Below, in pieces: positions 1 to 64,000 of a stretch of 64,000 nucleotides of DNA. Within the stretch, counting starts at the first letter, position 1, and every line of letters starts with the position of its first letter. Source of the stretch: Demequina sp. NBRC 110056. Its GTDB lineage: Bacteria > Actinomycetota > Actinomycetes > Actinomycetales > Demequinaceae. The notes under the pieces were generated by a model, which saw only the letters and a program-made list of their open reading frames with translations, was not told the origin of the DNA and did no database searches. Where the stretch lies: assembly GCF_002090155.1 (NCBI RefSeq), contig NZ_BBRM01000002.1:744001-808000 (forward strand). Reading direction: 5' to 3'. The position numbers were made by a program, and so were the translations under genes.

Positions 1-964
1 GGTGACGCGTGGTGGGAGCGCCGCCGTCGAAGCCTGCCGCGATGACCGTGATGCGCAGCTCGTCGCCGAGCGAGTCGTCGATGACCGTTCCGAAGATGAT
101 GTTCGCCTCGGCGTGGGCGGCCTCGCGCACCAGGCGGGCGGCCGTCTCGACCTCCTTGATGCCCAGGTTCGAGCCACCGGCGATCGACAGCAGCACGCCG
201 TGCGCGCCCTCGATCGACGCCTCGAGCAGCGGCGACGAGATCGCGCCCTCGGCCGCCTCGAGAGCACGGGACTCGCCGCGCGAGGAGCTCACACCCATGA
301 GGGCCGTGCCCGCGCCCTGCATGACGGACTTGACGTCGTTGAAGTCGACGTTGATGAGGCCCGGGGTCGTGATGAGGTCCGTGATGCCCTGGACGCCGCC
401 CTGGAGCACCTGGTCCGCGGCCGCGAACGCGCCGAGGATCGACAGCTCGGTGTCGTCGATGTCGAGCAGGCGGTCGTTGGGGATCACGATGAGGGTGTCG
501 ACCTCCTCGCGCAGGCGCTGGATGCCGGAGTCGGCCTGGTCCGCGCGGCGGCGGCCCTCGAAGCTGAACGGGCGGGTGACGACGCCCACGGTGAGGGCGC
601 CCAGTCCGCGCGCGATGCGGGCCACGACGGGCGCGCCACCGGTGCCGGTGCCGCCGCCCTCGCCTGCGGTGACGAACACCATGTCGGCGCCCTTGAGCGC
701 CTCGGCGATCTCGTCCTCGTGGTCCTCGGCGGCCTGGCGACCCACCTCGGGGTCGGCGCCGGCGCCCAGTCCCCTGGTGAGCTCGCGGCCGATGTCGAGC
801 TTCACGTCCGCGTCGGACATGAGCAGCGCCTGCGCATCGGTGTTGATGGCGATGAACTCGGCTCCCTTGAGGCCGACGTCGATCATGCGGTTGACGGCGT
901 TCACGCCGCCGCCGCCCACGCCGACGACCTTGATGGCGGTGATGTAATTCTGCGGTGCGGCCAT
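1..964 (-). CDS. ftsZ: Cell division protein FtsZ (3' end outside window)
   Basis: Tubulin-like GTPase that polymerises into the cytokinetic Z-ring. The first 321 residues are present; the C-terminal linker and partner-binding tail lie beyond the left edge. The tubulin signature GEGGGTGTG is at residues 101-109, and the N-terminus contains [13 protein letters not shown]. The ATG at 962-964 is preceded on the minus strand by the purine-rich GGGAGAGGGTCTC. It is the last gene of the dcw cluster and is separated from ftsQ by about 150 bp holding its own promoter region. There is no ftsA, as is normal for actinobacteria. Identification is certain. Confidence 0.98.
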
Positions 965-1016
965 GAGACCCTCTCCCAACCTTAACCCTCTAGTTGAGGG
1001 TTATAGTTATGTCAAC
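965..1016 (-). promoter_or_regulatory. ftsZ promoter region with 21-bp palindrome
   Basis: On the minus strand a TTGACA hexamer lies at 1015-1010. It is followed by an inverted repeat at 983-1003 with 8-bp arms (TAACCCTC / GAGGGTTA) around a TAGTT loop, then the ftsZ ribosome-binding site. This AT-rich stretch stands out from its GC-rich surroundings. The -35 is seen directly; the -10 is unclear and may overlap the palindrome. A regulatory protein or RNA hairpin acting on ftsZ is inferred. Confidence 0.6.
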
Positions 1017-1112
1017 TACTTCCACGTCCGAAGGTACGGCCGGGCGCGCGATCGGCGCGTGAGGCGCGCGCGTGTCGCCGGATAATCGCGGCGACCTTGG
1101 CGGCGGGAGCGG

Positions 1113-2459
1113 TCAGGACACCGTCGGCAGCGTCGGCGCGGAGACGTCGATCACGTCCGCGTCGGCCTGCTCCTCGAGCAGCACCAGCAGCACCTGCGCC
1201 TTGAGCGCGGACTCCTCCGCGCTCCCCCACTCCACGCGTGGCCCGTCGCGCAGCACGAAGTGGATCGAGTCCTCGGTCTGCGCCTCGACGTCCTGGATCC
1301 GGTCGCGCAGGGACACCGGCACCTCGTCGATCACCGCGATCACGCCGTCGAGGATGCGAGAGTTCTCCGCGTCGACCGGCACGTTGACCACGGGCAGGTC
1401 CTCGGGCGCGGCCTCCGCCTCGGCGACCTGGGTGCCGCTCTCGTCGAGCAGGACGAACGTGCCGTCCGCGACCGGGATCGCGGCGACGGGCTCCGCGGAG
1501 TCGATCGTGACGCGCAGGCCCGCGGGCCACACACGCTCGACGCGCGCCTCCTTCACCCCCACGAGCTCCTCGAGGCGGTCGGAGACGTGCGCCGTGTTGA
1601 GCAGCACGAGCGACGTGCCAGCCGACTCCGCCACGATCGCCTCGACGTCCGCGGGGTCGACCACCGTGCCGAAGCCGCTCGCCTCGAGGTTGTCGTCGTC
1701 GAACGCGAACACCGGCGACATCAGCAGCACCCACGCCGCGGCGACTCCTCCTGCGGCGTAGAGAGCCCGGCGTCCCCAGCGCGCCGACAGCAGGCGCCGA
1801 TGCGCGCTGCGCTTCTCCTTGAGCCGGTCCTGCATGCGGGTGGACACGGTCGACGGCGTCGCCGCCGTCTTCGCCCACGGGGTCGCGAGGGTGCCGGAAG
1901 TCGGTGAGGGCCGATGCGCGGGCTGGGTCTCGCTCGCCTCCGCACCCGAGCGGCCGAGGCGGCCGCCGGTGAGGGTCGACAGGGTGCGGCTCAGCACGCC
2001 CGGCTGGGTCTGCACCTCGGACGATCGCGGCGGTTGAACTGAACGCTGCGCCGAGGTCGCGCTGGGCGCCGAAGTAGCCGACGACCGTGCCGACGGCGGA
2101 CGGGCGGCCGACGCCGCCGCGCGCTGACGTGGAGCCGACGGCGTCGACGCCGGGCGTGCGTTGGTGGCCCGCGCAGGCTTGCGCGGCGCGGCGGGCTTGC
2201 GCGAGGACTCGGCGGTGCGCTTGGCGTTGGCGCCGCGCGACGGCGAGCCACCGGAGTCGCGCTTGGCAGCTCCTCCGGAACCACGCTTCGACGGCGCGCT
2301 CGCTGCGGCGGGCCGCGAGCGGGGGGCACGATCCTGCGCTGGCCGATCCTGTCCCGTTCGATCCTGAGCCGTTCGATTCTGCGCCGTGCGCTGCTGGCTC
2401 GACCGCGGCGCGGCGGGGCGAGCGACGCTGCCCGTCGTCGGGGGCCGTCGCTCAGCCAT
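1113..2459 (-). CDS. ftsQ: Cell division protein FtsQ with long low-complexity cytoplasmic tail
   Basis: Bitopic divisome protein that links FtsB/FtsL to the septal wall machinery. At 448 aa it is longer than usual. Residues 1-225 form an Ala/Pro/Arg/Ser-rich cytoplasmic tail that includes four pentapeptides (RTAQN, RTAQD, RTGQD, RPAQD at about 24-43). One membrane segment follows at about 232-252, then a POTRA domain and the FtsQ extracytoplasmic domain. The ATG overlaps the murC stop by 8 bases, indicating translational coupling. It is followed by ftsZ. The family call is secure; the tail's role is unknown. Confidence 0.93.
   Translation of the reverse strand: MAERRPPTTGSVARPAAPRSSQQRTAQNRTAQDRTGQDRPAQDRAPRSRPAAASAPSKRGSGGAAKRDSGGSPSRGANAKRTAESSRKPAAPRKPARATNARPASTPSAPRQRAAASAARPPSARSSATSAPSATSAQRSVQPPRSSEVQTQPGVLSRTLSTLTGGRLGRSGAEASETQPAHRPSPTSGTLATPWAKTAATPSTVSTRMQDRLKEKRSAHRRLLSARWGRRALYAAGGVAAAWVLLMSPVFAFDDDNLEASGFGTVVDPADVEAIVAESAGTSLVLLNTAHVSDRLEELVGVKEARVERVWPAGLRVTIDSAEPVAAIPVADGTFVLLDESGTQVAEAEAAPEDLPVVNVPVDAENSRILDGVIAVIDEVPVSLRDRIQDVEAQTEDSIHFVLRDGPRVEWGSAEESALKAQVLLVLLEEQADADVIDVSAPTLPTVS
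2331..2393 (-). repeat. 15-bp tandem repeat coding pentapeptides in FtsQ
   Basis: About four degenerate 15-bp units encode RTAQN-RTAQD-RTGQD-RPAQD near the FtsQ N-terminus. The unit length keeps the frame, so copy number can change without breaking the gene. A closely related pentapeptide occurs in FtsI. Confidence 0.75.
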
Positions 2460-3906
2460 CGGAGCCGTCCCGGAGGCGGTCGAGGATCCAATCGGCCGCG
2501 AGCGTCACGGTGCCCGAGCCGACCGTCATCACCTGGGTGCCGGGACGCGCGAGCGAGGCGGCGACGTCCGCGGCCTCGCGCAGGTCCTCCACCACCTGGG
2601 CCGACGAGCCCTCGGGCACGACCATCTGGTCGAGGATGCTCTGCGAGCTGACGCCGGGGATCGGGTCCTCGCGGTCGCCGTGGACGCCCGCGATGACCAC
2701 GTCCGCATCCTCGATCGACAGGGCGGCCGCGAAGTTGCCGGCGTGCAGCTGCGTCCGCGTGAAGAGCGCGGGCTGGAACAGGACGACCAGGTGCTCCTGG
2801 CCCGCGGAGCGGGCCGCGGCGAGCACGGCCGCGACCTCCGTGGGGTGGTGGGCGTAGTCGTCGACCACGCGCACTCCCCCGACCTCGCCGCGAAGCTGGT
2901 AGCGCCGTCCCGTGCCCGCGAAGGTGGACAGCGCATCGGCCGCTGCGAGCGCATCGGCGCCCATGACGACCGCCGCCGCCCACGCGGCCGCGGCGTTGAG
3001 CCGCTGGTGCGAGCCGGGCACGGGCACCGTGAGCCGCAACGGTCCGTCGAGCGCCACCTCGCCATCGCGCGAAATGGATCCATCTCGCTGCTTTAAGGGC
3101 TGAGGCCAGCGAGATGGATCCATTTCGCCGGAGGAGAGGGGGCTGGTCACGGAGAGGTGGGTCGCGGAGACCTGCACGTCCGCGTCCGAGCCCTCGAAGC
3201 CGTAGGTGATGACGTCGACGCCCGCGTCGCGCGCCTGGTCCGCGATGCGCATGACGGTGGCGTCCTCGGCGCACGCGATGAGCACGCGGCAGCCGAGCGC
3301 GAACTGCGCGAACGCCTCCTCGAGACGCTCGACCGAGCCGTAGTGGTCGAGGTGGTCCGGCTCGATGTTGAGCAGGATCCCCACCTCCGAGTCGTAGCGG
3401 AGGAAGGAGCCGTCGGACTCGTCGGCCTCGACGACGCCGATGCCGGCGGTGCCCGCGTAGCCGCCCGCGACCGCACCCTCGACGCCGAACACCCGCGCGC
3501 CGACAGCGAAGGACGCGTCGATGCCGCTGCGGTGCAGCGTGTGCGCGACCATCGCGGAGGTCGTGGTCTTGCCATGGGAGCCCGCGACGGCGACCAGACG
3601 GTCATCCTCGAGCGCGAACGCCAGTGCCTCCGAGCGGTGCAGCACGCGGATGCCGAGCTCGCGCGCGCGGGCCAGCTCCGGGTTGGTCTCGCGCACGGCG
3701 GTCGAGATCACGACGGCATCGACGCCCTCGACGTACGTCGCGTCGTGGCCGATCCTCACGTCCATCCCCGCCTCGCGCAGCGCGAGGAAGTACGCGGACT
3801 CGCGCTGGTCGGAGCCCGACACGGTCACGCCGCGCGCGGCGACGAGCCGCGCGACGGCGGACATGCCGGAGCCGCCGACGCCGATGAAGTGCATGCGCTC
3901 GGTCAC
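2452..3906 (-). CDS. murC: UDP-N-acetylmuramate--L-alanine ligase MurC
   Basis: Cytoplasmic Mur ligase that adds L-Ala to UDP-MurNAc using ATP. At 484 aa its length is normal. The N-terminus has the nucleotide-binding IGVGGSGMSAVARL, and the ATPase loop is SHGKTTTSAMVAH. The GTG start at 3906 overlaps the murG stop (GTGA), the junction type seen throughout this operon; ATG 3894 is the alternative. Around residues 260-280, before the conserved PVPGSHQRLNA segment, the coding sequence contains a 60-bp perfect-arm palindrome that adds about 20 residues in frame. Whether the enzyme tolerates this loop is inferred from the intact frame and motifs. Confidence 0.96.
   Translation of the reverse strand: MTERMHFIGVGGSGMSAVARLVAARGVTVSGSDQRESAYFLALREAGMDVRIGHDATYVEGVDAVVISTAVRETNPELARARELGIRVLHRSEALAFALEDDRLVAVAGSHGKTTTSAMVAHTLHRSGIDASFAVGARVFGVEGAVAGGYAGTAGIGVVEADESDGSFLRYDSEVGILLNIEPDHLDHYGSVERLEEAFAQFALGCRVLIACAEDATVMRIADQARDAGVDVITYGFEGSDADVQVSATHLSVTSPLSSGEMDPSRWPQPLKQRDGSISRDGEVALDGPLRLTVPVPGSHQRLNAAAAWAAAVVMGADALAAADALSTFAGTGRRYQLRGEVGGVRVVDDYAHHPTEVAAVLAAARSAGQEHLVVLFQPALFTRTQLHAGNFAAALSIEDADVVIAGVHGDREDPIPGVSSQSILDQMVVPEGSSAQVVEDLREAADVAASLARPGTQVMTVGSGTVTLAADWILDRLRDGSDG
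3069..3128. repeat. In-frame palindromic insertion inside murC
   Basis: Two perfect 22-bp inverted arms lie at 3069-3090 and 3107-3128, with a 16-base loop between them. Each arm itself contains the self-complementary ATGGATCCAT. Its 60-bp length is divisible by three, so murC stays open. The element is AT-richer than the surrounding gene and falls between conserved blocks of the Mur ligase fold, so it looks like an inserted hairpin element. Confidence 0.8.
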
Positions 3907-5042
3907 GCGTCCCCCTCGCGCGGGCCGGCGCCGATGGCGGTCTCGATCATGTCCGCCACGCGGGCGGCGCCGTCGCGGATCGCGATCGCCTCGGTGGCGC
4001 CGCGCATGAACTCTGCGACCTCGGGGTCGAGCAGCATGTGCTCCACCCCGCGCTCGATGGCGACCGGGTCGAGGTCCGCGTCGTCCACGATGACGGCCGC
4101 ACCCGCGGCCGCGGCGGGGCGCGCGTTGTCGGCCTGCTCGCCGTTGCCGTGGGGCAGCGGCACGTAGAGCGCCGGGAGCCCGAGCGCCGTGACCTCGCAC
4201 ACCGTCGCGGCGCCCGCGCGGCAGATGACCGCGCCGGCCGCGGCGAGCGCCGTGGCCATGTCGTGGCTGTACTCCTCGACGCGGTAGCGGCCCGCCTGGT
4301 CCGGCGGCAGCAGGCTGTGGACGCGCCGGGCGTCCTCGTCCTTGCCCAGGCCCGTGAGGTGCCACACGTGGACCCCGCCGGCGACGAGCCGCGGCACGGC
4401 GTCGACGACGGCGGCGTTGACGCTCGCGGCGCCGAGGGACCCACCCGTGACGAGCAGCACGGGGGCGTCGGCGCTCCAGCCCGCGACGGCACGCGCCGCG
4501 GCGCGAGCCTCGGGACCGGCCGTCGGGTCCGCGAGCACGTCGGCGAGCTCGCCGATCTCGGGGCGCAGCGGCAGGCCCGTGACGACCGCGCCGCGCAGCT
4601 TGGTGCCGGGAAAGGTGACGGCGACGTGCCGCGTGAGACGCGAGCCGAGCTCGTTCGCGATGCCGGGCCGGGCGTTCGCCTCGTGCACGACGATCGGGAC
4701 CTTGGCCTTGCGCGCGGCGAGGTATGCCGGGGTCGAGACGTATCCGCCGAAGCCGACCACGGCATCGGCCTTCGAGTCCTCGATGGCAGCCGATGCGGCC
4801 GCAACGGCCGCTCGCAGGTTGCGGGGCAGCCGGAGCAGGTCGCCCGAGGGGCGCCGCGGCATCGGCACCTTGGGAACGGTGTGCAGCGGCACGCCCGCGC
4901 GCGGCACCAGGTCTTGCTCGAGGCCCTCCGCGGTGCCCAGCGCGGCGACGACGTGATCGCGCGAGCGCAGCTCCGCGGCGGTTGCGAGCAGGGGGTTGAC
5001 GTGTCCGGCGGTGCCACCGCCGGCGAGCAGGATGCTAGCCAC
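3903..5042 (-). CDS. murG: UDP-GlcNAc--lipid I GlcNAc transferase MurG
   Basis: Membrane-associated GT-B glycosyltransferase that converts lipid I to lipid II at the inner face of the membrane. It is 379 aa. The N-terminus carries the family signature GGGTAGHVNP (residues 8-17). GFGGYVSTPAYLAA and a C-terminal GNGEQADNA nucleotide-sugar site are present. The GTG start at 5042 overlaps the ftsW stop, and its own stop overlaps the murC start. It is placed between its flippase-like neighbour FtsW and murC, as in most dcw clusters. Confidence 0.97.
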   Translation of the reverse strand: MASILLAGGGTAGHVNPLLATAAELRSRDHVVAALGTAEGLEQDLVPRAGVPLHTVPKVPMPRRPSGDLLRLPRNLRAAVAAASAAIEDSKADAVVGFGGYVSTPAYLAARKAKVPIVVHEANARPGIANELGSRLTRHVAVTFPGTKLRGAVVTGLPLRPEIGELADVLADPTAGPEARAAARAVAGWSADAPVLLVTGGSLGAASVNAAVVDAVPRLVAGGVHVWHLTGLGKDEDARRVHSLLPPDQAGRYRVEEYSHDMATALAAAGAVICRAGAATVCEVTALGLPALYVPLPHGNGEQADNARPAAAAGAAVIVDDADLDPVAIERGVEHMLLDPEVAEFMRGATEAIAIRDGAARVADMIETAIGAGPREGDA

Positions 5043-6270
5043 GGCGGCCCCGGGCCACGACGGCGAAGGAGCGCTTGATGACGGAGGGGCGCGCGGCGAA
5101 GGCCTCCTGGGCGCCCGGCTCGCGGCGCGCGTAGGCCATGAGCACGCCGATCGCGGCGAGCGACACCATGAGCGAGGAGCCACCCGAGGACACGAGCGGC
5201 AGGGGCACACCGGTCACCGGCGCGAGGCCGACGACGACCGCGATGTTGATGCACGCCTGGCCGACGATCCACGCGCCGATGGCCGCCGCGGAGATCTGCA
5301 CGAACGGGTCGGAGTGGCGGGTCACGAGCCGGTTGACCGCGACGATCAGCATGCCGAACGCGACCAGCATCAGCAGCGTGCCCACGAGGCCGTACTCCTC
5401 GCCGATGATGGAGAAGATGAAGTCGGAGTCCGCGACGGGCAGGTAGCCCCACTTCTCGCGGCTCATCCCCGGGCCGAGGCCCCACAGCCCGCCCGAGGCG
5501 AGCGCCCAGGTGCCGTGGAGGGTCTGCATGCACGCGCCCTGCGGGTCGCAGGTCTCCGGGTTGAGCCACGCGTCGATGCGCGAGCCACGCGACGTGCCCT
5601 CGTTGAGCAGCACGATGGCGCCGACCACGGCGACGCCGCCCGCGGCGGCGAACCACCGCAGCGGCAGGCCCGCGACCCAGTACGCGGCCGCGACCATGAG
5701 GCAGATGACGATCGCGGTGCCCATGTCGCGGCCGATGAGGACCAGGGCGAGCACGGTGATGGCGGCGATGCCGCCGGGCACCAGCGCGCCGCGCAGCGTC
5801 GTCAGCTGCTCGCGGCCCACCGCGAGGGCGACGCCGAGGAACAGGGCGAGCGCGAGCTTGGCGAGCTCGGACGGCTGGAACGTGGCGGGGCCGATGCGGA
5901 TCCAGTTGCGGTTTCCGCCCGACGCCTCACCCACGGCGACCACGACTAGCAGCAGGCCTATCGAGGTGAGCAGCAACGGGAAGGCGAGCTTCTTCCAGAA
6001 CCCGAGCGGCATGCGGGAGCCGAACACGAGCGCGACCACGCCCACTCCGAGCGCGAGGACCTGGAACAGGAACAGCGAGTACGGGTTGTCGCCGGTGCGG
6101 CGCAGCGCGTCGGACGAGGTCGAGGACAGCACCACCGCGAGGCCGACGACCACGAGCAGCGCGGTCGCGGCGGCGAGCAGGTAGTACGTCAGGACCGGTG
6201 AGCCGCTGGGCTGAGGGCCGTTGCCTCCGTCACGGGATGCGGGAGTGCGCCGCGGGGCCGTGGCCGTCAT
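5035..6270 (-). CDS. ftsW: SEDS-family septal peptidoglycan polymerase FtsW
   Basis: Polytopic membrane protein of the SEDS family that polymerises lipid II at the septum together with FtsI. It is 411 aa with about ten membrane segments and has the family motif PATFQPSELAKLALALFL. The ATG at 6270 follows an AGGAGG ribosome-binding site 11 bases after the murD stop. The start is well supported because the cytoplasmic tail before the first helix is short and polar. Only two genes of the operon (this one and rsmH) have a fully separated Shine-Dalgarno. Confidence 0.96.
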   Translation of the reverse strand: MTATAPRRTPASRDGGNGPQPSGSPVLTYYLLAAATALLVVVGLAVVLSSTSSDALRRTGDNPYSLFLFQVLALGVGVVALVFGSRMPLGFWKKLAFPLLLTSIGLLLVVVAVGEASGGNRNWIRIGPATFQPSELAKLALALFLGVALAVGREQLTTLRGALVPGGIAAITVLALVLIGRDMGTAIVICLMVAAAYWVAGLPLRWFAAAGGVAVVGAIVLLNEGTSRGSRIDAWLNPETCDPQGACMQTLHGTWALASGGLWGLGPGMSREKWGYLPVADSDFIFSIIGEEYGLVGTLLMLVAFGMLIVAVNRLVTRHSDPFVQISAAAIGAWIVGQACINIAVVVGLAPVTGVPLPLVSSGGSSLMVSLAAIGVLMAYARREPGAQEAFAARPSVIKRSFAVVARGRRG

Positions 6271-6281
6271 CAACGCCTCCT

Positions 6282-7658
6282 TCAGGCTTCCAGCGCCCCC
6301 ACCGCTGCCGCGAAGGCGTCCCCTCTGTCCGCGTAGGAGCGGAACTGATCGAACGATGCGCAAGCCGGTGACAGGAGGACTGTGTCGCCAGGCTGGGCCA
6401 GGCGTCGAGCCGCCTCCACCGCCTGCTCCATCACAGTGTCGCCCGGTTCGATGCGGGTCACGGGGATATCGGCCGCGTGTCCTGCGAGCGCGCTCGCCAA
6501 CGGCTCCGGATCCGCCCCGATGAGCACGACCGCACGCACCCTGTCGCGGACCCGCTGGACGAGGTCGTCGAACTCCTGACCCTTGGCCTGCCCGCCGGCG
6601 ATCCACACTACGGACCGCGCCGAGCGCCCCCCGAAGGCCGCGATCGCGGCGTGCGCATTGGTGGCCTTGGAGTCGTCCACCCAGTGCACCTCGCCGACGG
6701 TCGCGACGTGCGCGGTCCGGTGCGCGTCGAGCCCGAACGACCGCAGCCCTTCGCCGACGGCCTCCGGCGCGACGCCGACGGCGCGGCACAGCGCCGCGGC
6801 CGCGAGGGCGTTGGTGACGAGGTAGGGCGGCACGGCGCCGGCGACCAGGTGCTCGAGGTCGGACACCGCGCCCAGCTCGAGCGCCTCGGTGCGGCGGCCG
6901 TCGTGGAAGGCACGGTCCGCGAGCAGGCCCTCGACGACGCCCAGCTGGGACACCGCGGGCGACCCGAGCGTGACGCCGATCGCGCGAGCGCCTTCGACCA
7001 CCTCGGCGTCGGCGACCATCGCCTCGACCACCGCATCCGCTGCGGGGTACACGCACGCGACCTGGACGAGGTTGTACACGCGGGCCTTGTCCGCACGGTA
7101 GGCCTCGACCGAGCCGTGCCAGTCGAGATGGTCCTCGTCGGCGTTGAGGCACACGGCGGCGTGCGGCGACAAGGTCGACGTGAAGTGCAGCTGCAGGGAC
7201 GCGATCTCGACGGCGAGCAGGTCGCGGCGCTCACGGGCGGCCGCGATCACGGGCACGCCCATGTTGCCGCACACCGCCACGTCGAGTCCCCCGGCGGCCG
7301 CGATCGCGCCCACCATCTGCGTCGTCGTGGTCTTGCCGTTGGTGCCGGTGACCAGCACCCAGGGGATGCCCTGGCGCCGCACGCGCCACGCGAACTCCAT
7401 CTCCGAGACGATCTCGACGCCCGCATCGGCGACCGCGACCACCCACGGGTGATGCGGCGCGAAGCCTGGCGAGGACATGCACAGGTCGAAGCCGGCGACG
7501 GCGACCTCGGCGAGGTCGGCGTGATCCGCGTCGGGCGCGCCGGGGTCGACCACGACCGCCGTGGCGCCCACCTCGGCGCACGCCTCGCGCGCTGACCGTC
7601 CGGCGACGCCGAGCCCGAGGATCAGCACCCGCAGGCCGGCAAGGGGCTCCCCGCTCAC
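6282..7658 (-). CDS. murD: UDP-MurNAc-L-alanine--D-glutamate ligase MurD
   Basis: Cytoplasmic Mur ligase that adds D-Glu to UDP-MurNAc-L-Ala. It is 458 aa. The N-terminal Rossmann-like segment is [13 protein letters not shown], the ATP loop is [13 protein letters not shown], and the C-terminal domain begins at about residue 320 ([13 protein letters not shown]). The GTG at 7658 overlaps the mraY stop by four bases. The length and all central motifs are normal. Confidence 0.97.
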
Positions 7659-8752
7659 TCGCCCGGCGGCAGCGCCGCGATCCACTCGGCGTAGAAGATG
7701 CCCACGCCGGCTGCGGCGGCGAGGCCCGCGATGATCCAGAAGCGGATCACGATGGTCACCTCGCCCCACCCGAGCAGCTCGAAGTGGTGATGCAGGGGCG
7801 CCATCTTGAACACCCGTTTGCCGCCGGAGATCTTGAAATAGCCGATCTGGATGACCGAGCTCGCGACAATGATGACGAACAGGCCGCCGATGATGACGCC
7901 CAGCAGCTCGGTGCGCGACATGATCGTCACTCCTGCGATCGCGCCGCCCAGCGCGAGCGAGCCGGTGTCGCCCATGAAGATCTTCGCGGGGGACGCGTTC
8001 CACCACAGGAACCCGAAGCACGCGCCGGCGATCGCGGCGCACAGGATGGCCAGGTCGCGCGGGTCGCGGACCTCGTAGCACTGGTTCGTGGCGGCGTCGA
8101 GGCTGCACCACTGGTTGTACTGCCAGACGCAGATGATCGTGTACGCGCCGAAGAAGATGAGCGCCGCGCCCGTCGCGAGGCCGTCGAGGCCGTCGGTGAG
8201 GTTGACGGCGTTGGACCAGGCGGTGATGAGGAAGTTCGCCCAGATGACGAACAGGATGATGCCCACCGCGGGGCCCCAGTAGGCGAGGTCGAGGGCGGTG
8301 TCACGCAGGAACGAGATCGATTCCGAGGCGGGCGTGATGCCGTGCTGGTTGGGGAACTGCAGCACGAGCACCGCGAACGCGATGCCGACGACGGCCTGGC
8401 CCAGGATCTTGTAGCGGGCTCTCAGACCGAGCGAGCGCTCCTGGCGGATCTTGATGTAGTCGTCGAGGAAGCCCACGAAGCCGAGGCCGACGATGAGCAG
8501 CACGACGAGCATCGAGGACGCGTACGGCGTGCGGCCGGTGAGCAGGTTCGCGAGCAGCCAGCCGATGACCGTCGCGCCGATGATGACGACGCCGCCCATG
8601 GTGGGCGTGCCGCGCTTGACCAGGTGCGATGCGGGTCCGTCGTGGCGGATGAACTGGCCGTACTGGTGGCGGGTGAGGAAGCGGATGAACAGCGGGGTGC
8701 CCAGGAACGCGATGAACAGCGAGATTCCTCCCGCGAAGACCACCGCTCTCAT
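7655..8752 (-). CDS. mraY: Phospho-MurNAc-pentapeptide transferase MraY
   Basis: Integral membrane enzyme that transfers phospho-MurNAc-pentapeptide to undecaprenyl phosphate, giving lipid I. It is 365 aa with about ten helices. The catalytic DDYIKI, the [12 protein letters not shown] loop and the HHHFELLG motif are all visible. The ATG at 8752 overlaps the murF stop (ATGA). An open frame extends 36 bases upstream, but the residues there do not fit the first helix, so the overlapping ATG was chosen. Confidence 0.97.
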
Positions 8753-10137
8753 GCATCCACTCCCAGCAGCTCGTCGGCCAGCTTCCACAGCCCGGAGCCG
8801 TGGGACGCCTTGATCAGCACGGTATCGCCCGGCTCGAGACGCGCGTCGAGGTACGCGCGGGCCTCGTCAATCGTAGCGACGTACGCGGCCTCGTCCCCCC
8901 ACGAGCCCTCGCGGACGGCGGAGACGTAGACGGGCCGCGCACCCTCGCCGACGGCGAGCAGGTGGTCGATCCTCAGCCTCACGACGGTGAGCCCGACCTC
9001 CTCGTGGCCGGCCCGCGAGGACTCGCCCATCTCCCGCATCTCGCCCACGACGGCGAAGGACCTGCCGGTGGTCGCGACGTCCTTGAGCGCGCGCAGCGCG
9101 GCTGCCATCGACTCGGGTGACGCGTTGTAGCTGTCGTCGAGGATCCACACGCCGTCGGCGCGCTCGGTCAGTGCCATCCGGTGCGGGCTGAGGGGCCTCG
9201 CGGCCCCCACGAGCGCCGATGCGCGCGACAGGTCGAGCCCACGCTCGAGGGCGACGGCGGTCGCGGCGAGCGCGTTGGTCACGTGGTGCTCGCCCACGAG
9301 CGTGAGCGCGGCGTCGGCGGCCTCGCCGGCCGCCTCGACGTGGAAGCGGGCGCGGCCGCGGTCCACGGTCACGGCGCTCGCGCGCAGCGCCGCCGATGCG
9401 GCCGTGCCGAACGTCGAGGTGCGCCGTCCGTCCTCGCCGAGCACGGGGCGCTGCGCCATCGCGGCCACCCGCGCGTCGTCGGCATTGAGCAGCGCCACGC
9501 CGCCGGGCACGAGCCCGTCGAGCAGCGTCGCCTTCTCCTCGGCGAGCCCCTCGGGCGAGCCGTAGCCGCCCAGGTGGGCGCTGCCGACGGTGAGGACCAC
9601 GGCGATGTCGAGCGGCGCGATCGCGGTGAGGTAGGCCAAGTCGCCCGGCGCCGACGCGCCCATCTCGAGCACGAGGTGGCGCGTGGTGGCGTCGGCGCGC
9701 AGCACCGTGAGCGGCAGGCCGATCTCGTTGTTGAAGCTGCCCTCCGGAGCGATCGCGTCCGGCAGCACCTGCGCCAGCAGGTCCTTGGTGGTGGTCTTGC
9801 CGTTCGACCCGGTGATGCCGATCACCGTGATGTCGCCCTCGGTGCGCAGCAGAGCCAAATACGCCGCGGCGAGGCGGCCGAGCGCGGCGGTGACGTCCTC
9901 GACGAGCACGTGGGGCCCGGGGACCGGCTGCGACACGAGCGCGAGGCTCGCGCCCGCGGCGAACGCCTGAGGCGCGTAGTCGTGGCCGTCCACGCGCTCG
10001 CCCACGAACGCCGCGTACAGCGCGCCGTCGACGGCGTCGCGGGAGTCCTTGATGACGGACGAGACCGAGGCGTGCACGTCCGCCGCGAGCTCGCCGCCCA
10101 CGGCGTTCGCGACCCACTGCGCGGTGACGGGCCTCAC
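8749..10137 (-). CDS. murF: UDP-MurNAc-tripeptide--D-Ala-D-Ala ligase MurF
   Basis: Cytoplasmic Mur ligase that attaches D-Ala-D-Ala to complete the stem pentapeptide. It is 462 aa. The ATP loop is [15 protein letters not shown] at about residue 108, with the later [14 protein letters not shown] motif. The GTG at 10137 overlaps the murE stop by four bases. The reading frame is open far upstream into murE, which reflects high GC rather than a longer protein. Confidence 0.97.
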
Positions 10138-11840
10138 GCGGTCTCCCCCGGCGTCGGCTCGGCGGCGGAGGAGGCGGCGGCGGAGGCGTCGACGGAGGCG
10201 GCGACGAAGAGCGTGGCGACCGCCGCATCGACTTCGCTCACGGGTCCGTGCACCGTGACGGCGGCGGCGAGCGGCGCCGCGCCGGCGGAGATCCGCTCGT
10301 GCGCCGCGAGGTAGGCGTCGCGGTCGTTGTAGCGGTGGAACACGCCGGCGATCTCCTGGGTGGGCTCGTGACCCTTGCCCGTGACGATGACCGTGTCGCC
10401 AGGCGCGCCCAGGCGAAGCCCGTACTCGACGGCAGCGACGCGCGGCTCGACCTCGTGCACGTCGCGCAGGTCCGGGCGTGCCTCCCGGATGCCCTCGCGG
10501 ATCGCCGCGCGGATCGCGGCCGGCTCCTCTGAGCGCGGGTTCTCGTCGGTGAGCACGATCACGTCGGCGAGGTCCGCCGCGATCGAGCCCATGACGGGGC
10601 GCTTGCCCTGGTCGCGGTCGCCGTCGGAGCCGAAGATGAGGATAAGGCGTCCCGGCGTGATGGGTCGAACCCCCTGGAGCGCGAGCGTCAGCGCGTCCGG
10701 CGTGTGGGCGTAGTCCACGATGGCGAGGGGGTCCGCCTCCGAGCGCTCGACCACGCGCTCCATGCGGCCTGGGACCTCGTGGGCCGTGGCGACGCCGTCG
10801 ATCGCCTTCTCGAGCGGGACGCCCGCGGCGTGAGCGGCCGCGATCGCGACCATCGCGTTGGACACGTTGACGAGGCCCGGCAGCGGGGACGCCGCCGCGT
10901 GGCTCGAGCCGTCGGGGGCCCGGAACACGAAGCGCGATCCCACGCCGTCGAGCCCGATGTCCGCGCTCGTGACCACCCAGTCCGCGTCCTGCGGGTCGTC
11001 GACGTGGGTCGAGACCGTCTCGCACGGGATCCGCACCTGCGCGGCGAGCTTGCGGCCCCACTCGTCGTCGACGTTGATGATGCCGCGGCGCGCGCGGCCG
11101 GGGGCGAAGAGCTTGGCCTTGGCCTCGAGGTAGGCCTCCATGGTGCCGTGGAAGTCCAGGTGGTCCCACTGCAGGTTGGTGAACACGGCGACCGAGAAGT
11201 CCACGCCGCCGATGCGCTCGAGGGCGGCCGCGTGGGAGCTCACCTCGGTCACGGCGGCGGTGACGCCGTCCTCGACCATCCGGGCGAGCAGGCCGTGCAG
11301 GACCGGTGCCTCGACGGTGGTGCGGGGCGACTCGATCGCCTCTCCTCCGATGCGCAGCTCGACGGTGCCCATGATGCCGCGGCGTTCGTGCGTCTGCGCG
11401 AGCGCGTTGTCGATGAAGTACGCGGTCGTGGTCTTGCCGTTGGTGCCGGTCACCCCCACGAAGGCGAGCTCGCGCGACGGGTCCCCATAGACCAGTGCCG
11501 CGGCCTCTCCCATGGCGACCCGCGCATCGGCCGACACGAGAACCGGCACCGTCACGTCGGCGAGGAGCTCCGCACCCGCGGCGTCGGTGAGCACCGCCAC
11601 CGCGCCGGCCGCGATCGCGTCCCGCGCGAACGTCGCGCCGTGCACCTTGAGCCCCGTGAAGGCGCCGAAGAGGTCGCCGTCGCGGACGTCGCGCGAGTCG
11701 ACCGTCGCGCCGGTGACGCGGACGGCGTCCGCCGCGGCCGCATCGGCGCTGCGCAGGCTCGCGCCAGCGCGGTGGGCGATCTCGGCGAGCGTGCGGGGCA
11801 CAGAACGCTGAGGTCGCAGTGCCATCTCCTGCACGGTCAC
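10134..11840 (-). CDS. murE: UDP-MurNAc-L-Ala-D-Glu--diamino acid ligase MurE
   Basis: Mur ligase that adds the third, diamino residue of the stem peptide. It is 568 aa, slightly long because of a roughly 40-residue N-terminal extension and an Ala-rich C-terminal tail of about 40 residues (nine Ala in the last 30). The ATP loop is [16 protein letters not shown]. The substrate motif reads DENPRSE. Meso-diaminopimelate enzymes typically have DNPR, so the third amino acid cannot be assigned with certainty, although dapF is also in this window. GTG 11840 overlaps the ftsI stop; GTG 11834 and ATG 11824 are alternative starts. Confidence 0.95.
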   Translation of the reverse strand: MTVQEMALRPQRSVPRTLAEIAHRAGASLRSADAAAADAVRVTGATVDSRDVRDGDLFGAFTGLKVHGATFARDAIAAGAVAVLTDAAGAELLADVTVPVLVSADARVAMGEAAALVYGDPSRELAFVGVTGTNGKTTTAYFIDNALAQTHERRGIMGTVELRIGGEAIESPRTTVEAPVLHGLLARMVEDGVTAAVTEVSSHAAALERIGGVDFSVAVFTNLQWDHLDFHGTMEAYLEAKAKLFAPGRARRGIINVDDEWGRKLAAQVRIPCETVSTHVDDPQDADWVVTSADIGLDGVGSRFVFRAPDGSSHAAASPLPGLVNVSNAMVAIAAAHAAGVPLEKAIDGVATAHEVPGRMERVVERSEADPLAIVDYAHTPDALTLALQGVRPITPGRLILIFGSDGDRDQGKRPVMGSIAADLADVIVLTDENPRSEEPAAIRAAIREGIREARPDLRDVHEVEPRVAAVEYGLRLGAPGDTVIVTGKGHEPTQEIAGVFHRYNDRDAYLAAHERISAGAAPLAAAVTVHGPVSEVDAAVATLFVAASVDASAAASSAAEPTPGETA

Positions 11841-13858
11841 TCCCAGGTGGTCGGGTAGAACTCCTCGGCGGGTCCCGACGGCGGAACGCGCAAGGCCTGC
11901 AGACCAAAGGTTGCCACGTCGGAGAACACTGGCGCGGCCACCACGCCACCCCAGATGGAGCTCTTGGGGTCGAACAGGATCACGGACACGACGATACGCG
12001 GGTCGTCCGCGGGCGCCACGCCCACGAACGACGCGATGATGCGGCTGAGCTGGCCGTCCGAGCCGACCGCCTGGGCCGTACCGGTCTTGCCGGCCACGCG
12101 GTAGCCGTCGATCTTCGCCATGCCGCCGGTGCCGGACTCGGTGACGTCCTCGAGCATGAGCATGAGCTGGTCGGCCGTGTCCTCGGAGATCACCTCGACG
12201 GGCTCGGCGGCCTCGCTCTCGACGAGCGTGCCGTCGGGCTGCTGGAGACCCTTGACGAGGCTCGGAGCGATGCGCACTCCCCCGTTCGCGACCGTCTGGT
12301 AGACCTGCGAGGTCTGCAGCGCCGTCACGGACACGCCCTGGCCGTACAGCACGGCCCATTCGGTGCGGCCGTCCCACTTCTGCCACGGGTGCAGGATGCC
12401 GGCCGACTCGGTCGGCAGGCCCACTCCCGTGCGCTGGCCGAAGCCGAAGTCGGACAGGTACTGGTAGCGCTGCTCCTCGGTGAGGTCCTCGCCCACCTGG
12501 ATGGTTCCCGTGTTGGAGGAACTGACGAGGATCCCGGACAGGGTGAGCTTCTCGTCGGCGTGCTCGTGCGAGTCCTTGAAGGTCTGGTTGTTGTCGGTCG
12601 TGTACTGGTACGGCGCGACGTAGCGGCTGGTGGGAGTCGCGAGGCCCTCCTCGAGGGCAGCGGCCATGGTGATGATCTTCGCGGTCGAGCCGGGCTCGAA
12701 GACGTCCTCGACGGCGCTCGAGCCGCGCCGCGACGCCGGGGTCGAGCCGGGGTCGTTGGGGTCCACCGAGCCGGAGTCCGCGAGCGCGAGGACCTCGCCC
12801 GTCTGGACGTCCTGCATCATCACGATGCCGGCCGACGACCCGGACTCCGAGAGCGCCTGCGCCAGGCGCTCCTGCGCGTAGTACTGGATGTCGCGGTCGA
12901 TGGTGAGCACCACCTTCGAGCCCGGCACCGCGGGCTCCTCCTCGAGCACGCCGGTCGGGATGACCGTGCCGCCGCCGCCGCGCTCGTAGGTGAGGGAGCC
13001 GGGGGTGCCGAGCAGCTCGTCCTCGTAGGACGCCTCGATGCCCGCGAGACCCCAGTTCACGCCCTGCTTGTCCTCGCGGCCACCCACGAAGCCCACGATG
13101 TTGCCCGCGATGTCGCCGTTGGGGTAGAAGCGCTCGGTGACCGGCTCGCGGTCGATGCCGTAGATGCCCTCGTCGTCGATGAGGTTCCACTGCTCGGGGG
13201 TGATGTACTTCGCGATGTACTGGAAGGACTTGTCGCCGACCAGGTCCACGGCGAGCTCCGACTCGCTCACGCCGAGGATGGGCGCGAGCACCTTGGCGGC
13301 GTCGAGCGGCCCCTGCATCACCACCTGGCCGCCCTCCTGGCGCGACCACTCCTGGAGCTTCACCTGGTTCACGAACACGTGGTAGCGCTCCGCCGACGTC
13401 GCCAGCACCACGCCGTTGCGGTCGACGATGTCTGCGCGCAGCGGCTCGTCGGTGGTGGTCGCGAGGCGGTTCTCGAGGGCGGCGGTCGACAGCTCCGCGG
13501 CGTTGACGCCCTGGATCATGACCAGCCGCACCGCGAACACGAAGAGCAGCACGAGGCTGAACAGGGTGATGATCCGCTGGCGGTTGCGCGGGTTGCCGAC
13601 GGTCGCCGCGCCGGGGACGCCGACGCGGACCGTGCGGGCGGGCGCGGGGCGGCGCTGGGCTGGACGGGACTGGGCTGGACGGGACTGGGCTGGACGGGGC
13701 TGCCCGCTGCTCGCCCGTGACGAGCGCGGCTGCGCGGCGCGGTCACGGCTCGAGCCCTGGCTCTTCGGCCGGGGCGCCGATGCGCGCTGGCCTCCCGTCG
13801 TGCGCTTGCCCCCCGTACGGCGCGGCTGACCGCCGCTGCTGCCGTCCTCGCGCGTCAT
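11837..13858 (-). CDS. ftsI: Septal transpeptidase FtsI (class B penicillin-binding protein 3)
   Basis: Septum-specific D,D-transpeptidase that works with FtsW. It is 673 aa. Residues 1-90 form a basic cytoplasmic tail with repeated RPAQS pentapeptides, followed by one membrane helix at about 95-115, a dimerisation domain, and the transpeptidase domain with STAK (Ser391 nucleophile, Lys394), SSN (447-449) and KTG (592-594). The ATG overlaps the ftsL stop (ATGA). The tail is longer than in most PBP3 proteins. Confidence 0.97.
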   Translation of the reverse strand: MTREDGSSGGQPRRTGGKRTTGGQRASAPRPKSQGSSRDRAAQPRSSRASSGQPRPAQSRPAQSRPAQRRPAPARTVRVGVPGAATVGNPRNRQRIITLFSLVLLFVFAVRLVMIQGVNAAELSTAALENRLATTTDEPLRADIVDRNGVVLATSAERYHVFVNQVKLQEWSRQEGGQVVMQGPLDAAKVLAPILGVSESELAVDLVGDKSFQYIAKYITPEQWNLIDDEGIYGIDREPVTERFYPNGDIAGNIVGFVGGREDKQGVNWGLAGIEASYEDELLGTPGSLTYERGGGGTVIPTGVLEEEPAVPGSKVVLTIDRDIQYYAQERLAQALSESGSSAGIVMMQDVQTGEVLALADSGSVDPNDPGSTPASRRGSSAVEDVFEPGSTAKIITMAAALEEGLATPTSRYVAPYQYTTDNNQTFKDSHEHADEKLTLSGILVSSSNTGTIQVGEDLTEEQRYQYLSDFGFGQRTGVGLPTESAGILHPWQKWDGRTEWAVLYGQGVSVTALQTSQVYQTVANGGVRIAPSLVKGLQQPDGTLVESEAAEPVEVISEDTADQLMLMLEDVTESGTGGMAKIDGYRVAGKTGTAQAVGSDGQLSRIIASFVGVAPADDPRIVVSVILFDPKSSIWGGVVAAPVFSDVATFGLQALRVPPSGPAEEFYPTTWE
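13651..13695 (-). repeat. 15-bp tandem repeat coding RPAQS in FtsI
   Basis: Three near-identical 15-bp units (two perfect copies at 13666-13680 and 13681-13695, one partial before them) encode successive RPAQS/RPAQR pentapeptides in the FtsI cytoplasmic tail. The copies are almost identical at DNA level, which points to recent slippage. Confidence 0.8.
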
Positions 13859-14268
13859 CCCTTGCCTCCCTGCTGCAGGACCGAGCCGTCGGTGAGCGAG
13901 ACGAAGCCGAGGCTCTCGGCCGGCTCCATGCCGAGCCCGGCCGCCTCCTTCGCCAGGAACGTCGGCGACGAGTTGGACTCGAGCTCGCTGATGAGCGAGG
14001 CGCGCTGCTGGTGGAGCTGGGCGATCTCGATCTTGAGGTCGCGCCGCTCGTAGGCGCCCTCCGACATCGCCGTGTTGATCATGAGGACCGCAAGCATGGC
14101 GGCGAGCACCACCGCGACGCAGCCCCAGGCGAACGGCGCGAGCGAGCGCGCCTGCTCCGGGGCGGACACCGCACGCAGCTCTGGCCGCTGGCGCGACTGC
14201 GTGCGCTCCCGGGGCTGCGCTCCGGCGGAGGACACGGTGCGCGGCTTGCGCAGGGGCGCGGCGCTCAT
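13855..14268 (-). CDS. ftsL: Cell division protein FtsL-like
   Basis: Small bitopic divisome scaffold of 137 aa. A basic cytoplasmic tail (1-43) precedes one membrane helix at about 44-65 and a coiled-coil segment (about 70-105) that would pair with the FtsB-type partner. The sequence itself is poorly conserved. The call rests on size, topology and position between rsmH and ftsI, where actinobacterial ftsL lies. Both ends overlap their neighbours by four bases (ATGA). Confidence 0.85.
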   Translation of the reverse strand: MSAAPLRKPRTVSSAGAQPRERTQSRQRPELRAVSAPEQARSLAPFAWGCVAVVLAAMLAVLMINTAMSEGAYERRDLKIEIAQLHQQRASLISELESNSSPTFLAKEAAGLGMEPAESLGFVSLTDGSVLQQGGKG

Positions 14269-15248
14269 GCTGCCCTCCTCAGGCGTGACGGCGGGGTGGG
14301 ACGGGTGCGCTCGGCGGCGCGCAGCCGCACGGGCTTGGAACGGGGGTTGGCCTCGGCCTCCTGGGCGCTCGCCTTCTCGGCACCGCGGGTGACGAGCCTC
14401 AGGTACGGCTGGTCGTCCTCGGGGACCACGGGAAGCCCGGGCGGCGCCGACGACGTCGCGCCCTCGGCGAACGCGGACTTCACGATGCGGTCCTCGAGGC
14501 TCTGGTACGCCATCACGACGATGCGCCCGCCCACGCGGGTGCCCTCGATGGCGGCCGGCATCGCGTCCTCGAGCACCTCGAGCTCGCGGTTGACGGCGAT
14601 GCGCAGCGCCTGGAACGTGCGCTTGGCGGGGTTCGAGCCGGGCTGGCGCGAGGCCGCCGGGATGCAGGCTCGCACGATGTCGGCGAGCTCGGCGCTGCGC
14701 GTGACGGGAGCCGTCGCGCGGCGCTTCACGATCGACTCGGCGATGCGCGCCGCGAAGCGCTCCTCGCCGTAGTCCCTCAGGATCCGGGTGAGCTCGCGCT
14801 GGTCCGCGTCGCGCAGGAGGTCGGCCGCCGTGACGGGGTCCTCGCGGTTCATCCGCATGTCCAGCGGAGCGTCCTGGGCGTAGGAGAAGCCGCGCTCCGC
14901 CTCGTCGATCTGGAGCGAGGAGACGCCGAGGTCGAGCAGGATGCCGTCGGCCGCATCGGCCCCCACCGCGGCGAGCGCTCCGCGGATGTCGTCGTACTCC
15001 GCGTGGTGGGCGGTGAAGCGGTCGCCGAAGCGCGCGAGGCGCTCGGAGGCGAGCGCGATGGCGTCGAGGTCGCGGTCGATCCCGACCACCCGCGCCTCGG
15101 GGCACTGCTCGAGGATCGCCTCGGTGTGGCCGCCCATGCCCAGCGTGCCGTCGATGGCGACCGCGCCGCTGCGGGCGAGGGAGGGCGCGAGCAGGTCGAC
15201 GCACCGCTGCAGCATCACCGGCTGGTGACGCGATGCCGCATCGGTCAT
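14265..15248 (-). CDS. rsmH: 16S rRNA (cytosine1402-N4)-methyltransferase RsmH
   Basis: SAM-dependent enzyme that N4-methylates C1402 in the decoding centre of 16S rRNA. It is 327 aa. The SAM-binding motif is DGTLGMGGHTE (residues 33-43), with GIDRDLDAI and LLDLGVSSLQID further on. The ATG at 15248 has the ribosome-binding site AGGAGGGGAGAGGA directly upstream, which favours it over an in-frame ATG seven codons earlier. It follows mraZ after a structured 100-bp spacer. Confidence 0.96.
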   Translation of the reverse strand: MTDAASRHQPVMLQRCVDLLAPSLARSGAVAIDGTLGMGGHTEAILEQCPEARVVGIDRDLDAIALASERLARFGDRFTAHHAEYDDIRGALAAVGADAADGILLDLGVSSLQIDEAERGFSYAQDAPLDMRMNREDPVTAADLLRDADQRELTRILRDYGEERFAARIAESIVKRRATAPVTRSAELADIVRACIPAASRQPGSNPAKRTFQALRIAVNRELEVLEDAMPAAIEGTRVGGRIVVMAYQSLEDRIVKSAFAEGATSSAPPGLPVVPEDDQPYLRLVTRGAEKASAQEAEANPRSKPVRLRAAERTRPTPPSRLRRAA

Positions 15249-15266
15249 TCCTCTCCCCTCCTGATG

Positions 15267-15350
15267 CACCGTGACCCGTGGTCTCCCTCCGGCTCTCTGA
15301 CGGGGGGAAGTCCGTCAGAGCTGCGCGGGAGGAGGCCGCGGGCCACGGTG
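15267..15350 (-). other. Long imperfect hairpin between mraZ and rsmH
   Basis: An outer pair of 15-base arms (15267-15281 and 15336-15350, two mismatches) encloses an inner perfect 9-bp stem (CTCTGACGG / CCGTCAGAG, 15295-15303 and 15312-15320). The structure begins three bases after the mraZ stop and ends just before the rsmH ribosome-binding site. No run of T follows, so it is not a classical terminator. An attenuator, RNA-processing site or translation-insulating fold is inferred. Confidence 0.6.
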
Positions 15351-15353
15351 GCC

Positions 15354-15821
15354 TCACATGTCGTCGAACACCTCCGCGGCGGTGGCCGCGTAGTCCTCTT
15401 CTCCGTCTTCCAGGTACTGCTCCCAGGTCGCCGCGTCCCAGATCTCGACGCGCGAGCCCATGCCCACCACGGCGACCTCCCGATCGAGTCCCGCGTACCG
15501 GCGCAGCGGCGAGCCCAGCAGGATGCGCCCCTGCTTGTCCGGGATGTCGTCCTGGGCGTGGCCAAGGAAGTTGCGCAGGTAGTCACGGGCGCGCTTGTTC
15601 TCGAGCGGAGCGCGACGCAGTCGGTCGTGGATGACCGCGAACTCGTCCAACGGGAACAGGAACACGCACCGGTCGAGACCGCGCGTGGCGACCAGTCCCG
15701 AGGCCAGGCGGCCGCGGAACTTGGCGGGCAGGATCAGCCGCCCCTTGTCGTCGAGCCTGGGCGTGAACGTGCCGAGGAAGACCCCTGTGGGTCCCAGGCC
15801 GTGCGCCGCCAGTTCCGACAC
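15354..15821 (-). CDS. mraZ: Transcriptional regulator MraZ
   Basis: AbrB-fold, ring-forming DNA-binding protein that controls the dcw operon it heads. It is 155 aa, about 12 residues longer at the N-terminus than the typical 143. The two conserved half-motifs FTPRLDDKGRLILPAKFR and DIPDKQGRILLGSPLRR are intact. GTG 15821 is preferred because GGGAGGTGAGG lies just upstream. The usual FLGTF start region lies inside the frame at a GTC, which is not a start codon. Direct GTGGRG repeats upstream fit autoregulation. Confidence 0.96.
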   Translation of the reverse strand: MSELAAHGLGPTGVFLGTFTPRLDDKGRLILPAKFRGRLASGLVATRGLDRCVFLFPLDEFAVIHDRLRRAPLENKRARDYLRNFLGHAQDDIPDKQGRILLGSPLRRYAGLDREVAVVGMGSRVEIWDAATWEQYLEDGEEDYAATAAEVFDDM

Positions 15822-15858
15822 TCGACCTCACCTCCCAACGCCACGACTCGCCAGTGCG

Positions 15859-15894
15859 CCCCACTTTACTCCACTTCTCTCCACGATCGTGGAG
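15859..15894 (-). promoter_or_regulatory. MraZ-box array upstream of mraZ
   Basis: On the minus strand GTGGGG (15864-15859), GTGGAG (15874-15869) and GTGGAG (15884-15879) repeat with an exact 10-bp period, 38-63 bases before the mraZ start. A fourth GTGGAG in the opposite direction (15889-15894) completes the palindrome CTCCACGATCGTGGAG. Directly repeated TGGG/GTGG boxes with about 10-bp spacing are the known binding pattern of MraZ, so autoregulation is likely. Confidence 0.75.
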
Positions 15895-15944
15895 CAACTG
15901 TGAGAAATCTGTGCCGCGGCGGTCAAACATGCAGGTAATCAGCG

Positions 15945-15960
15945 GTGGAGGAAGGTGGAG
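15945..15960 (+). promoter_or_regulatory. Second GTGGAG pair facing the moxR operon
   Basis: Two GTGGAG copies (15945-15950, 15955-15960) with the same 10-bp period read on the plus strand, toward moxR, which starts at 16056. Sequence, spacing and orientation mirror the mraZ array. A TAGGCT -10-like hexamer lies at 16024-16029. MraZ control of the moxR operon is inferred, not shown. Confidence 0.5.
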
Positions 15961-16055
15961 GGAAATCTCTGAGTCGAGAGTGCATCGGCGCGTCTGGGCG
16001 TACCGCAGCCGCGAGCTTTCGCCTAGGCTCGGGGAAAGGCTGCAAAGGAGCGTTC

Positions 16056-17072
<1,017 letters not shown>

Positions 17073-17141
17073 GCCGCGCACGACGCGACGTGGGTGCGCG
17101 GGTGACGAGGACACAACTGTGAGGAGGCGAGGGGCTCGAGC

Positions 17142-18443
17142 ATGACGACGGGGAACGCGAAGCCGAGCGGCGCCCGCAGGAGGCGCCCGCGAGCGGAGAT
17201 GACCAGTCGCGGCACCGGCATGCTCGCCAGCGGAGTCGTCATCGCCGCCCTCGGCGTCGGCCTGTCGACGCCCATCCTCGTCCACATCGGGGTGGCCATG
17301 ACGTGCGCCGTGGCGGTCGCCTGGATCTGGGTGCTGCTCGCCGTCGACTCGTTCCTCAGGACCTTCCCGCTGGCTCGCCGGCAGGTGAGCCCCCACCCGC
17401 TCACCGCGGGGCGCTCGGGCACCGTCACCGTCACCATCGAGGCCGCGCGCTCCCGTGCGCGCCACCGCCTGCGCCGCTCGCTCGCCGAGCACCTCGACAT
17501 CCGCGAGCAGGCATCGGCGGAGCTCACCGGCGGCATGGGCACCAAGGCGACAGTGCGTCGCGAGCCCGGCAGGCTCGAGCTGTCCTACGCGGTGCATCCG
17601 GTGCGTCGCGGCCGCTGGCCCCTCGGGCCCTCGCTCGTGCACAGCTCAGACCCGTTCGGCATGTTCCTCGCCAACACGCCCGTCGGCGAGCCCCAGCTGG
17701 TGCCGGTGTGGCCAGCCGTGGTCGACCTCTCGGCCACGGCGGGGGCGCTCATGGGCCATGCCGACCGCATCGTCCTGGGTGCCCGCACTCCGTCACCGGA
17801 CGACGCATCCCTGCGGGACTACCGCGAGGGCGACGACCTTCGACGCGTGCACTGGGCCAGCTCGGCACGGCGCGGCACCATGCTCGTGCGCTCGGACGAG
17901 CGCGCCGGCCGCCGCCCGGCCTCCGTGATCCTCGACCCGCCCCGCGACCCCAAGGCCCTCGAATGGGGCATCTCCGCCGCCGCGTCGATCGCGCTGTCCG
18001 TCCTCGACTCGGGCCACCCGGTGCGCATGGTGGGCGCGGGACTCGACCCGGCGGCCATCCGCCACCTGGGCGACCGCGGCTCCGCCGCCGCCCGCGTCGA
18101 CCTCCTCAACCAGACGATCGACCTGCGTGCACCCGTGTCCCGCGGTGCGGCGACCGACGCCTTGGTGCGCGCGGCGTCCCTCACCGCGGAGGACGCGACG
18201 CAGGGCGAGGTGACCGTGGCGGTGGTCGATCCGCTCGAGAAGGAGGCGCTCGACGCCCTGTCCCCGCTGGGCGACACGGGCCGCGCGTGGGCGCTGGTGC
18301 GCTCGGACGAGTACCTCGAGGAGGAGGCCCGCGCGACGGTGCGCGCGCTGCGCCGGTCGGGATGGCGCGCGACCACCGTGACCGCCGCCGACGATCTCGA
18401 GGCGCTGTGGACGCGCATGCTGACCGCGGGAGACATCTCGTGA
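17142..18443 (+). CDS. DUF58 domain protein, membrane-anchored
   Basis: Partner of MoxR ATPases, of unknown biochemical role; the fold is related to von Willebrand factor A. It is 433 aa. Two membrane helices are at about 25-45 and 48-66, followed by a cytoplasmic domain with the DUF58 signature DYREGDDLRRVHWASSARRG near residue 230. The ribosome-binding site GAGGAGGCGAGG precedes the ATG. Its stop overlaps the following GTG start by four bases, so it is co-translated with the transglutaminase gene. Confidence 0.92.
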   Translation: MTTGNAKPSGARRRRPRAEMTSRGTGMLASGVVIAALGVGLSTPILVHIGVAMTCAVAVAWIWVLLAVDSFLRTFPLARRQVSPHPLTAGRSGTVTVTIEAARSRARHRLRRSLAEHLDIREQASAELTGGMGTKATVRREPGRLELSYAVHPVRRGRWPLGPSLVHSSDPFGMFLANTPVGEPQLVPVWPAVVDLSATAGALMGHADRIVLGARTPSPDDASLRDYREGDDLRRVHWASSARRGTMLVRSDERAGRRPASVILDPPRDPKALEWGISAAASIALSVLDSGHPVRMVGAGLDPAAIRHLGDRGSAAARVDLLNQTIDLRAPVSRGAATDALVRAASLTAEDATQGEVTVAVVDPLEKEALDALSPLGDTGRAWALVRSDEYLEEEARATVRALRRSGWRATTVTAADDLEALWTRMLTAGDIS

Positions 18444-20617
18444 GCGCCGCGACGTCGTCGCGCTCGCCGTGGATGGCGACGCCACTCATCGCCGTCGCCA
18501 CCTTCCTGGGGCTGTACGGACTGTCGACCATGCTCGTCATGGGCCCCTGGATGCGCACGGTCGCGACCGCTCTGCTGGTCGCGACGGCCGCGCTCGTCAT
18601 CACCCGGCTGCTGTCGCGCTCGCGCGTGCTCCCCACCGTCATCGCCGCGCTCGCCACCACCGTGGTGCTCGTCCCGATGTTCGCGCGCCGCGAGGATGGC
18701 AGCGTCCACCTGCTGCCGACGCCCGGCGCCCTCGCCGACCTGGGCGTGGCGATCCGTGGCGGAGTCGAGTACGCCGCCGACACCGTGGCCCCAGCGCCCG
18801 AGGCGCTGCCGCTCACGGCGCTGATCACGGCGGCCACCGTCGCCCTGTTCCTCGTCGCGGAGCACCTGGCGGTGTCGTGGCGCACGGCCGCGAGCGCGGG
18901 GCTGCTCCTGCTGCTGCCGTGGCTGCCTGCCGTCATCTTCCAGCACCGGGTGTCGACCGCGGCGCTGCTCGGAGCGATCGTGTGCTGGCTGCTCGTGCTC
19001 GCGATCGCGCGCCGCTCCGCCTCGGGCGACCGCCGGCCCGCCGTCGCGAGCGCGCTCGCCGCGACGGCCGCGACCATGGGCATCGCGGTCCTCGTGGTGC
19101 CCACGGCGATGGGTGGACTCGGCTGGGGGATGATCCCGCGCATCGACGCCCCCGCCTCGCTCGAGACCGCCACCAGGCTCAACCTCGCGCTCGACCTGCG
19201 CACGTCTCTCACCACCAACTCGACCACGCCGGTGATCGCGTACACGACGCAGGGCCGCCAGCCCGACGCGTTCCGCCTGTACGCGCTGACCGACTTCGAC
19301 GGCGTCCAGTGGTCGCGGGAGGACACCGAGATCCCGGGGATCTCCGCGAGCTCGGGCCTCCTGTGGCCGGCGCCCGTTCCGGACTGGGACGAGGGCACCC
19401 GTCAGCGCATCGACGTCCAGGTGCTGGGGCTCGCGGAGACCAACCTGCCGCTGCCTCCCTCCCCGCGCACCCTCGACATCGATGGCCCGTGGTTCTACGA
19501 CCGCGAGCGCGACGAGGTCGTGGGCGACGGCGTGACCGCGCGCGAGACCCAGTACTCGGTCGTCACCAACCTCCAGTACACGTCCGCGCGGGCGCTACGG
19601 GACAACCAGGCCGCCATCGACGCCGGCGAGGACCCGTCCGACCCGCGCTACGTCGACCTCTCCCCCGCGATCGACGAGGGCCGCGTGCGCGACCTCACCT
19701 CCCAGCTCACCTCGGAGGCCGAGTCTCGCTACGACCAGGCGCTCGCCATCCAGCAGTACCTGCGCGACACGACCCAGTTCACGTACGACACCTCGGTGAG
19801 CCCTTCCGGCGGGGACGCGGTGTCGACCTTCCTCGACGATCGTGTGGGCTACTGCGTGCAGTTCGCCACGACCATGGTCGCGATGGCCCGGTCGATCGAC
19901 ATCCCCGCGCGCATGGCGGTGGGCTTCCTCGGCGGCTCGGCGACGGCGGCCGACACCTTCGTCGTCCAGGGCGGCGACGCCCACGCGTGGCCCGAGCTGT
20001 GGTTCCCGGACGCCGGGTGGGTGCGCTTCGAGCCGACGCCCGCGGTCCAGACGGGAGCGCCGCCCGAGTACGCGGATCCCGGCGCGAACGCGGCCCCCGT
20101 GCCGGAGGACGTGCTGAGCGGCCAGAACGTGCCGCCGGGGCCCGTGCCATCCCAGCAGCCGCTGCCGGTGCCGGAGCAGCAGACGCCCACCGGCGGGGCG
20201 GCGCAGGAGTCCCCGCTGCCCCTGTGGGTGCCCATCTCGATCGCGCTCGCGCTCATCGGCGCCGGGCTCGGCGCCTGGTGGCTGCTACGCCGGCGCGGCA
20301 CTCACCGCGCCGCGGCCCGCGACGCCGAGCAGGTCTGGGAGCGGATGCGCGAGGAGCTCCCCGAGCCGATGCGCTGGCCCGCGGCCCTCACTCCGCACGA
20401 GGCCGCGGAGCACGTGGAGGCGGGCATGCGTGTCATGGGCGACGGGCTATCGGGAGGCTCTCGGGAGTCGTTGACGCGCCTCGCGAACGCGGTCGCGGAC
20501 GCTCGCTACGCGCCGCACGGCAGCGACGTCGAGCTCGAGACGCTGCGCACGTGGGCCGCCGACGTCGTGGGCGAGGCCCGGGAGGCTGAGCGCGCGGAGC
20601 GGGCCTCCGCTCGCTAG
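18440..20617 (+). CDS. TgpA-like transglutaminase-domain membrane protein
   Basis: 725 aa. Six or so N-terminal membrane helices (DUF3488/TgpA N region, to about residue 240) are followed by an extracytoplasmic transglutaminase-like domain with the catalytic triad visible as Cys472 (VGYCVQF), His515 (GGDAHAWPE) and Asp near 523 (FPDAGW). A Pro-rich linker, one C-terminal helix and a DUF4129-like cytoplasmic tail complete it. The GTG at 18440 overlaps the DUF58 stop. The frame is open far upstream inside the DUF58 gene, but that stretch is a frame shadow. Protease or crosslinking activity outside the membrane is inferred. Confidence 0.92.
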   Translation: MSAATSSRSPWMATPLIAVATFLGLYGLSTMLVMGPWMRTVATALLVATAALVITRLLSRSRVLPTVIAALATTVVLVPMFARREDGSVHLLPTPGALADLGVAIRGGVEYAADTVAPAPEALPLTALITAATVALFLVAEHLAVSWRTAASAGLLLLLPWLPAVIFQHRVSTAALLGAIVCWLLVLAIARRSASGDRRPAVASALAATAATMGIAVLVVPTAMGGLGWGMIPRIDAPASLETATRLNLALDLRTSLTTNSTTPVIAYTTQGRQPDAFRLYALTDFDGVQWSREDTEIPGISASSGLLWPAPVPDWDEGTRQRIDVQVLGLAETNLPLPPSPRTLDIDGPWFYDRERDEVVGDGVTARETQYSVVTNLQYTSARALRDNQAAIDAGEDPSDPRYVDLSPAIDEGRVRDLTSQLTSEAESRYDQALAIQQYLRDTTQFTYDTSVSPSGGDAVSTFLDDRVGYCVQFATTMVAMARSIDIPARMAVGFLGGSATAADTFVVQGGDAHAWPELWFPDAGWVRFEPTPAVQTGAPPEYADPGANAAPVPEDVLSGQNVPPGPVPSQQPLPVPEQQTPTGGAAQESPLPLWVPISIALALIGAGLGAWWLLRRRGTHRAAARDAEQVWERMREELPEPMRWPAALTPHEAAEHVEAGMRVMGDGLSGGSRESLTRLANAVADARYAPHGSDVELETLRTWAADVVGEAREAERAERASAR

Positions 20618-20742
20618 GACGTGGGGAGCTCCGCGTCCGGAGTTGGGTTTACTCGCGCGTCGCGGACTCGTGGTGGACGCGCACCGAGCACGGCCGAGGG
20701 CGACGCAGGGCCACCGAAGGGGCCGCGCTCCTCAGGCGAGGG

Positions 20743-21132
20743 TCAGAAGTCGCCGTTCTCGCGGCGGCGCTCGAACCGCTCCTCCATGCGCTGCATGAAG
20801 GGCTTGCTCTGCTTCGCGGGTCGCGGCTTGGAGGAGCCACGCGACGTCGCGGGCGCCTCCGCCGAGGCCGGCACGCCCTTCTTGCGGGGAGCGAGCAGCG
20901 CCCACAGCGCGACTCCCACCATGATGGCGAAGCCGAAGATGCCGAGGACGGGCAGCTGGGTCATGACGCCGACGACCACGATGGTGAGGCCGACGACCAC
21001 ACCGGCGATCGCGCCGATGACGCGTCCGGGGGTGCGGGGGCCGCGCGACATGGCGCGGTGAAGCGAGGTGTCCTGCCCAAGATCCTGCTCGAGCTGGTCC
21101 AGCACGCGCTGCTCATACTCCGACAGCGGCAT
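20743..21132 (-). CDS. DUF3040 membrane protein
   Basis: 129 aa. Starts MPLSEYEQRVLDQLEQDL, the hallmark of the actinobacterial DUF3040 family, followed by two closely spaced membrane helices (about 38-83) and a basic Lys/Arg-rich tail. Function unknown; in many actinobacteria it lies near dcw and division genes, as here. It converges with the transglutaminase operon; the 125 bp between them hold no clear terminator. Upstream on the minus strand TTGACG at 21194-21189 may be its -35. Confidence 0.85.
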   Translation of the reverse strand: MPLSEYEQRVLDQLEQDLGQDTSLHRAMSRGPRTPGRVIGAIAGVVVGLTIVVVGVMTQLPVLGIFGFAIMVGVALWALLAPRKKGVPASAEAPATSRGSSKPRPAKQSKPFMQRMEERFERRRENGDF

Positions 21133-21223
21133 GGCGACCTCCCTCTCAACGCGTCCGGCGAATGTTCGTAGTCTAGTTCCAAGTGACCGTCAAGTACTAC
21201 CCGGATCGACCAGGAGGCTGAAC

Positions 21224-22000
21224 GTGGCCCGACGCACCGCCGCCGCGCCCATCGCGACGGCCGTCCCGCGGGACACCGACCTCCCGATCGCCACGGGAAC
21301 CGTGAGGCTCACCGACGATCCAGATGGGTCAACGACCGTATGGGTCAATGATGTTCCCAGCTCCTCGATGCGCGCCGATCCGGAGGTCCTCGACTTCGAG
21401 TACATGCGCCACTTCGCAGCGGCGATCCGAGCGTGGGGGCCGCCCGAGCGAATGCTCGCCCTCCACGTGGGTGCTGGCGTGTGCACGATGGCGCGCCACC
21501 TCTCCCACGCCTACCCCGACTCGCGTCACATCGCGGTCGACGTCGACGCGACGCTGCCGGAGCTCGCGCGCTCGTGGTGGGACCTGCCGCGCTCGCCGCA
21601 GCTGCGGGTGCGGGCTCAGGACGGGCTCGCGGCCGTCGCCGAGCGCCACGACGACTCGCTCGACCTCATCCTGCGCGACGCGTTCGCGTGCGACGCGACG
21701 CCGCCCACGCTCGCCGACGAGGCGTGGTGGGGCCATGCCAGGCGTGTGCTGAGGCCCGGCGGCCTCGTGGTCGCGAACGTCAAGACCGTCCCCGGCCACG
21801 CGACGCATCGGCCCGACGCCCTCGCGGCGCGATCCGTGTTCCCCGGCGTCGTCGCCGTCGGCGAGGGCGCGGTGCTCAAGGGGCGGCGCCGCGGCAACGC
21901 GGTGCTGGTCGCCGGCGACTCCGTCGACGTCGCCGCGCTGCGGCGGTACGCCGCGTCCGCGCCGCTGCCCACCAGCGTGACCCCCGACTGGCCGAGCTGA
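21224..22000 (+). CDS. Spermidine-synthase-like SAM-dependent methyltransferase
   Basis: 258 aa Rossmann-fold protein of the spermidine synthase/class I methyltransferase superfamily: ALHVGAGVCTMARHL (SAM site, about residues 83-97), HIAVDVDATLPELAR and a later DLILRDAFACDATPP. The spermidine-synthase catalytic signature is not complete, so polyamine synthesis is not claimed. The GTG at 21224 follows AGGAGG; there is open frame upstream but no other good start. It is transcribed away from the DUF3040 gene. Substrate unknown. Confidence 0.8.
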   Translation: MARRTAAAPIATAVPRDTDLPIATGTVRLTDDPDGSTTVWVNDVPSSSMRADPEVLDFEYMRHFAAAIRAWGPPERMLALHVGAGVCTMARHLSHAYPDSRHIAVDVDATLPELARSWWDLPRSPQLRVRAQDGLAAVAERHDDSLDLILRDAFACDATPPTLADEAWWGHARRVLRPGGLVVANVKTVPGHATHRPDALAARSVFPGVVAVGEGAVLKGRRRGNAVLVAGDSVDVAALRRYAASAPLPTSVTPDWPS

Positions 22001-22085
22001 CAGGGACACCCGCGAGCGCATCGGCCCTCTGCACTCCACCGCCCTGTCCTGCCATCCCCGGGAAGACAGCGGCCCGACATGCCAA

Positions 22086-22119
22086 GAGGCCGCCACCCCG
22101 CGAACGGGGTGACGGCCTC
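22086..22119 (-). terminator. Transcription terminator hairpin after csp
   Basis: Fourteen-base arms (22086-22099 and 22106-22119) differ by one mismatch and flank a six-base loop, 20 bases after the csp stop. The following bases on the minus strand are TTGGCATG, only weakly T-rich. It also lies downstream of the converging methyltransferase gene and may serve both. Confidence 0.75.
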
Positions 22120-22139
22120 CTGATCGAAGCCTAAGTGGC

Positions 22140-22343
22140 TCAGAGGGGGCGAACTGCCTCCGCCTGGGGACCCTTGGGGCCCTCGGTGACCTCGAACTCG
22201 ACGCGCTGCGCCTCCTCGAGGGACTTGTAGCCGTCGGACTGGATCGCCGAGTAGTGGACGAAGACGTCGGCGCCGCCGCCGTCCTGCGCGATGAAGCCGT
22301 AGCCCTTCTCAGCGTTGAACCACTTCACAGAACCCTGTGCCAT
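22140..22343 (-). CDS. Cold-shock protein (CspA family)
   Basis: 67-aa single cold-shock domain that binds single-stranded RNA and DNA and melts RNA structure. RNP1 is KGYGFI (residues 13-18) and RNP2 VFVHY (27-31). The ATG at 22343 is preceded by TAGGAAAC. The gap upstream to the PAC2 gene is 141 bp, and much of it is probably a 5' leader, as is usual for csp mRNAs. A good hairpin terminator follows. Confidence 0.96.
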
Positions 22344-22484
22344 GCATGTTTCCTATCGTTACTGCCCGGGTGACGGGAAGCGAGACACCGTGCCTCGCTT
22401 GTCGCCGCAATGCTTTGGTCCCGGGCCGATGCTGGCCGGTTCGTGCACACTACGTATCTGCAACCAGGTCAAGTGTGGCACGTT

Positions 22485-23408
22485 TTAGGGCCCAGGGGGA
22501 GAGTCTCCTCGCTGTTGTTGCAGGAATCTCTCGAATTCGGCCCCCAGCTCCTCGGCCGAAGGGAGGGGTCCTTCGACGCCCATGCCGGACTCGCGCTGCT
22601 CCACGAACGCGTCGTACTGCTCCTCCAGCTGGGCCACCAGGGCCTGCACCTCGTCGCTCTCCGCGGCCTGTCGGGTGATCTCCTCCTGGGCGCGCGCAGC
22701 CTCGTCGTCGAGCGCGTCGGTCGACAGCGCAAGGCCGGAGATGGCCTCGATCTCCTCCATCGCCTTCTGCGCTGCCTGCGGGTACGGCGACTGCGCGAGG
22801 TAGTGCGGCACGTGCACCGCGACGTTGATCGCGGGCAGGCCCCACTGGCCGAAGCGGTACTCCATGAGGTTCTGCGCGCTGGCCGGGACCGTCACCGTGC
22901 CGAACAGGCTCGGCGAGTCCGGGAGCAGCTCCTGGGCCGTGCCGTGGATGGTCGCGGTCAGGGGTCGGGTGTGCGGCGCGGCCATGGGGATCCCGTGCGT
23001 GCCGAGCGTGAGGCCGATGCCCATGCGGTCCACGATCGAGCGCACGGCGCGGATGTACGCCTCCCAGCGGATGTCGGGCTCGAACCCGTGCAGCAGCAGG
23101 AACGGGGTGCCGTCGGCGTCGCTCACGAGGTCCAGGTCGAGGTGCGGCTCGTCGTAGTCGGTCCACTCGTTGACCGAGAACGTCATCTCGGGGCGGCGGG
23201 ACCGATAGTCGAGCAGCTGGTCGATGTCGAACGTCGCGACGCGCACCGGCTCACCCTCGTCGAGGATGTGCTGCGCCACGAGCAGGCCCGCGCGTCCGGC
23301 GTCGATGAAGCCGCGCAGCGACTGCATCAGCACCGCGCCCTCCTTGGGCGCGACCGCGGCCCACGCCTCCACGCCTTCGGCGTTCCAGCTCACGAGTGGT
23401 GTGTCCAT
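22485..23408 (-). CDS. PAC2 family protein
   Basis: 307 aa. Belongs to the PAC2 (proteasome assembly chaperone 2) superfamily, common in actinobacteria and archaea: an N-terminal alpha/beta domain with VLMQSLRGFIDAGRAG, and the block PFLLLHGFEPDIRWEAYI in the middle. The C-terminal third is a charged helix rich in Glu and Gln. Its substrate or partner is unknown. The ATG is preceded by GATGAGGAGATC. Divergent from helR; no operon partner. Confidence 0.85.
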   Translation of the reverse strand: MDTPLVSWNAEGVEAWAAVAPKEGAVLMQSLRGFIDAGRAGLLVAQHILDEGEPVRVATFDIDQLLDYRSRRPEMTFSVNEWTDYDEPHLDLDLVSDADGTPFLLLHGFEPDIRWEAYIRAVRSIVDRMGIGLTLGTHGIPMAAPHTRPLTATIHGTAQELLPDSPSLFGTVTVPASAQNLMEYRFGQWGLPAINVAVHVPHYLAQSPYPQAAQKAMEEIEAISGLALSTDALDDEAARAQEEITRQAAESDEVQALVAQLEEQYDAFVEQRESGMGVEGPLPSAEELGAEFERFLQQQRGDSPPGP

Positions 23409-23515
23409 GATCTCCTCATCGTCTCACGCGTCCACTCCCTTCCCCGGTCCTGCCAGGCCCGTCACGCTGAGCGCGAAATACGGGCCGATGCGCACGTCGG
23501 CCTGGTCACAGGTGG

Positions 23516-23544
23516 TGGCTTTCGGGCGGGGTCACGGGGATAAT
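23516..23544 (+). promoter_or_regulatory. Sigma-70-type promoter for helR
   Basis: TGGCTT (23516-23521), a 17-base spacer and GATAAT (23539-23544) form a recognisable vegetative promoter about 50 bases before the helR start. I saw no long inverted repeat here of the kind that drives rifamycin-induced helR in Streptomyces. Confidence 0.5.
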
Positions 23545-23593
23545 GGAGGACTGCCTCGAACAGGACAACACCGGGGCATCGAAGGGTATGCCG

Positions 23594-25804
23594 ATGCATG
23601 ACGACCGCACCCTGGCCGCCGAGCGCCGTGGCCTGGATGCCGAGCAGCACGTCGTAGACGGGCTGTACTCGCGACTCGATGAGCTGAGGGACGAGGCGGC
23701 GCGCCGCCTCGGCGAGGTGCGACGGGAGGGACCGTCCGGCTCGCCGCAGAACCGCTCCGAACGCGACGCGTTCGCGACGTTGTACGAGGACCGCATCATG
23801 CAGCTCGACGCGGTCGAGGACCGGCTGTGCTTCGGCCGCCTCGACATGAGCGACGGCGAGCGCTTCTACGTCGGGCGCATCGGGCTGTCCGACGCGGAGC
23901 ACGCCCCGCTGCTGACCGACTGGCGCGCGCCCGCGGCCCAGGCGTTCTACTCGGCGACCGCCGCGAACCCCGGCGGCGTGGTCAACCGCCGCCACCTCAC
24001 CACCCGCGGCCGCACGGTCGTCGCGGTCGAGGACGACGTGCTCGACGTCGAGCGCCTGCGCGAGGCCGGGCTCGACGAGGGTCTCGCGGGCGAGGGCGCG
24101 CTGCTCGCGGCTCTCGGCGCGCGCCGCACCGGGCGCATGGGCGACATCGTCGCGACCATCCAGGCCGAGCAGGACGACGTGATCCGCGCCCCCATGACCG
24201 GCGCGCTCGTGGTCCAGGGAGGTCCCGGCACCGGCAAGACCGCCGTGGCGCTGCACCGCGCCGCGTTCCTGCTCTACCACCACCGCGAGCAGCTCGAGCG
24301 GCGCGGAGTGCTGCTCATCGGCCCCTCGCGCGACTTCCTGCGCTACATCGATCACGTGCTGCCGTCCCTCGGCGAGACCGGCGCGGTGTCGACCACTCTA
24401 GCGGGACTCGTCCAGGGCGTGCGCATCACCGGCGAGGAGGCCGACGCCGTCGCCTCCATCAAGGGCCGCACCGACATGGCCGCCGTCATCGCCTCCGCGG
24501 TCCGCGAGCGCCAGCGTGCGCCGCGCCGCGACCAGGAGATCCGCGTCGACGGCCGCACGGTCGTGATCCGCCGCTCGGACATCAAGGACGCCCAGGCGAA
24601 GGCCAGGCGCGAGGGCAAGCCGCACAACCAGGCGCGCGCGACGTTCGCCAAGGAGATGATCTCCCGGCTCACCACGCAGCTCATGGAGCAGCTCGACGGG
24701 CTGGGCGACGCCGACGACCGCATGGAGCTCGAGCGCGACGTCCGCGACAACAAGACCATCAAGATCGCCCTCAACCTGTGCTGGCTGCCGGTGTCGCCCG
24801 CGCAGCTGCTGCGGGACCTGTTCTCCAAGGCGCACCTGCTCGACCACGCCGCGGCGTCCATGCCGCGCCGCGAGCGCGACCTGCTGCTGCGCCCCGCATC
24901 GGCGCCCTTCACCGAGGCGGACATCCCGCTCTTGGACGAGGCGGCGGAGCTGCTGGGCGACATGCCCGGCGACGCTCCCCGCTCGTCGTCCTCCGAGGCG
25001 ACCGAGGAGGAGCTCGCCTACGCCCAGGACGTGCTCGACACGTTCGGCGGCGACGGGATGGTCTCGGCAGAGTCCCTCGCCGCCCGCATGAAGGGCGGCG
25101 AGTCGCGCCTGTCGGTCGCCGAGCGCGCGATCCGCGACCGTACCTGGACCTACGGCCACGTCGTGGTCGACGAGGCCCAGGAGCTGTCGCCCATGGCGTG
25201 GCGCATGCTGCTGCGCCGCTGCCCCACGCGGTCGTTCACGATCGTCGGCGACGTCGCCCAGGTCGCCTCGCCCGCCGGCACCCGCTGGTGGCCCGAGGCG
25301 ATGGACCCGGTGTTCGGCCAGTCCTGGACGCAGCGCGAGCTCACCATCTCGTACCGCATCCCCGCCGCCGTCGCCGAGGCCGCGCAGGCGTTCGCGACCG
25401 CGGCGCGCCTGCCCGTCAGCGAGCTGCGCGCCGCGCGCGAGCTCGACGACGCCGTGGCCGTCTCGCGGGTCGAGTCGCGCGAGCTGGTGGCGTCCGCCGC
25501 CGCCGTGGCCGCGCGCCACGCGTCCGACATGGCGGACGGCGAGGGCGGGCTGGTCGCGGTCATCGTGCCCGACGCGATGGTGGCGCAGGCTCGCGCGACG
25601 ATCGGCGCCTCGGACGTCGAGGGGACCACGGTCGAGGTGCACTCCGCACGCGAGACCAAGGGACTCGAGTTCGACGTCGCGATCGTGGTCGAGCCGGCCG
25701 CGATCGCCGATGCGCGCGCAGGCGACCTCTACGTCGCGCTGACCCGACCCACCCGACGCCTCGAGATCGTCCACGCAGAACCGCTGCCCCAGGGGCTCGG
25801 CTGA
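23594..25804 (+). CDS. helR: HelR/HelD-type RNA polymerase recycling ATPase
   Basis: UvrD-like superfamily 1 ATPase that, in characterised relatives, enters the RNA polymerase channels and releases stalled enzyme; some relatives protect against rifamycins. 736 aa. An N-terminal coiled-coil arm (1-60) precedes the HelD-type DRLCFGRLDMSDGERFYVGR block, then Walker A GGPGTGKTAVALHRAAFLLY at about 209 and VVVDEAQELSPMAWRM (motif II). ATG 23594 is spaced correctly from GAAGGG; ATG 23588 is two codons earlier. Its 3' end merges into a 17-bp tandem repeat that multiplies the stop codon. HelR versus generic HelD is inferred. Confidence 0.85.
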   Translation: MHDDRTLAAERRGLDAEQHVVDGLYSRLDELRDEAARRLGEVRREGPSGSPQNRSERDAFATLYEDRIMQLDAVEDRLCFGRLDMSDGERFYVGRIGLSDAEHAPLLTDWRAPAAQAFYSATAANPGGVVNRRHLTTRGRTVVAVEDDVLDVERLREAGLDEGLAGEGALLAALGARRTGRMGDIVATIQAEQDDVIRAPMTGALVVQGGPGTGKTAVALHRAAFLLYHHREQLERRGVLLIGPSRDFLRYIDHVLPSLGETGAVSTTLAGLVQGVRITGEEADAVASIKGRTDMAAVIASAVRERQRAPRRDQEIRVDGRTVVIRRSDIKDAQAKARREGKPHNQARATFAKEMISRLTTQLMEQLDGLGDADDRMELERDVRDNKTIKIALNLCWLPVSPAQLLRDLFSKAHLLDHAAASMPRRERDLLLRPASAPFTEADIPLLDEAAELLGDMPGDAPRSSSSEATEEELAYAQDVLDTFGGDGMVSAESLAARMKGGESRLSVAERAIRDRTWTYGHVVVDEAQELSPMAWRMLLRRCPTRSFTIVGDVAQVASPAGTRWWPEAMDPVFGQSWTQRELTISYRIPAAVAEAAQAFATAARLPVSELRAARELDDAVAVSRVESRELVASAAAVAARHASDMADGEGGLVAVIVPDAMVAQARATIGASDVEGTTVEVHSARETKGLEFDVAIVVEPAAIADARAGDLYVALTRPTRRLEIVHAEPLPQGLG

Positions 25805-25872
25805 CACAGGGGCTCGGCTGAGTTCACGGCTCGGCTGAGCCGAGGGGTCGGCTGAACCCAGGTCTCGAGTGA
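25788..25872 (+). repeat. Five 17-bp tandem repeats, each ending in a stop codon, at the helR 3' end
   Basis: Units 25788-25804, 25805-25821, 25822-25838, 25839-25855 and 25856-25872 all end in TGA. The first supplies the true helR stop. Four of them end in TCGGCTGA. Since 17 is not divisible by three, successive TGAs fall in rotating frames, so all frames are closed within 34 bases. The middle of the array also folds as CTCGGC-TGA-GCCGAG. Confidence 0.85.
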
Positions 25873-25968
25873 GCCGAGCCGGAGAGAGCGGGCCAGCCAG
25901 CGCATCGGCGCTGCTCCGGGTGGGGGTGCCGTTCTGACTGCAGAACAGGACGCTCCTCCGCCGTCCTC

Positions 25969-26070
25969 CCTGACAGTCTGAACCAAGCTTGCGCGGACAC
26001 GCCGGGGAGTGGCCCTCGCCGAGGCGACGCGCTCGGGGTGTCGGCGCGCGCGTTGGTTCAGACTGTCAGG
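25969..26070. repeat. 102-bp element with perfect 18-bp inverted ends
   Basis: CCTGACAGTCTGAACCAA at 25969-25986 is repeated in reverse complement at 26053-26070, around a 66-bp GC-rich centre. It lies in the 326-bp gap between the converging helR and metalloprotease genes, between two tandem-repeat arrays. It has no coding potential that fits a protein and no target duplication I can see. It could be a bidirectional terminator or a miniature inverted-repeat element. Confidence 0.7.
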
Positions 26071-26088
26071 TCGCGCGTCGAGAAACCG

Positions 26089-26147
26089 TCACTCCTGGCA
26101 AGGGTCTGCTCACTCCTGGCGAGGGTCTGATCACTCCTGGCAAGGGC
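26089..26147 (-). repeat. Three 21-bp repeats carrying the metalloprotease stop codon
   Basis: Copies at 26131-26147 (partial, with the real stop), 26110-26130 and 26089-26109 each contain CCAGGAGTGA on the minus strand. The terminal codons PCQE-stop are thus copied twice downstream, in frame because 21 is divisible by three. Confidence 0.8.
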
Positions 26148-26931
26148 CGTTGCCGACGATGGCCAGACCTGCGAGATCGCCGGGCCCCCAGTCGGTGAGC
26201 ATGCGGTTCTCCGCGTTCATCAGCTCGGTCGGATCGTCGACGTGCGCGAGGCCCACCACGTGAGCGAGCTCGTGCTTGATCACGGCCGTCGCGAGGTCGG
26301 CGCCGCGGTCGGTCTCCATCAGCTCCGTCATGTCGGGAGCGTCGAGGATCATCACGCCCGCCGCGAGGTACCTCTGCTCGCCGTAGGCGCCGTTCACCGA
26401 GCTCGATCCGCCGAGCCCAGTCACCGCGCCCGTGAGCTCCGGCGTCTCCGCTGCCGTCGACCAGCCGACCACGATCGGCGCGAAGTCGTCGCCATAACGC
26501 TCCTGGAAGAGGTCCCGGTCGAAGCTCGCGACCTCGTCGGTGCGCCCCTCGTCACGGAACACCAGGCCGGTGTGCTCGGACACGTCGGCGACCGCGAGGT
26601 GGACCATCTCCTCCGCGCCCTCCGGCATGCCGTCGGGGTTGAGCACCCACCGCAGCGGCTGGCACGGGTCGTAGCGCGTGGGGCCCTGACCGTCCTCCTC
26701 GAACATGAACGCGTACGCGCCGTCAGTCGTGACGGGAACCGCAGGCACGAGCCGCGACGGGTCGCCGGGAGGCTCGGGGATGCGGATCTGCTCCCCCTCG
26801 ACGACGAGCACGTTGCGCGGCTCGCCGAAACGCCCCAGCGACCCCCACTCGAAGTCCGTGACCCACGCGACCGCGAGGATCGCGGCCGCTCCCAGCGCCA
26901 CGATCCCCAGCAGGCGACCCGCGGATCTCAT
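26131..26931 (-). CDS. Membrane-anchored matrixin-like zinc metalloprotease
   Basis: 266 aa. An N-terminal hydrophobic anchor or signal (about 6-24) is followed by an extracytoplasmic domain of the metzincin type: zinc motif HELAHVVGLAH (HExxHxxGxxH, about 218-228) and a downstream ELMNAEN Met-turn-like segment. The family hydrolyses peptide bonds using zinc held by the three histidines. ATG 26931 was chosen because the hydrophobic segment follows at once; no strong ribosome-binding site is visible. Substrate unknown. The stop codon lies in a tandem repeat. Confidence 0.85.
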   Translation of the reverse strand: MRSAGRLLGIVALGAAAILAVAWVTDFEWGSLGRFGEPRNVLVVEGEQIRIPEPPGDPSRLVPAVPVTTDGAYAFMFEEDGQGPTRYDPCQPLRWVLNPDGMPEGAEEMVHLAVADVSEHTGLVFRDEGRTDEVASFDRDLFQERYGDDFAPIVVGWSTAAETPELTGAVTGLGGSSSVNGAYGEQRYLAAGVMILDAPDMTELMETDRGADLATAVIKHELAHVVGLAHVDDPTELMNAENRMLTDWGPGDLAGLAIVGNGPCQE

Positions 26932-26944
26932 GGGCGCAAGCCTG

Positions 26945-26992
26945 CCACGGCTCGGCAGGCGCGCGTGCGCGATGGGCACGCGCGAGCCGTGG
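26945..26992. repeat. Large inverted repeat between metalloprotease gene and serA
   Basis: Arms CCACGGCTCG (26945-26954) plus CGCGTGC (26962-26968) match GCACGCG-CGAGCCGTGG (26976-26992) with a seven-base bulge on one side, giving 17 bp of stem. It occupies the 100-bp divergent promoter region, so it may be an operator for either gene or a leader hairpin. Confidence 0.55.
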
Positions 26993-27031
26993 AGTTGGTG
27001 ACACCGCCCCGAGTGCGAGAGACTGTGCGCC

Positions 27032-28228
27032 GTGCGCGCACTTTTCCTAGAGAACCTTGCTCCCCAGGCCACCGAGATCCTCGAGGCCGCCGGCATCTCC
27101 GTCGAGAACCACGGCGGCGCCATGGACGAGGACGAGCTGATCGAGGCCCTCGACGGCGTCGAGCTGCTCGGCATCCGGTCCAAGACGATGCTCACGGACC
27201 GCGTCATGGAGGCGAGCTCGTCGCTCATCGCGGTCGGAGCGTTCTCGATCGGCACCAATCAGATCGATCTCGCCGCCGCGGCGAAGCGCGGCATCGCCGC
27301 CTTCAACGCGCCCTTCTCGAACACCCGCTCGGTGGTCGAGATGGCCGTCGCGGAGATGATCTCCCTCACCCGGCGCCTGCAGGTCCACAACCGACTGATG
27401 CACGAGGGCGTGTGGAACAAGTCGGCCGAGGGCGCGCACGAGATCCGCAGCCGCACGCTCGGCATCGTCGGCTACGGCAACATCGGCTCGCAGCTGTCGG
27501 TCGTCGCCGAGGCGCTCGGCATGAACGTCATCTTCTACGACAACGCGGAGAAGCTCGCGCTCGGCAACGCCACGCGCATGCCCACCCTTGAGTCGCTGCT
27601 CGAGGCCGCCGACATCGTCACGCTCCACGTGGACGGCCGCTCTGGCAACCAGGGCTTCTTCGGCCGCGCCCAGTTCGAGGCGATGAAGCACGGCGCCCTG
27701 TTCCTCAACCTGTCGCGCGGCTTCATCGTCGACGTCGACGCGCTCAAGGACGGGCTCGAGTCGGGCGCGATCGGCGGCGCGGCCATCGACGTGTTCCCCG
27801 AGGAGCCCAAGAAGAAGGGTGACCCCTTCGTCTCGCCGCTGCAGAACACCCCGAACGTGATCCTCACGCCGCACATCGGCGGCTCGACCGAGGAGGCGCA
27901 GCGCGACATCGGCATCTTCGTCGCGACGCGTCTGCGCGACTACGTCCAGAAGGGCTCGACGTCGCTGAGCGTCAACCTCCCGAACCTGCAGCTCGACCAG
28001 CCGCAGGGGTCGCACCGCATCGCGCACCTGCACGAGAACATCCCGGGTGTCCTCGCCGCCGTGAACCGCGTGTTCGCGGAGCACGAGGTCAACATCGAGG
28101 GCCAGCTCCTCGGCACGCGCGGCGAGCTCGGCTACGTGGTGACGGACATCGCCGCCGGCCTCACCGAGGACTCGGTCGCCGCGCTCGGCGCGATGCCGGG
28201 AACCGTTCGTCTGCGGGTGCTCTCATAG
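27032..28228 (+). CDS. serA: D-3-phosphoglycerate dehydrogenase SerA
   Basis: NAD-dependent first enzyme of serine synthesis, oxidising 3-phosphoglycerate to phosphohydroxypyruvate. 398 aa, the shorter E. coli-like type with a single C-terminal ACT domain (about 325-398) that would bind serine for feedback inhibition. The NAD-binding GYGNIG is at about 148-153, with the catalytic region NLSRGFIVDVDAL and HIGGSTEEAQ. Start is GTG 27032. The DEAD-box frame begins at its stop codon. Confidence 0.95.
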   Translation: MRALFLENLAPQATEILEAAGISVENHGGAMDEDELIEALDGVELLGIRSKTMLTDRVMEASSSLIAVGAFSIGTNQIDLAAAAKRGIAAFNAPFSNTRSVVEMAVAEMISLTRRLQVHNRLMHEGVWNKSAEGAHEIRSRTLGIVGYGNIGSQLSVVAEALGMNVIFYDNAEKLALGNATRMPTLESLLEAADIVTLHVDGRSGNQGFFGRAQFEAMKHGALFLNLSRGFIVDVDALKDGLESGAIGGAAIDVFPEEPKKKGDPFVSPLQNTPNVILTPHIGGSTEEAQRDIGIFVATRLRDYVQKGSTSLSVNLPNLQLDQPQGSHRIAHLHENIPGVLAAVNRVFAEHEVNIEGQLLGTRGELGYVVTDIAAGLTEDSVAALGAMPGTVRLRVLS

Positions 28229-30366
28229 CCTCCGCGACCGAGCCCGCGACCGTCCCGTTCCGCGAGCTCGGTCTGCCCGACACGCTCGTCGAGGCCCTCG
28301 AGGCCGCGGGGATGGTCACGGCCTTCCCCATCCAGTCCGCCACCATCGCCGATGCGTTGGCTGGCAGGGACGTGCTCGGCAAGGCCCGCACGGGGTCGGG
28401 GAAGACGCTCGGCTTCGGCCTTCCCGCGATCGCTCGGCTCGCTCAGACGGGTCGGGCGGAGCCGGGGCGTCCCCGCGCCATCGTGCTCGTGCCGACGCGC
28501 GAGCTCGCGATGCAGGTCAACGACGCGCTCGAGCCCTTCGCCCACGCCATGCAGGTGTCGCTGCGCCTAGTCGCCGGCGGGCTGTCGATGTCCAAGCAGG
28601 TGCGCTCGCTCGAGCGCGGCGTGCACCTGCTCGTCGCGACCCCGGGTCGCCTGGCCGACCTCGTGCGCCGCGGCCATGCGGACCTGTCCGAGGCGGAGCT
28701 CGTCGTCCTCGACGAGGCCGACCACATGGCGGACATGGGGTTCATGGACGAGATCGAGGAGATCCTCGCGGGTGTGCCCGCGGGCGGCCAGCGGCTGCTG
28801 TTCTCCGCGACGCTCGACGGTGACGTCGACCGCCTCGTCTCCGCGTACATGGAGGACCCCGTCCTGCACGACGTCACCGAGGGCGACGACGCCCCGTCGA
28901 CGCTGCGCCACGTGGTGCTCAACGTGCCGCCGCACATCAAGTACCAGATCGCCACGCGCATCGTCGCTCGCGAGGGCCGCACGATCGTCTTCGTGCGCTC
29001 GAAGCTCGCGTGCGACCGGATCGCGGGCGAGATGCGCGACGCCGGCGTGCTCGCGGTCGCGCTTCACGGCGACAAGACCCAGCACGACCGCAACTTCGCG
29101 ATCACCGGCTTCCGTGCCGGACAGATCCCGGTGCTCGTAGCGACCGACGTCGCGGCGCGAGGCATCCACGTCGACCACGTCGACCTCGTGCTCCAGATGG
29201 ACCCGCCGAGCAACCACAAGGACTACACGCATCGCGCCGGACGCACCGCTCGCGCCGGCGCGGACGGCCTCGTCGTGACCTTCGCGCTTCCCCACCAGCG
29301 CAAGGGCGTCGACCGGCTCATCGAGATGGCCGGGGTGGACGCCACCTTCCGCAAGCTGCGCGGCGAGGATGAGGACTCCCTCCGCATCGTCGAGGAGCTC
29401 ACTGGCGCCCAGGAGCCGTCTGGCATCCCTGTCGACGAGCCTCGCCCCTCCGGCGGTCGCCCCGAGCGCGGTGGTCGTGGCGGAGGCCGCGGCGATCGCG
29501 TTCGTGACCGCGGAGACCGCCGCGACAGGCCGTCCCGTGGGGAGCAGGGACGACGTCCCACGCATTCACGGTCCTCGGATGGAGCGCGCGCCTCCGCGCA
29601 GCACGTGAGCTCGCGCGCACGGGCGGAGCTCGATGCCCGCGAGCAGTCGATCGAGCAGCGCGAGCGCGAGCTGGCGTTGCGCGAGCAGAACATGGCTGAC
29701 CGCGAGCGGGCCGCGACCCGGCCGCGACGGGACAGCCGTTCGCACGGCGACGAGCGTGGCGGCCGCGACGGCCGCGACGCAGGCGGCAAGGGTCGCGCCG
29801 GCGGAACGCGCAACTCGCGAAACGACGGCCGTGGCCAACGACGCAGCAGCGACGGGCGCGCGCGGTCGGGCGACCGGCGCAGCGATGGTCGACGCGGAGA
29901 CGACCGCTGGGACGGCGACCGCACTTCCAGGCGCGACTCGGGCGAGCGCGACGGGCGACGCTCGGGTGGCCGCGACCAGGGTCGCTGGAGCGACGAGCGC
30001 CGCAGCGGTGGCTGGGACCGCGACGACGAGCGGGGCCAGCGTCGCGACGCGGGTGGGCGCTCGCGTTCGCGAGGCACTTGGAGCGACGAGCGCGCTGGCG
30101 CGCCTCGGGGCAAGCGCTTCGACGATCGTGGTGGGCGAGACGACCGACGGGCCGACCGCGCACCGCGCGGAGCAGCCGATGACCGGCGCCGCCCAGCCGA
30201 CGACGGCTCGCGTTCGTGGAGCGACGGCGACCCGGGACGCGGCGCTTCTGGCGCCAAGGGCTCCGGCGGGAAGAAGGCGGGCGGCAAGAAGTCGTCGGGG
30301 AAGAAGTCGGCCGGCAAGAAGACCACCGGCCGCAGCGGCAAGCCGCGCCCCAAGAAGAAGCACTAG
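28225..30366 (+). CDS. DEAD-box ATP-dependent RNA helicase with RGD/RGG-rich tail
   Basis: RNA helicase with ARTGSGKT (motif I), PTRELAMQV (Ia), LDEADHMADMG (II) and FSATLDG (III). Residues from about 425 form a highly charged Arg/Asp/Gly-rich tail ending in GKK repeats, fitting an RNA-binding extension. The start is a problem: the conserved FRELGLPD lead-in to the Q motif (GMVTAFPIQ) is coded from 28258, but the frame has no ATG, GTG or TTG upstream of ATG 28312. I give 28225, an ATA overlapping the serA stop; CTG 28273 is another choice. With 28312 the protein is 684 aa and lacks the lead-in. Confidence 0.88.
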   Translation: MASATEPATVPFRELGLPDTLVEALEAAGMVTAFPIQSATIADALAGRDVLGKARTGSGKTLGFGLPAIARLAQTGRAEPGRPRAIVLVPTRELAMQVNDALEPFAHAMQVSLRLVAGGLSMSKQVRSLERGVHLLVATPGRLADLVRRGHADLSEAELVVLDEADHMADMGFMDEIEEILAGVPAGGQRLLFSATLDGDVDRLVSAYMEDPVLHDVTEGDDAPSTLRHVVLNVPPHIKYQIATRIVAREGRTIVFVRSKLACDRIAGEMRDAGVLAVALHGDKTQHDRNFAITGFRAGQIPVLVATDVAARGIHVDHVDLVLQMDPPSNHKDYTHRAGRTARAGADGLVVTFALPHQRKGVDRLIEMAGVDATFRKLRGEDEDSLRIVEELTGAQEPSGIPVDEPRPSGGRPERGGRGGGRGDRVRDRGDRRDRPSRGEQGRRPTHSRSSDGARASAQHVSSRARAELDAREQSIEQRERELALREQNMADRERAATRPRRDSRSHGDERGGRDGRDAGGKGRAGGTRNSRNDGRGQRRSSDGRARSGDRRSDGRRGDDRWDGDRTSRRDSGERDGRRSGGRDQGRWSDERRSGGWDRDDERGQRRDAGGRSRSRGTWSDERAGAPRGKRFDDRGGRDDRRADRAPRGAADDRRRPADDGSRSWSDGDPGRGASGAKGSGGKKAGGKKSSGKKSAGKKTTGRSGKPRPKKKH

Positions 30367-30479
30367 TCCCCGGGAGCCTCGGAGCGCACGTCTCCCTGGC
30401 CGGATGCGTCACAGCGCCTGTCGCACCCAGTGTCGCCCCGCAAGGCTCGGGCCGCTAGCCGTCAGTACCTTGGCGCCGT

Positions 30480-30645
30480 GATGGTGGCTCACTGTCGTGT
30501 TTGAGCGAGGCGTGTCACCCGATGGTGCCTGAGCGTCGCTGACACCGGACGCCACGAGGTGCGCTCCCCCGGAGTCGTCGCGCCCCGATGGTGGCTCGCT
30601 GTCGCTTTGGCGCCACCCGTGTCACCTGATGGTGTTCGGGCGTCG
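30480..30645 (+). repeat. Iteron pairs left of nrdR (four 18-bp iterons)
   Basis: This is most of the 311-bp gap after the helicase. Iterons at 30480-30497, 30521-30538, 30587-30604 and 30628-30645 match GATGGTGNNTSRSYGTCG. Within each pair the offset is exactly 41 bp, and the intervening 23 bases (with GTGTCACC) are also conserved. They point toward nrdR. No protein is coded here. Confidence 0.85.
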
Positions 30646-30677
30646 GGTGAGCGGCACCAACCGTCGAACGGCCGCGT

Positions 30678-31136
30678 TCAGTCGCGCGCGGCGTCCTCTG
30701 CGCGAAGTCGCGAGATCGCGGACTCGAAGTCGTCGAGCGTCTCGAATGCCTGGTAGACGCTTGCGAACCGGAGGTAGGCGATCTCATCGAGCTCGCGCAG
30801 CGGAGGCAGGATCGCGAGGCCGATGTCGGTGGCGTCGATCTCCGCCTGGCCCGAAGCGCGGATGGACTCCTCGACCTTGTGCGCCAGCAGTGCGAGGTCG
30901 TCGTCGCTGACGGGACGGCCTTGGCACGCCTTGCGCACACCGGACATGACCTTGTCTCGGCTGAAGGACTCGACCACTCCGTTGCGCTTCACGACCGAGA
31001 GACTCGCGTTCTCGACCGTGGTGAACCGCTTGCCGCAGTTGGGGCACTCGCGCCGCCGGCGGATCGAAAGGCCATCGTCGGCCGTCCGGGAGTCCACCAC
31101 ACGCGAATCGGGGTTGCGACAGAAGGGGCAGTGCAT
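30678..31136 (-). CDS. nrdR: Transcriptional repressor NrdR
   Basis: ATP/dATP-sensing repressor of ribonucleotide reductase operons. 152 aa, normal length. Zinc ribbon cysteines are Cys3, Cys6, Cys31 and Cys34 (MHCPFC, ECPNC), followed by an ATP-cone domain (about 46-136) with SLSVVKRNG and [15 protein letters not shown] 31136 is fixed by the zinc ribbon. I saw no NrdR box nearby, so it is not visibly autoregulated. The gene is bracketed by inverted iteron arrays. The nrdR-LysM-lexA neighbourhood is conserved in actinobacteria. Confidence 0.96.
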
Positions 31137-31184
31137 GGCACTACTCTGCCACGCGCGCGCTGCGCCCCTGGCCGCGTCGTTTGG

Positions 31185-31536
31185 CGACACTGAGCCACCA
31201 TCAGGTGACGCGCGCCTCGCGAAACCGACAGCCCACCACCATCTGTGCGCTAACGAACGGGGGTGGCACGCCATGGGTGAGCCGGGCTCGCGGGTCAGCC
31301 GGGCGCGCAGGTCAAGCGCACCTCGTTGACCGACACTGAGCCACCATCAGGTGACGCGCGCCTCGCGAAACCGACAGCCCACCACCATCTGTGCGCTAAC
31401 GAACGGGGGTGGCACGCCTTGGGTGAGCCGGGCTCGCGGGTCAGACGGGCGCACAGGCTAAGCGCGCCTCGCGAAACCGACGCTCAGCCACCATCGGGCG
31501 ACACGCGCCTCGCGAAACCGACAGCCAGCCACCATC
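31185..31536 (-). repeat. Iteron pairs right of nrdR (six 18-bp iterons)
   Basis: Iterons at 31185-31202, 31226-31243, 31331-31348, 31372-31389, 31478-31495 and 31519-31536 read CGACRSYSAGCCACCATC or close to it on the plus strand, the reverse complement of those left of nrdR. Pair offset is 41 bp in all three pairs. The two sets therefore face each other across nrdR. Confidence 0.88.
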
Positions 31537-31626
31537 TGAACGCTAAGGAACTGGAGTGGCAGGCGACGCGCGGGTCAGCCGGGCTCGCGAGACCAGACGG
31601 GCTCGCGGGTCAGACGACCTCGCGAA
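31185..31626. repeat. 146-bp tandem repeat, about three copies
   Basis: Copy 1 (31185-31330) and copy 2 (31331-31477) are almost identical; copy 3 (31478 to about 31620) has drifted. Each copy holds one iteron pair and several 17-bp units ending in GGCTGA (minus strand), such as 31295-31311, 31278-31294, 31610-31626 and 31575-31591. The array fills the whole 490-bp gap between nrdR and the LysM gene and abuts the latter's stop codon. No convincing gene lies in it. Confidence 0.85.
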
Positions 31627-32058
31627 TCAGCCGACCTCGGGGAGCAGGAGCTGCTGGCCCGCCTGGAGCGAGGCGCCCTGCATCGCGTTGACGGTCTGGA
31701 TATCTGCGACCACGTCGCGGACGTCCACGCCCTCGGGGGTGATGCTCGCGGCGATCGACCACAGGGTCTCGCCTGACGACACCGTGTAGCTGTCGAGCAC
31801 CGGCGGGACCTCGTCGCCGGCGTTCGCGATCGCCTGCGGGGCGAGGAACGCGCCGAGCACGAGGAGCAGGACCACGACGATGCCGCGGCGGCGGGCGCGG
31901 GCGGCAGGCGTCTGGATGGCGGAGATGCGGACGCGCCCCGACTCGGGTCGCACGGCCTGAGGTCGGCGCGCCGGCGTCGACGCCGGGGCAACCATCCGGA
32001 CGGGCGCGGTGCGTGCACAATGGATGGCGATCGGCGAGGTCATCGCGTAGGCAGTCAT
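31627..32058 (-). CDS. SOS-controlled LysM division suppressor (ChiZ/DivS/YneA type)
   Basis: 143 aa. A basic cytoplasmic tail (1-58), one membrane helix (59-79) and an extracytoplasmic LysM domain (about 89-140, [17 protein letters not shown]). In Bacillus YneA, Corynebacterium DivS and Mycobacterium Rv2719c/ChiZ, a small LysM membrane protein divergent from lexA delays division during the SOS response. The same arrangement is found here, with two abutting LexA boxes 13 bases before the ATG. Start 32058 follows GGAGGAAGAG. Its stop is part of a 17-bp repeat series. Function is inferred from domain plus context. Confidence 0.85.
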
Positions 32059-32070
32059 CTCTTCCTCCGT

Positions 32071-32100
32071 TCGAACATATGTTCGTCGAACACGTGTTCT
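32071..32100. promoter_or_regulatory. Double LexA (SOS) box at the LysM gene promoter
   Basis: TCGAACATATGTTCG (32071-32085) and TCGAACACGTGTTCT (32086-32100) are two abutting matches to the Gram-positive SOS box CGAAC-N4-GTTCG. They sit immediately before the LysM gene's ribosome-binding site, which suggests tight repression. Confidence 0.9.
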
Positions 32101-32137
32101 AGTTGTAGCATCCACCGGCGACACTCGCAAGACTCGC

Positions 32138-32153
32138 TCGAACATATGTTTGA
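32138..32153. promoter_or_regulatory. LexA (SOS) box upstream of lexA
   Basis: TCGAACATATGTTTGA lies 75 bases before the lexA ATG, with one mismatch in the second half-site. Autoregulation of lexA through a weaker single box is the expected arrangement. Confidence 0.85.
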
Positions 32154-32227
32154 TTTCGCCTCGCGAGTGCCCTACCGTCATGGAAGACACCTCATCACCG
32201 GGGTCTGACATCGATGCAGGAGGAGAC

Positions 32228-32944
32228 ATGGGCGAGCGCAGCGAGGGCGCGACCATCCACCAGTTCCCGAGCGCCCCTGGGGAGCGCCTGACCGACCGTC
32301 AGCGGCGCATCCTCGAGACCATCAGGGACTCCGTGGAGTCGCGTGGCTATCCCCCGTCGATGCGCGAGATCGGCGAGGCGGTGGGCCTCACCTCCACCTC
32401 ATCGGTCAAGCACCAGCTGTCGGCGCTCGAGACCAAGGGCTACCTGCGGCGCGACCCGCACCGCCCGCGCGCGATCGAGGTCGTTCTGCCCGGCGAGGAG
32501 TCTCAGGAGACGGCCGCCCCCGAGCCGAGCACCGCATCGTCGCCGTCCGCGGCTCCGGTCGAGCGCGACGACGTCTCGATGGTGCCGCTCGTCGGCCGCA
32601 TCGCCGCCGGTGGCCCAGTCCTCGCCGACCAGGCCGTGGAGGACATCTTCGCCCTCCCCAAGCAGCTCACGGGCGACGGTGAGCTGTTCATGCTCAACGT
32701 CACCGGAGACTCGATGATCGACGCCGCGATCTGCGACGGCGACTGGGTCGTGGTGCGGCGCCAGAACACCGCGGAGAACGGCGACATCGTCGCGGCGCTG
32801 CTCGACGACGAGGCCACGGTGAAGACGTTCCGCCACAAGGACGGTCAGGTGTGGCTCATGCCGCACAACCCGCTCTACACGCCGATCGACGGCACCCACG
32901 CGTCCATCATGGGCAAGGTCGTCTCCGTCCTGCGTCGCGTCTGA
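32228..32944 (+). CDS. lexA: SOS repressor LexA
   Basis: Represses SOS genes and cleaves itself when stimulated by RecA filaments. 238 aa. A winged-helix DNA-binding domain (about 22-85, [21 protein letters not shown]) and a flexible Ser/Ala/Pro linker precede the peptidase domain. The cleavage site is Ala127-Gly128 (RIAAGGP), with catalytic Ser162 (GDSM) and Lys199 (VKTF). ATG 32228 follows AGGAGGAG. The frame is open upstream to about 32150 but has no better start. Divergent from the LysM suppressor. Confidence 0.97.
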
Positions 32945-33026
32945 GGCGCGACTCGAGCACAGCCACAGCCCAGCACGCGCATCGGCGCTGCTGAGGCAGC
33001 CGCGGTGCCCTGAGACAGGGCGGCGG

Positions 33027-33251
33027 TCAGGACTCCTGGCGCCAGCCGTCCTGCCAGTGGAACCCGCCCCTGATCGCCTCGCGCATCGCCTTCATCGCGT
33101 TGGCGATCGTGGTCTGGTAGACCCGCGACTCGTCCGTGGTCGCCGCGTCGGCGCGCTCCCGGGAGCCCTTCTCGAAGTGCGCGAGGTACTCGGCGAAGCG
33201 CTCGCGCTCCTCGCGCTGGCCGCGTGCGTACTCGTCGGTCGTGTCGCTCAT
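33027..33251 (-). CDS. Small hypothetical protein
   Basis: 74 aa, highly charged, no cysteine and no membrane segment: an acidic/basic helical N-terminus (EYARGQREERERFAEYLAHF) and an Ala/Met-rich middle ending GGFHWQDGWRQES. An AAGGAG ribosome-binding site stands seven bases before the ATG, which is good evidence that it is translated. It lies in a 340-bp space between lexA and dinG, same strand as dinG but upstream of nothing else. I do not recognise the family. No LexA box adjoins it. Confidence 0.65.
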   Translation of the reverse strand: MSDTTDEYARGQREERERFAEYLAHFEKGSRERADAATTDESRVYQTTIANAMKAMREAIRGGFHWQDGWRQES

Positions 33252-33284
33252 GTGGGGTCTCCTTCTGGAAGCACAGCCTAGGCC

Positions 33285-35369
33285 CTAGTCCCCCGCCGCG
33301 GCGTCGAGCCGGCGCAGCGCGTCGAGGACCACGGTGCGGTCGGACGTGCCCCACAGCGGCGGCATCGATCGTGCGAGGTATCCGCCGTAGCGGGCGGTCG
33401 CGAGCCGCGAGTCGAGCACGGCCACGACGCCCCGATCACCGTGGGTGCGGATGAGCCGCCCGGCGCCCTGTGCCATGAGCAGCGCGGCATGCGTCGCCGA
33501 GACGGCCATGAAGCCGTTGCCGCCCGACTGCGCGACGGCTTCGGTGCGGGCCTGCGCGATCGGCTCATCGGGACGCGGGAACGGGATCCGGTCGATCACC
33601 ACGAGCTGCGCCGTGGTCCCGGGCACGTCGATGCCCTGCCACAGCGACGTGGAGCCGAACAGGCAGGCGCGCGGGTCCTCGCGGAAGCGCTCGACGAGCG
33701 TGGGCAGCTGGTCATCGAGCTGGTACAAGACGGGCACGTCGAGACGCGCACGCATCGCCTCGGCTGCGGCCTGGCCCGCACGGTGCGACGAGAACAGGCC
33801 CAGGGTGCGGCCGCCCGCAGCGGTGATGAGCTCCGCGAGCTCGTCGAGGGCCTCCTCGGAGATGCCGCCGGCGCCCGGGCGGGGCAGGTGCTTGGCGACG
33901 TAGAGGATGCCCTGCTTGCCGTAGTCGAAGGGGCTGCCGGCGTCCATCGAGACGGGGTCGTCGATCCCCAGGTGGCGCGCCATCGAGTCGAAGTTGCCGC
34001 CTAGGGCGAGGGTCGCCGACGTGAACACGGCCGCCTTGTCCTGGATCAGGCGCTCGCGCACCAGGCCCGCCACATCGAGCGGCGCCGCGACGATGCGCAC
34101 CGCCTGGCGCGACTCGTAGTCGCCATCAGGAGGCGCCAGCCAGATGACGTACCGGCCGTGCTCCCCGAGCAGCTCCTCGCACACGTCGAACACCTCGGTC
34201 ACGGCGGCGTGCGCGACCTTGGTGGTCGCCGATGCGCTCTCCCCCGGCCTGCCTCCCTCGCCCTGGTCCTTGCTCAGCTTCTGGAGCTCGGACACCATCG
34301 CGCGGGCGGCGGCGCGGGTGAGGTCGATGGCCTCGGCGAGCGCCTCGGGCAGGCCGAGCCGGAGGCGGCCGGGCTCGCAGTCGCCGAGCGCGGCATCGAC
34401 GGCTCGCGCCGCACGGTCCAGGTCGTCGGACAGCACGCCCACGCGGCGGGCGGCGCTGCCCGCGCGGTCGATGCGCTGGACGGTCAGCTCGTGCGTCGCC
34501 GACGACGTGATCCTGGACACGAGCTCGTGCGCCTCGTCGACGATGAGCGCCGCGTGCTCGCCGATCATGTCGTGGCTCGCGGCCTGCACGCCCAGCACCG
34601 CGTGGTTGGTGACGACGACCTTCGACCGCGCGGCGTGGTCGCGCACGCGCTGCGAGAAGCACTCCTTGAGCATCGGGCACTTCGACTCGAGGCACTCACG
34701 GCCCGTGACGCTCACCTGCGACCACGCCCGGTGCGAGACGCCCGGCACGAGGTCGTCGCGGTCGCCGGTCTCGGTCTCCTCGGCCCAGGCGTGCAGCCGT
34801 GCGACCTCCTTGCCGAGCTCGCTCGTCGGACCTGCCTGGATGGGCAGCATGTCGTCGTCCGGCTCGCCGTAGCCGCCGGCCATCTTGTGCCTGCACAGGT
34901 AGTTGCCGCGCCCCTTGAACAGCGCCACGTCGGGCCGTCCGCCGAGCTCCGGCTCGAGGGCGTCCAGCACGCGCGGCAGGTCCTTGGTGAAGACCTGGCG
35001 CTGCAGTGCGAGCGTCGCGGTCGAGACCACCACCCGCTCGTCGTGGCGCGCCGCATGGGTCACCGCCGGGACCAGGTAGGCGAGCGACTTTCCGGTGCCC
35101 GTCCCCGCCTGGATGAGGGCGTGCTCGCGGTGCGACAGCGCCCTCTCCACGGCGCGGGTCATGGCGGTCTGGCCCTCGCGCTCGGCCCCGCCGAGCGCCG
35201 ACACCGCGATGCCGAGCAGGCGAGTCGCCTCGGTCTCGTCGGCCTCGTCGCCGGGGAGCGCCGATGCGCGCGCTGGGGTGTCGCCCTCCGTCGCCTCCTC
35301 GCCGGGCGAGGCCGCTGCGGAGGTGGCGTCCGGCGCGGCGCCTGCGCCTGTGCTCGCGTCGCCGCCCAT
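33285..35369 (-). CDS. DinG-family iron-sulfur ATP-dependent DNA helicase
   Basis: Superfamily 2 XPD/DinG-like helicase, 694 aa. AGTGTGKS (Walker A, about 90) is followed by an Fe-S domain with cysteines in NYLCRHK and RECLESKCPMLKECF, VDEAHE (DEAH box), TSATLALGG and the C-terminal QGAGRLIRTHGDRG. These helicases unwind forked or R-loop DNA with an iron-sulfur cluster. ATG 35369 has GGGGGA upstream; GTG 35390 would add seven residues. The N-terminal 50 residues are low-complexity. It follows hflX by 40 bases on the same strand. Confidence 0.92.
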   Translation of the reverse strand: MGGDASTGAGAAPDATSAAASPGEEATEGDTPARASALPGDEADETEATRLLGIAVSALGGAEREGQTAMTRAVERALSHREHALIQAGTGTGKSLAYLVPAVTHAARHDERVVVSTATLALQRQVFTKDLPRVLDALEPELGGRPDVALFKGRGNYLCRHKMAGGYGEPDDDMLPIQAGPTSELGKEVARLHAWAEETETGDRDDLVPGVSHRAWSQVSVTGRECLESKCPMLKECFSQRVRDHAARSKVVVTNHAVLGVQAASHDMIGEHAALIVDEAHELVSRITSSATHELTVQRIDRAGSAARRVGVLSDDLDRAARAVDAALGDCEPGRLRLGLPEALAEAIDLTRAAARAMVSELQKLSKDQGEGGRPGESASATTKVAHAAVTEVFDVCEELLGEHGRYVIWLAPPDGDYESRQAVRIVAAPLDVAGLVRERLIQDKAAVFTSATLALGGNFDSMARHLGIDDPVSMDAGSPFDYGKQGILYVAKHLPRPGAGGISEEALDELAELITAAGGRTLGLFSSHRAGQAAAEAMRARLDVPVLYQLDDQLPTLVERFREDPRACLFGSTSLWQGIDVPGTTAQLVVIDRIPFPRPDEPIAQARTEAVAQSGGNGFMAVSATHAALLMAQGAGRLIRTHGDRGVVAVLDSRLATARYGGYLARSMPPLWGTSDRTVVLDALRRLDAAAGD

Positions 35370-35409
35370 AGAGGTCCCCCGGGGCGTCACGAGCGCGTCA
35401 CCGAGGCGC

Positions 35410-36918
35410 TCACGCGGCGACGGCGGCGGCGTTCAGGCGGGCAGCGAGCGACTCGTCGACCATCGCGACCAGGCGAGTACCCTCGGGCTCGTGGGTCTCT
35501 TCGAGGATCTCGCCGTGGGTGTGCGCCTCGCTGATGAGGTCGCCGCGGGTGTACGGCACGAGGACGTCGATGCGGATCTCCGGACGCGGCAGCTCGCGGC
35601 CGATGAGCTCCATGAGTGCCCCGATGCCCTCTCCCGTGAGCGCGGAGACCTCGATGGTCGTCTCGGGACGCGCGCGCAGCCGCATGAGCGTCTCCGGGTC
35701 CGCGATGTCGGCCTTGTTGAGCACGATGACCTCGCGCACCTTGTCCGCACCCGGAACGTCGGACAGCACGGTGCGCACGGCGCTGATCTGGCTCTCGGGG
35801 TCGGGGTGCGACGCGTCGACGACGTGGAGCATGAGGTCGGCGTGGGCGACCTCCTCGAGCGTCGAGGCGAAGGCCGCGACCAGCTGGTGCGGCAGGTCGC
35901 GCACGAACCCGACGGTGTCGGAGACGGTGAAGGCGCGGCCGTCCGGGGTCTCGGAGCGGCGGACGGTGGGGTCGAGCGTGGCGAACAGCGCGTTCTCGAC
36001 GAGGACGCCGGCGCCCGTCACGCGGTTGAGCAGCGAGGACTTGCCGGCGTTCGTGTAGCCGACGATCGCGACGTTGGGCAGCGCCTGGCGGTTGGCGCGG
36101 CGCACCTCGCGCGCCGGCTCCATCGCCTTGATCTGGCGACGCAGCTGCGCCATGCGGGTGTGGATGCGTCGACGGTCGAGCTCGATCTTGGTCTCACCGG
36201 GTCCGCGCGATCCCATGCCCGCCCCGGCGCCGCCCACCTGGCCACCGGCCTGACGGGACATCGACTCACCCCAGCCGCGCAGGCGCGGCAGCAGGTACTC
36301 GAGCTGGGCGAGCTCGACCTGAGCCTTGCCCTCCTTGGACTTGGCGTGCTGCGCGAAGATGTCGAGGATCAGCGCGGTGCGGTCGATGACCTTGACCTTG
36401 ACGACGTCCTCGAGCGCGCGGCGCTGGCTGGGGGCGAGGTCGTCGTTGACGACGACGGTGTCCGCGCCGACGGCGGCGACGATCTCGCGCACCTCCTCGG
36501 CCTTGCCCTTGCCGATGTACGTCGCGGGGTCGGGATGCGGACGGCGCTGCAGGACGCCGTCGAGCACCTGCGAGCCTGCTGTCTCGGCGAGCGCGGCGAG
36601 CTCACGCAGGCCCACCTCGGCGTCGGCGGCGGAGCCGTGCGACCACTGCCCGACGAGGACGACCTTCTCCAGGCGCAGCTGGCGGTACTCGACCTCGGTG
36701 ATGTCCTCGAGCTCGGTCGACAGGTTGTCGACGCGGCGCAGGGCCGCACGCTCCTCGCGGTCGAACTGGTCGCCGTCGTAGTCGGTCCGGGCGGTGCCGC
36801 CCTCAGCCACGGCCGTCCCGGCGCGCGACAGCACTCGCTCGATCACCGCGTCGGCGCGAGAGGGTGCCTGGTCGTCGTGGTCGTACGGGCCGTCGTCGTA
36901 CGGAAGGGTCTCACTCAT
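35410..36918 (-). CDS. hflX: GTPase HflX
   Basis: Ribosome-associated GTPase that splits stalled 70S ribosomes. 502 aa. An N-terminal HflX domain (about 65-250, with the GGQVGGAGAGMGSRGPGETK hinge) precedes the G domain: GYTNAGKSSLLNR (G1, about 292), DTVGF (G3) and NKADI (G4). ATG 36918 has only a weak purine stretch upstream. Divergent from a methyltransferase gene with a 60-bp gap; dinG follows. Confidence 0.95.
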   Translation of the reverse strand: MSETLPYDDGPYDHDDQAPSRADAVIERVLSRAGTAVAEGGTARTDYDGDQFDREERAALRRVDNLSTELEDITEVEYRQLRLEKVVLVGQWSHGSAADAEVGLRELAALAETAGSQVLDGVLQRRPHPDPATYIGKGKAEEVREIVAAVGADTVVVNDDLAPSQRRALEDVVKVKVIDRTALILDIFAQHAKSKEGKAQVELAQLEYLLPRLRGWGESMSRQAGGQVGGAGAGMGSRGPGETKIELDRRRIHTRMAQLRRQIKAMEPAREVRRANRQALPNVAIVGYTNAGKSSLLNRVTGAGVLVENALFATLDPTVRRSETPDGRAFTVSDTVGFVRDLPHQLVAAFASTLEEVAHADLMLHVVDASHPDPESQISAVRTVLSDVPGADKVREVIVLNKADIADPETLMRLRARPETTIEVSALTGEGIGALMELIGRELPRPEIRIDVLVPYTRGDLISEAHTHGEILEETHEPEGTRLVAMVDESLAARLNAAAVAA

Positions 36919-36978
36919 GCTGGATCCATTGTCGCATCGGCCGCCGACACGCACCACCAGCGGCGGTACGCTCCTGGC

Positions 36979-37587
36979 GTGAGCGAGGACCACTACTTCA
37001 GCGCCGAGCCGGCGTCCGCCGACGAACGACGCGTGATCTCCGTGAACCTCGCCGGCCGCGAGGTCGACGTCGAGACCGCGCCGGGGATCTTCTCCCCCGG
37101 CCACGTCGACCTCGGCACCCAGGTGCTGCTGCGCCACCTCCCGCCGGCTCCGGCCGGTCAGGTGCTCGACATCGGCTGCGGCTGGGGGCCGCTCGCCCTC
37201 ACGGCGGCGCTCGGGACGGCCGATGCGCGCGTCACCGCCGTCGACGTCAACCGCCGCTCGCTCGACCTCACCGCCCGCAACGCGGAGCGCCTCGGCGTCG
37301 CCGCTCAGGTGACCGCCCTCGAGCCCGACGACGTGCCGACCACCCTCACGTTCGACGCCATCTGGTCGAACCCGCCGATCCGCATCGGGAAGGCGGCCCT
37401 GCACGAGCTGCTCGCGACGTGGCTTCCGCGCCTCGCGCCGGGCGGCGAGGCCTGGCTCGTCGTGCAGCGCAACCTCGGCGCCGACTCGCTCGCGCGGTGG
37501 ATCGGCGAGCAGGGCTGGGGAGAGATCGAGAAGGTGGCGAGCGCCAAGGGCTTCCGCGTGCTGCGTGTCACCCGCCGTGCCAGCTGA
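36979..37587 (+). CDS. RsmC/RlmG-like class I methyltransferase
   Basis: 202 aa, single-domain SAM-dependent methyltransferase of the MTS/RsmC type: SAM motif VLDIGCGWGPLAL (about 56-68) and the catalytic NPPI (SNPPIRIGK) typical of guanine-N2 or related rRNA/tRNA methylation. It is half the size of E. coli RsmC and matches the short actinobacterial form. GTG 36979 has no Shine-Dalgarno; TACGCT ends seven bases before it, so the mRNA is probably leaderless. rRNA as substrate is inferred. Confidence 0.85.
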   Translation: MSEDHYFSAEPASADERRVISVNLAGREVDVETAPGIFSPGHVDLGTQVLLRHLPPAPAGQVLDIGCGWGPLALTAALGTADARVTAVDVNRRSLDLTARNAERLGVAAQVTALEPDDVPTTLTFDAIWSNPPIRIGKAALHELLATWLPRLAPGGEAWLVVQRNLGADSLARWIGEQGWGEIEKVASAKGFRVLRVTRRAS

Positions 37588-37598
37588 GCGCGCATCGG

Positions 37599-37688
37599 CC
37601 CTTCCCCTCCGAGCACGACAGTGGACCCACCTTCACCCTGAAGCTTGCCGAAAGGATGAAAGTGGGCCCACTCTCGTCAGGGGAAGGG
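37599..37688. terminator. Imperfect long inverted repeat between convergent genes
   Basis: Outer arms CCCTTCCCCT (37599-37608) and AGGGGAAGGG (37679-37688) are perfect. Inner arms around GTGGACCCAC and GTGGGCCCAC pair imperfectly. Lying in the 115 bp between two converging genes, it is placed to end transcription from both sides. Its architecture (arms containing their own palindrome) resembles the hairpin inside murC. Confidence 0.6.
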
Positions 37689-37702
37689 GTTGGCGGAGGT
37701 GG

Positions 37703-38287
37703 TCAGATCCGCTCGCCGCGCTCCGCCGCGTCGGCGATCCGCTCGATCCGCGCCGCGCGCGTCGCCTCCCGCTTGGCGAGCACGAGCTGCGCGAGCGCGT
37801 ACTTGCGCGCGGACGGCGGGAAGGCGTCGAAGTGTGCGCGGGCGCCGGGTCGCGCCTCGAGCGCCGCGGCGAGGTCGGGCGGGACCACCAGGTCCTCGAC
37901 GTCGTCGAGCAACGTCCACGATCCGTCCTGCTTCGCCCGCGCGATGGCCGCAGCGCCTGCAGGCTCGATGAGGCCCGCGGCCTCGAGCTCTGCGATGCGC
38001 GCCTTGTTGGGCCGCGACCAGCCCGAGCCCTTCTTGCGCGGCGCGCAGTAGAGCATGGTGCGCTCGTCGTCGACCTTGCCCGCCGTCGAGTCGACCCAGC
38101 CGAAGCAGAGCAGCTCGCGCACGAGGTCGTCGTACTCCATCTCGACCCGGCCGCTCTTGGCGGTCCAGCGCACCACCCACACGCCCGCGGTGCGGGTGTG
38201 GTGGGCGGCGAGCCACGCGCGACACTCGGCCGCGCTCTCGGGATGGATGCGCTCGCGCCCGTCGGGCGCCGCGTCGACGGGGTGCAT
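37703..38287 (-). CDS. YdeI/OmpD-associated family protein
   Basis: 194 aa. The N-terminal half matches the YdeI-like family (ESAAECRAWLAAHH, FGWVDSTAGKVDDERTMLYCAPRKKGSGWSR split across 78-110), and the C-terminal half carries the Bacteriocin-protection/OmpD-associated block (FDAFPPSARKYALAQLVLAKR). Members are sometimes linked to stress or cationic-peptide resistance, but the biochemical role is unknown. It sits 18 bases after dapF on the same strand with no strong ribosome-binding site. Confidence 0.85.
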   Translation of the reverse strand: MHPVDAAPDGRERIHPESAAECRAWLAAHHTRTAGVWVVRWTAKSGRVEMEYDDLVRELLCFGWVDSTAGKVDDERTMLYCAPRKKGSGWSRPNKARIAELEAAGLIEPAGAAAIARAKQDGSWTLLDDVEDLVVPPDLAAALEARPGARAHFDAFPPSARKYALAQLVLAKREATRAARIERIADAAERGERI

Positions 38288-38305
38288 CGCTCGGCACTCC
38301 CCCGG

Positions 38306-39229
38306 TCAGGCGCGCACGGCGCCCGCGGGCGCCGCCTGAGCCACGACCGAGGGCGAGGCGAGCGACACGTCGACCTCGCCGTCCGCGACCAGCACCGCGG
38401 GTCCCTCGAGCACCGTCCGCGTGCCGACCACCCGGACGGTCACCATGCCGCCGGGGACCTCGACGTCCCACACGTCGGGGGCGCCCTCGCCGGCCCACGA
38501 ACGCACCGCGAGCGCCGCCGCGCAGGCGCCGGTGCCGCAGGACCGCGTCTCGCCCGAGCCGCGCTCGTGCACGCGCATCCGGACCCGCCCCCGCTCCACG
38601 CCGTCGCGGACCTCACCGCCGCGGGTGACCACGAACTCGACGTTGGATCCCGCGGGCGGGGTGGGGGTGACGCGCGGCGCAGAGGTCAGGTCCAGCGCCT
38701 CGAGCTCGTCGGTCGAGGCCAGCGCCACGACGTGGTGAGGGTTGCCGACGTCGATCGACAGGGCGGGGCGCGCGGGGCTCAGCCCGCCAGCCTCGACCTC
38801 CGCGTCGAAGCCGCCGGGCGCATCGGCGATGCGGAACTCCCCCATGCCCACGGCGTAGCGTCCCCCGCCGAGAGCCGTGAGGGTGCGGGTGCCGCCGCGG
38901 GTGCCGATCGTGAGGCCGCCGCCCAGCTCGGCGCCGGCCTCACGCTCGAGGAAGGCGGCGAACACGCGAGCGCCGTTGCCGCACATCTCCGACGTGGAGC
39001 CGTCCGCGTTCCAGTAGTCCATGAACCACGTGTCGGCGCTGAGGCCGGACCCCGCGGAGAGGTGTCCCGCGCGCACGGCACGAATGACGCCGTCGGCTCC
39101 CAGGCCGGCGCGGCGGTCGCACAGGAAGCGCACCAGCTCGGGAGTCAGGTCGATCGCGCCGCGCTCGTCGAAGAGCAGCACGAAGTCGTTCTCCGTGCCG
39201 TGGCCCTTGGTGAAGCGCAGGTGAGTCAT
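38306..39229 (-). CDS. dapF: Diaminopimelate epimerase DapF
   Basis: Cofactor-independent racemase that converts LL- to meso-diaminopimelate for lysine and cell-wall synthesis. 307 aa. The two catalytic cysteines are Cys83 (EMCGNGAR) and Cys231 (RSCGTGACAA), each in its conserved setting; N-terminal GTENDFVLL and GNPHHV are present. It follows miaA by 52 bases, the usual actinobacterial order miaB-miaA-dapF-hflX. Confidence 0.96.
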   Translation of the reverse strand: MTHLRFTKGHGTENDFVLLFDERGAIDLTPELVRFLCDRRAGLGADGVIRAVRAGHLSAGSGLSADTWFMDYWNADGSTSEMCGNGARVFAAFLEREAGAELGGGLTIGTRGGTRTLTALGGGRYAVGMGEFRIADAPGGFDAEVEAGGLSPARPALSIDVGNPHHVVALASTDELEALDLTSAPRVTPTPPAGSNVEFVVTRGGEVRDGVERGRVRMRVHERGSGETRSCGTGACAAALAVRSWAGEGAPDVWDVEVPGGMVTVRVVGTRTVLEGPAVLVADGEVDVSLASPSVVAQAAPAGAVRA

Positions 39230-39281
39230 GCCCTCAGGCTACCTGCGGCGCATCGCCAGGACGGCCGATGCGCGGGCTGGC

Positions 39282-40247
39282 TCAGCCCTCGACCGCGGCC
39301 AGGGCGTCGGTCGCCGCGCGCTCGACGTCCGCGCCGTCGCGTGGGGCGTCGATCCACCGCACTCGCGCGTCGGGGCGGAACCACTTCGCCTGGCGTCGCG
39401 CGAGGCGCCGCGTCGACTGCTGGATGAGCGCGCGCGTCTGCTCGACGGTGAGCTCGCCGTCGAGGTGGCGCAGCGTCTCCGCATAGCCCACCGCCCGGCG
39501 TGCCGTCACGCCGTCTCTCAGTCCTGCCGCCTCGAGGGACCGCACCTCGTTGACGAGGCCCGCGTCCCACATGTGGTCGACGCGCCTCTCGATGCGCGGG
39601 TCGAGCACGTCGTAGTCGAGCCGCAGCCCGATCTGGACCGCCGGGATCTCGTACTCGTGCGTGGGCAGCGTCGACGAGAACGGCCGTCCCGTCAGCTCGA
39701 TGACCTCGAGCGCACGCACGATGCGCTTGGCGTTCTGCGCGGGGATGCGCGCAGCGGCGTCGGGGTCTGCCGCGGCGAGCTCGCGGTGCAGGATGCCCGG
39801 GCCCTCGACCTCCGCCCGTGCCTCGAGGCGGGCCCGCACCTGCGGATCGGTGGGCGGGAACTCGAAGCGGTCGAGCAGCGCACGGACGTACAGGCCCGAG
39901 CCGCCGACGACGACGGCCCGTCCGCCGCGCGCGTGGATCGCGTCGATGTCGGCCCGTGCCTCGCGCTGGAAGCGCGCCACCGAGGCGTCCTCCGTGACGT
40001 CGAGCGTGTCGAGCTGGTGGTGCGGGATGCCCCGGCGCTCCTCGGCCGTGAGCTTGGCGGTGCCGATGTCCATGCCTCGGTAGAACTGCATCGAGTCAGC
40101 GTTGACGACCTCGCCGCCGAGCCTCTCGGCGAGCGCGAGCGACAGCGCGGACTTGCCGGTCGCCGTGGCCCCCACCAGCGCGATCGCACGGGGCGCGGCG
40201 ACACGGTCGGGTGCGGGCGCCGATGCGCGCTCGGCCTGGGCGCTCAC
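39282..40247 (-). CDS. miaA: tRNA dimethylallyltransferase MiaA
   Basis: Adds a dimethylallyl group to A37 of tRNAs that read UNN codons. 321 aa. P-loop GATATGKS (about 26-33), VNADSMQFYRGMDIGTAK and the VGGSGLYVRALLD motif are present. The first 18 residues are a low-complexity tail encoded partly by the recurring GCCGATGC octamer. Start GTG 40247, seven bases after the miaB stop. Its product is the substrate of MiaB. Confidence 0.96.
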   Translation of the reverse strand: MSAQAERASAPAPDRVAAPRAIALVGATATGKSALSLALAERLGGEVVNADSMQFYRGMDIGTAKLTAEERRGIPHHQLDTLDVTEDASVARFQREARADIDAIHARGGRAVVVGGSGLYVRALLDRFEFPPTDPQVRARLEARAEVEGPGILHRELAAADPDAAARIPAQNAKRIVRALEVIELTGRPFSSTLPTHEYEIPAVQIGLRLDYDVLDPRIERRVDHMWDAGLVNEVRSLEAAGLRDGVTARRAVGYAETLRHLDGELTVEQTRALIQQSTRRLARRQAKWFRPDARVRWIDAPRDGADVERAATDALAAVEG

Positions 40248-40254
40248 GGGCGGC

Positions 40255-41808
40255 TCAGGCGCCGCGCGCGGCGTTCGCGGGGCGCAGCGTCGGCATGCCG
40301 AGCCCCACGGGGCCGCCGGGCGCCGGGGTGCCGGTGCCGCAGGCGCTGCCGCAACCGCCCGACGTGTGGTCGTGCTCGCCCGACTGCACGCCGTCCCAGG
40401 CGTCGCCCGCCCGGGTGCGGCGGACGGCGTAGGTGCCGCCGGCGATGCCGCTGTCCGCGATGAGGTGGTGCGGGGCGCCGTGCGTGACGTCGACCGTGAC
40501 GAGGTCGCCGGGGCGCGGAGACTCCGCGCCGTCGGGCACGGTGAAGTGCACGAGGCGGTTGTCGGGAGCGCGTCCAGACAGCCTGGCGTGCGCGGAGTCC
40601 TTGCGACCTCCGGACGCCTTGCCGGACGAGTCGAGGACGAGCAGCTCGACGGTACGGCCGACGAGGGCCTGGTTCTCCTCGAGCGAGATCCTCTCCTGGA
40701 GCTCCTGGAGGCGCCCGAAGCGCTCCTTCATCACGTCCGCCGGGATCTCGGGCAGCTCGTAGGACGGGGTCCCCGGGCGCGGCGAGTATTGGAAGGTGAA
40801 GGCGCTCGAGAATCGCGAGGCCTCGACCACCCGCAGGGTGTCCTCGAAGTCTTCGTCCGTCTCGCCCGGGAAGCCGACGATGATGTCGGTGGTGATCGCC
40901 GCGTCCGGCATGGCGTCGCGCACCTTGTCGAGGATCCCCAGGAACTTCGACGAGCGGTACGACCGGCGCATGGCGCGCAGCACCGCGTCAGAGCCCGACT
41001 GCAGGGGCATGTGCAGGCTGGGCATGACGTTGGGGGTCTCCGCCATCGCCTGGATCACGTCGTCGGTGAACGCCGCAGGGTGGGGCGAGGTGAACCGGAC
41101 GCGCTCGAGGCCGTCGATGTCGCCGCACGCGCGCAGCAGCTTGGCGAACGCGCCGCGGTCGCCGAACTCGACTCCGTAGGAGTTGACGTTCTGGCCCAGC
41201 AACGTGATCTCGACGACGCCCTGAGACACGAGCGCCTCGATCTCGGCGAGGATCTCGCCCGGTCGCCGGTCGCGCTCCTTGCCCCGCAGGCTCGGCACGA
41301 TGCAGAAGGTGCACGTGTTGTTGCAGCCCACCGAGATCGACACCCAGCCGCTCGCGATGGCATCACGGCGGCTCGGCAGGGTCGAAGGGAAGACCTGGAG
41401 CGACTCCTCGATCTCCACCTGCGCCTCAGCGTTGTGCCGGGCGCGGTCGAGCAGGGCGGGCAGCACGTCGAGGTTGTGCGTGCCGAAGACCACATCGACC
41501 CACGGCGCCTTCTCCACGATCTCGCCGCGGTCCTTCTGCGCGAGGCAGCCGCCCACGGCGATCTGCATGCCGGGCCGCTCGGCCTTCGCGGAAGCGAGCT
41601 GGCCGAGGTTGCCGTAGAGGCGGGTGGCGGCGTTCTCGCGCACCGCGCACGTGTTGATCACGACGACGTCCGCGACGTCTGCCCCCGCGGGCGCGGCGAC
41701 GTAGCCGGCGCCCTCGAGGAGGCCGGCCATGTGCTCGGAGTCGTGGACGTTCATCTGGCACCCGAGCGTCCGGACGAGGTACGTGGGTGCGAGTGCGGTG
41801 TCAGTCAT
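40255..41808 (-). CDS. miaB: tRNA-2-methylthio-N6-dimethylallyladenosine synthase MiaB
   Basis: Radical-SAM methylthiotransferase acting on i6A37 of tRNA. 517 aa. The auxiliary cluster is held by Cys17, Cys54 and Cys88, and the radical-SAM cluster by Cys162, Cys166 and Cys169 (GCNNTCTFC). A TRAM domain follows. A 50-residue C-terminal extension with [10 protein letters not shown] contains two more cysteines. The upstream gene rny ends two bases before the ATG. Confidence 0.96.
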
Positions 41809-41810
41809 GC

Positions 41811-43271
41811 CTACCCTGCGACGGCATCCGCGCGTAGCTCACGGATGACGGTCACCTTGATCTCTCCAGCGAAGCTGAAGTCCTTGCTGATGTGCTCAGC
41901 AATTGTACGCGCCAGGTCTCGCGTGCCCGCGTCGTCGACGATGTCGGGCTCCACGACGACGCGCACCTCGCGACCGGCTGCCATCGCGACCACCTTGACG
42001 ACGCCCGCGTGCTCGGCGACCAGGTGCTCGAGGCTCTCCATGCGCTCGACGTAGCCATCGGAGTCCTCGCGGCGGGCGCCGGGGCGCGACGCGGACACCG
42101 CGTCGGCGATCTGCACGATCACGGCCTCGAGGGTCTGCTGCGGGACCTCGTCGTGGTGCGCGGCGATGGCGTTCACGACCTCGCCGCTCTCGCCGTGCTC
42201 GCGGGCGAGCTGGGCACCGATCGCCGCGTGGGTGCCGTCGCGGTCGTGGCTGAACGCCTTGCCGATGTCGTGCAGGAACGCCGACCGTCGTGCCAGCTCG
42301 ACGTCGGCGCCGATCTCGCGCGCGATGTCGGCGGCGATGCGCGCCGACTCCACAAGGTGGCTGAGCACGTTCTGGCCGTACGAGGTCCTGAGTCGAAGCC
42401 GGCCGAGCGTCGAGACCAGCTCCTGGCTGATGCCGCGCACGCCGGCGCTCTCGATGGCGTCGAGTCCCGCGTCGAGGTGGCGCTGGTCGACGTCGTCGAC
42501 CGCGCGCGCATACGCGGCCTCGACACGCTGGGGCTGGATGCGGCCGTCCTCGATGAGGTCGCGCAGCGTGACCTCGGCGATCTCCCGGCGCTCCACGTCG
42601 AACGACGACAGCTGGACGGCGTTGACTCCGTCCTCGACCATCACGTTGACGCCGGTGAGCGACTCGAAGGCGCGGATGTTGCGCCCCTCGCGTCCGATGA
42701 TGCGGCCCTTCATCTCCTCGCTCGGGAGGTCGATCCAGGTGGTCGAGGTCTCGGTCACGGCCTCGCCCGTCTGGCGCTGCATCGCCTGCACGAGCACCTC
42801 GCGGGCACGCTGCTGGGCCGTCTCGCGAGTCGAGCGCTCGATCCGGCGCACCTCGGACATGGCTGCGTCCTTGGCAGCCTGCACCTGCTCCGCGACGAGG
42901 CGTTCGCGCGCCTCCGCCGCCGTGAGCCCGGCGACCGCCGCGAGTGCCTCGCGCTCACGGTGCTCGAGCGAGGAGCGCTGGTCCGCGAGCCGGCGCTCGT
43001 CGCGCGCGACCACGGTGGCGCGCTCGTCGAGAGCACGCTGGAACTTCTGCGAGGCGCGCTGATCGCCGGCGAGGTCCTTCTCGCGCTGGGCGACGCGCTC
43101 CTCGCGGCGCTGGGCCTCGGAGTGCAGGTCGCGGGCCTCCTCGCGCATCGCCTGCGTCTCCGCGGACGTCGAGCGACGGATCTCCGCGGCCTCGCGCCTG
43201 GCGAAGTGCACCACGAGCACGGACGCGAGGAGAAGCAGCAGGGTCGCGACGGTCGCGATCAGCTGTGGCAC
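41811..43271 (-). CDS. rny: Ribonuclease Y
   Basis: Membrane-tethered endoribonuclease that starts mRNA turnover. 486 aa. An N-terminal helix (about 3-21) is followed by a long coiled coil (about 25-170), a KH domain with [15 protein letters not shown], and an HD domain with the metal-binding [10 protein letters not shown]. Start GTG 43271. Located between miaB and recX. The coiled coil is typical in length. Confidence 0.94.
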
Positions 43272-43297
43272 CGCGGTCCTCCTCGCATCAGGGCATG

Positions 43298-43816
43298 CTA
43301 CTCGCCTGCTCTATCGGCACGTTGGAGCTCCTTCACAACCCCGAATGCGACGTCAGGCGAGTATCCCTTGCGCCCGAGCATCGCGACGACCCGTCTGACG
43401 CGGGTCTGGTCGTCGTGGCCCTCCAAGGACCTCCAACGCTTGGCCGCGAGGGATCGTGCCGCATCCTGCTCGTCGTCGCCGCTGATCTGCTCGAGCGCCG
43501 CCTCGATGTCGTCGTGCTCGAAGCCCTTGCGCCGCAGCTCCTGCGAGATAGCGCGCCGCGAGGCTCCACGTTCGGCGTGACGCGTGCGGGCGATCGATCC
43601 GGCGAGCGCGGCGTCGTCGAGCAGCCCCACCTCGAGGTAGCGCGCGATGATCTCGTCGGCGATCGCGGGCTCGACCTCGCGCTTGAGCAGCCCCTCGCGC
43701 AGCTGCGAGGACGAGCGCGCTGAGTGCGTGAGGAGCCTCAGCGCGATCTCCCGCGCGCGCTCGGCAGGGTCCACGGGTGTCGTGGGTGCGGACTGCTGCC
43801 GAGCGCGCGGGGACAT
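43298..43816 (-). CDS. recX: Regulatory protein RecX
   Basis: Modulator that binds and limits RecA filaments. 172 aa of three-helix repeats: AREIALRLLTHSARSSSQLREGLLKR split over about 21-46, YLEVGLLDDAALAGSIARTR, and ISQELRRKGFEHDDIEAAL. ATG 43816 is 12 bases from the recA stop, so it is co-transcribed with recA and should share its SOS control. Confidence 0.93.
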   Translation of the reverse strand: MSPRARQQSAPTTPVDPAERAREIALRLLTHSARSSSQLREGLLKREVEPAIADEIIARYLEVGLLDDAALAGSIARTRHAERGASRRAISQELRRKGFEHDDIEAALEQISGDDEQDAARSLAAKRWRSLEGHDDQTRVRRVVAMLGRKGYSPDVAFGVVKELQRADRAGE

Positions 43817-43827
43817 CGATGCGCGAC

Positions 43828-44916
43828 TCAGAAGGTCGCGCGCTCCTTGGCGGCCTTGGCGGCCGCCTGGGTCTCGTCCTCGGGCGCGACCTGCGGCGAC
43901 TGGTCGCCCTCGCCTGCCGCGACGCCGATGCCGAGCTTGGTCTTGATCTTCTTCTCGATCTCGACCGCGAGCTCCGGGTTGTCCTTGAGGAAGTTGCGGG
44001 CGTTCTCCTTGCCCTGGCCGAGCTGGTCGCCCTCGTAGGTGTACCAGGCACCCGACTTCTTCACGAAGCCGTGCTCGACGCCGAGGTCGATGATGCCGCC
44101 CTCCTTCGAGATGCCCTGGCCGTAGAGGATGTCGAACTCCGCCTGCTTGAACGGCGGCGCCATCTTGTTCTTCACGACCTTGACGCGGGTGCGGTTGCCG
44201 ACGGGCTCGGTGCCCTCCTTGAGGGTCTCGATGCGGCGCACGTCGAGGCGCACCGACGAGTAGAACTTCAGCGCCTTGCCGCCCGTGGTGGTCTCGGGCG
44301 AGCCGAAGAACACGCCGATCTTCTCGCGCAGCTGGTTGATGAAGATCGCGGTGGTGCCGGTCGTGTTGAGCGCGCCGGTGATCTTGCGCAGCGCCTGCGA
44401 CATCAGTCGGGCCTGGAGGCCCACGTGACTGTCGCCCATCTCACCCTCGATCTCGGCCTTGGGCACGAGCGCCGCGACCGAGTCGATGACGAGGACGTCG
44501 ACGCCGCCGGAGCGCACGAGGATGTCCGCGATCTCGAGGGCCTGCTCACCGGTGTCGGGCTGCGACACGATGAGGCTGTCGGTGTCGACGCCGAGCTTCT
44601 TCGCGTACTCGGGGTCGAGCGCGTGCTCAGCGTCGATGAACGCTGCGGTGCCACCGGAGCGCTGGACGCTCGCCACCGCGTGCAGGGCGACGGTCGTCTT
44701 TCCCGAGGACTCCGGACCGTAGATCTCGACGATGCGGCCCCGCGGAAGCCCGCCGATGCCGAGCGCGATGTCGAGCGCGATCGCGCCCGTGGGGATCGCC
44801 TCGACGGCGACGCGCTTCTGCTCGCCCAGGCGCATCGCCGAGCCCTTGCCGAACTGCCTGTCGATCTGTCCGAGCGCTGCCTCCAGCGCCTTCGAGCGGT
44901 CTGCCGCCTGTGCCAT
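43828..44916 (-). CDS. recA: Recombinase RecA
   Basis: DNA-strand-exchange ATPase and SOS coprotease. 362 aa. Walker [10 protein letters not shown] (67-75), [15 protein letters not shown] (Walker B) and the [18 protein letters not shown] block are all conserved. No intein interrupts it. ATG 44916 follows GGGAG; the frame runs open upstream as a shadow. A consensus LexA box lies about 145 bases upstream. Confidence 0.98.
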
Positions 44917-45059
44917 GTCGTCTCCCAATGCTCTGCGGCATTCCTGCCGCGCCTGACCTTCCATCAGCAACGCTATGACGCGCCTCTGACATCGGCGTCG
45001 CGTGGTGCCCGACTCGCTGAGGAGGGGCCGGCGCGACGGCCGTCCTGGGACCAGCGTAA

Positions 45060-45075
45060 TCGAACGCATGTTCGA
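45060..45075. promoter_or_regulatory. LexA (SOS) box of recA
   Basis: TCGAACGCATGTTCGA is a perfect 16-bp palindrome of the CGAAC-N4-GTTCG type, in the 211-bp gap between the DUF3046 gene and recA. It makes recA-recX part of the LexA regulon defined by the boxes near 32.1 kb. Confidence 0.92.
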
Positions 45076-45127
45076 AGGAAAGCGCACGCGCACGGCGTGT
45101 CGCGCGAGCGGCGCGGGCGGCTCGCGG

Positions 45128-45361
45128 TCAGCGCGGCGGAGGCACGGCGCGCTCGCGCCGTCCCCCGTCGCGACGCTCGAGCGGGACGTCCATCTGATCG
45201 CACACGGCGTGCCACACGTCGCGGGGCGCGACCCCGTCAGCCAGGGCCGCATCTGCCGTGCGCGAGTCGAGCCCGTCGAGGGCGAGCTCCCGCGCCAGCG
45301 TGCGGGAGTAGGCCTCGCCGAAGACGTCGTCGAGAAGCGCCCAGAACTGGCTGTGGCGCAC
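45128..45361 (-). CDS. DUF3046 protein
   Basis: 77 aa. Starts [19 protein letters not shown], the diagnostic sequence of the actinobacterial DUF3046 family, which nearly always precedes recA. Function unknown; soluble and acidic with a basic Arg/Pro tail. The start GTG (45361) overlaps the clgR stop codon by one base (TAGTG), so the two are translated together. Confidence 0.9.
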
Positions 45362-45672
45362 TAGCGGGCGCGCACCTCGCCGAGCAGCTCGGGAACGGTG
45401 TCCGGGATGGTCGGCATGACCGACACGTCGTCGAGCGCCTCGGCGGTCTCGAAGCGGTCGGACACCTCGCGCAGGATCGCGGACATCGGGACGTCCAGCG
45501 CCTCACAGATCGAGGCGAGCAGCTCGGAGGAGGCCTCCTTCTGGCCACGCTCGACCTCGGACAGGTAGCCGAGGGAGACACGGGCTCCCGAGGAGATGTC
45601 GCGCAGCGTCCTGCCCTGGGTCAGGCGGGCGTCCCTCAGGACGTCGCCGATCTCGTTGCGCAGCACAGGCAT
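45361..45672 (-). CDS. clgR: XRE-family regulator ClgR
   Basis: 103-aa helix-turn-helix protein of the ClgR type, activator of Clp protease and stress genes in Corynebacterium, Streptomyces and Mycobacterium. The HTH is at about 20-62 ([20 protein letters not shown]), with the ClgR-typical [21 protein letters not shown] after it. ATG 45672 follows GGGGAGGA; an open stretch upstream has no better start. Position between pgsA/cinA and DUF3046-recA supports ClgR. The last residues VRAR lack the di-alanine degron common in ClgR, so its own Clp-mediated turnover may differ. Confidence 0.85.
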
Positions 45673-45763
45673 GCGGATCCTCCCCGGAGTGGCGCTCAGC
45701 TCTTTCACGTCACGTCTAACGCAGGGTACCCCAGCCGTGTTCCCTGAGTCCACGAGGCTCAGG

Positions 45764-46279
45764 TCACGTTCCGCGCTGAGCGGAACGGCCGATGCGCTCG
45801 TCCAACGCCTCGAGCACGAGTCCGAGGGCCGCGGTGACCGCGCCGGCCCTCACCTGGGCGCGGTCACCGGGCACCATGAGGGTCCGCGCCACGGTGCGCC
45901 CGTCCGTCGACACGGCGAGGCACACGGTCCCCGGCGCGGCCCCGTCGTGCGCCTCAGGCCCCGCCGCTCCGGTGGTCGCGACGCCCACGTCGGCGCCGGT
46001 GACCTCGCGGACTCCCGCGGCCATGGCCGCCGCGGTCGCCTCGGACACGACGCCGTGGTCGCGCAGGAGCGCGGCGTCCACGCCGAGCACGCTGTGCTTG
46101 AGCTTCGCGTCGTAGGCGACGACGCCGCCGAGCACCACGGCGGAGGCACCCGGGGTGTCGACGAGAGAGCTGCAGAGCGCTCCCCCGGTCAGCGACTCGG
46201 CGGTCGCGAGCGTCACCTGAGCCGCGAGCGCCGCGTCCAGCACCGCGGACGGGGTGACGGGTGCGTCAGGAGCCGGCAT
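45764..46279 (-). CDS. CinA C-terminal domain protein (PncC-type nicotinamide-nucleotide amidase)
   Basis: 171 aa. Only the CinA C-terminal domain is present: [21 protein letters not shown] and VATTGAAGP. Stand-alone forms deamidate NMN to nicotinate mononucleotide in pyridine-nucleotide recycling. ATG 46279 lies nine bases from GGAGG and overlaps the pgsA end by 14 bases; ATG 46285 is also possible. Position next to pgsA and clgR is standard in actinobacteria. Confidence 0.9.
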
Positions 46280-46862
46280 CCGCATCGGCCTCCGTGACCG
46301 CCGCGGGGGCGCGGGAGGCCCGCGCCGCGGCGACGATGCGGCGGCCGTAGTCGATGCCTGTCACGACCGCCACCACGACAGCGGCGACGAGCGACCACCA
46401 GCCGAGGGTGTCGAACCACGCCGGCCCCTCGGGCCACATCAGCAGCGTCAGGGCGAGGAGCTGCAGCACCGTCTTGACCTTGCCCCCCATCGACGCCGCG
46501 ATCACGGTGTCCGCGGCGACGGCGAGCCGTCCGAGGGTCACGCCGACCTCGCGCACGACCAGGACAGCGAGGGGCCACCACGGGAGCCCGTCGACGATCA
46601 CCAGGCACGCGAGCCCGCCCAGGATCAGCACCTTGTCCGCGATCGGGTCGGCGAGCTTGCCGAACGAGGACACGACGCCCCAGCGGCGTGCAAGGTAGCC
46701 GTCGAGGTAGTCGGTCGCCGCCGCGGCGAGGAAGAGACCCAGGGCCCACCAGCGCATCGGCCCGTCGGCTCCGCCGTCCGCGAGCAGCAGCCACACCACG
46801 ATCGGCACCGCCACGAGGCGTGCGGCGGTGAGGATGTTGGGGACGGCGGCGCTCACACGCAC
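46266..46862 (-). CDS. pgsA: CDP-alcohol phosphatidyltransferase (PgsA-type)
   Basis: Integral membrane enzyme of phospholipid synthesis, most likely making phosphatidylglycerol phosphate. 198 aa with about five helices. The CDP-alcohol signature is complete: D-x2-DG-x2-AR-x8-G-x3-D-x3-D in DYLDGYLARR followed by GKLADPIADK. The C-terminal 20 residues are Ala-rich. Sits immediately beside the catabolic island, whose first gene ends 18 bases away on the same strand. Confidence 0.92.
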   Translation of the reverse strand: MRVSAAVPNILTAARLVAVPIVVWLLLADGGADGPMRWWALGLFLAAAATDYLDGYLARRWGVVSSFGKLADPIADKVLILGGLACLVIVDGLPWWPLAVLVVREVGVTLGRLAVAADTVIAASMGGKVKTVLQLLALTLLMWPEGPAWFDTLGWWSLVAAVVVAVVTGIDYGRRIVAAARASRAPAAVTEADADAGS

Positions 46863-46880
46863 ACCTTAACGGTGGCGGCG

Positions 46881-48680
46881 TCAGCCGAGGGCGTGCGTCG
46901 CGGCGGTGGCGCGGCGCTGGGCCGCGAGGCGCACCGGCGCGTTCACCGCTCCGTAGCCGTCGTACCCGCCGCGGCGCTCGACGAGCTCGACGAACACGTC
47001 GCCGACCGCGGGCGTGTAGAGGTGCAGGAACTCGCCGTTCGCGTCGCGGTCGTAGAAGATGCCGAGCTCCCGCAGGTCGGAGAGCAGGTCCGCGTCGAGG
47101 CTCGTTCCCCACCGTGCCGCGAGGTCGTCGTAGTAGTTGTCGGGCACCGGCAACGTCTCGAGTCCGCGCGCTCGTGCCGCACGAGCGAGCGCCACGAGGT
47201 CCCCGCAGTGGACGGCGACGTGGCGCTGCGGAGTCGGAGCGGTGGGCGGCGCAAGGTTGATCGGGATCCGCACGTCGCCCGACGGTGTGCGCATGACCTG
47301 GCTGCGCACGAGGCCCATGGGACCGGGCACGTCCTCGGCCGCCTGCGCCTCGAGCCCGAGCGCGCTGCCGGCAAAGAGCACGGCCTCATCGAACTCCTGC
47401 CACGGGAAGCCGAGGTTGACGTGGTCCACGACGCCCGCGAAGGAGCCCTCGGCGCCTCCGCCCACGAACTCCGTCATCCAGGACTCCTCCGCGCGGTGCG
47501 AGCTCCAGTAGACCTCGGTCCCGTCGGGAGACGCCACGGCCCGCAGCTCCTGCTCCCCTGCGTAGGTGCGACGGTAGGCACGCGGCGCGCCCAGCGCCTG
47601 CGCACGCTCGACCGCCGCGTCGGCGTCCGGCACCTCGAGCCCGATCGCCGACAGTCTCGGCCGTTCGTCGCGGACCTGTTCGTTGAGGATGATGCGGGCG
47701 TCACCTGCGGTCCACAGGCGCACGGGCTTGCTGCGATGCCTGCCTCGGAAGGCGAAGCCGCAGCGCTCGAGGAGCGCGTCGAAGCGCTCGAGGTCGGCGC
47801 CGCCGATCTCGACGAAGTCGGTGCCCGTCGGAAGCTGCTGGGGCGGCACCGGGACGGCGCCTGTCGCGGTCGAGCCGGCGCGATCCTCGAGCCAGGTGAG
47901 CGATCGGCGGGCGTGAGCGGCGGTGCGCACGACGTCCGTCTGGCGGAACGTGTCGTTGAACACCTCGAGAGAGATGGGCCCCGCGTAGCCTGCGGCCTCG
48001 ACGTGGCGCAAGAACCCCGCGAGGTCGAAGCTGCCCTCTCCCGGGAACAGGCGGTGGTGCCGGCTCCACGACAGGACGTCCATCTGCAGGGCGGGCGCGT
48101 CGGCGAGCTGCACGAAGAGGATCCGGTCGCCGGGGATCTCCTCGATCGCGCGCGCATCGTGCCCACGGGACAGGATGTGGAAGCTGTCGAGGCAGACCCC
48201 GAGGTTGGGTCGATCCGCGCGACGGACGACGCGCCACGCGTCGCGGTAGTCGCTCACGAACCTTCCCCACGCGAGAGCCTCGTAGGCGAGCCGGATGCCG
48301 TGGGCGGCGGCACGGTCCGCGAGCTCGCCCAGCTGGCGCGCCGCGACCGCGTCGTCGCCGATGGTCGCGGTCGCGACGTTCGAGCACACCAGCATGAGGT
48401 CCGTGCCGAGCCTGCGCATGACGTCGAACTTCGCCTCCGCGCGTTCGAGCGTGGCCGCGAAGGTCGCATCATCCACGCCCTCGACGTCGCGGAACGGTTG
48501 GAACATGTCGATCTCGAGGCCGAGCCGTGCGCACAGCGCGCGGATCTCCTCGGGTGACTCCTCGGCGGCGACCAGGTCCGCGTCCATGATCTCGATGCCG
48601 TCGAACCCGGCGGAGGCGCAGGCATGGATCTTCTCCACGAGCCCTCCGGAGAGGCAGACCGTCGCAATTGACGTGCGCAT
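46881..48680 (-). CDS. qsuB: 3-Dehydroshikimate dehydratase, TIM barrel fused to HPPD-like domain
   Basis: Converts 3-dehydroshikimate to protocatechuate. 599 aa. An N-terminal xylose-isomerase-like barrel (1 to about 270) has metal-ligand candidates in YEALAW, CLDSFHIL, VQLADAP and SLEVFND. The C-terminal half (about 290-590) is a two-module vicinal-oxygen-chelate domain resembling 4-hydroxyphenylpyruvate dioxygenase (GVVDHVNLG, FLHLYTP). The same fusion is known for QsuB/QuiC-type enzymes. The ATG at 48680 lies seven bases after TACATT, so a leaderless mRNA is likely, and a palindromic operator covers this site. Divergent from the TRAP genes. Confidence 0.88.
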   Translation of the reverse strand: MRTSIATVCLSGGLVEKIHACASAGFDGIEIMDADLVAAEESPEEIRALCARLGLEIDMFQPFRDVEGVDDATFAATLERAEAKFDVMRRLGTDLMLVCSNVATATIGDDAVAARQLGELADRAAAHGIRLAYEALAWGRFVSDYRDAWRVVRRADRPNLGVCLDSFHILSRGHDARAIEEIPGDRILFVQLADAPALQMDVLSWSRHHRLFPGEGSFDLAGFLRHVEAAGYAGPISLEVFNDTFRQTDVVRTAAHARRSLTWLEDRAGSTATGAVPVPPQQLPTGTDFVEIGGADLERFDALLERCGFAFRGRHRSKPVRLWTAGDARIILNEQVRDERPRLSAIGLEVPDADAAVERAQALGAPRAYRRTYAGEQELRAVASPDGTEVYWSSHRAEESWMTEFVGGGAEGSFAGVVDHVNLGFPWQEFDEAVLFAGSALGLEAQAAEDVPGPMGLVRSQVMRTPSGDVRIPINLAPPTAPTPQRHVAVHCGDLVALARAARARGLETLPVPDNYYDDLAARWGTSLDADLLSDLRELGIFYDRDANGEFLHLYTPAVGDVFVELVERRGGYDGYGAVNAPVRLAAQRRATAATHALG

Positions 48681-48687
48681 GAGACGC

Positions 48688-48707
48688 AATGTACCACTCG
48701 GTACATT
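48688..48707. promoter_or_regulatory. Palindromic operator O1 at the dehydratase start
   Basis: AATGTACCACTCGGTACATT is a palindrome with perfect 8-base half-sites and a four-base centre. It covers the minus-strand TACATT next to the dehydratase ATG, so a bound protein would block this promoter. Confidence 0.75.
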
Positions 48708-48722
48708 TCTTCGCCGAGGCCC

Positions 48723-48751
48723 TTGCACCGCTGTGTACCAACCAGTACATT
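48723..48751 (+). promoter_or_regulatory. TRAP operon promoter with operator O2
   Basis: TTGCAC (48723-48728), exactly 17 bases, then TACATT (48746-48751) make a good sigma-70 promoter. Operator TGTACCAACCAGTACA (48734-48749) lies in its spacer and -10, with its centre 44 bp from O1. The TetR gene of the island is the best candidate for the bound repressor. Confidence 0.75.
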
Positions 48752-48805
48752 AGCGGCGAGGCGCCTCCCCCGAGGCGCTCAAGACGGAACGAACAAAGGT
48801 GTCTC

Positions 48806-49366
48806 GTGACCGACGATCCACGACGTGAGGGGCAGCCCCGCCCCGTCGCCGCAACCCTGCGCGTCCTCGGCTTCCTCGAGCTCGGCATCGGGGCGTTGTC
48901 GCTGCTGACGATCCTGGTGCTCGTGTTCTTCCAGGCCCTGCAGCGCTACCTCCCCATCGACCAGATCGCGTGGACCGGAGAGATCGCGCGGTTCTCGCTG
49001 GTGTGGCTCACCTTCGCGGTGATGGGCTGGCTGGTCACGGCACGGGGCCACATCGCGCTCGAGGTCGTCGACACCCTGCCGTGGCCGTCCGTGGTCCGCG
49101 CAGCGCAGACCCTCGCGCTCGTGGTCGTCGCCGCGACCGGCGTGGGGCTCGCGCTCGAGGCCTGGGCTCTCGTCGAGACGCAGAGCATCATCAAGTCCCC
49201 GGTGCTGAGGATGCCGATGTCGTGGGTGTACATCCCGGTGCTGTTCGGCGCCGCGATGACCGTGGTGCGCGCGCTGCTCGCCGCGTACGAGGTCGCCCGC
49301 TACGGCCCTCCCCCGCCGCCGGAGGCGGAGCAGCCCGTGAGCGACGCTCAGGAGGTGGCGTCATGA
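48806..49366 (+). CDS. dctQ: TRAP transporter small membrane subunit (DctQ)
   Basis: 186 aa with four membrane helices (about 20-45, 55-77, 92-112, 130-152), the standard size and topology of DctQ, which joins the large subunit in a sodium-driven uptake system. GTG 48806 follows AAAGGTG. Its stop overlaps the dctM start (ATGA). It heads the operon dctQ-dctM-dehydrogenase-dctP-hydrolase-tetR. The substrate is inferred from neighbours to be a shikimate- or quinate-like acid. Confidence 0.9.
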   Translation: MTDDPRREGQPRPVAATLRVLGFLELGIGALSLLTILVLVFFQALQRYLPIDQIAWTGEIARFSLVWLTFAVMGWLVTARGHIALEVVDTLPWPSVVRAAQTLALVVVAATGVGLALEAWALVETQSIIKSPVLRMPMSWVYIPVLFGAAMTVVRALLAAYEVARYGPPPPPEAEQPVSDAQEVAS

Positions 49367-50637
49367 CGCTTGCGCTCCTCGGCATCGGCATCGCCGTGCT
49401 GCTCCTGCTGCGCGTGCCCGTCGCCTTCGCGTTCCTGGGACCATCGCTCGTCTACATGGCGATGATGGAGCAGTCCACGGGCTCCGCGCTGCGCCACGTC
49501 ACCAACTCGGCCGCCAGCTTCCCGCTGCTGGCGGTGCCGCTCTTCGTCCTGCTCGGGACGCTCGCGAACCACACCGGCATCGCGGAGAAGTTCTTCAGGT
49601 TCGCTCTCGCCGCTCTCGCCAAGGTGCGCGGAAGCCTCGGGTACGTCGCCGTCGGCACCTCGGTGGGCTTCTCCTGGATGAGCGGCTCGGCGGTCGCCGA
49701 CGCGGCCGCGCTGGGCAAGGTCCAGATCCCTGCGATGCTCAAGGCGGGCTACTCGCGACGGTTCGCCACGGGCGTGTCCGCCTCGTCGTCGCTCGTCGCC
49801 CCCGTCATGCCGCCGTCGATCCCCGCGGTGATCTACGCCGGGCTCGCCGCCGTCTCGACCGGCGCTCTGTTCGCCGCCTCGGTAGTGCCGGCGATCGCGA
49901 TGGCGGTCGGCCTGTGCATCGTCGTCTTCGTCCTGGTGCGCCGCGATCGGTCGATCACGACGGACACCTTCGACCGCGCCGAGCTGCGGGCCTCGGTGCC
50001 GGGTGTCCTGCTGCCGATGCTGGCCCCCATCATCATCCTCGGCGGGATCCTCGGCGGCTTCTTCACCCCCACCGAGGCCGCGGCGATCGGCGTCGTGTGG
50101 ATCATCATCGTCGGCCTGCTGCACCGGACCCTCAACTGGGGCGGGTTCGCGAGCGCGGTGAAGGACGCCGTCACCACCACCGCCTCGATCATGCTCATCG
50201 TCGCGTCAGCATCGCTGCTGGGCTACATCCTGGCGCGCGAGCGGCTGCCGCAGATGCTCACCGAGGCCGTGCTGGCGGTGACGGACAGCCCGATGGTGTT
50301 CCTCGCGCTCGCCGCGCTCATGATGCTGATCCTCGGCACCGTCATCGATGCCACCGCGATCCTGGTGCTCGTCGTCCCGATCCTCCTGCCCATCGCCCGC
50401 GAGTTCGGCGTGGACCCCATCACCATGGGCGTCCTGCTGATCGTCTCGCTCATGATCGGGCTGCTCACACCGCCGGTCGGCACGGTGCTGTTCGTCACGG
50501 CACACGTGTCGAAGACCAAGGTCGGCGAGGTGTTCCGCGGCTCGATCCCGTTCCTCATCCCCTCCGTGTGCATCGTCGCGATCATCATCCTGTTCCCTGA
50601 CGTCGTCACCTGGCTGCCGAAGGCGCTCGGACTATGA
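49363..50637 (+). CDS. dctM: TRAP transporter large permease (DctM)
   Basis: 424 aa, about 12 membrane helices, with family features FFTPTEAAAIGVVW, SSSLVAPVMPPSIPAVIYAG and LLTPPVGTVLFV. It forms the ion-coupled translocation channel. The ATG is preceded by AGGAGGTG and overlaps the dctQ stop. Its own stop overlaps the following dehydrogenase ATG. Length is typical. Confidence 0.95.
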   Translation: MTLALLGIGIAVLLLLRVPVAFAFLGPSLVYMAMMEQSTGSALRHVTNSAASFPLLAVPLFVLLGTLANHTGIAEKFFRFALAALAKVRGSLGYVAVGTSVGFSWMSGSAVADAAALGKVQIPAMLKAGYSRRFATGVSASSSLVAPVMPPSIPAVIYAGLAAVSTGALFAASVVPAIAMAVGLCIVVFVLVRRDRSITTDTFDRAELRASVPGVLLPMLAPIIILGGILGGFFTPTEAAAIGVVWIIIVGLLHRTLNWGGFASAVKDAVTTTASIMLIVASASLLGYILARERLPQMLTEAVLAVTDSPMVFLALAALMMLILGTVIDATAILVLVVPILLPIAREFGVDPITMGVLLIVSLMIGLLTPPVGTVLFVTAHVSKTKVGEVFRGSIPFLIPSVCIVAIIILFPDVVTWLPKALGL

Positions 50638-51548
50638 CGACACCAGCAGACGCCCGCACCCGCCTCGTCGGGCTCGTCGGCGAGGGAATCTCCACCTCGC
50701 TCACGCCGCCGATGCACGAGCGGGAGGGTGCGCGCCACGGCTTCGCGTACGTCTACCGGACGATCGAGCTGACGAACGCGGAGAGCGGGGTCGGCGCCCT
50801 GCACGCGCTCCTCGAGTCGGCGAGGAGGCTCGGCTTCGACGGGCTCAACGTCACCCACCCCGTCAAGCGCACCGTGATGGGCGCGCTCGACCGCCTCGCT
50901 CCCAGCGCCACCGCCGTCGGCGCGGTCAACACCGTCCTGTTCACGGCCGACGGCGCCGTCGGTCACAACACGGATGTGACGGGGTTCGCCGCGTCGCTGT
51001 CGGACGCCGCCGCCGGCCGTTCCTTCGAGCGGGCGGTGCTCGTCGGCGCGGGCGGCGCCGGGTGCGCGGTCGCCGCCGCTCTCGCGGACCGCGGGATCGC
51101 CCGGCTCACGATCGTCGACGAGGACACCGCGCGCGCCGCGGAGCTCGCGGACACCGCGACCGGAGTCGGCGAGGCGACGACACGTATGCCGGAGGACGCC
51201 GAGGAGGCACTCCGCGGCGCGGACCTGGTGATCAACGCCACCCCCGTCGGCATGGCCCACCTGCCCGGATGCGCCATCGACGTTGATCTCCTCTCCCCCA
51301 CGACCTTCGTCGCCGACGTCGTCTACCGGCCGGTCGAGACGGAGCTCATCACCCGGGCACGCGCCCGGGGCTGCACCGTCATGACCGGGCTCGGCATGGC
51401 GATGCACCAGGCAGCCGACGCGTTCGAGCTGTTCACCTCAGAGACTGCCGATCGGCGCGCCATGCTCGCCGATCTGACAGAGATGGTCGCCGCCGAGGCG
51501 GCCGCAACCACTGCCCCAGCGGCACCCATGAAAGGACAGGAACAATGA
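50634..51548 (+). CDS. qsuD: Quinate/shikimate dehydrogenase (QsuD type)
   Basis: 304-aa AroE-family dehydrogenase. The substrate site reads GEGISTSLTPPMHE rather than the biosynthetic SHSLSP form; this STSLTP version marks actinobacterial catabolic quinate/shikimate dehydrogenases that use NAD. The catalytic lysine is in NVTHPVKR, and the nucleotide-binding GAGGAGCAVA is at about 138. It would oxidise shikimate to 3-dehydroshikimate, or quinate to 3-dehydroquinate. Overlaps dctM and dctP by four bases each, so transport and oxidation are co-expressed. Confidence 0.9.
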   Translation: MTTPADARTRLVGLVGEGISTSLTPPMHEREGARHGFAYVYRTIELTNAESGVGALHALLESARRLGFDGLNVTHPVKRTVMGALDRLAPSATAVGAVNTVLFTADGAVGHNTDVTGFAASLSDAAAGRSFERAVLVGAGGAGCAVAAALADRGIARLTIVDEDTARAAELADTATGVGEATTRMPEDAEEALRGADLVINATPVGMAHLPGCAIDVDLLSPTTFVADVVYRPVETELITRARARGCTVMTGLGMAMHQAADAFELFTSETADRRAMLADLTEMVAAEAAATTAPAAPMKGQEQ

Positions 51549-52606
51549 CGTCACCACGTCCGATGCGCACTCGCTGGGTGGCCCTCGCGGCCGCGCCGGC
51601 TCTCCTTCTCGCTGCCTGCTCGTCCGAGGACCCGGCCACGGATCCGACCGACAGCGCGGCACCCGAGGAGTCGTCGGCTCCGCCTGCTGAGCAGGAGACC
51701 ATCGAGCTCACGCTCGCGCACAGCTACACCGAGGACCAGCCGCAGCACGCCTGCGGCGCGCAGGTCATCGCCGACGAGGTCGCCGCCGCGAACGTCGGCC
51801 TCACCGTCGAGATCTTCCCGTCGAGCCAGCTCGGCGGCGACGCGGACCGCATCGCGTCCGTCGTCTCCGGCGACATCGACATCGACATCCAGGGCGCCTC
51901 CGCTCTGGGCGCGGTCTACGAGCCGATCAGCGTGCTCGACTCGGCGTTCGCCTTCGACGACGAGACCCACCTCGCGGCGTTCATGGCCAGCGAGGAGTCC
52001 GGCGTCCTGATCGAGGGCTTCGCCACCGAGACGGGTGTGCAGACCCTCGGCGTCTGGTCCGCCGGAGCGCGCCATTTCACCGCGAACGACCCGATCCGCA
52101 CCCCCGACGACCTCGAGGGGCTGAGGATGCGCTTCCCCGGATCGCCGCAGTACCTCATGAATGCCGAGGCCCTCGGCGCGACCGCCACCGAGGTCGCATA
52201 CGAGGAGCTCTACCTGGCGCTGCAACAGGGCACGGTCGACGGCCAGGAGAACCCGATCACCAACATCGACGCCTCGAACCTCAAGGAGGTGCAGGACTAC
52301 CTGAGCCTGTCCGCGCACCAGCTCAACACGAACCTCGTGATCGTCAGCCCGATCTGGGAGGAGCTCAGCACGGAGCAGCAGGACGCGCTGTCGGCGGCGA
52401 CCCTCGCCGCCGTCGACGCGGTCACCGCGTGCGTCGCGGAGGCGGAGACCGAGACCCTCGACGCGTGGCGCGCCGAGGGCGAGTGGGAGATCGTCGACGA
52501 CGTCGACCGCGACGCCTTCTCCGAGATGGCCGTCACGTACCTGGAGGAGACCTTCACGGGCGAGTCGCTCGAGGTCTTCAACGCGATCCGCGCGACCGCG
52601 CCCTGA
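51545..52606 (+). CDS. dctP: TRAP transporter solute-binding lipoprotein (DctP)
   Basis: 353 aa. Signal peptide with lipobox LLAAC (Cys at about 25), then an acidic Ser/Pro linker and the DctP ligand-binding fold: LAHSYTEDQPQHACGAQ, LRMRFPGSPQY and the LYLALQQGTVDGQENP signature. The arginine in the LRMRFPG segment is the usual carboxylate contact. ATG 51545 follows AAAGGACAGGAAC. It captures an organic acid outside the membrane and delivers it to DctQM. Confidence 0.94.
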   Translation: MTSPRPMRTRWVALAAAPALLLAACSSEDPATDPTDSAAPEESSAPPAEQETIELTLAHSYTEDQPQHACGAQVIADEVAAANVGLTVEIFPSSQLGGDADRIASVVSGDIDIDIQGASALGAVYEPISVLDSAFAFDDETHLAAFMASEESGVLIEGFATETGVQTLGVWSAGARHFTANDPIRTPDDLEGLRMRFPGSPQYLMNAEALGATATEVAYEELYLALQQGTVDGQENPITNIDASNLKEVQDYLSLSAHQLNTNLVIVSPIWEELSTEQQDALSAATLAAVDAVTACVAEAETETLDAWRAEGEWEIVDDVDRDAFSEMAVTYLEETFTGESLEVFNAIRATAP

Positions 52607-52619
52607 CCGGATCCGCGGC

Positions 52620-53588
52620 GTGGGGACAGTAGCCACCTACTCCGGCGACACCCACGCCGCGGACCTGGGGGTCACGCTCATGCACGAGCACCTGTTCGTG
52701 CGACAGCCGGAGCTCGACGGCGTCCTGCCCGATCCCGAGTGGGACGCGCAGGGCGCCGTCGAGCGCGCGGTGGAGCTCCTGAAGCGCCTCTTCGCTCACG
52801 GCGTCCGCACCCTCGTGGACCTCACGGTCCCCGGCATCGGACGGGACGCGACCCTGGTCGGCGAGGTCGCCCGCCGTAGCCCGGTCGCGATCGTCGCCTC
52901 CACGGGGTGGTACACGACGACCGTCCTCCCACCCGCGCTGCAGGCACAGGGACCCGGCCGTCTCGTCGACGGCCCGGATCTGCTCTCCGCCCTCTTCGTG
53001 GCAGACCTCACCCGGGGCATCGCGGGGACCGAGGTGCGCGCGGGGATGATCAAGGTCGCGTCGGCCGGATCGGGGATCACCGAGGACGTGCGGCGGGTGT
53101 TCGCCGCGGCAGCGCACGCCCATGCGGAGACGGGCGCGCCCATCACGACGCACTCGGACCCGCTGGCCGGAGGCGGCCCCGATCAGCAGGATCTCCTCGA
53201 GTCGCTCGGGGTGGACCTGACGCGCGTGGTGATCGGCCACGCCGGCGATGGGAGCGACCTCACCCTTCTGCGTCGGATCGCGGACCGCGGCTCGTTCTTG
53301 GGCTTCGACCGATTCGGCATGGAGCACACGGCGCCGGACGCCCGCCGCGTCGACAACCTCGTCCGGCTCATCGAGCTCGGGTACGCCGATCGCGTGGTGC
53401 TCTCGCACGACGCGGCGGTGCACAGCCGGGTGACCCCGCCGTCGTGGCGAGCCACCCACACGCCCCACTGGCACATGGAGCACCTGCATCGGACGATCCT
53501 TCCGGCGCTGCGCGAGCGCGGAGTCTCGGAGGGCACCCTCGCCACCATGATGATCGACAATCCGCGTCGAATCCTCGCTGGTCACTAG
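52620..53588 (+). CDS. Phosphotriesterase-family metal-dependent hydrolase/lactonase
   Basis: 322 aa, amidohydrolase-superfamily barrel of the phosphotriesterase-like lactonase group. The metal site is complete: HEH (MHEHLFV, near 21-23), the bridging lysine in GMIKVASAG, His in TTHSDP, His in IGHAGD and Asp in LSHDAAV. Natural substrates of such enzymes are lactones or esters. Its place in a shikimate/quinate operon suggests a related lactone or ester; that is inference. Start GTG 52620 has no clear ribosome-binding site, so coupling with dctP is likely. Confidence 0.88.
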   Translation: MGTVATYSGDTHAADLGVTLMHEHLFVRQPELDGVLPDPEWDAQGAVERAVELLKRLFAHGVRTLVDLTVPGIGRDATLVGEVARRSPVAIVASTGWYTTTVLPPALQAQGPGRLVDGPDLLSALFVADLTRGIAGTEVRAGMIKVASAGSGITEDVRRVFAAAAHAHAETGAPITTHSDPLAGGGPDQQDLLESLGVDLTRVVIGHAGDGSDLTLLRRIADRGSFLGFDRFGMEHTAPDARRVDNLVRLIELGYADRVVLSHDAAVHSRVTPPSWRATHTPHWHMEHLHRTILPALRERGVSEGTLATMMIDNPRRILAGH

Positions 53589-53598
53589 GGTGGGGAGC

Positions 53599-54243
53599 GT
53601 GACCGAGACACCGCGACGACGCGACGCCGAGCGCACGCGCGCCGAGCTCCTCGACGTGGCGACGGAGGCGTTCGCGGAGTCCGGCTACTCGGGCACCCGC
53701 GTCGACGAGATCGCGAGCAGGACCCGCACCACGAAGCGGATGATCTACTACTACTTCGGCGGCAAGGAGCAGCTCTACCTGGCTGTCCTCGAGAAGGCCT
53801 ACCGCGGGATCCGCGAGGCGGAGGAGTCGCTCCACGTGGGCGACCTCGACCCCGTCGAGGGCGTGCGGCGACTCGCCGAGCTGACCTACGACCACCACCT
53901 CAACCACACCGCGTTCATCCGACTCGTCGCGATCGAGAACATCCACCGCGGCGACTTCATCCGACGGCTCGACAGCCTGCGGTCGCTGAACCGCAACGCG
54001 CTGGGCATCCTCGACGGGGTGCTCGAGAGAGGCCGTGCGGACGGTTCGCTTCGCACCGACGTGGACCCGCTCGACGTGCACATCGCCATCAGCGCGTACT
54101 GCTTCTTCCAGGTCGCCAACCGCCATACCTTCGGGTTTCTGTTCGAGCGCGACATGCTCGACCCGGACCTGCGCGATCACCACCGCTCGATGATCGGCGA
54201 CATCGTCGTCGGGTGGCTGACCAGCGGGATCGCCGGCCGCTAG
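53599..54243 (+). CDS. TetR-family transcriptional regulator
   Basis: 214 aa. N-terminal helix-turn-helix (about 8-55) with GYSGTRVDEIASRTRTTKRM and YYYFGGKEQLY, then a helical ligand-binding domain. Last gene of the TRAP operon, so it is probably the local ligand-sensing repressor and may bind the TGTACC-N4-GGTACA operators near 48.7 kb. GTG 53599 is preceded by GGGGAG and also by TAGGGT seven bases earlier; GTG 53590 is the alternative start. Confidence 0.9.
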   Translation: MTETPRRRDAERTRAELLDVATEAFAESGYSGTRVDEIASRTRTTKRMIYYYFGGKEQLYLAVLEKAYRGIREAEESLHVGDLDPVEGVRRLAELTYDHHLNHTAFIRLVAIENIHRGDFIRRLDSLRSLNRNALGILDGVLERGRADGSLRTDVDPLDVHIAISAYCFFQVANRHTFGFLFERDMLDPDLRDHHRSMIGDIVVGWLTSGIAGR

Positions 54244-54249
54244 CCCGAC

Positions 54250-55020
54250 TCAGGCGGCCCGACCATCGGGAAGCGCACTCGAGATGAGCCGCGCCGCGCG
54301 CGCGAGAACTGCCGCCACCGCCCTGGGCGCCTCGGCCTCGCGCGGCAGGACCACCGACAAGGCCGCGACGACCGGCGCCCCGCGCCCGGCGCCCGCTCGC
54401 ACCGGCACGGCCACCCCGGTCGACGCCTCCGACACCATGCCCGGGCAGATCGCCCACCCCGTCGCACGCACCTCGGCCAGCGCGTGACGCACGGCCTGGG
54501 GGTCGACGAGGGTGTGGGCGGTGTGGCGCCGCAACGGGCCCTGCACGACCTGCTCGCGCACGTCATCGGGGGCGTGGGCGAGCAGCACCAGCCCCGATGA
54601 GGTCGCGTGCAACGGAAGGCGGCTCGCGACACGGGCGATGTTGAGGCCCGCCTGCGGGTCGGAGAGCCGCTCGACGATGAGCGCCTCGCCGTTCTCCAGG
54701 ACGGCAAGCTGCGTGTGCTCGCGGATGCTCGCCTGCACCTGCTCCATCGGTCCGCGCGCCGCCTCGCGCAGGCGCAGCACCTCGGAGCCACGGTGGGCGA
54801 GCTCCCACAGCCGCAGCCCGAGTCGCACCTCGCCTCGCGGGTCGCGGTCGAGCAGGCCTGCAGTCGTGAGGTCCTCGACGATCCGGTGCGCGGTCGACAT
54901 CGGGAGGTGGGCGCGACGCGCGATCTCCGACGGGGTCTGCGCCGTGCGGTCCGACGAGAAGGTCGCCAGGACGCGCACGAGTCTCTCCGTCACCGACTCG
55001 CCGCTCGCAGAGTTCGCCAC
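54250..55020 (-). CDS. IclR-family transcriptional regulator, divergent from pcaH
   Basis: 256 aa. Winged HTH (about 10-65, TPSEIARRAHLPMSTAHRIVE) and an IclR effector domain ending in ALSVVLPRE. The residues around SRLPLHATSSGLVLLA match the family's conserved pocket region. Divergent position makes it the likely regulator of pcaHGBDC. Start GTG 55020 follows GGTGAGG. Whether it activates or represses cannot be told. Confidence 0.9.
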   Translation of the reverse strand: MANSASGESVTERLVRVLATFSSDRTAQTPSEIARRAHLPMSTAHRIVEDLTTAGLLDRDPRGEVRLGLRLWELAHRGSEVLRLREAARGPMEQVQASIREHTQLAVLENGEALIVERLSDPQAGLNIARVASRLPLHATSSGLVLLAHAPDDVREQVVQGPLRRHTAHTLVDPQAVRHALAEVRATGWAICPGMVSEASTGVAVPVRAGAGRGAPVVAALSVVLPREAEAPRAVAAVLARAARLISSALPDGRAA

Positions 55021-55040
55021 CGCGCCTCACCTCGCTTCCC

Positions 55041-55053
55041 GTTCAATGAGAAC
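55041..55053. promoter_or_regulatory. Candidate IclR operator between iclR and pcaH
   Basis: GTTCAATGAGAAC, half-sites GTTC/GAAC around five bases, lies 21 bases before the iclR start and 67 before pcaH. It shares half-sites with the pcaI palindrome at 59.08 kb. Short, so only suggestive. Confidence 0.4.
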
Positions 55054-55119
55054 TTTCACTCCTCGCGACGCTACTCGCACGACACTGAGAGGGCAACGAA
55101 GCCGCACGAAGGAGCCACG

Positions 55120-55926
55120 ATGGCAACAGTCCCCACGGTCGCGCCCGAGAGGGCGCCCGCGCCCGACACCGTCCCGACGCAGGCCGACATGAGCGCCGCG
55201 ATCGCCCGGCGCCACCGCGAGCTCGCGGCGCTCGGCGACTCCGCCCCCGCGACCGCCGTCGACTTCGCGCCGTATCGCTCGAGCCTGCTGCGCCATCCCA
55301 CCAAGAATCCGCGCCTGGCGGACCCCGAGGCGGTCGAGCTGCACTCCCCCGCATTCGGCGAGCACGACGTCGCTGGCGTCGAGGCGGACCTGACCGCGCA
55401 TCACACCGGTGAGCCGCAGGGCGAGCGCATGACGGTCACCGGAACGCTCATGGACGGCCGCGGGAGGCCGCTGCGATCCCAGCTGGTCGAGGTGTGGCAG
55501 GCGAACGCGTCGGGCCGCTACGTGCACCAACGTGACCGCCACGCCGCCCCGCTCGACCCCCACTTCACCGGCGCGGGGCGCATCATCACGGACGACCAGG
55601 GCCGCTACTCGTTCACGACGATCAAGCCCGGCGCGTACCCGTGGCGCAACCACGCGAACGCCTGGCGTCCGGCGCACATCCACTTCTCGGTCTTCGGCCG
55701 CGCGTTCCTCCAGCGCCTCGTCACCCAGATGTACTTCCCGGGGGACCCCATGTTCCCCCTGGACCCCATCTACAACTCGATCCACCGCCAGGCCGATCGC
55801 GACCGACTGGTCGCCGCCTACGACCACGACGCGAACGTGCCGGAGTTCTCGATCGCCTACCGGTTCGACATCGTGGTGGACGGACCCGACGCGACGTGGT
55901 TCGAGCGGGACGGGGAGCCGGCATGA
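55120..55926 (+). CDS. pcaH: Protocatechuate 3,4-dioxygenase beta subunit
   Basis: 268 aa. Intradiol dioxygenase subunit that carries the non-haem Fe(III) and cleaves protocatechuate to beta-carboxymuconate. The N-terminal cap has YRSSLLRHPTKNPRLADPE; iron-ligand region VWQANASGRYVHQRD (Tyr), then AYPWRNHANAWRPAHIHFS with Tyr and the two His ligands. ATG 55120 follows GAAGGAG. Its stop overlaps pcaG (ATGA), as expected for subunits made in equal amounts. Confidence 0.97.
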   Translation: MATVPTVAPERAPAPDTVPTQADMSAAIARRHRELAALGDSAPATAVDFAPYRSSLLRHPTKNPRLADPEAVELHSPAFGEHDVAGVEADLTAHHTGEPQGERMTVTGTLMDGRGRPLRSQLVEVWQANASGRYVHQRDRHAAPLDPHFTGAGRIITDDQGRYSFTTIKPGAYPWRNHANAWRPAHIHFSVFGRAFLQRLVTQMYFPGDPMFPLDPIYNSIHRQADRDRLVAAYDHDANVPEFSIAYRFDIVVDGPDATWFERDGEPA

Positions 55927-56486
55927 GCGCATCGGACGTCAGCCTCGCTCCGACGCCGCACCAGACGGTCGGACCCTTCTTCGCGTTCGGGCTCGAGTAT
56001 CCCGACATGCATCAGGTCGCCCACCCCCACAGCGACGGCGCCATCACGCTCAGCGGACGCCTCCTCGACGGCGCCGGCGCGCCGGTGCCGGACGGGGTCA
56101 TCGAGATCTTCTCGGCGACAGCCGGGGGCGAGATCCCGCGCGAGCGCGGGAGCCTCAGACGGGACGGCCTGCGCTTCACGGGCTTCGGGCGCGCCTTCAC
56201 GGACGACGACGGCCGCTACCTGTTCTGGACCACGGAGCCGGCGCCCACCGCGGCCGGCGGAGCGGCGTTCTTCGCCGTCGGCGTGTTCGCGCGGGGTCTC
56301 TCGGCGCGCCTGGCCACCCGCATCTATGTCCCTGGCGACGCCGATGCGCTCGCGAGCGACCCGCTCCTGGCCTCGCTCGATCAGGACGAGGCGGCGACGT
56401 TGACGGCCGTCCGCACCGCCGAGGGCCATCTGGTCCACGACATTCGCCTTCAGGGCGAACGGGAGACGGTGTTCCTTGTCTTCTGA
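55923..56486 (+). CDS. pcaG: Protocatechuate 3,4-dioxygenase alpha subunit
   Basis: 187 aa. Same fold as PcaH without the full iron ligand set; it completes the alpha/beta heterodimer. TPHQTVGPFFAFGL at the N-terminus is the alpha-subunit hallmark, followed by LSGRLLDGAGAPVPDGVIEI and ATRIYVPGD. ATG 55923 overlaps the pcaH stop, and the 3' end overlaps the TTG start of pcaB by 11 bases. Confidence 0.96.
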   Translation: MSASDVSLAPTPHQTVGPFFAFGLEYPDMHQVAHPHSDGAITLSGRLLDGAGAPVPDGVIEIFSATAGGEIPRERGSLRRDGLRFTGFGRAFTDDDGRYLFWTTEPAPTAAGGAAFFAVGVFARGLSARLATRIYVPGDADALASDPLLASLDQDEAATLTAVRTAEGHLVHDIRLQGERETVFLVF

Positions 56487-57864
56487 GCAGTTCCACGCGC
56501 ACGCGCCGCTCCTCGACCCCCTCCGGGCGTCCGATGCGAGTGGCGCGGCCGATGCGGGAGGCACCTCCGATGCCGCCGTGGTCGCGGCGATGGTCGAGGT
56601 CGAGGTCGCTCTGGTCGAGGCGTGGGCCGAGTCCGTGCCGAGCGCGGCCGTCGCGGCCGAGCGGATTCGCGCAAGCGTCGACGCGCCCGGCTCGCCCTTC
56701 GCGAGCGACTCGCTCGCATGCACCGCCTCCGAGCTCGCACGCGCATCGGCGGGCTCCGGCGCGCCCGTGCTGCCTCTGGTCGACCTGCTGCGCGCCGAGG
56801 CGCCCCCGGAGGCCCGGCGCTGGGTCCACCGCGGCCCGACCACCCAGGACGTCGTCGACTCCGCGCTGATGGTGGTCGCGCGGACGGCCGCCGCCAGCAT
56901 CGACGCGGCACTCGCCGCGACGGTCACGGAGCTCAGGAGGCGCGCGGCGCTCCACGCGAGCGACCTCGCGGTCGCGCGAACGCTGACGCAGCCCGCAGTC
57001 CCCACCACCCTCGGCGCACGCTTCGACGCGTGGGCCGCGATGGTCGAGCAGGCCCGCGTCGGACTGCTCGGCGCCGCCCGCCTCCCCGTCCAGCTCGGCG
57101 GAGCGGGAGGCACGCTCGCCTCGTTCGTCGAGATCTCGCGAGCGGAGGGACTCGCGGTGGAGGACGCCCGCCTCGCCGCAGCGACCCTGCCCGCCGCGCT
57201 CGCCGAGAGGCTCGGCCTGGAGACGCCCGCGGGTCCGTGGCACACCTCCCGCGGGCCCGTCACCGCTCTCGGGGACGCGCTCGTGAGGTGCACCGATGCG
57301 CTGGGAACCATCGCGAGCGATGTCGCGCTGCTCGGACGGCCGGAGATCGGCGAGGTGATCGACACCTCGGGCGGCGGCTCATCGGCGATGCCCCACAAGC
57401 GCAACCCCGTCCGCGCGGTGCTCGTGCGCGCCGGAGCCCTCCGCGCCCCCGCGCTGGCCATGACGCTCCACACCTGCGCCGCGACCGCGATCGATGAGCG
57501 ACCCGACGGAGCGTGGCACGCCGAGTGGCGCCCGCTCCAGGAGCTGCTCGCCCTCACCGTCGCGAGCGCGGTCACCGGGCAGGCACTCGTCGAGGGCCTC
57601 GCCGTGGACCCCGTGGCCGCGCGGGCGCACGTCGACAGCGCCGGCGCGGCGCTCCTGAGCGAGCGCATCGCCGCGCACCTGCGCGACGCGCTCGCTCCCG
57701 ACGCGCTGGCACGCGTCACCGCTGCCCTCGGCTCTCGCGAAGAGGCCCATGCCGCCATCGCCGCCGAGACCGCGTGGGAGTCGGACAGGATCGACGAGCT
57801 CCTCGATCCGCACTCGTATCTGGGGCTCGTCGACCCCGCTCACGTGCGAGGCGGCCGGCCGTGA
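56476..57864 (+). CDS. pcaB: 3-Carboxy-cis,cis-muconate cycloisomerase
   Basis: 462-aa member of the fumarase/aspartase superfamily that lactonises beta-carboxymuconate to gamma-carboxymuconolactone. The superfamily signature SSAMPHKRNPVRAV is near residue 305, with RRWVHRGPTTQDVVDSA earlier. The start TTG (56476) is rare in this window; it lies inside pcaG, with GGGAGACGG upstream. The stop overlaps pcaD (GTGA). Confidence 0.95.
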   Translation: MSSEQFHAHAPLLDPLRASDASGAADAGGTSDAAVVAAMVEVEVALVEAWAESVPSAAVAAERIRASVDAPGSPFASDSLACTASELARASAGSGAPVLPLVDLLRAEAPPEARRWVHRGPTTQDVVDSALMVVARTAAASIDAALAATVTELRRRAALHASDLAVARTLTQPAVPTTLGARFDAWAAMVEQARVGLLGAARLPVQLGGAGGTLASFVEISRAEGLAVEDARLAAATLPAALAERLGLETPAGPWHTSRGPVTALGDALVRCTDALGTIASDVALLGRPEIGEVIDTSGGGSSAMPHKRNPVRAVLVRAGALRAPALAMTLHTCAATAIDERPDGAWHAEWRPLQELLALTVASAVTGQALVEGLAVDPVAARAHVDSAGAALLSERIAAHLRDALAPDALARVTAALGSREEAHAAIAAETAWESDRIDELLDPHSYLGLVDPAHVRGGRP

Positions 57865-58628
57865 CGACCGTCTCGATTCGCGTGGACGCCCACGGGGCGG
57901 ACGCCGCGCGGCCGCCGCTGGTGCTCGGCCCCTCGCTCGGCACGGTCTCCGCGCAGGTGTGGGAGGACGCGGAGGCACGGCTCGCGGCACGGTTCACGCT
58001 GGTCCACTGGGACCTGCCGGGCCATGGGACCGCGCCGGCGTCCGACTCTCCCTTCACCGTCGCCGACCTGGCCGATGCGCTCGCCGCGGCGCTGCCTGGT
58101 CCGGTGGCCTACGCCGGCGTGTCGCTCGGCGGCGCCGTCGGTCTCGAGCTCGCACGGCGCCACCCTCACCTCGTGGCCTCGTTGGCGGTGGTGTGCTCCG
58201 CCGCCGCGTTCGGCGAGCCGCAGGCGTGGGAGGACCGGGCCGCGCAGGTGAGGTCGACCGGGACGGCGGCGCTCGTCACGGGCGCCGCCTCACGATGGTT
58301 CGCGCCCGAGACCATCGGCCGTCGACCGGACCTCGTCGGCCGTCTCCTGCACGGCCTGCGGGACGCGGACGACGCATCGTACGCACGATGCTGCGAGGCA
58401 CTCGCCCGCTTCGACGCCCGCGAGCACCTGGGCGAGGTCGAGGCTCCCACGCTCGCACTGTGGGGCGACCTCGATCCCGTCACTCCGGAGGCCTGCGCCG
58501 CCGAGGTCGCGCACGGGGTGCGCCGCGGTCGAGCGCAGGGCATCGCAGGCGCCTCACACCTCGCCCCCGTCGATGCGCCGCAGGCGGTCGCCGACGCGCT
58601 CATCACCCACCTGGAGGGACACCCATGA
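57861..58628 (+). CDS. pcaD: 3-Oxoadipate enol-lactonase
   Basis: 255-aa alpha/beta hydrolase that opens 3-oxoadipate enol-lactone. The nucleophile elbow is GVSLGG (Ser at about 94), with DLPGHG, LWGDLDPVTP (Asp) and GASHLAPVD (His) completing the triad. In many actinobacteria this domain is fused to PcaC as PcaL; here the two are separate genes overlapping by four bases. GTG 57861 overlaps the pcaB stop. Confidence 0.93.
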   Translation: MTTVSIRVDAHGADAARPPLVLGPSLGTVSAQVWEDAEARLAARFTLVHWDLPGHGTAPASDSPFTVADLADALAAALPGPVAYAGVSLGGAVGLELARRHPHLVASLAVVCSAAAFGEPQAWEDRAAQVRSTGTAALVTGAASRWFAPETIGRRPDLVGRLLHGLRDADDASYARCCEALARFDAREHLGEVEAPTLALWGDLDPVTPEACAAEVAHGVRRGRAQGIAGASHLAPVDAPQAVADALITHLEGHP

Positions 58629-59065
58629 CCGACGGTCCAGCCGACCTCTCGGACAGCGAGCGCCGCGAGCGCGGCATGGCGGTGCGCCGGGCCGTGCTCT
58701 CCGACGCGCACGTCGACGCCGCAGGGCGGCGCGCGTCCGACTTCACCGCGGACTTCCAGGACTTCATCACGCGCACCGCGTGGGGCGATGTGTGGTCGCG
58801 GCCCGGCCTGAGCCGGCGCGACCGTTCCATCGCCGTGCTCAGCCAGCTCATCGCACTCGGCCACCACCACGAGCTCGAGATGCACGTGCGCGCAGCACTC
58901 CGCAACGGGCTCACGGTGGACGAGATCAAAGAGGTGATCCTGCAGTCCGCCATCTACGCCGGAGTGCCCGCCGCGCACCAGGCGTTCGCGGTCGCCGAGC
59001 GCGCGCTCCGTGCCGACGAGACCAGCGATGACGGCCACCCCGGCACCGCACAGACGCTAGACTGA
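58625..59065 (+). CDS. pcaC: 4-Carboxymuconolactone decarboxylase
   Basis: 146-aa AhpD-like helical protein that decarboxylates 4-carboxymuconolactone to the enol-lactone used by PcaD. Conserved RRAVLSDAHVDAA, WGDVWSRPGLSRRDRS and ALGHHHELEMHVRAALRNG are visible. The redox Cys pair of AhpD peroxidases is absent, which fits a decarboxylase. ATG 58625 overlaps pcaD. It ends the pcaHGBDC operon; pcaI starts 82 bases later behind a palindrome. Confidence 0.95.
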   Translation: MTDGPADLSDSERRERGMAVRRAVLSDAHVDAAGRRASDFTADFQDFITRTAWGDVWSRPGLSRRDRSIAVLSQLIALGHHHELEMHVRAALRNGLTVDEIKEVILQSAIYAGVPAAHQAFAVAERALRADETSDDGHPGTAQTLD

Positions 59066-59081
59066 CCGCATAGCGCAGGCT

Positions 59082-59098
59082 CGTTCGCTTTGCGAACG
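59082..59098. promoter_or_regulatory. Palindromic operator upstream of pcaI
   Basis: CGTTCGCTTTGCGAACG has perfect 7-base arms around TTT and lies 50 bases before pcaI, in an otherwise featureless gap. Size and GTTCG half-sites resemble known IclR-type PcaR/PcaU sites upstream of pcaIJ, so PcaR (61.7 kb) is the expected ligand. TAGACT at 59059-59064 could be a -10. Confidence 0.65.
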
Positions 59099-59147
59099 CG
59101 CGTGAGGTCGTGAGGCCCTGCGCATCGCATCACCCAAAGGAGAGTCC

Positions 59148-59903
59148 ATGATCGACAAGCGCCGCGACACCGTCACCGAGGCCCTCGAGGACATCCACGA
59201 TGGCGCGGTGATCCTCGTCGGCGGATTCGGGCGCGCCGGCCAACCGGTCGAGCTCATCGACGGCCTCATCGCCCAGGGCGCTCGCGACCTCACCGTCGTG
59301 AACAACAACGCCGGCAACGGCGATACGGGGCTCGCTGCGCTGCTCGCGGCCGGACGCGTGCGCAAGATGGTGTGCTCGTTCCCCCGTCAACACGATTCGT
59401 GGGTCTTCGACGGCCTCTACCGCGCAGGCGAGGTCGAGCTCGAGCTGGTCCCCCAGGGCACCCTCGCGGAACGCATCCGCGCCGCCGGCGCCGGCATCCC
59501 TGCCTTCTACTGCCCGACGGGCGTCGGCACCCCGCTGGCCGAGGGCAAGGAGTCGCGGGTCATCGACGGCAGGGAGCACGTGCTCGAGCACGCCCTCGCC
59601 GCTGACTACGCCCTCATCGCGGGGCTCGCGGCCGACCGCTGGGGCAACCTCGTGTTCCGCAGGACGGCGCGCAACTTCGGGCCGATCATGGCGACGGCCG
59701 CACGCACGACGATCGCCCAGGTCGACGAGATCGTGGAGCTGGGCGCGCTCGACCCCGAGGCGATCGTCACCCCGGGCGTCCACGTCGACCGCGTGGTCGA
59801 GGTCGGCGAGCGCCCGTGGCTCCGCGACGGCGCATTCGTCGGAGGCGTCACGGTCAACGGCGAGCCACTGTCACAGCCCACGACGAAGGAGGCCACGGCA
59901 TGA
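59148..59903 (+). CDS. pcaI: 3-Oxoadipate CoA-transferase subunit A
   Basis: 251 aa. Alpha subunit that, with PcaJ, moves CoA from succinyl-CoA to 3-oxoadipate. The N-terminal CoA-transferase I glycine motif is VGGFGRAGQPVELID, with NNNAGNGDTGLAALL and GVGTPLAEGKE. ATG 59148 follows AAAGGAG. Stop overlaps pcaJ (ATGA). Confidence 0.95.
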   Translation: MIDKRRDTVTEALEDIHDGAVILVGGFGRAGQPVELIDGLIAQGARDLTVVNNNAGNGDTGLAALLAAGRVRKMVCSFPRQHDSWVFDGLYRAGEVELELVPQGTLAERIRAAGAGIPAFYCPTGVGTPLAEGKESRVIDGREHVLEHALAADYALIAGLAADRWGNLVFRRTARNFGPIMATAARTTIAQVDEIVELGALDPEAIVTPGVHVDRVVEVGERPWLRDGAFVGGVTVNGEPLSQPTTKEATA

Positions 59904-60574
59904 CGACGCCCCAGCGCCCGACCGGGCTCAGCCGAGCGGAGGTCGCCGCCAAGGTCGCCGCGGCCATCCCCGACGGCGCGTGCGTCAACCTCGGCATCGG
60001 CGCCCCCACGGCCGTCGCCGACCACCTCCCGGACGGGGTCGAGATCATGCTCCACACCGAGAACGGCATGCTCGGAATGGGCGCCGCGCCTGCGCCCGAG
60101 CACGTCGACCCGGACCTCATCAACGCCGGCAAGCAGGCTGTCACGGCCGTGCTGGGCGCCTCCTACTTCCACCACGCGGACTCCTTCGCCATGATGCGCG
60201 GGGGCCACGTCGACCTCTGCGTCCTCGGCGCCTACCAGGTCTCCCAGCGAGGAGACCTCGCCAACTGGTCCACCGGAGCGCCCGGCGCGATCCCCGCCGT
60301 CGGCGGCGCGATGGACCTGGCCACCGGCGCGCGCGAGGTCGTGGTCATGACGGACCTGCTCACCCGCGACGGCACCCCCAAGCTCGTGCAGGACTGCACC
60401 TATCCCCTGACGGGGGTCGCGTGCGTCACCCGGGTGTTCACCGACCATGGGGCGTTCACCATCACCGACGGGCGCTTCGCGCTCGACGAGATCTACGGCG
60501 ACGCGGACGTCCGTTGGCTGCGCGCCACGCTCGACCTCGACCTCGTCGACGCTCGACAGGAGGACCAGACATGA
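59900..60574 (+). CDS. pcaJ: 3-Oxoadipate CoA-transferase subunit B
   Basis: 224 aa. Carries the catalytic glutamate of CoA-transferases in HTENGMLGMG (about residue 52), with VNLGIGAPTAVADH at the N-terminus and GAMDLATGAREV. Overlaps pcaI and pcaF by four bases each. Length is standard for the B subunit. Confidence 0.95.
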   Translation: MTTPQRPTGLSRAEVAAKVAAAIPDGACVNLGIGAPTAVADHLPDGVEIMLHTENGMLGMGAAPAPEHVDPDLINAGKQAVTAVLGASYFHHADSFAMMRGGHVDLCVLGAYQVSQRGDLANWSTGAPGAIPAVGGAMDLATGAREVVVMTDLLTRDGTPKLVQDCTYPLTGVACVTRVFTDHGAFTITDGRFALDEIYGDADVRWLRATLDLDLVDARQEDQT

Positions 60575-61740
60575 GCACGGCGCCGGTGATCTACGACGCG
60601 GTGCGCACGCCCTTCGGACGCCACGGGCGCGGGCTGGCGCAGGTGCGTCCGGACGACCTCGCGGCGACCGTGATCGGCGCGATCGTCGAGCGGTCGGGAC
60701 TCGACCCGGCCTCGATCGACGACGTCATCATGGGCGACGCGAACCAGGCAGGCGAGGACAACCGCGACGTGGCGCGCTTCGGCGCTCTGCTCGCGGGCCT
60801 CCCGACGAGCGTGCCCGGCACCACGGTCAACCGCCTGTGCGGATCGAGCCTCGACGCGATCATCCACGCGAGCCGAGCAGTCATCGCCGAGGACGCGTCG
60901 CTCGTCGTCGCGGGCGGCGTGGAGTCGATGACGCGCGCACCCTTCGTCCTCGAGAAGTCGCCCCGCGCCTTCCCGGCGGCGAACCAGACCCTGTGGAGCA
61001 CCTCCATCGGGTGGCGCATGGTCAACCCCCGCTTCCCAGCGGAGTGGTCGATCTCGAACGGCGAGAGCGCGGAGCGGCTCGCGAGCATCTACGGGATCTC
61101 CCGCGAGGACCAGGACGCGTTCGCTGTCCGCAGCCATCGGCTCGCGGCGCTGGCGTGGGACGAGGGCGTGTTCGACGACGAGATCGTCCAGATCGCTGAA
61201 CATCCGCTGCCGCGCGACGAGTCGATCCGGCCCGACTCGTCCTCGGAGGCGCTCGCGACCCTATCGCCGGCCTTCGCGGCGGACGGCACGGTCACCGCCG
61301 GCAACTCGTCTCCGCTGAGCGACGGCGCGAGCGCGATCCTCGTGGGCGCGCCAGGCGCGCTCGACGTGGAGCCGCTCGCCACCATCACCGGGCGCGGCGT
61401 CGCCGGCAACGACCCCGACGTCTTCGGCGTCGCACCGGTCGAGGCCGCGAACCGTGCCCTCGCACGCGCCGGAAGGACCTGGGACGACGTGGACGTCGTC
61501 GAGCTCAACGAGGCCTTCGCCTCGCAGTCGCTCGCCTGCCTGCGGCTGTGGCCCGACCTCGACCCCGAGCGGCTCAACGTCCACGGAGGCGCCATCGCCA
61601 TCGGGCACCCGCTCGGCGCGTCGGGGGCGCGTATCGTGGGCCGCGCGGCTCACCACCTGGCGAGCCGCGGCGGCGGCGTGGCCGTCGCCGCGATCTGCAT
61701 CGGCGTGGGCCAGGGCCTCGCCGTCGTCATCGAGAGGTAG
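60571..61740 (+). CDS. pcaF: 3-Oxoadipyl-CoA thiolase
   Basis: 389-aa thiolase that cleaves 3-oxoadipyl-CoA to succinyl-CoA and acetyl-CoA, the last step of the pathway. Nucleophile Cys90 (RLCGSSLDA), His346 (IGHPLGASG) and Cys376 (CIGVGQG) are all present. ATG 60571 overlaps pcaJ; pcaR begins two bases after its stop. Confidence 0.95.
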   Translation: MSTAPVIYDAVRTPFGRHGRGLAQVRPDDLAATVIGAIVERSGLDPASIDDVIMGDANQAGEDNRDVARFGALLAGLPTSVPGTTVNRLCGSSLDAIIHASRAVIAEDASLVVAGGVESMTRAPFVLEKSPRAFPAANQTLWSTSIGWRMVNPRFPAEWSISNGESAERLASIYGISREDQDAFAVRSHRLAALAWDEGVFDDEIVQIAEHPLPRDESIRPDSSSEALATLSPAFAADGTVTAGNSSPLSDGASAILVGAPGALDVEPLATITGRGVAGNDPDVFGVAPVEAANRALARAGRTWDDVDVVELNEAFASQSLACLRLWPDLDPERLNVHGGAIAIGHPLGASGARIVGRAAHHLASRGGGVAVAAICIGVGQGLAVVIER

Positions 61741-61742
61741 GG

Positions 61743-62543
61743 ATGGACGACTCCACCGCCGCGACCTCCGAGGACTCCGCGACCTTCGTCCAGTCCCTCG
61801 CCCGCGGCCTCAGCGTGATCCGGGCCTTCTCGGGCGAGCGTCCGGCGATGACGCTCTCGGAGGTGGCCGAGCACGCGGGCATCTCTCGCGCCGCCGCGCG
61901 GCGCTTCCTGCTCACCCTCGAGTCCCTGGGCTACGTCACGAGCGAGGCCCGCGCCTATCGCCTGACGCCGCAGGTGCTCGAGCTGGGCGTCAGCTACCTG
62001 TCGTCGCTGTCCCTCCCGGAGGTGGCCCAGCCCCACCTGGAGGCGCTCGCCGCAGAGCTGGGAGAGTCCGTCTCGGCCGCCGTGCTCGACGGCGCTCGGA
62101 TCGTCTACGTGGCGCGTGCGGAGGCGCGACGCATCATGAGCGTGCGCATCGCCGTCGGCACCCACTTCCCGGCACACGCCGCCGCCATGGGACGCGTCCT
62201 GCTCGCGTCCCTCCCGGAGGACGCGTGGGAGGAGCGCCTGCGTCAGACGGGCCTCGCAAGGCTCACCAGCCGCACCGAGATCGACCTCTCGACGCTGCTC
62301 GGCGTCCTGCGGGAGACGATGGTCCACGGGTGGGCCGCCGTGGACGGGGAGCTCGAAGAGGGCCTGCGGTCGGTGGCCGTGCCCGTGCGCGGCCCGCACG
62401 GCATCGTCGCCGCCATCAACGTCGCGACCGGAGCGGGCGCACCCCGCGACGCGGAGACCACCGAGGGCTTCGTCCACGCGCTGCAGCGCACCGCCCGCGC
62501 CATCGAGGACGAGATGCGCCGCGTGTCCCTCACGCACAGCTGA
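61743..62543 (+). CDS. pcaR: IclR-family pca regulator PcaR
   Basis: 266 aa. Winged HTH (about 15-75: FVQSLARGLSVIRAF, LSEVAEHAGISRAAARRFLL) and a C-terminal effector domain (SVRIAVGTHFPAHAAAMGRVLLA). The FVQSLARGLSVI lead-in is typical of the PcaR/PcaU/PobR subgroup. Located two bases after pcaF, so it belongs to the pcaIJF operon it probably controls, through the palindrome upstream of pcaI. The aromatic or beta-ketoadipate inducer is inferred. Confidence 0.9.
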   Translation: MDDSTAATSEDSATFVQSLARGLSVIRAFSGERPAMTLSEVAEHAGISRAAARRFLLTLESLGYVTSEARAYRLTPQVLELGVSYLSSLSLPEVAQPHLEALAAELGESVSAAVLDGARIVYVARAEARRIMSVRIAVGTHFPAHAAAMGRVLLASLPEDAWEERLRQTGLARLTSRTEIDLSTLLGVLRETMVHGWAAVDGELEEGLRSVAVPVRGPHGIVAAINVATGAGAPRDAETTEGFVHALQRTARAIEDEMRRVSLTHS

Positions 62544-62579
62544 CCGAGGCAACCCTCCCGCTCCGCGATAATGGGCGCC

Positions 62580-63947
62580 ATGCCGTCGCAGCCGCCCGTC
62601 CACGCCAGCAGCCACCCGCGGCGCTGGGCCGGTCCGCTCACCGGCGGCATCCTCGGCATCGGCCTCGCGGTGATCGGATGGGCCGCGATCGCCGGCACGG
62701 GCGCCGGCGAGGACAACACCCCCGCGGACCTCGCCGACGCCCCCACCGCGGCCGGCGACCCCTCTCCGACCGCCCCTTCAAGCGCATCGGCGCCACCCCC
62801 CGTCGAGCCGAGCGAGACTCCGGAGCCCGAGCCGGACGTGACCTTCACCCTCGTCGCAGGAGGCGACATCCTCACGCACGGGCCCGTGCTGCGCTCTGCC
62901 CAGCGCGCGGCAGGCGGCTCGGGCTACGACTTCGCCCCGCTCATGGAGAACGTGCGGCCGTACGTCAGCGGCGCGGACCTGGCGATCTGCCACATCGAGG
63001 TGCCGATCGCTCCCGAGGGGACGCAGCCCAGCGGCTACCCGGTGTTCGGCGCGCCGCAGGAGCTCATCCCGGCGCTCGACGCTGAGGGCTGGACCGGTTG
63101 CTCCGTAGCGTCGAACCACTCGGTCGACCGCGGCTTCGCGGGGCTCGAGGCGACGCTCGACGCGTTCGACGCGGCGCGCATGGGCCACTCGGGCACCGCG
63201 CGCACCGAGACCGAGCAGCTGTCGACGCAGCTGTACTCCGTGCGCTCCGAGGGACGCGTGGTCGACGTCGCCTCGATCTCCTTCACCTACGGCCTCAACG
63301 GGCTGCCCAAGCCCGAGGGCAAGCCCTGGGCGGTCGACACCTTCAATGCGGACGACGCGAACGTGACGCCCATCCTCGAGGCGGCGCAGCGCGCTCGCGA
63401 CGAAGGCGCCGACGTCGTCGTCGCGTCGGTCCACTGCTGCGTCGAGTACCGCACCGAGCCCACCGACGCGCAACGGTCCATCGCCTCGCAGATCGCGGAC
63501 TCCGGCCTCGTGGACCTCTACATCGGCCACCACGCGCACGTCCCGCAGCCCATCGAGCTGCTGCCCGGCGGCCCGTCCGGCAAGGGCATGTGGACCGCCT
63601 TCGGCCACGGCAACTTCCTGTCGAACCAGGACACGCAGTGCTGCGTGGCGGCGAGCAACTCGGGCTACATCACCACCTCGACCATCACCGTGGACCCCGA
63701 GGGCGGGGTCGACGTGTCCGTCGAGTGGACCGGCGTCACGGTCGACCGCCTCGACTCGCACACCATGCAGGTGCTGCGCGACATCGTGGACACCGGATCG
63801 GCGAGCGTCAGCGCGGCCGAGGCGAAGGCTCGCTTGGCCCGCGTCGCCGACGCGGTGGGCGACGAGGCGCCCGAGCGCACCTCCCCGCCCGAGCAGCTCG
63901 CCGACAACGGGTACGCGCACCTGCGGTGGTGGCAGCCGGGGGCGTAG
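62580..63947 (+). CDS. CapA/PgsA-like metallophosphatase-fold protein, exported
   Basis: 455 aa. One N-terminal membrane helix (about 18-39), a Thr/Pro/Ser/Ala-rich linker to about residue 85, then the CapA domain: VAGGDILTHGPVL, ICHIEVPIAPEG, SNHSVDRGFAG, ASVHCCVEY, YIGHHAHVPQ. Homologues take part in poly-gamma-glutamate capsule export, but no capB or capC is here, so the actual role is open. GATAAT (62567-62572) seven bases before ATG 62580 suggests a leaderless mRNA; ATG 62571 is the other start. Confidence 0.88.
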   Translation: MPSQPPVHASSHPRRWAGPLTGGILGIGLAVIGWAAIAGTGAGEDNTPADLADAPTAAGDPSPTAPSSASAPPPVEPSETPEPEPDVTFTLVAGGDILTHGPVLRSAQRAAGGSGYDFAPLMENVRPYVSGADLAICHIEVPIAPEGTQPSGYPVFGAPQELIPALDAEGWTGCSVASNHSVDRGFAGLEATLDAFDAARMGHSGTARTETEQLSTQLYSVRSEGRVVDVASISFTYGLNGLPKPEGKPWAVDTFNADDANVTPILEAAQRARDEGADVVVASVHCCVEYRTEPTDAQRSIASQIADSGLVDLYIGHHAHVPQPIELLPGGPSGKGMWTAFGHGNFLSNQDTQCCVAASNSGYITTSTITVDPEGGVDVSVEWTGVTVDRLDSHTMQVLRDIVDTGSASVSAAEAKARLARVADAVGDEAPERTSPPEQLADNGYAHLRWWQPGA

Positions 63948-64000
63948 GTCCCGCGCGGTCGCGCCAGGGCGCCGGGTCCTGGTGGCTTCGCGCCGATGCG
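63948..64000. other. Right-edge non-coding stretch
   Basis: Fifty-three bases after the CapA-like gene with no gene start. It ends in a copy of the recurring octamer GCCGATGC (63992-63999). Confidence 0.5.

Follow-up and report, generated by a model that had tools for sequence, protein, structure and literature searches.

Introduction

The closest described control systems for quinate and shikimate use are those of Corynebacterium glutamicum, in which QsuR and ShiR are LysR-type regulators, QsuR acting as an activator in response to chorismate (PMC11258901, PMC7442255). LysR-type control in Corynebacterium was the only control of the pathway found in our literature search. No TetR regulator of the shikimate/quinate pathway is named in the titles and abstract openings that were found, and one may already be in print, as subscription papers and regulon databases lay outside the scope of the search. 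Here we describe a gene cluster within a 64,000-nucleotide stretch of the Demequina sp. NBRC 110056 genome (hereafter the window). It resembles the QsuR and ShiR systems in that the same pathway is controlled or sensed in an actinobacterium and that QsuB is related to QuiC1. It differs from them in its TetR-type regulator, in its operator and in its TRAP transporter gene set. No LysR-type regulator gene was found beside the cluster, the two regulator genes there being of the TetR and IclR types.

Described TetR-family proteins provide a second comparison. The closest solved structures to the model of the Demequina TetR are DIP1788 of Corynebacterium diphtheriae (PDB 3npi), which ranks first in the sequence-profile comparison (E 7e-35) as well as in fold (32% identity), and RutR, the regulator of pyrimidine use in Escherichia coli. 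To our knowledge, no function or operator has been described for DIP1788. RutR shares the TetR fold, but it has only 18–20% identity to the Demequina protein and serves another pathway through another operator; its palindrome, reportedly TTGACCA-N2-TGGTCAA, is of a similar make to the operator described below. DarR is likewise an actinobacterial TetR regulator, and the title of its PDB entry gives a dimer-of-dimers mode of DNA binding, a model for cooperative operators, whereas its structures are listed with cyclic nucleotides as ligands and the identity to the Demequina TetR is 22–26%.

The gene cluster and its divergent promoters

The gene quiC (46881–48680, minus strand) encodes a two-domain 3-dehydroshikimate dehydratase (Pfam AP_endonuc_2 and HPPD-like), whose match to the NCBIfam QuiC model (E 2e-160, 535 bits) lies below the curated cut-off of 1200. 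On the plus strand are dctQ (48806–49366, starting with GTG at 48806; TRAP small permease, Pfam DctQ), dctM (49366–50637; TRAP large permease, Pfam DctM and TIGR00786), an aroE-type shikimate (quinate) dehydrogenase gene (50634–51548; PRK12549 subfamily, above the cut-off), dctP (51545–52606; TRAP solute-binding protein, Pfam DctP), a gene for a PTE-family hydrolase (52620–53588; Pfam PTE), perhaps a lactonase, and tetR (53590–54243; Pfam TetR_N and TetR_C_29). The last of these encodes the proposed repressor, ends the TRAP gene string and starts with GTG at either 53590 or 53599. It is followed at 54.25–55.02 kb by the gene of an IclR regulator of the PcaR/PcaU/PobR kind, which scores below the cut-off of that model. 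Because the genes from dctQ to tetR are nearly gapless, tetR very probably belongs to the operon under operator 2 (see below). The cluster seems suited to shikimate or dehydroshikimate over quinate, since no 3-dehydroquinate dehydratase was seen in it; a search for the type II enzyme found one copy in the genome, about 394 kb away. The PTE-family hydrolase is retained in TRAP-type clusters and perhaps opens a quinate or shikimate lactone.

Two unstranded palindromes lie between quiC and dctQ. By direct reading, operator 1 (48688–48707; matrix score 29.8) is a perfect AATGTACC-N4-GGTACATT of 20 bp, and its 16-bp core, TGTACCACTCGGTACA (48690–48705), has perfect arms. Operator 2 (48732–48751; matrix score 27.3) has the core TGTACCAACCAGTACA (48734–48749), which departs from the 16-bp pattern at one position. 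The centres, at 48697.5 and 48741.5, are 44 bp apart. The quiC −10 element, TACATT (48693–48688, minus strand), is found inside operator 1, 7 nt ahead of the ATG at 48680. A TGG ahead of it makes an extended −10 (TGGTACATT, 48688–48696), no good −35 was seen by eye, and the mRNA would be leaderless. The promoter of the TRAP operon (48723–48751, plus strand), which is conserved in Demequina, consists of TTGCAC (48723–48728), a 17-nt spacer and TACATT (48746–48751); most of the spacer and the entire −10 lie under operator 2. A simple sigma-70 scan of 46.8–55.2 kb returned no promoter-like site and thus gives the proposed promoters no support, as both depart from the strict consensus of the scan. 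These readings agree with the original prediction, in which two TGTACC-N4-GGTACA-type palindromes with centres 44 bp apart overlap the −10 elements of the divergent dehydratase and TRAP promoters. The prediction also had an operator in the spacer of TTGCAC-N17-TACATT, to which we add that operator 2 reaches across the whole −10.

From these positions and the comparisons below, it is very likely that both palindromes are operators of the TetR encoded at 53.6 kb, which would block the −10 at each promoter and thereby control its own operon. The site is symmetric and 20 bp long, and so fits a TetR dimer. Without ligand, a dimer on each operator would conceal the −10. Occupation of operator 1 would turn off quiC, and with it the conversion of dehydroshikimate to protocatechuate; occupation of operator 2 would turn off the operon for TRAP uptake, shikimate dehydrogenase, the PTE-family hydrolase and TetR. 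As tetR lies in the operon shut by operator 2, the repressor would limit its own synthesis. A pathway acid would then free TetR from the DNA, and both promoters would fire together.

Rarity of the operator in the genome

In the genome of 2,937,786 bp, the strict pattern TGTACYNNNNRGTACA occurs only at operators 1 and 2, and a control pattern occurs at one place. A 20-bp pattern with up to three mismatches likewise finds only the two operators genome-wide, and its reversed control finds nothing. Three one-mismatch matches to the 16-bp pattern elsewhere in the genome fail the 20-bp pattern, and for two of them (L003 and L004) the best matrix score is below −4. At three mismatches the 16-bp pattern gives 13 matches in the window against 5.7 expected, and at two mismatches it gives 39 forward matches in the genome against 82 for the reversed control. 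Since the looser 16-bp pattern is not enriched genome-wide, we base our claim on the strict sites together with the comparison among genomes.

Conservation in Demequina and other Actinobacteria

Orthologs of the TetR (70–77% identity) were found in 7 of 43 other genomes of the genus, and the gene order is kept at all seven loci as far as the contigs reach. The quiC–dctQ intergenic region was compared in six of them, the seventh contig (G030) ending in dctM. Both operators are present in all six regions. When the window is included, TTGC and TACRTT of the TRAP promoter are found in 7 of 7 regions, at a spacing of N17 in three and N18 in four, and TGNTACATT is followed by 6–7 nt and ATG before quiC in every case. 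In the six other regions, TGN-TACATT precedes the quiC ATG by 6 nt.

Beyond the genus, a scan of named genomes with the TetR alignment gave at least 571 related loci; the best 80 of them, the window and two more Demequina loci make up a set of 83. When up to two mismatches are allowed, 97 matches to the 16-bp pattern fall in 62 kb of tetR, quiC, aroE and dctQ promoter windows of this set (80 of its loci being the top-ranked of at least 571), and 43 fall in the other 1,465 kb. Reversal of the pattern leaves 1 match in the promoter windows and 43 elsewhere, and four permuted palindromes have 2 to 9 matches in the promoter windows. A symmetric matrix built from 74 distinct sites yields the 20-bp operator WAYGTACCARYTGGTACRTW, in which the flanking A/T positions, though outside the search pattern, are also conserved (0.92 and 0.69). 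Over 132 loci (the 83 and 49 from the quiC search described below; 2.18 Mb), 184 positions score above 15, as compared to none in the reversed sequence. Merged into 183 separate sites, 182 are within 400 bp of a tetR, quiC, aroE or dctQ start, a figure to be read with the matrix having been trained on such sites.

A site above 15 is present at 78 of the 83 TetR loci (80 of them the best of at least 571). Two siteless loci (L047 and L059) are on contigs that end short of the relevant upstream stretch. At another locus with no site above 15 (L110), quiC is beside tetR with a weak site of 10.5. Two further siteless loci (L046 and L053) encode TetR proteins of 77 and 73% identity in a different gene neighbourhood, with no quiC, aroE or dctQ match in the stretch examined; these orthologs may act on distant target loci or may have lost the regulon.

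The operator follows the TetR gene

The association was examined from the side of the enzyme in a search for quiC through 394 genomes of the class, which gave 52 rows in 49 genomes. From the 48 genomes other than that of the window 49 stretches were taken, and removal of four duplicates of training loci left 45 loci, in which a TetR ortholog was defined by at least 50% identity and a site by a matrix score above 15. The site is found at 20 of 21 quiC loci with a TetR ortholog and at none of the 24 whose stretch lacks one, where the best score is 11.4 (Fisher's exact test, P about 7e-12 with loci treated as unrelated; being related by descent, the loci are not independent events). Half of the TetR-less loci (12 of 24) encode the TRAP permease DctM, and two come from one genome (G205). 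Two others (G238 and G411) have a TetR relative of 54–55% identity outside the stretch, beside an aroE gene with its own site. A second sample came from a TetR search across 396 genomes of the order; of its 25 rows, 9 were already in the set and 16 were taken as new loci. At TetR identities of at least 52%, all 11 new loci score above 18, or 11 of 12 when G293 is counted (L170; TetR identity 55%), which has no site (best score 3.8). The five loci with identities of 51% or less score 15.0, 1.3, −3.6, 14.3 and 16.2, two of these being no site. By these comparisons of sequence, the operator follows the TetR gene rather than the pathway enzymes.

This distribution bears on two other readings of the palindromes. 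They could be intrinsic features of the promoters or the RNA, namely the two −10 elements with their mirror images rather than protein sites, as the −10 hexamers do form part of the palindromes. We regard this as very improbable, since the 20-bp symmetry is retained across many actinobacterial genera but missing from the 24 quiC loci whose stretch lacks TetR. The sites could also belong to the neighbouring IclR regulator (54.25–55.02 kb), which is adjacent, is of the PcaR/PcaU/PobR kind (below the model cut-off) and is near protocatechuate genes. Against this, there is no strict site between iclR and pcaH or anywhere else in the genome, most of the TetR loci (the best 80 of at least 571) lack an IclR match in the stretch examined, and quiC loci with an IclR match (28–32% identity) and no TetR (L167 and L193) have no site. 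Ownership by the IclR regulator was rejected, as the motif follows TetR, and we give it hardly any weight. The assignment of the operators to the local, putative TetR repressor is well supported by comparison. For many Actinobacteria, it links the genes for dehydroshikimate dehydratase with a regulator and its 20-bp operator.

In one genome (G610), two TetR paralogs of 47–49% identity, about 14 kb apart (L218 and L219), are each near only a weak site. Upstream of aroE, four distant loci (L175, L176, L182 and L198) have two diverged sites (scores of 16.7–21.9) separated by exactly 97 bp.

Arrangement and spacing of the operators

In other Actinobacteria the operator is a module at quiC, aroE, dctQ and tetR promoters in several gene orders. 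Of the 83 loci (80 being the best of at least 571), 51 have one site common to divergent quiC and tetR genes, and 50 of these 51 also have an aroE site. The remainder comprises 10 loci that share the twin quiC/dctQ arrangement with the window, 5 with the separate form, 12 with other forms and 5 with none. In the separate form, quiC and dctQ have one operator each, 1.8–2.8 kb apart (L051, L066, L096, L115 and L116, and in addition L152 outside the 83); separate quiC and dctQ operators are also found in L205 and L207, likewise outside the 83.

The centre distances of twin sites, which include some loci where the stretch examined does not reach tetR, are 44, 45, 55, 56, 56, 56 and 57 bp in Demequina, 45 and 45 bp in Microbacterium (one locus, L045, without a dct match), 45 bp in four genomes of another genus in the family of G228, 66 bp in Protaetiibacter (and in a locus with the same sites) and 90 bp in Agromyces. 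The two operators might then form one unit, in which two TetR dimers, next to each other on one DNA face, touch one another or bend the 44-bp stretch, closing both promoters in a cooperative manner. The distances of 44, 45, 55, 56, 57 and 66 bp are near steps of one helical turn, the 45-bp distance is shared by Demequina, Microbacterium and the genus in the family of G228, and a Rayleigh test over six lineages gave P = 0.02 at a period of 10.5 bp and 0.001 at 11 bp, for few spacings and a period chosen afterwards. However, five lineages gave P = 0.07 and 0.007 at these periods, the 90 bp of Agromyces is off phase at 10.5, and some spacings are perhaps inherited rather than independent. Moreover, 51 of 83 loci have a single quiC/tetR site and only 10 have the twin quiC/dctQ form, and the relatives with one operator each at quiC and dctQ, 1.8–2.8 kb apart, indicate that pairing is not needed. 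The clustered spacings are suggestive of same-face placement, and we consider a cooperative pair rather unlikely. Looping as a general rule was rejected, the twin form being one among several.

The original prediction, that one repressor could lock uptake and the committed step together, is supported in part. A single TetR with a common operator at both promoters, in a −10 position that would imply repression, is consistent with it, and orthologous clusters, beside which an absence of sites was to count against it, carry sites in 6 of 6 other Demequina and in 78 of 83 and 20 of 21 loci elsewhere in Actinobacteria. The looping or pairing that it proposed is not supported as stated, given the separate operators in relatives.

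The start of quiC

The quiC upstream regions that have a site number 77 distinct sequences, counting the window, and in 56 of them the outer hexamer of the operator ends 6–9 nt before the start. This hexamer is TACATT or TACGTT in 55 of the 56. A Shine-Dalgarno-like word is likewise lacking in 55 of them, which is partly forced by the short gap. The remaining 21 regions have gaps of 14–34 nt, and all 21 have a Shine-Dalgarno-like word. TGN precedes the hexamer in 52 of 56 short-gap regions as compared to 6 of 21 long-gap regions. The pattern suggests that quiC is probably often leaderless, with an operator half-site as its extended −10, and that RNA polymerase and repressor contend for one stretch ending at the quiC start codon. 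Leaderless mRNAs are described as common in Mycobacterium tuberculosis (PMC3898074). The apparently leaderless and leadered quiC forms, sharing the same operator/−10, constitute a natural series.

In its fullest form, the proposal would be of a TetR regulator of shikimate/quinate breakdown that is widespread in Actinobacteria and whose operator half-site is also the extended −10, 6–9 nt from a leaderless quiC start, so that one 30-bp element serves as repressor site, promoter and translation start, with the divergent form a phase-locked cooperative pair. We hold this combination only tentatively and think it improbable as a whole.

The TetR protein and its proposed ligand

The TetR protein scores 54 bits for TetR_N (cut-off 24) and 149 bits for TetR_C_29 (cut-off 26.2). 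Its AlphaFold model, built with 37 sequences, is all-helical with a mean pLDDT of 90, has the TetR fold and matches TetR structures. The NCBIfam equivalog tests fell below the curated cut-offs for both RutR (50 of the 368 bits needed) and the ScbR type (60 of 150). Binding of this protein to the operators, repression and release by a ligand are what we infer from sequence; for the releasing ligand, shikimate or 3-dehydroshikimate would be the most likely, and the operator could be used in sensing acids of the shikimate pathway. In the ligand domain, polar residues that are invariant or nearly so (D101, H102, H103, R111, E116, N117, H119, Q174 and N177) would suit a small hydroxy acid.
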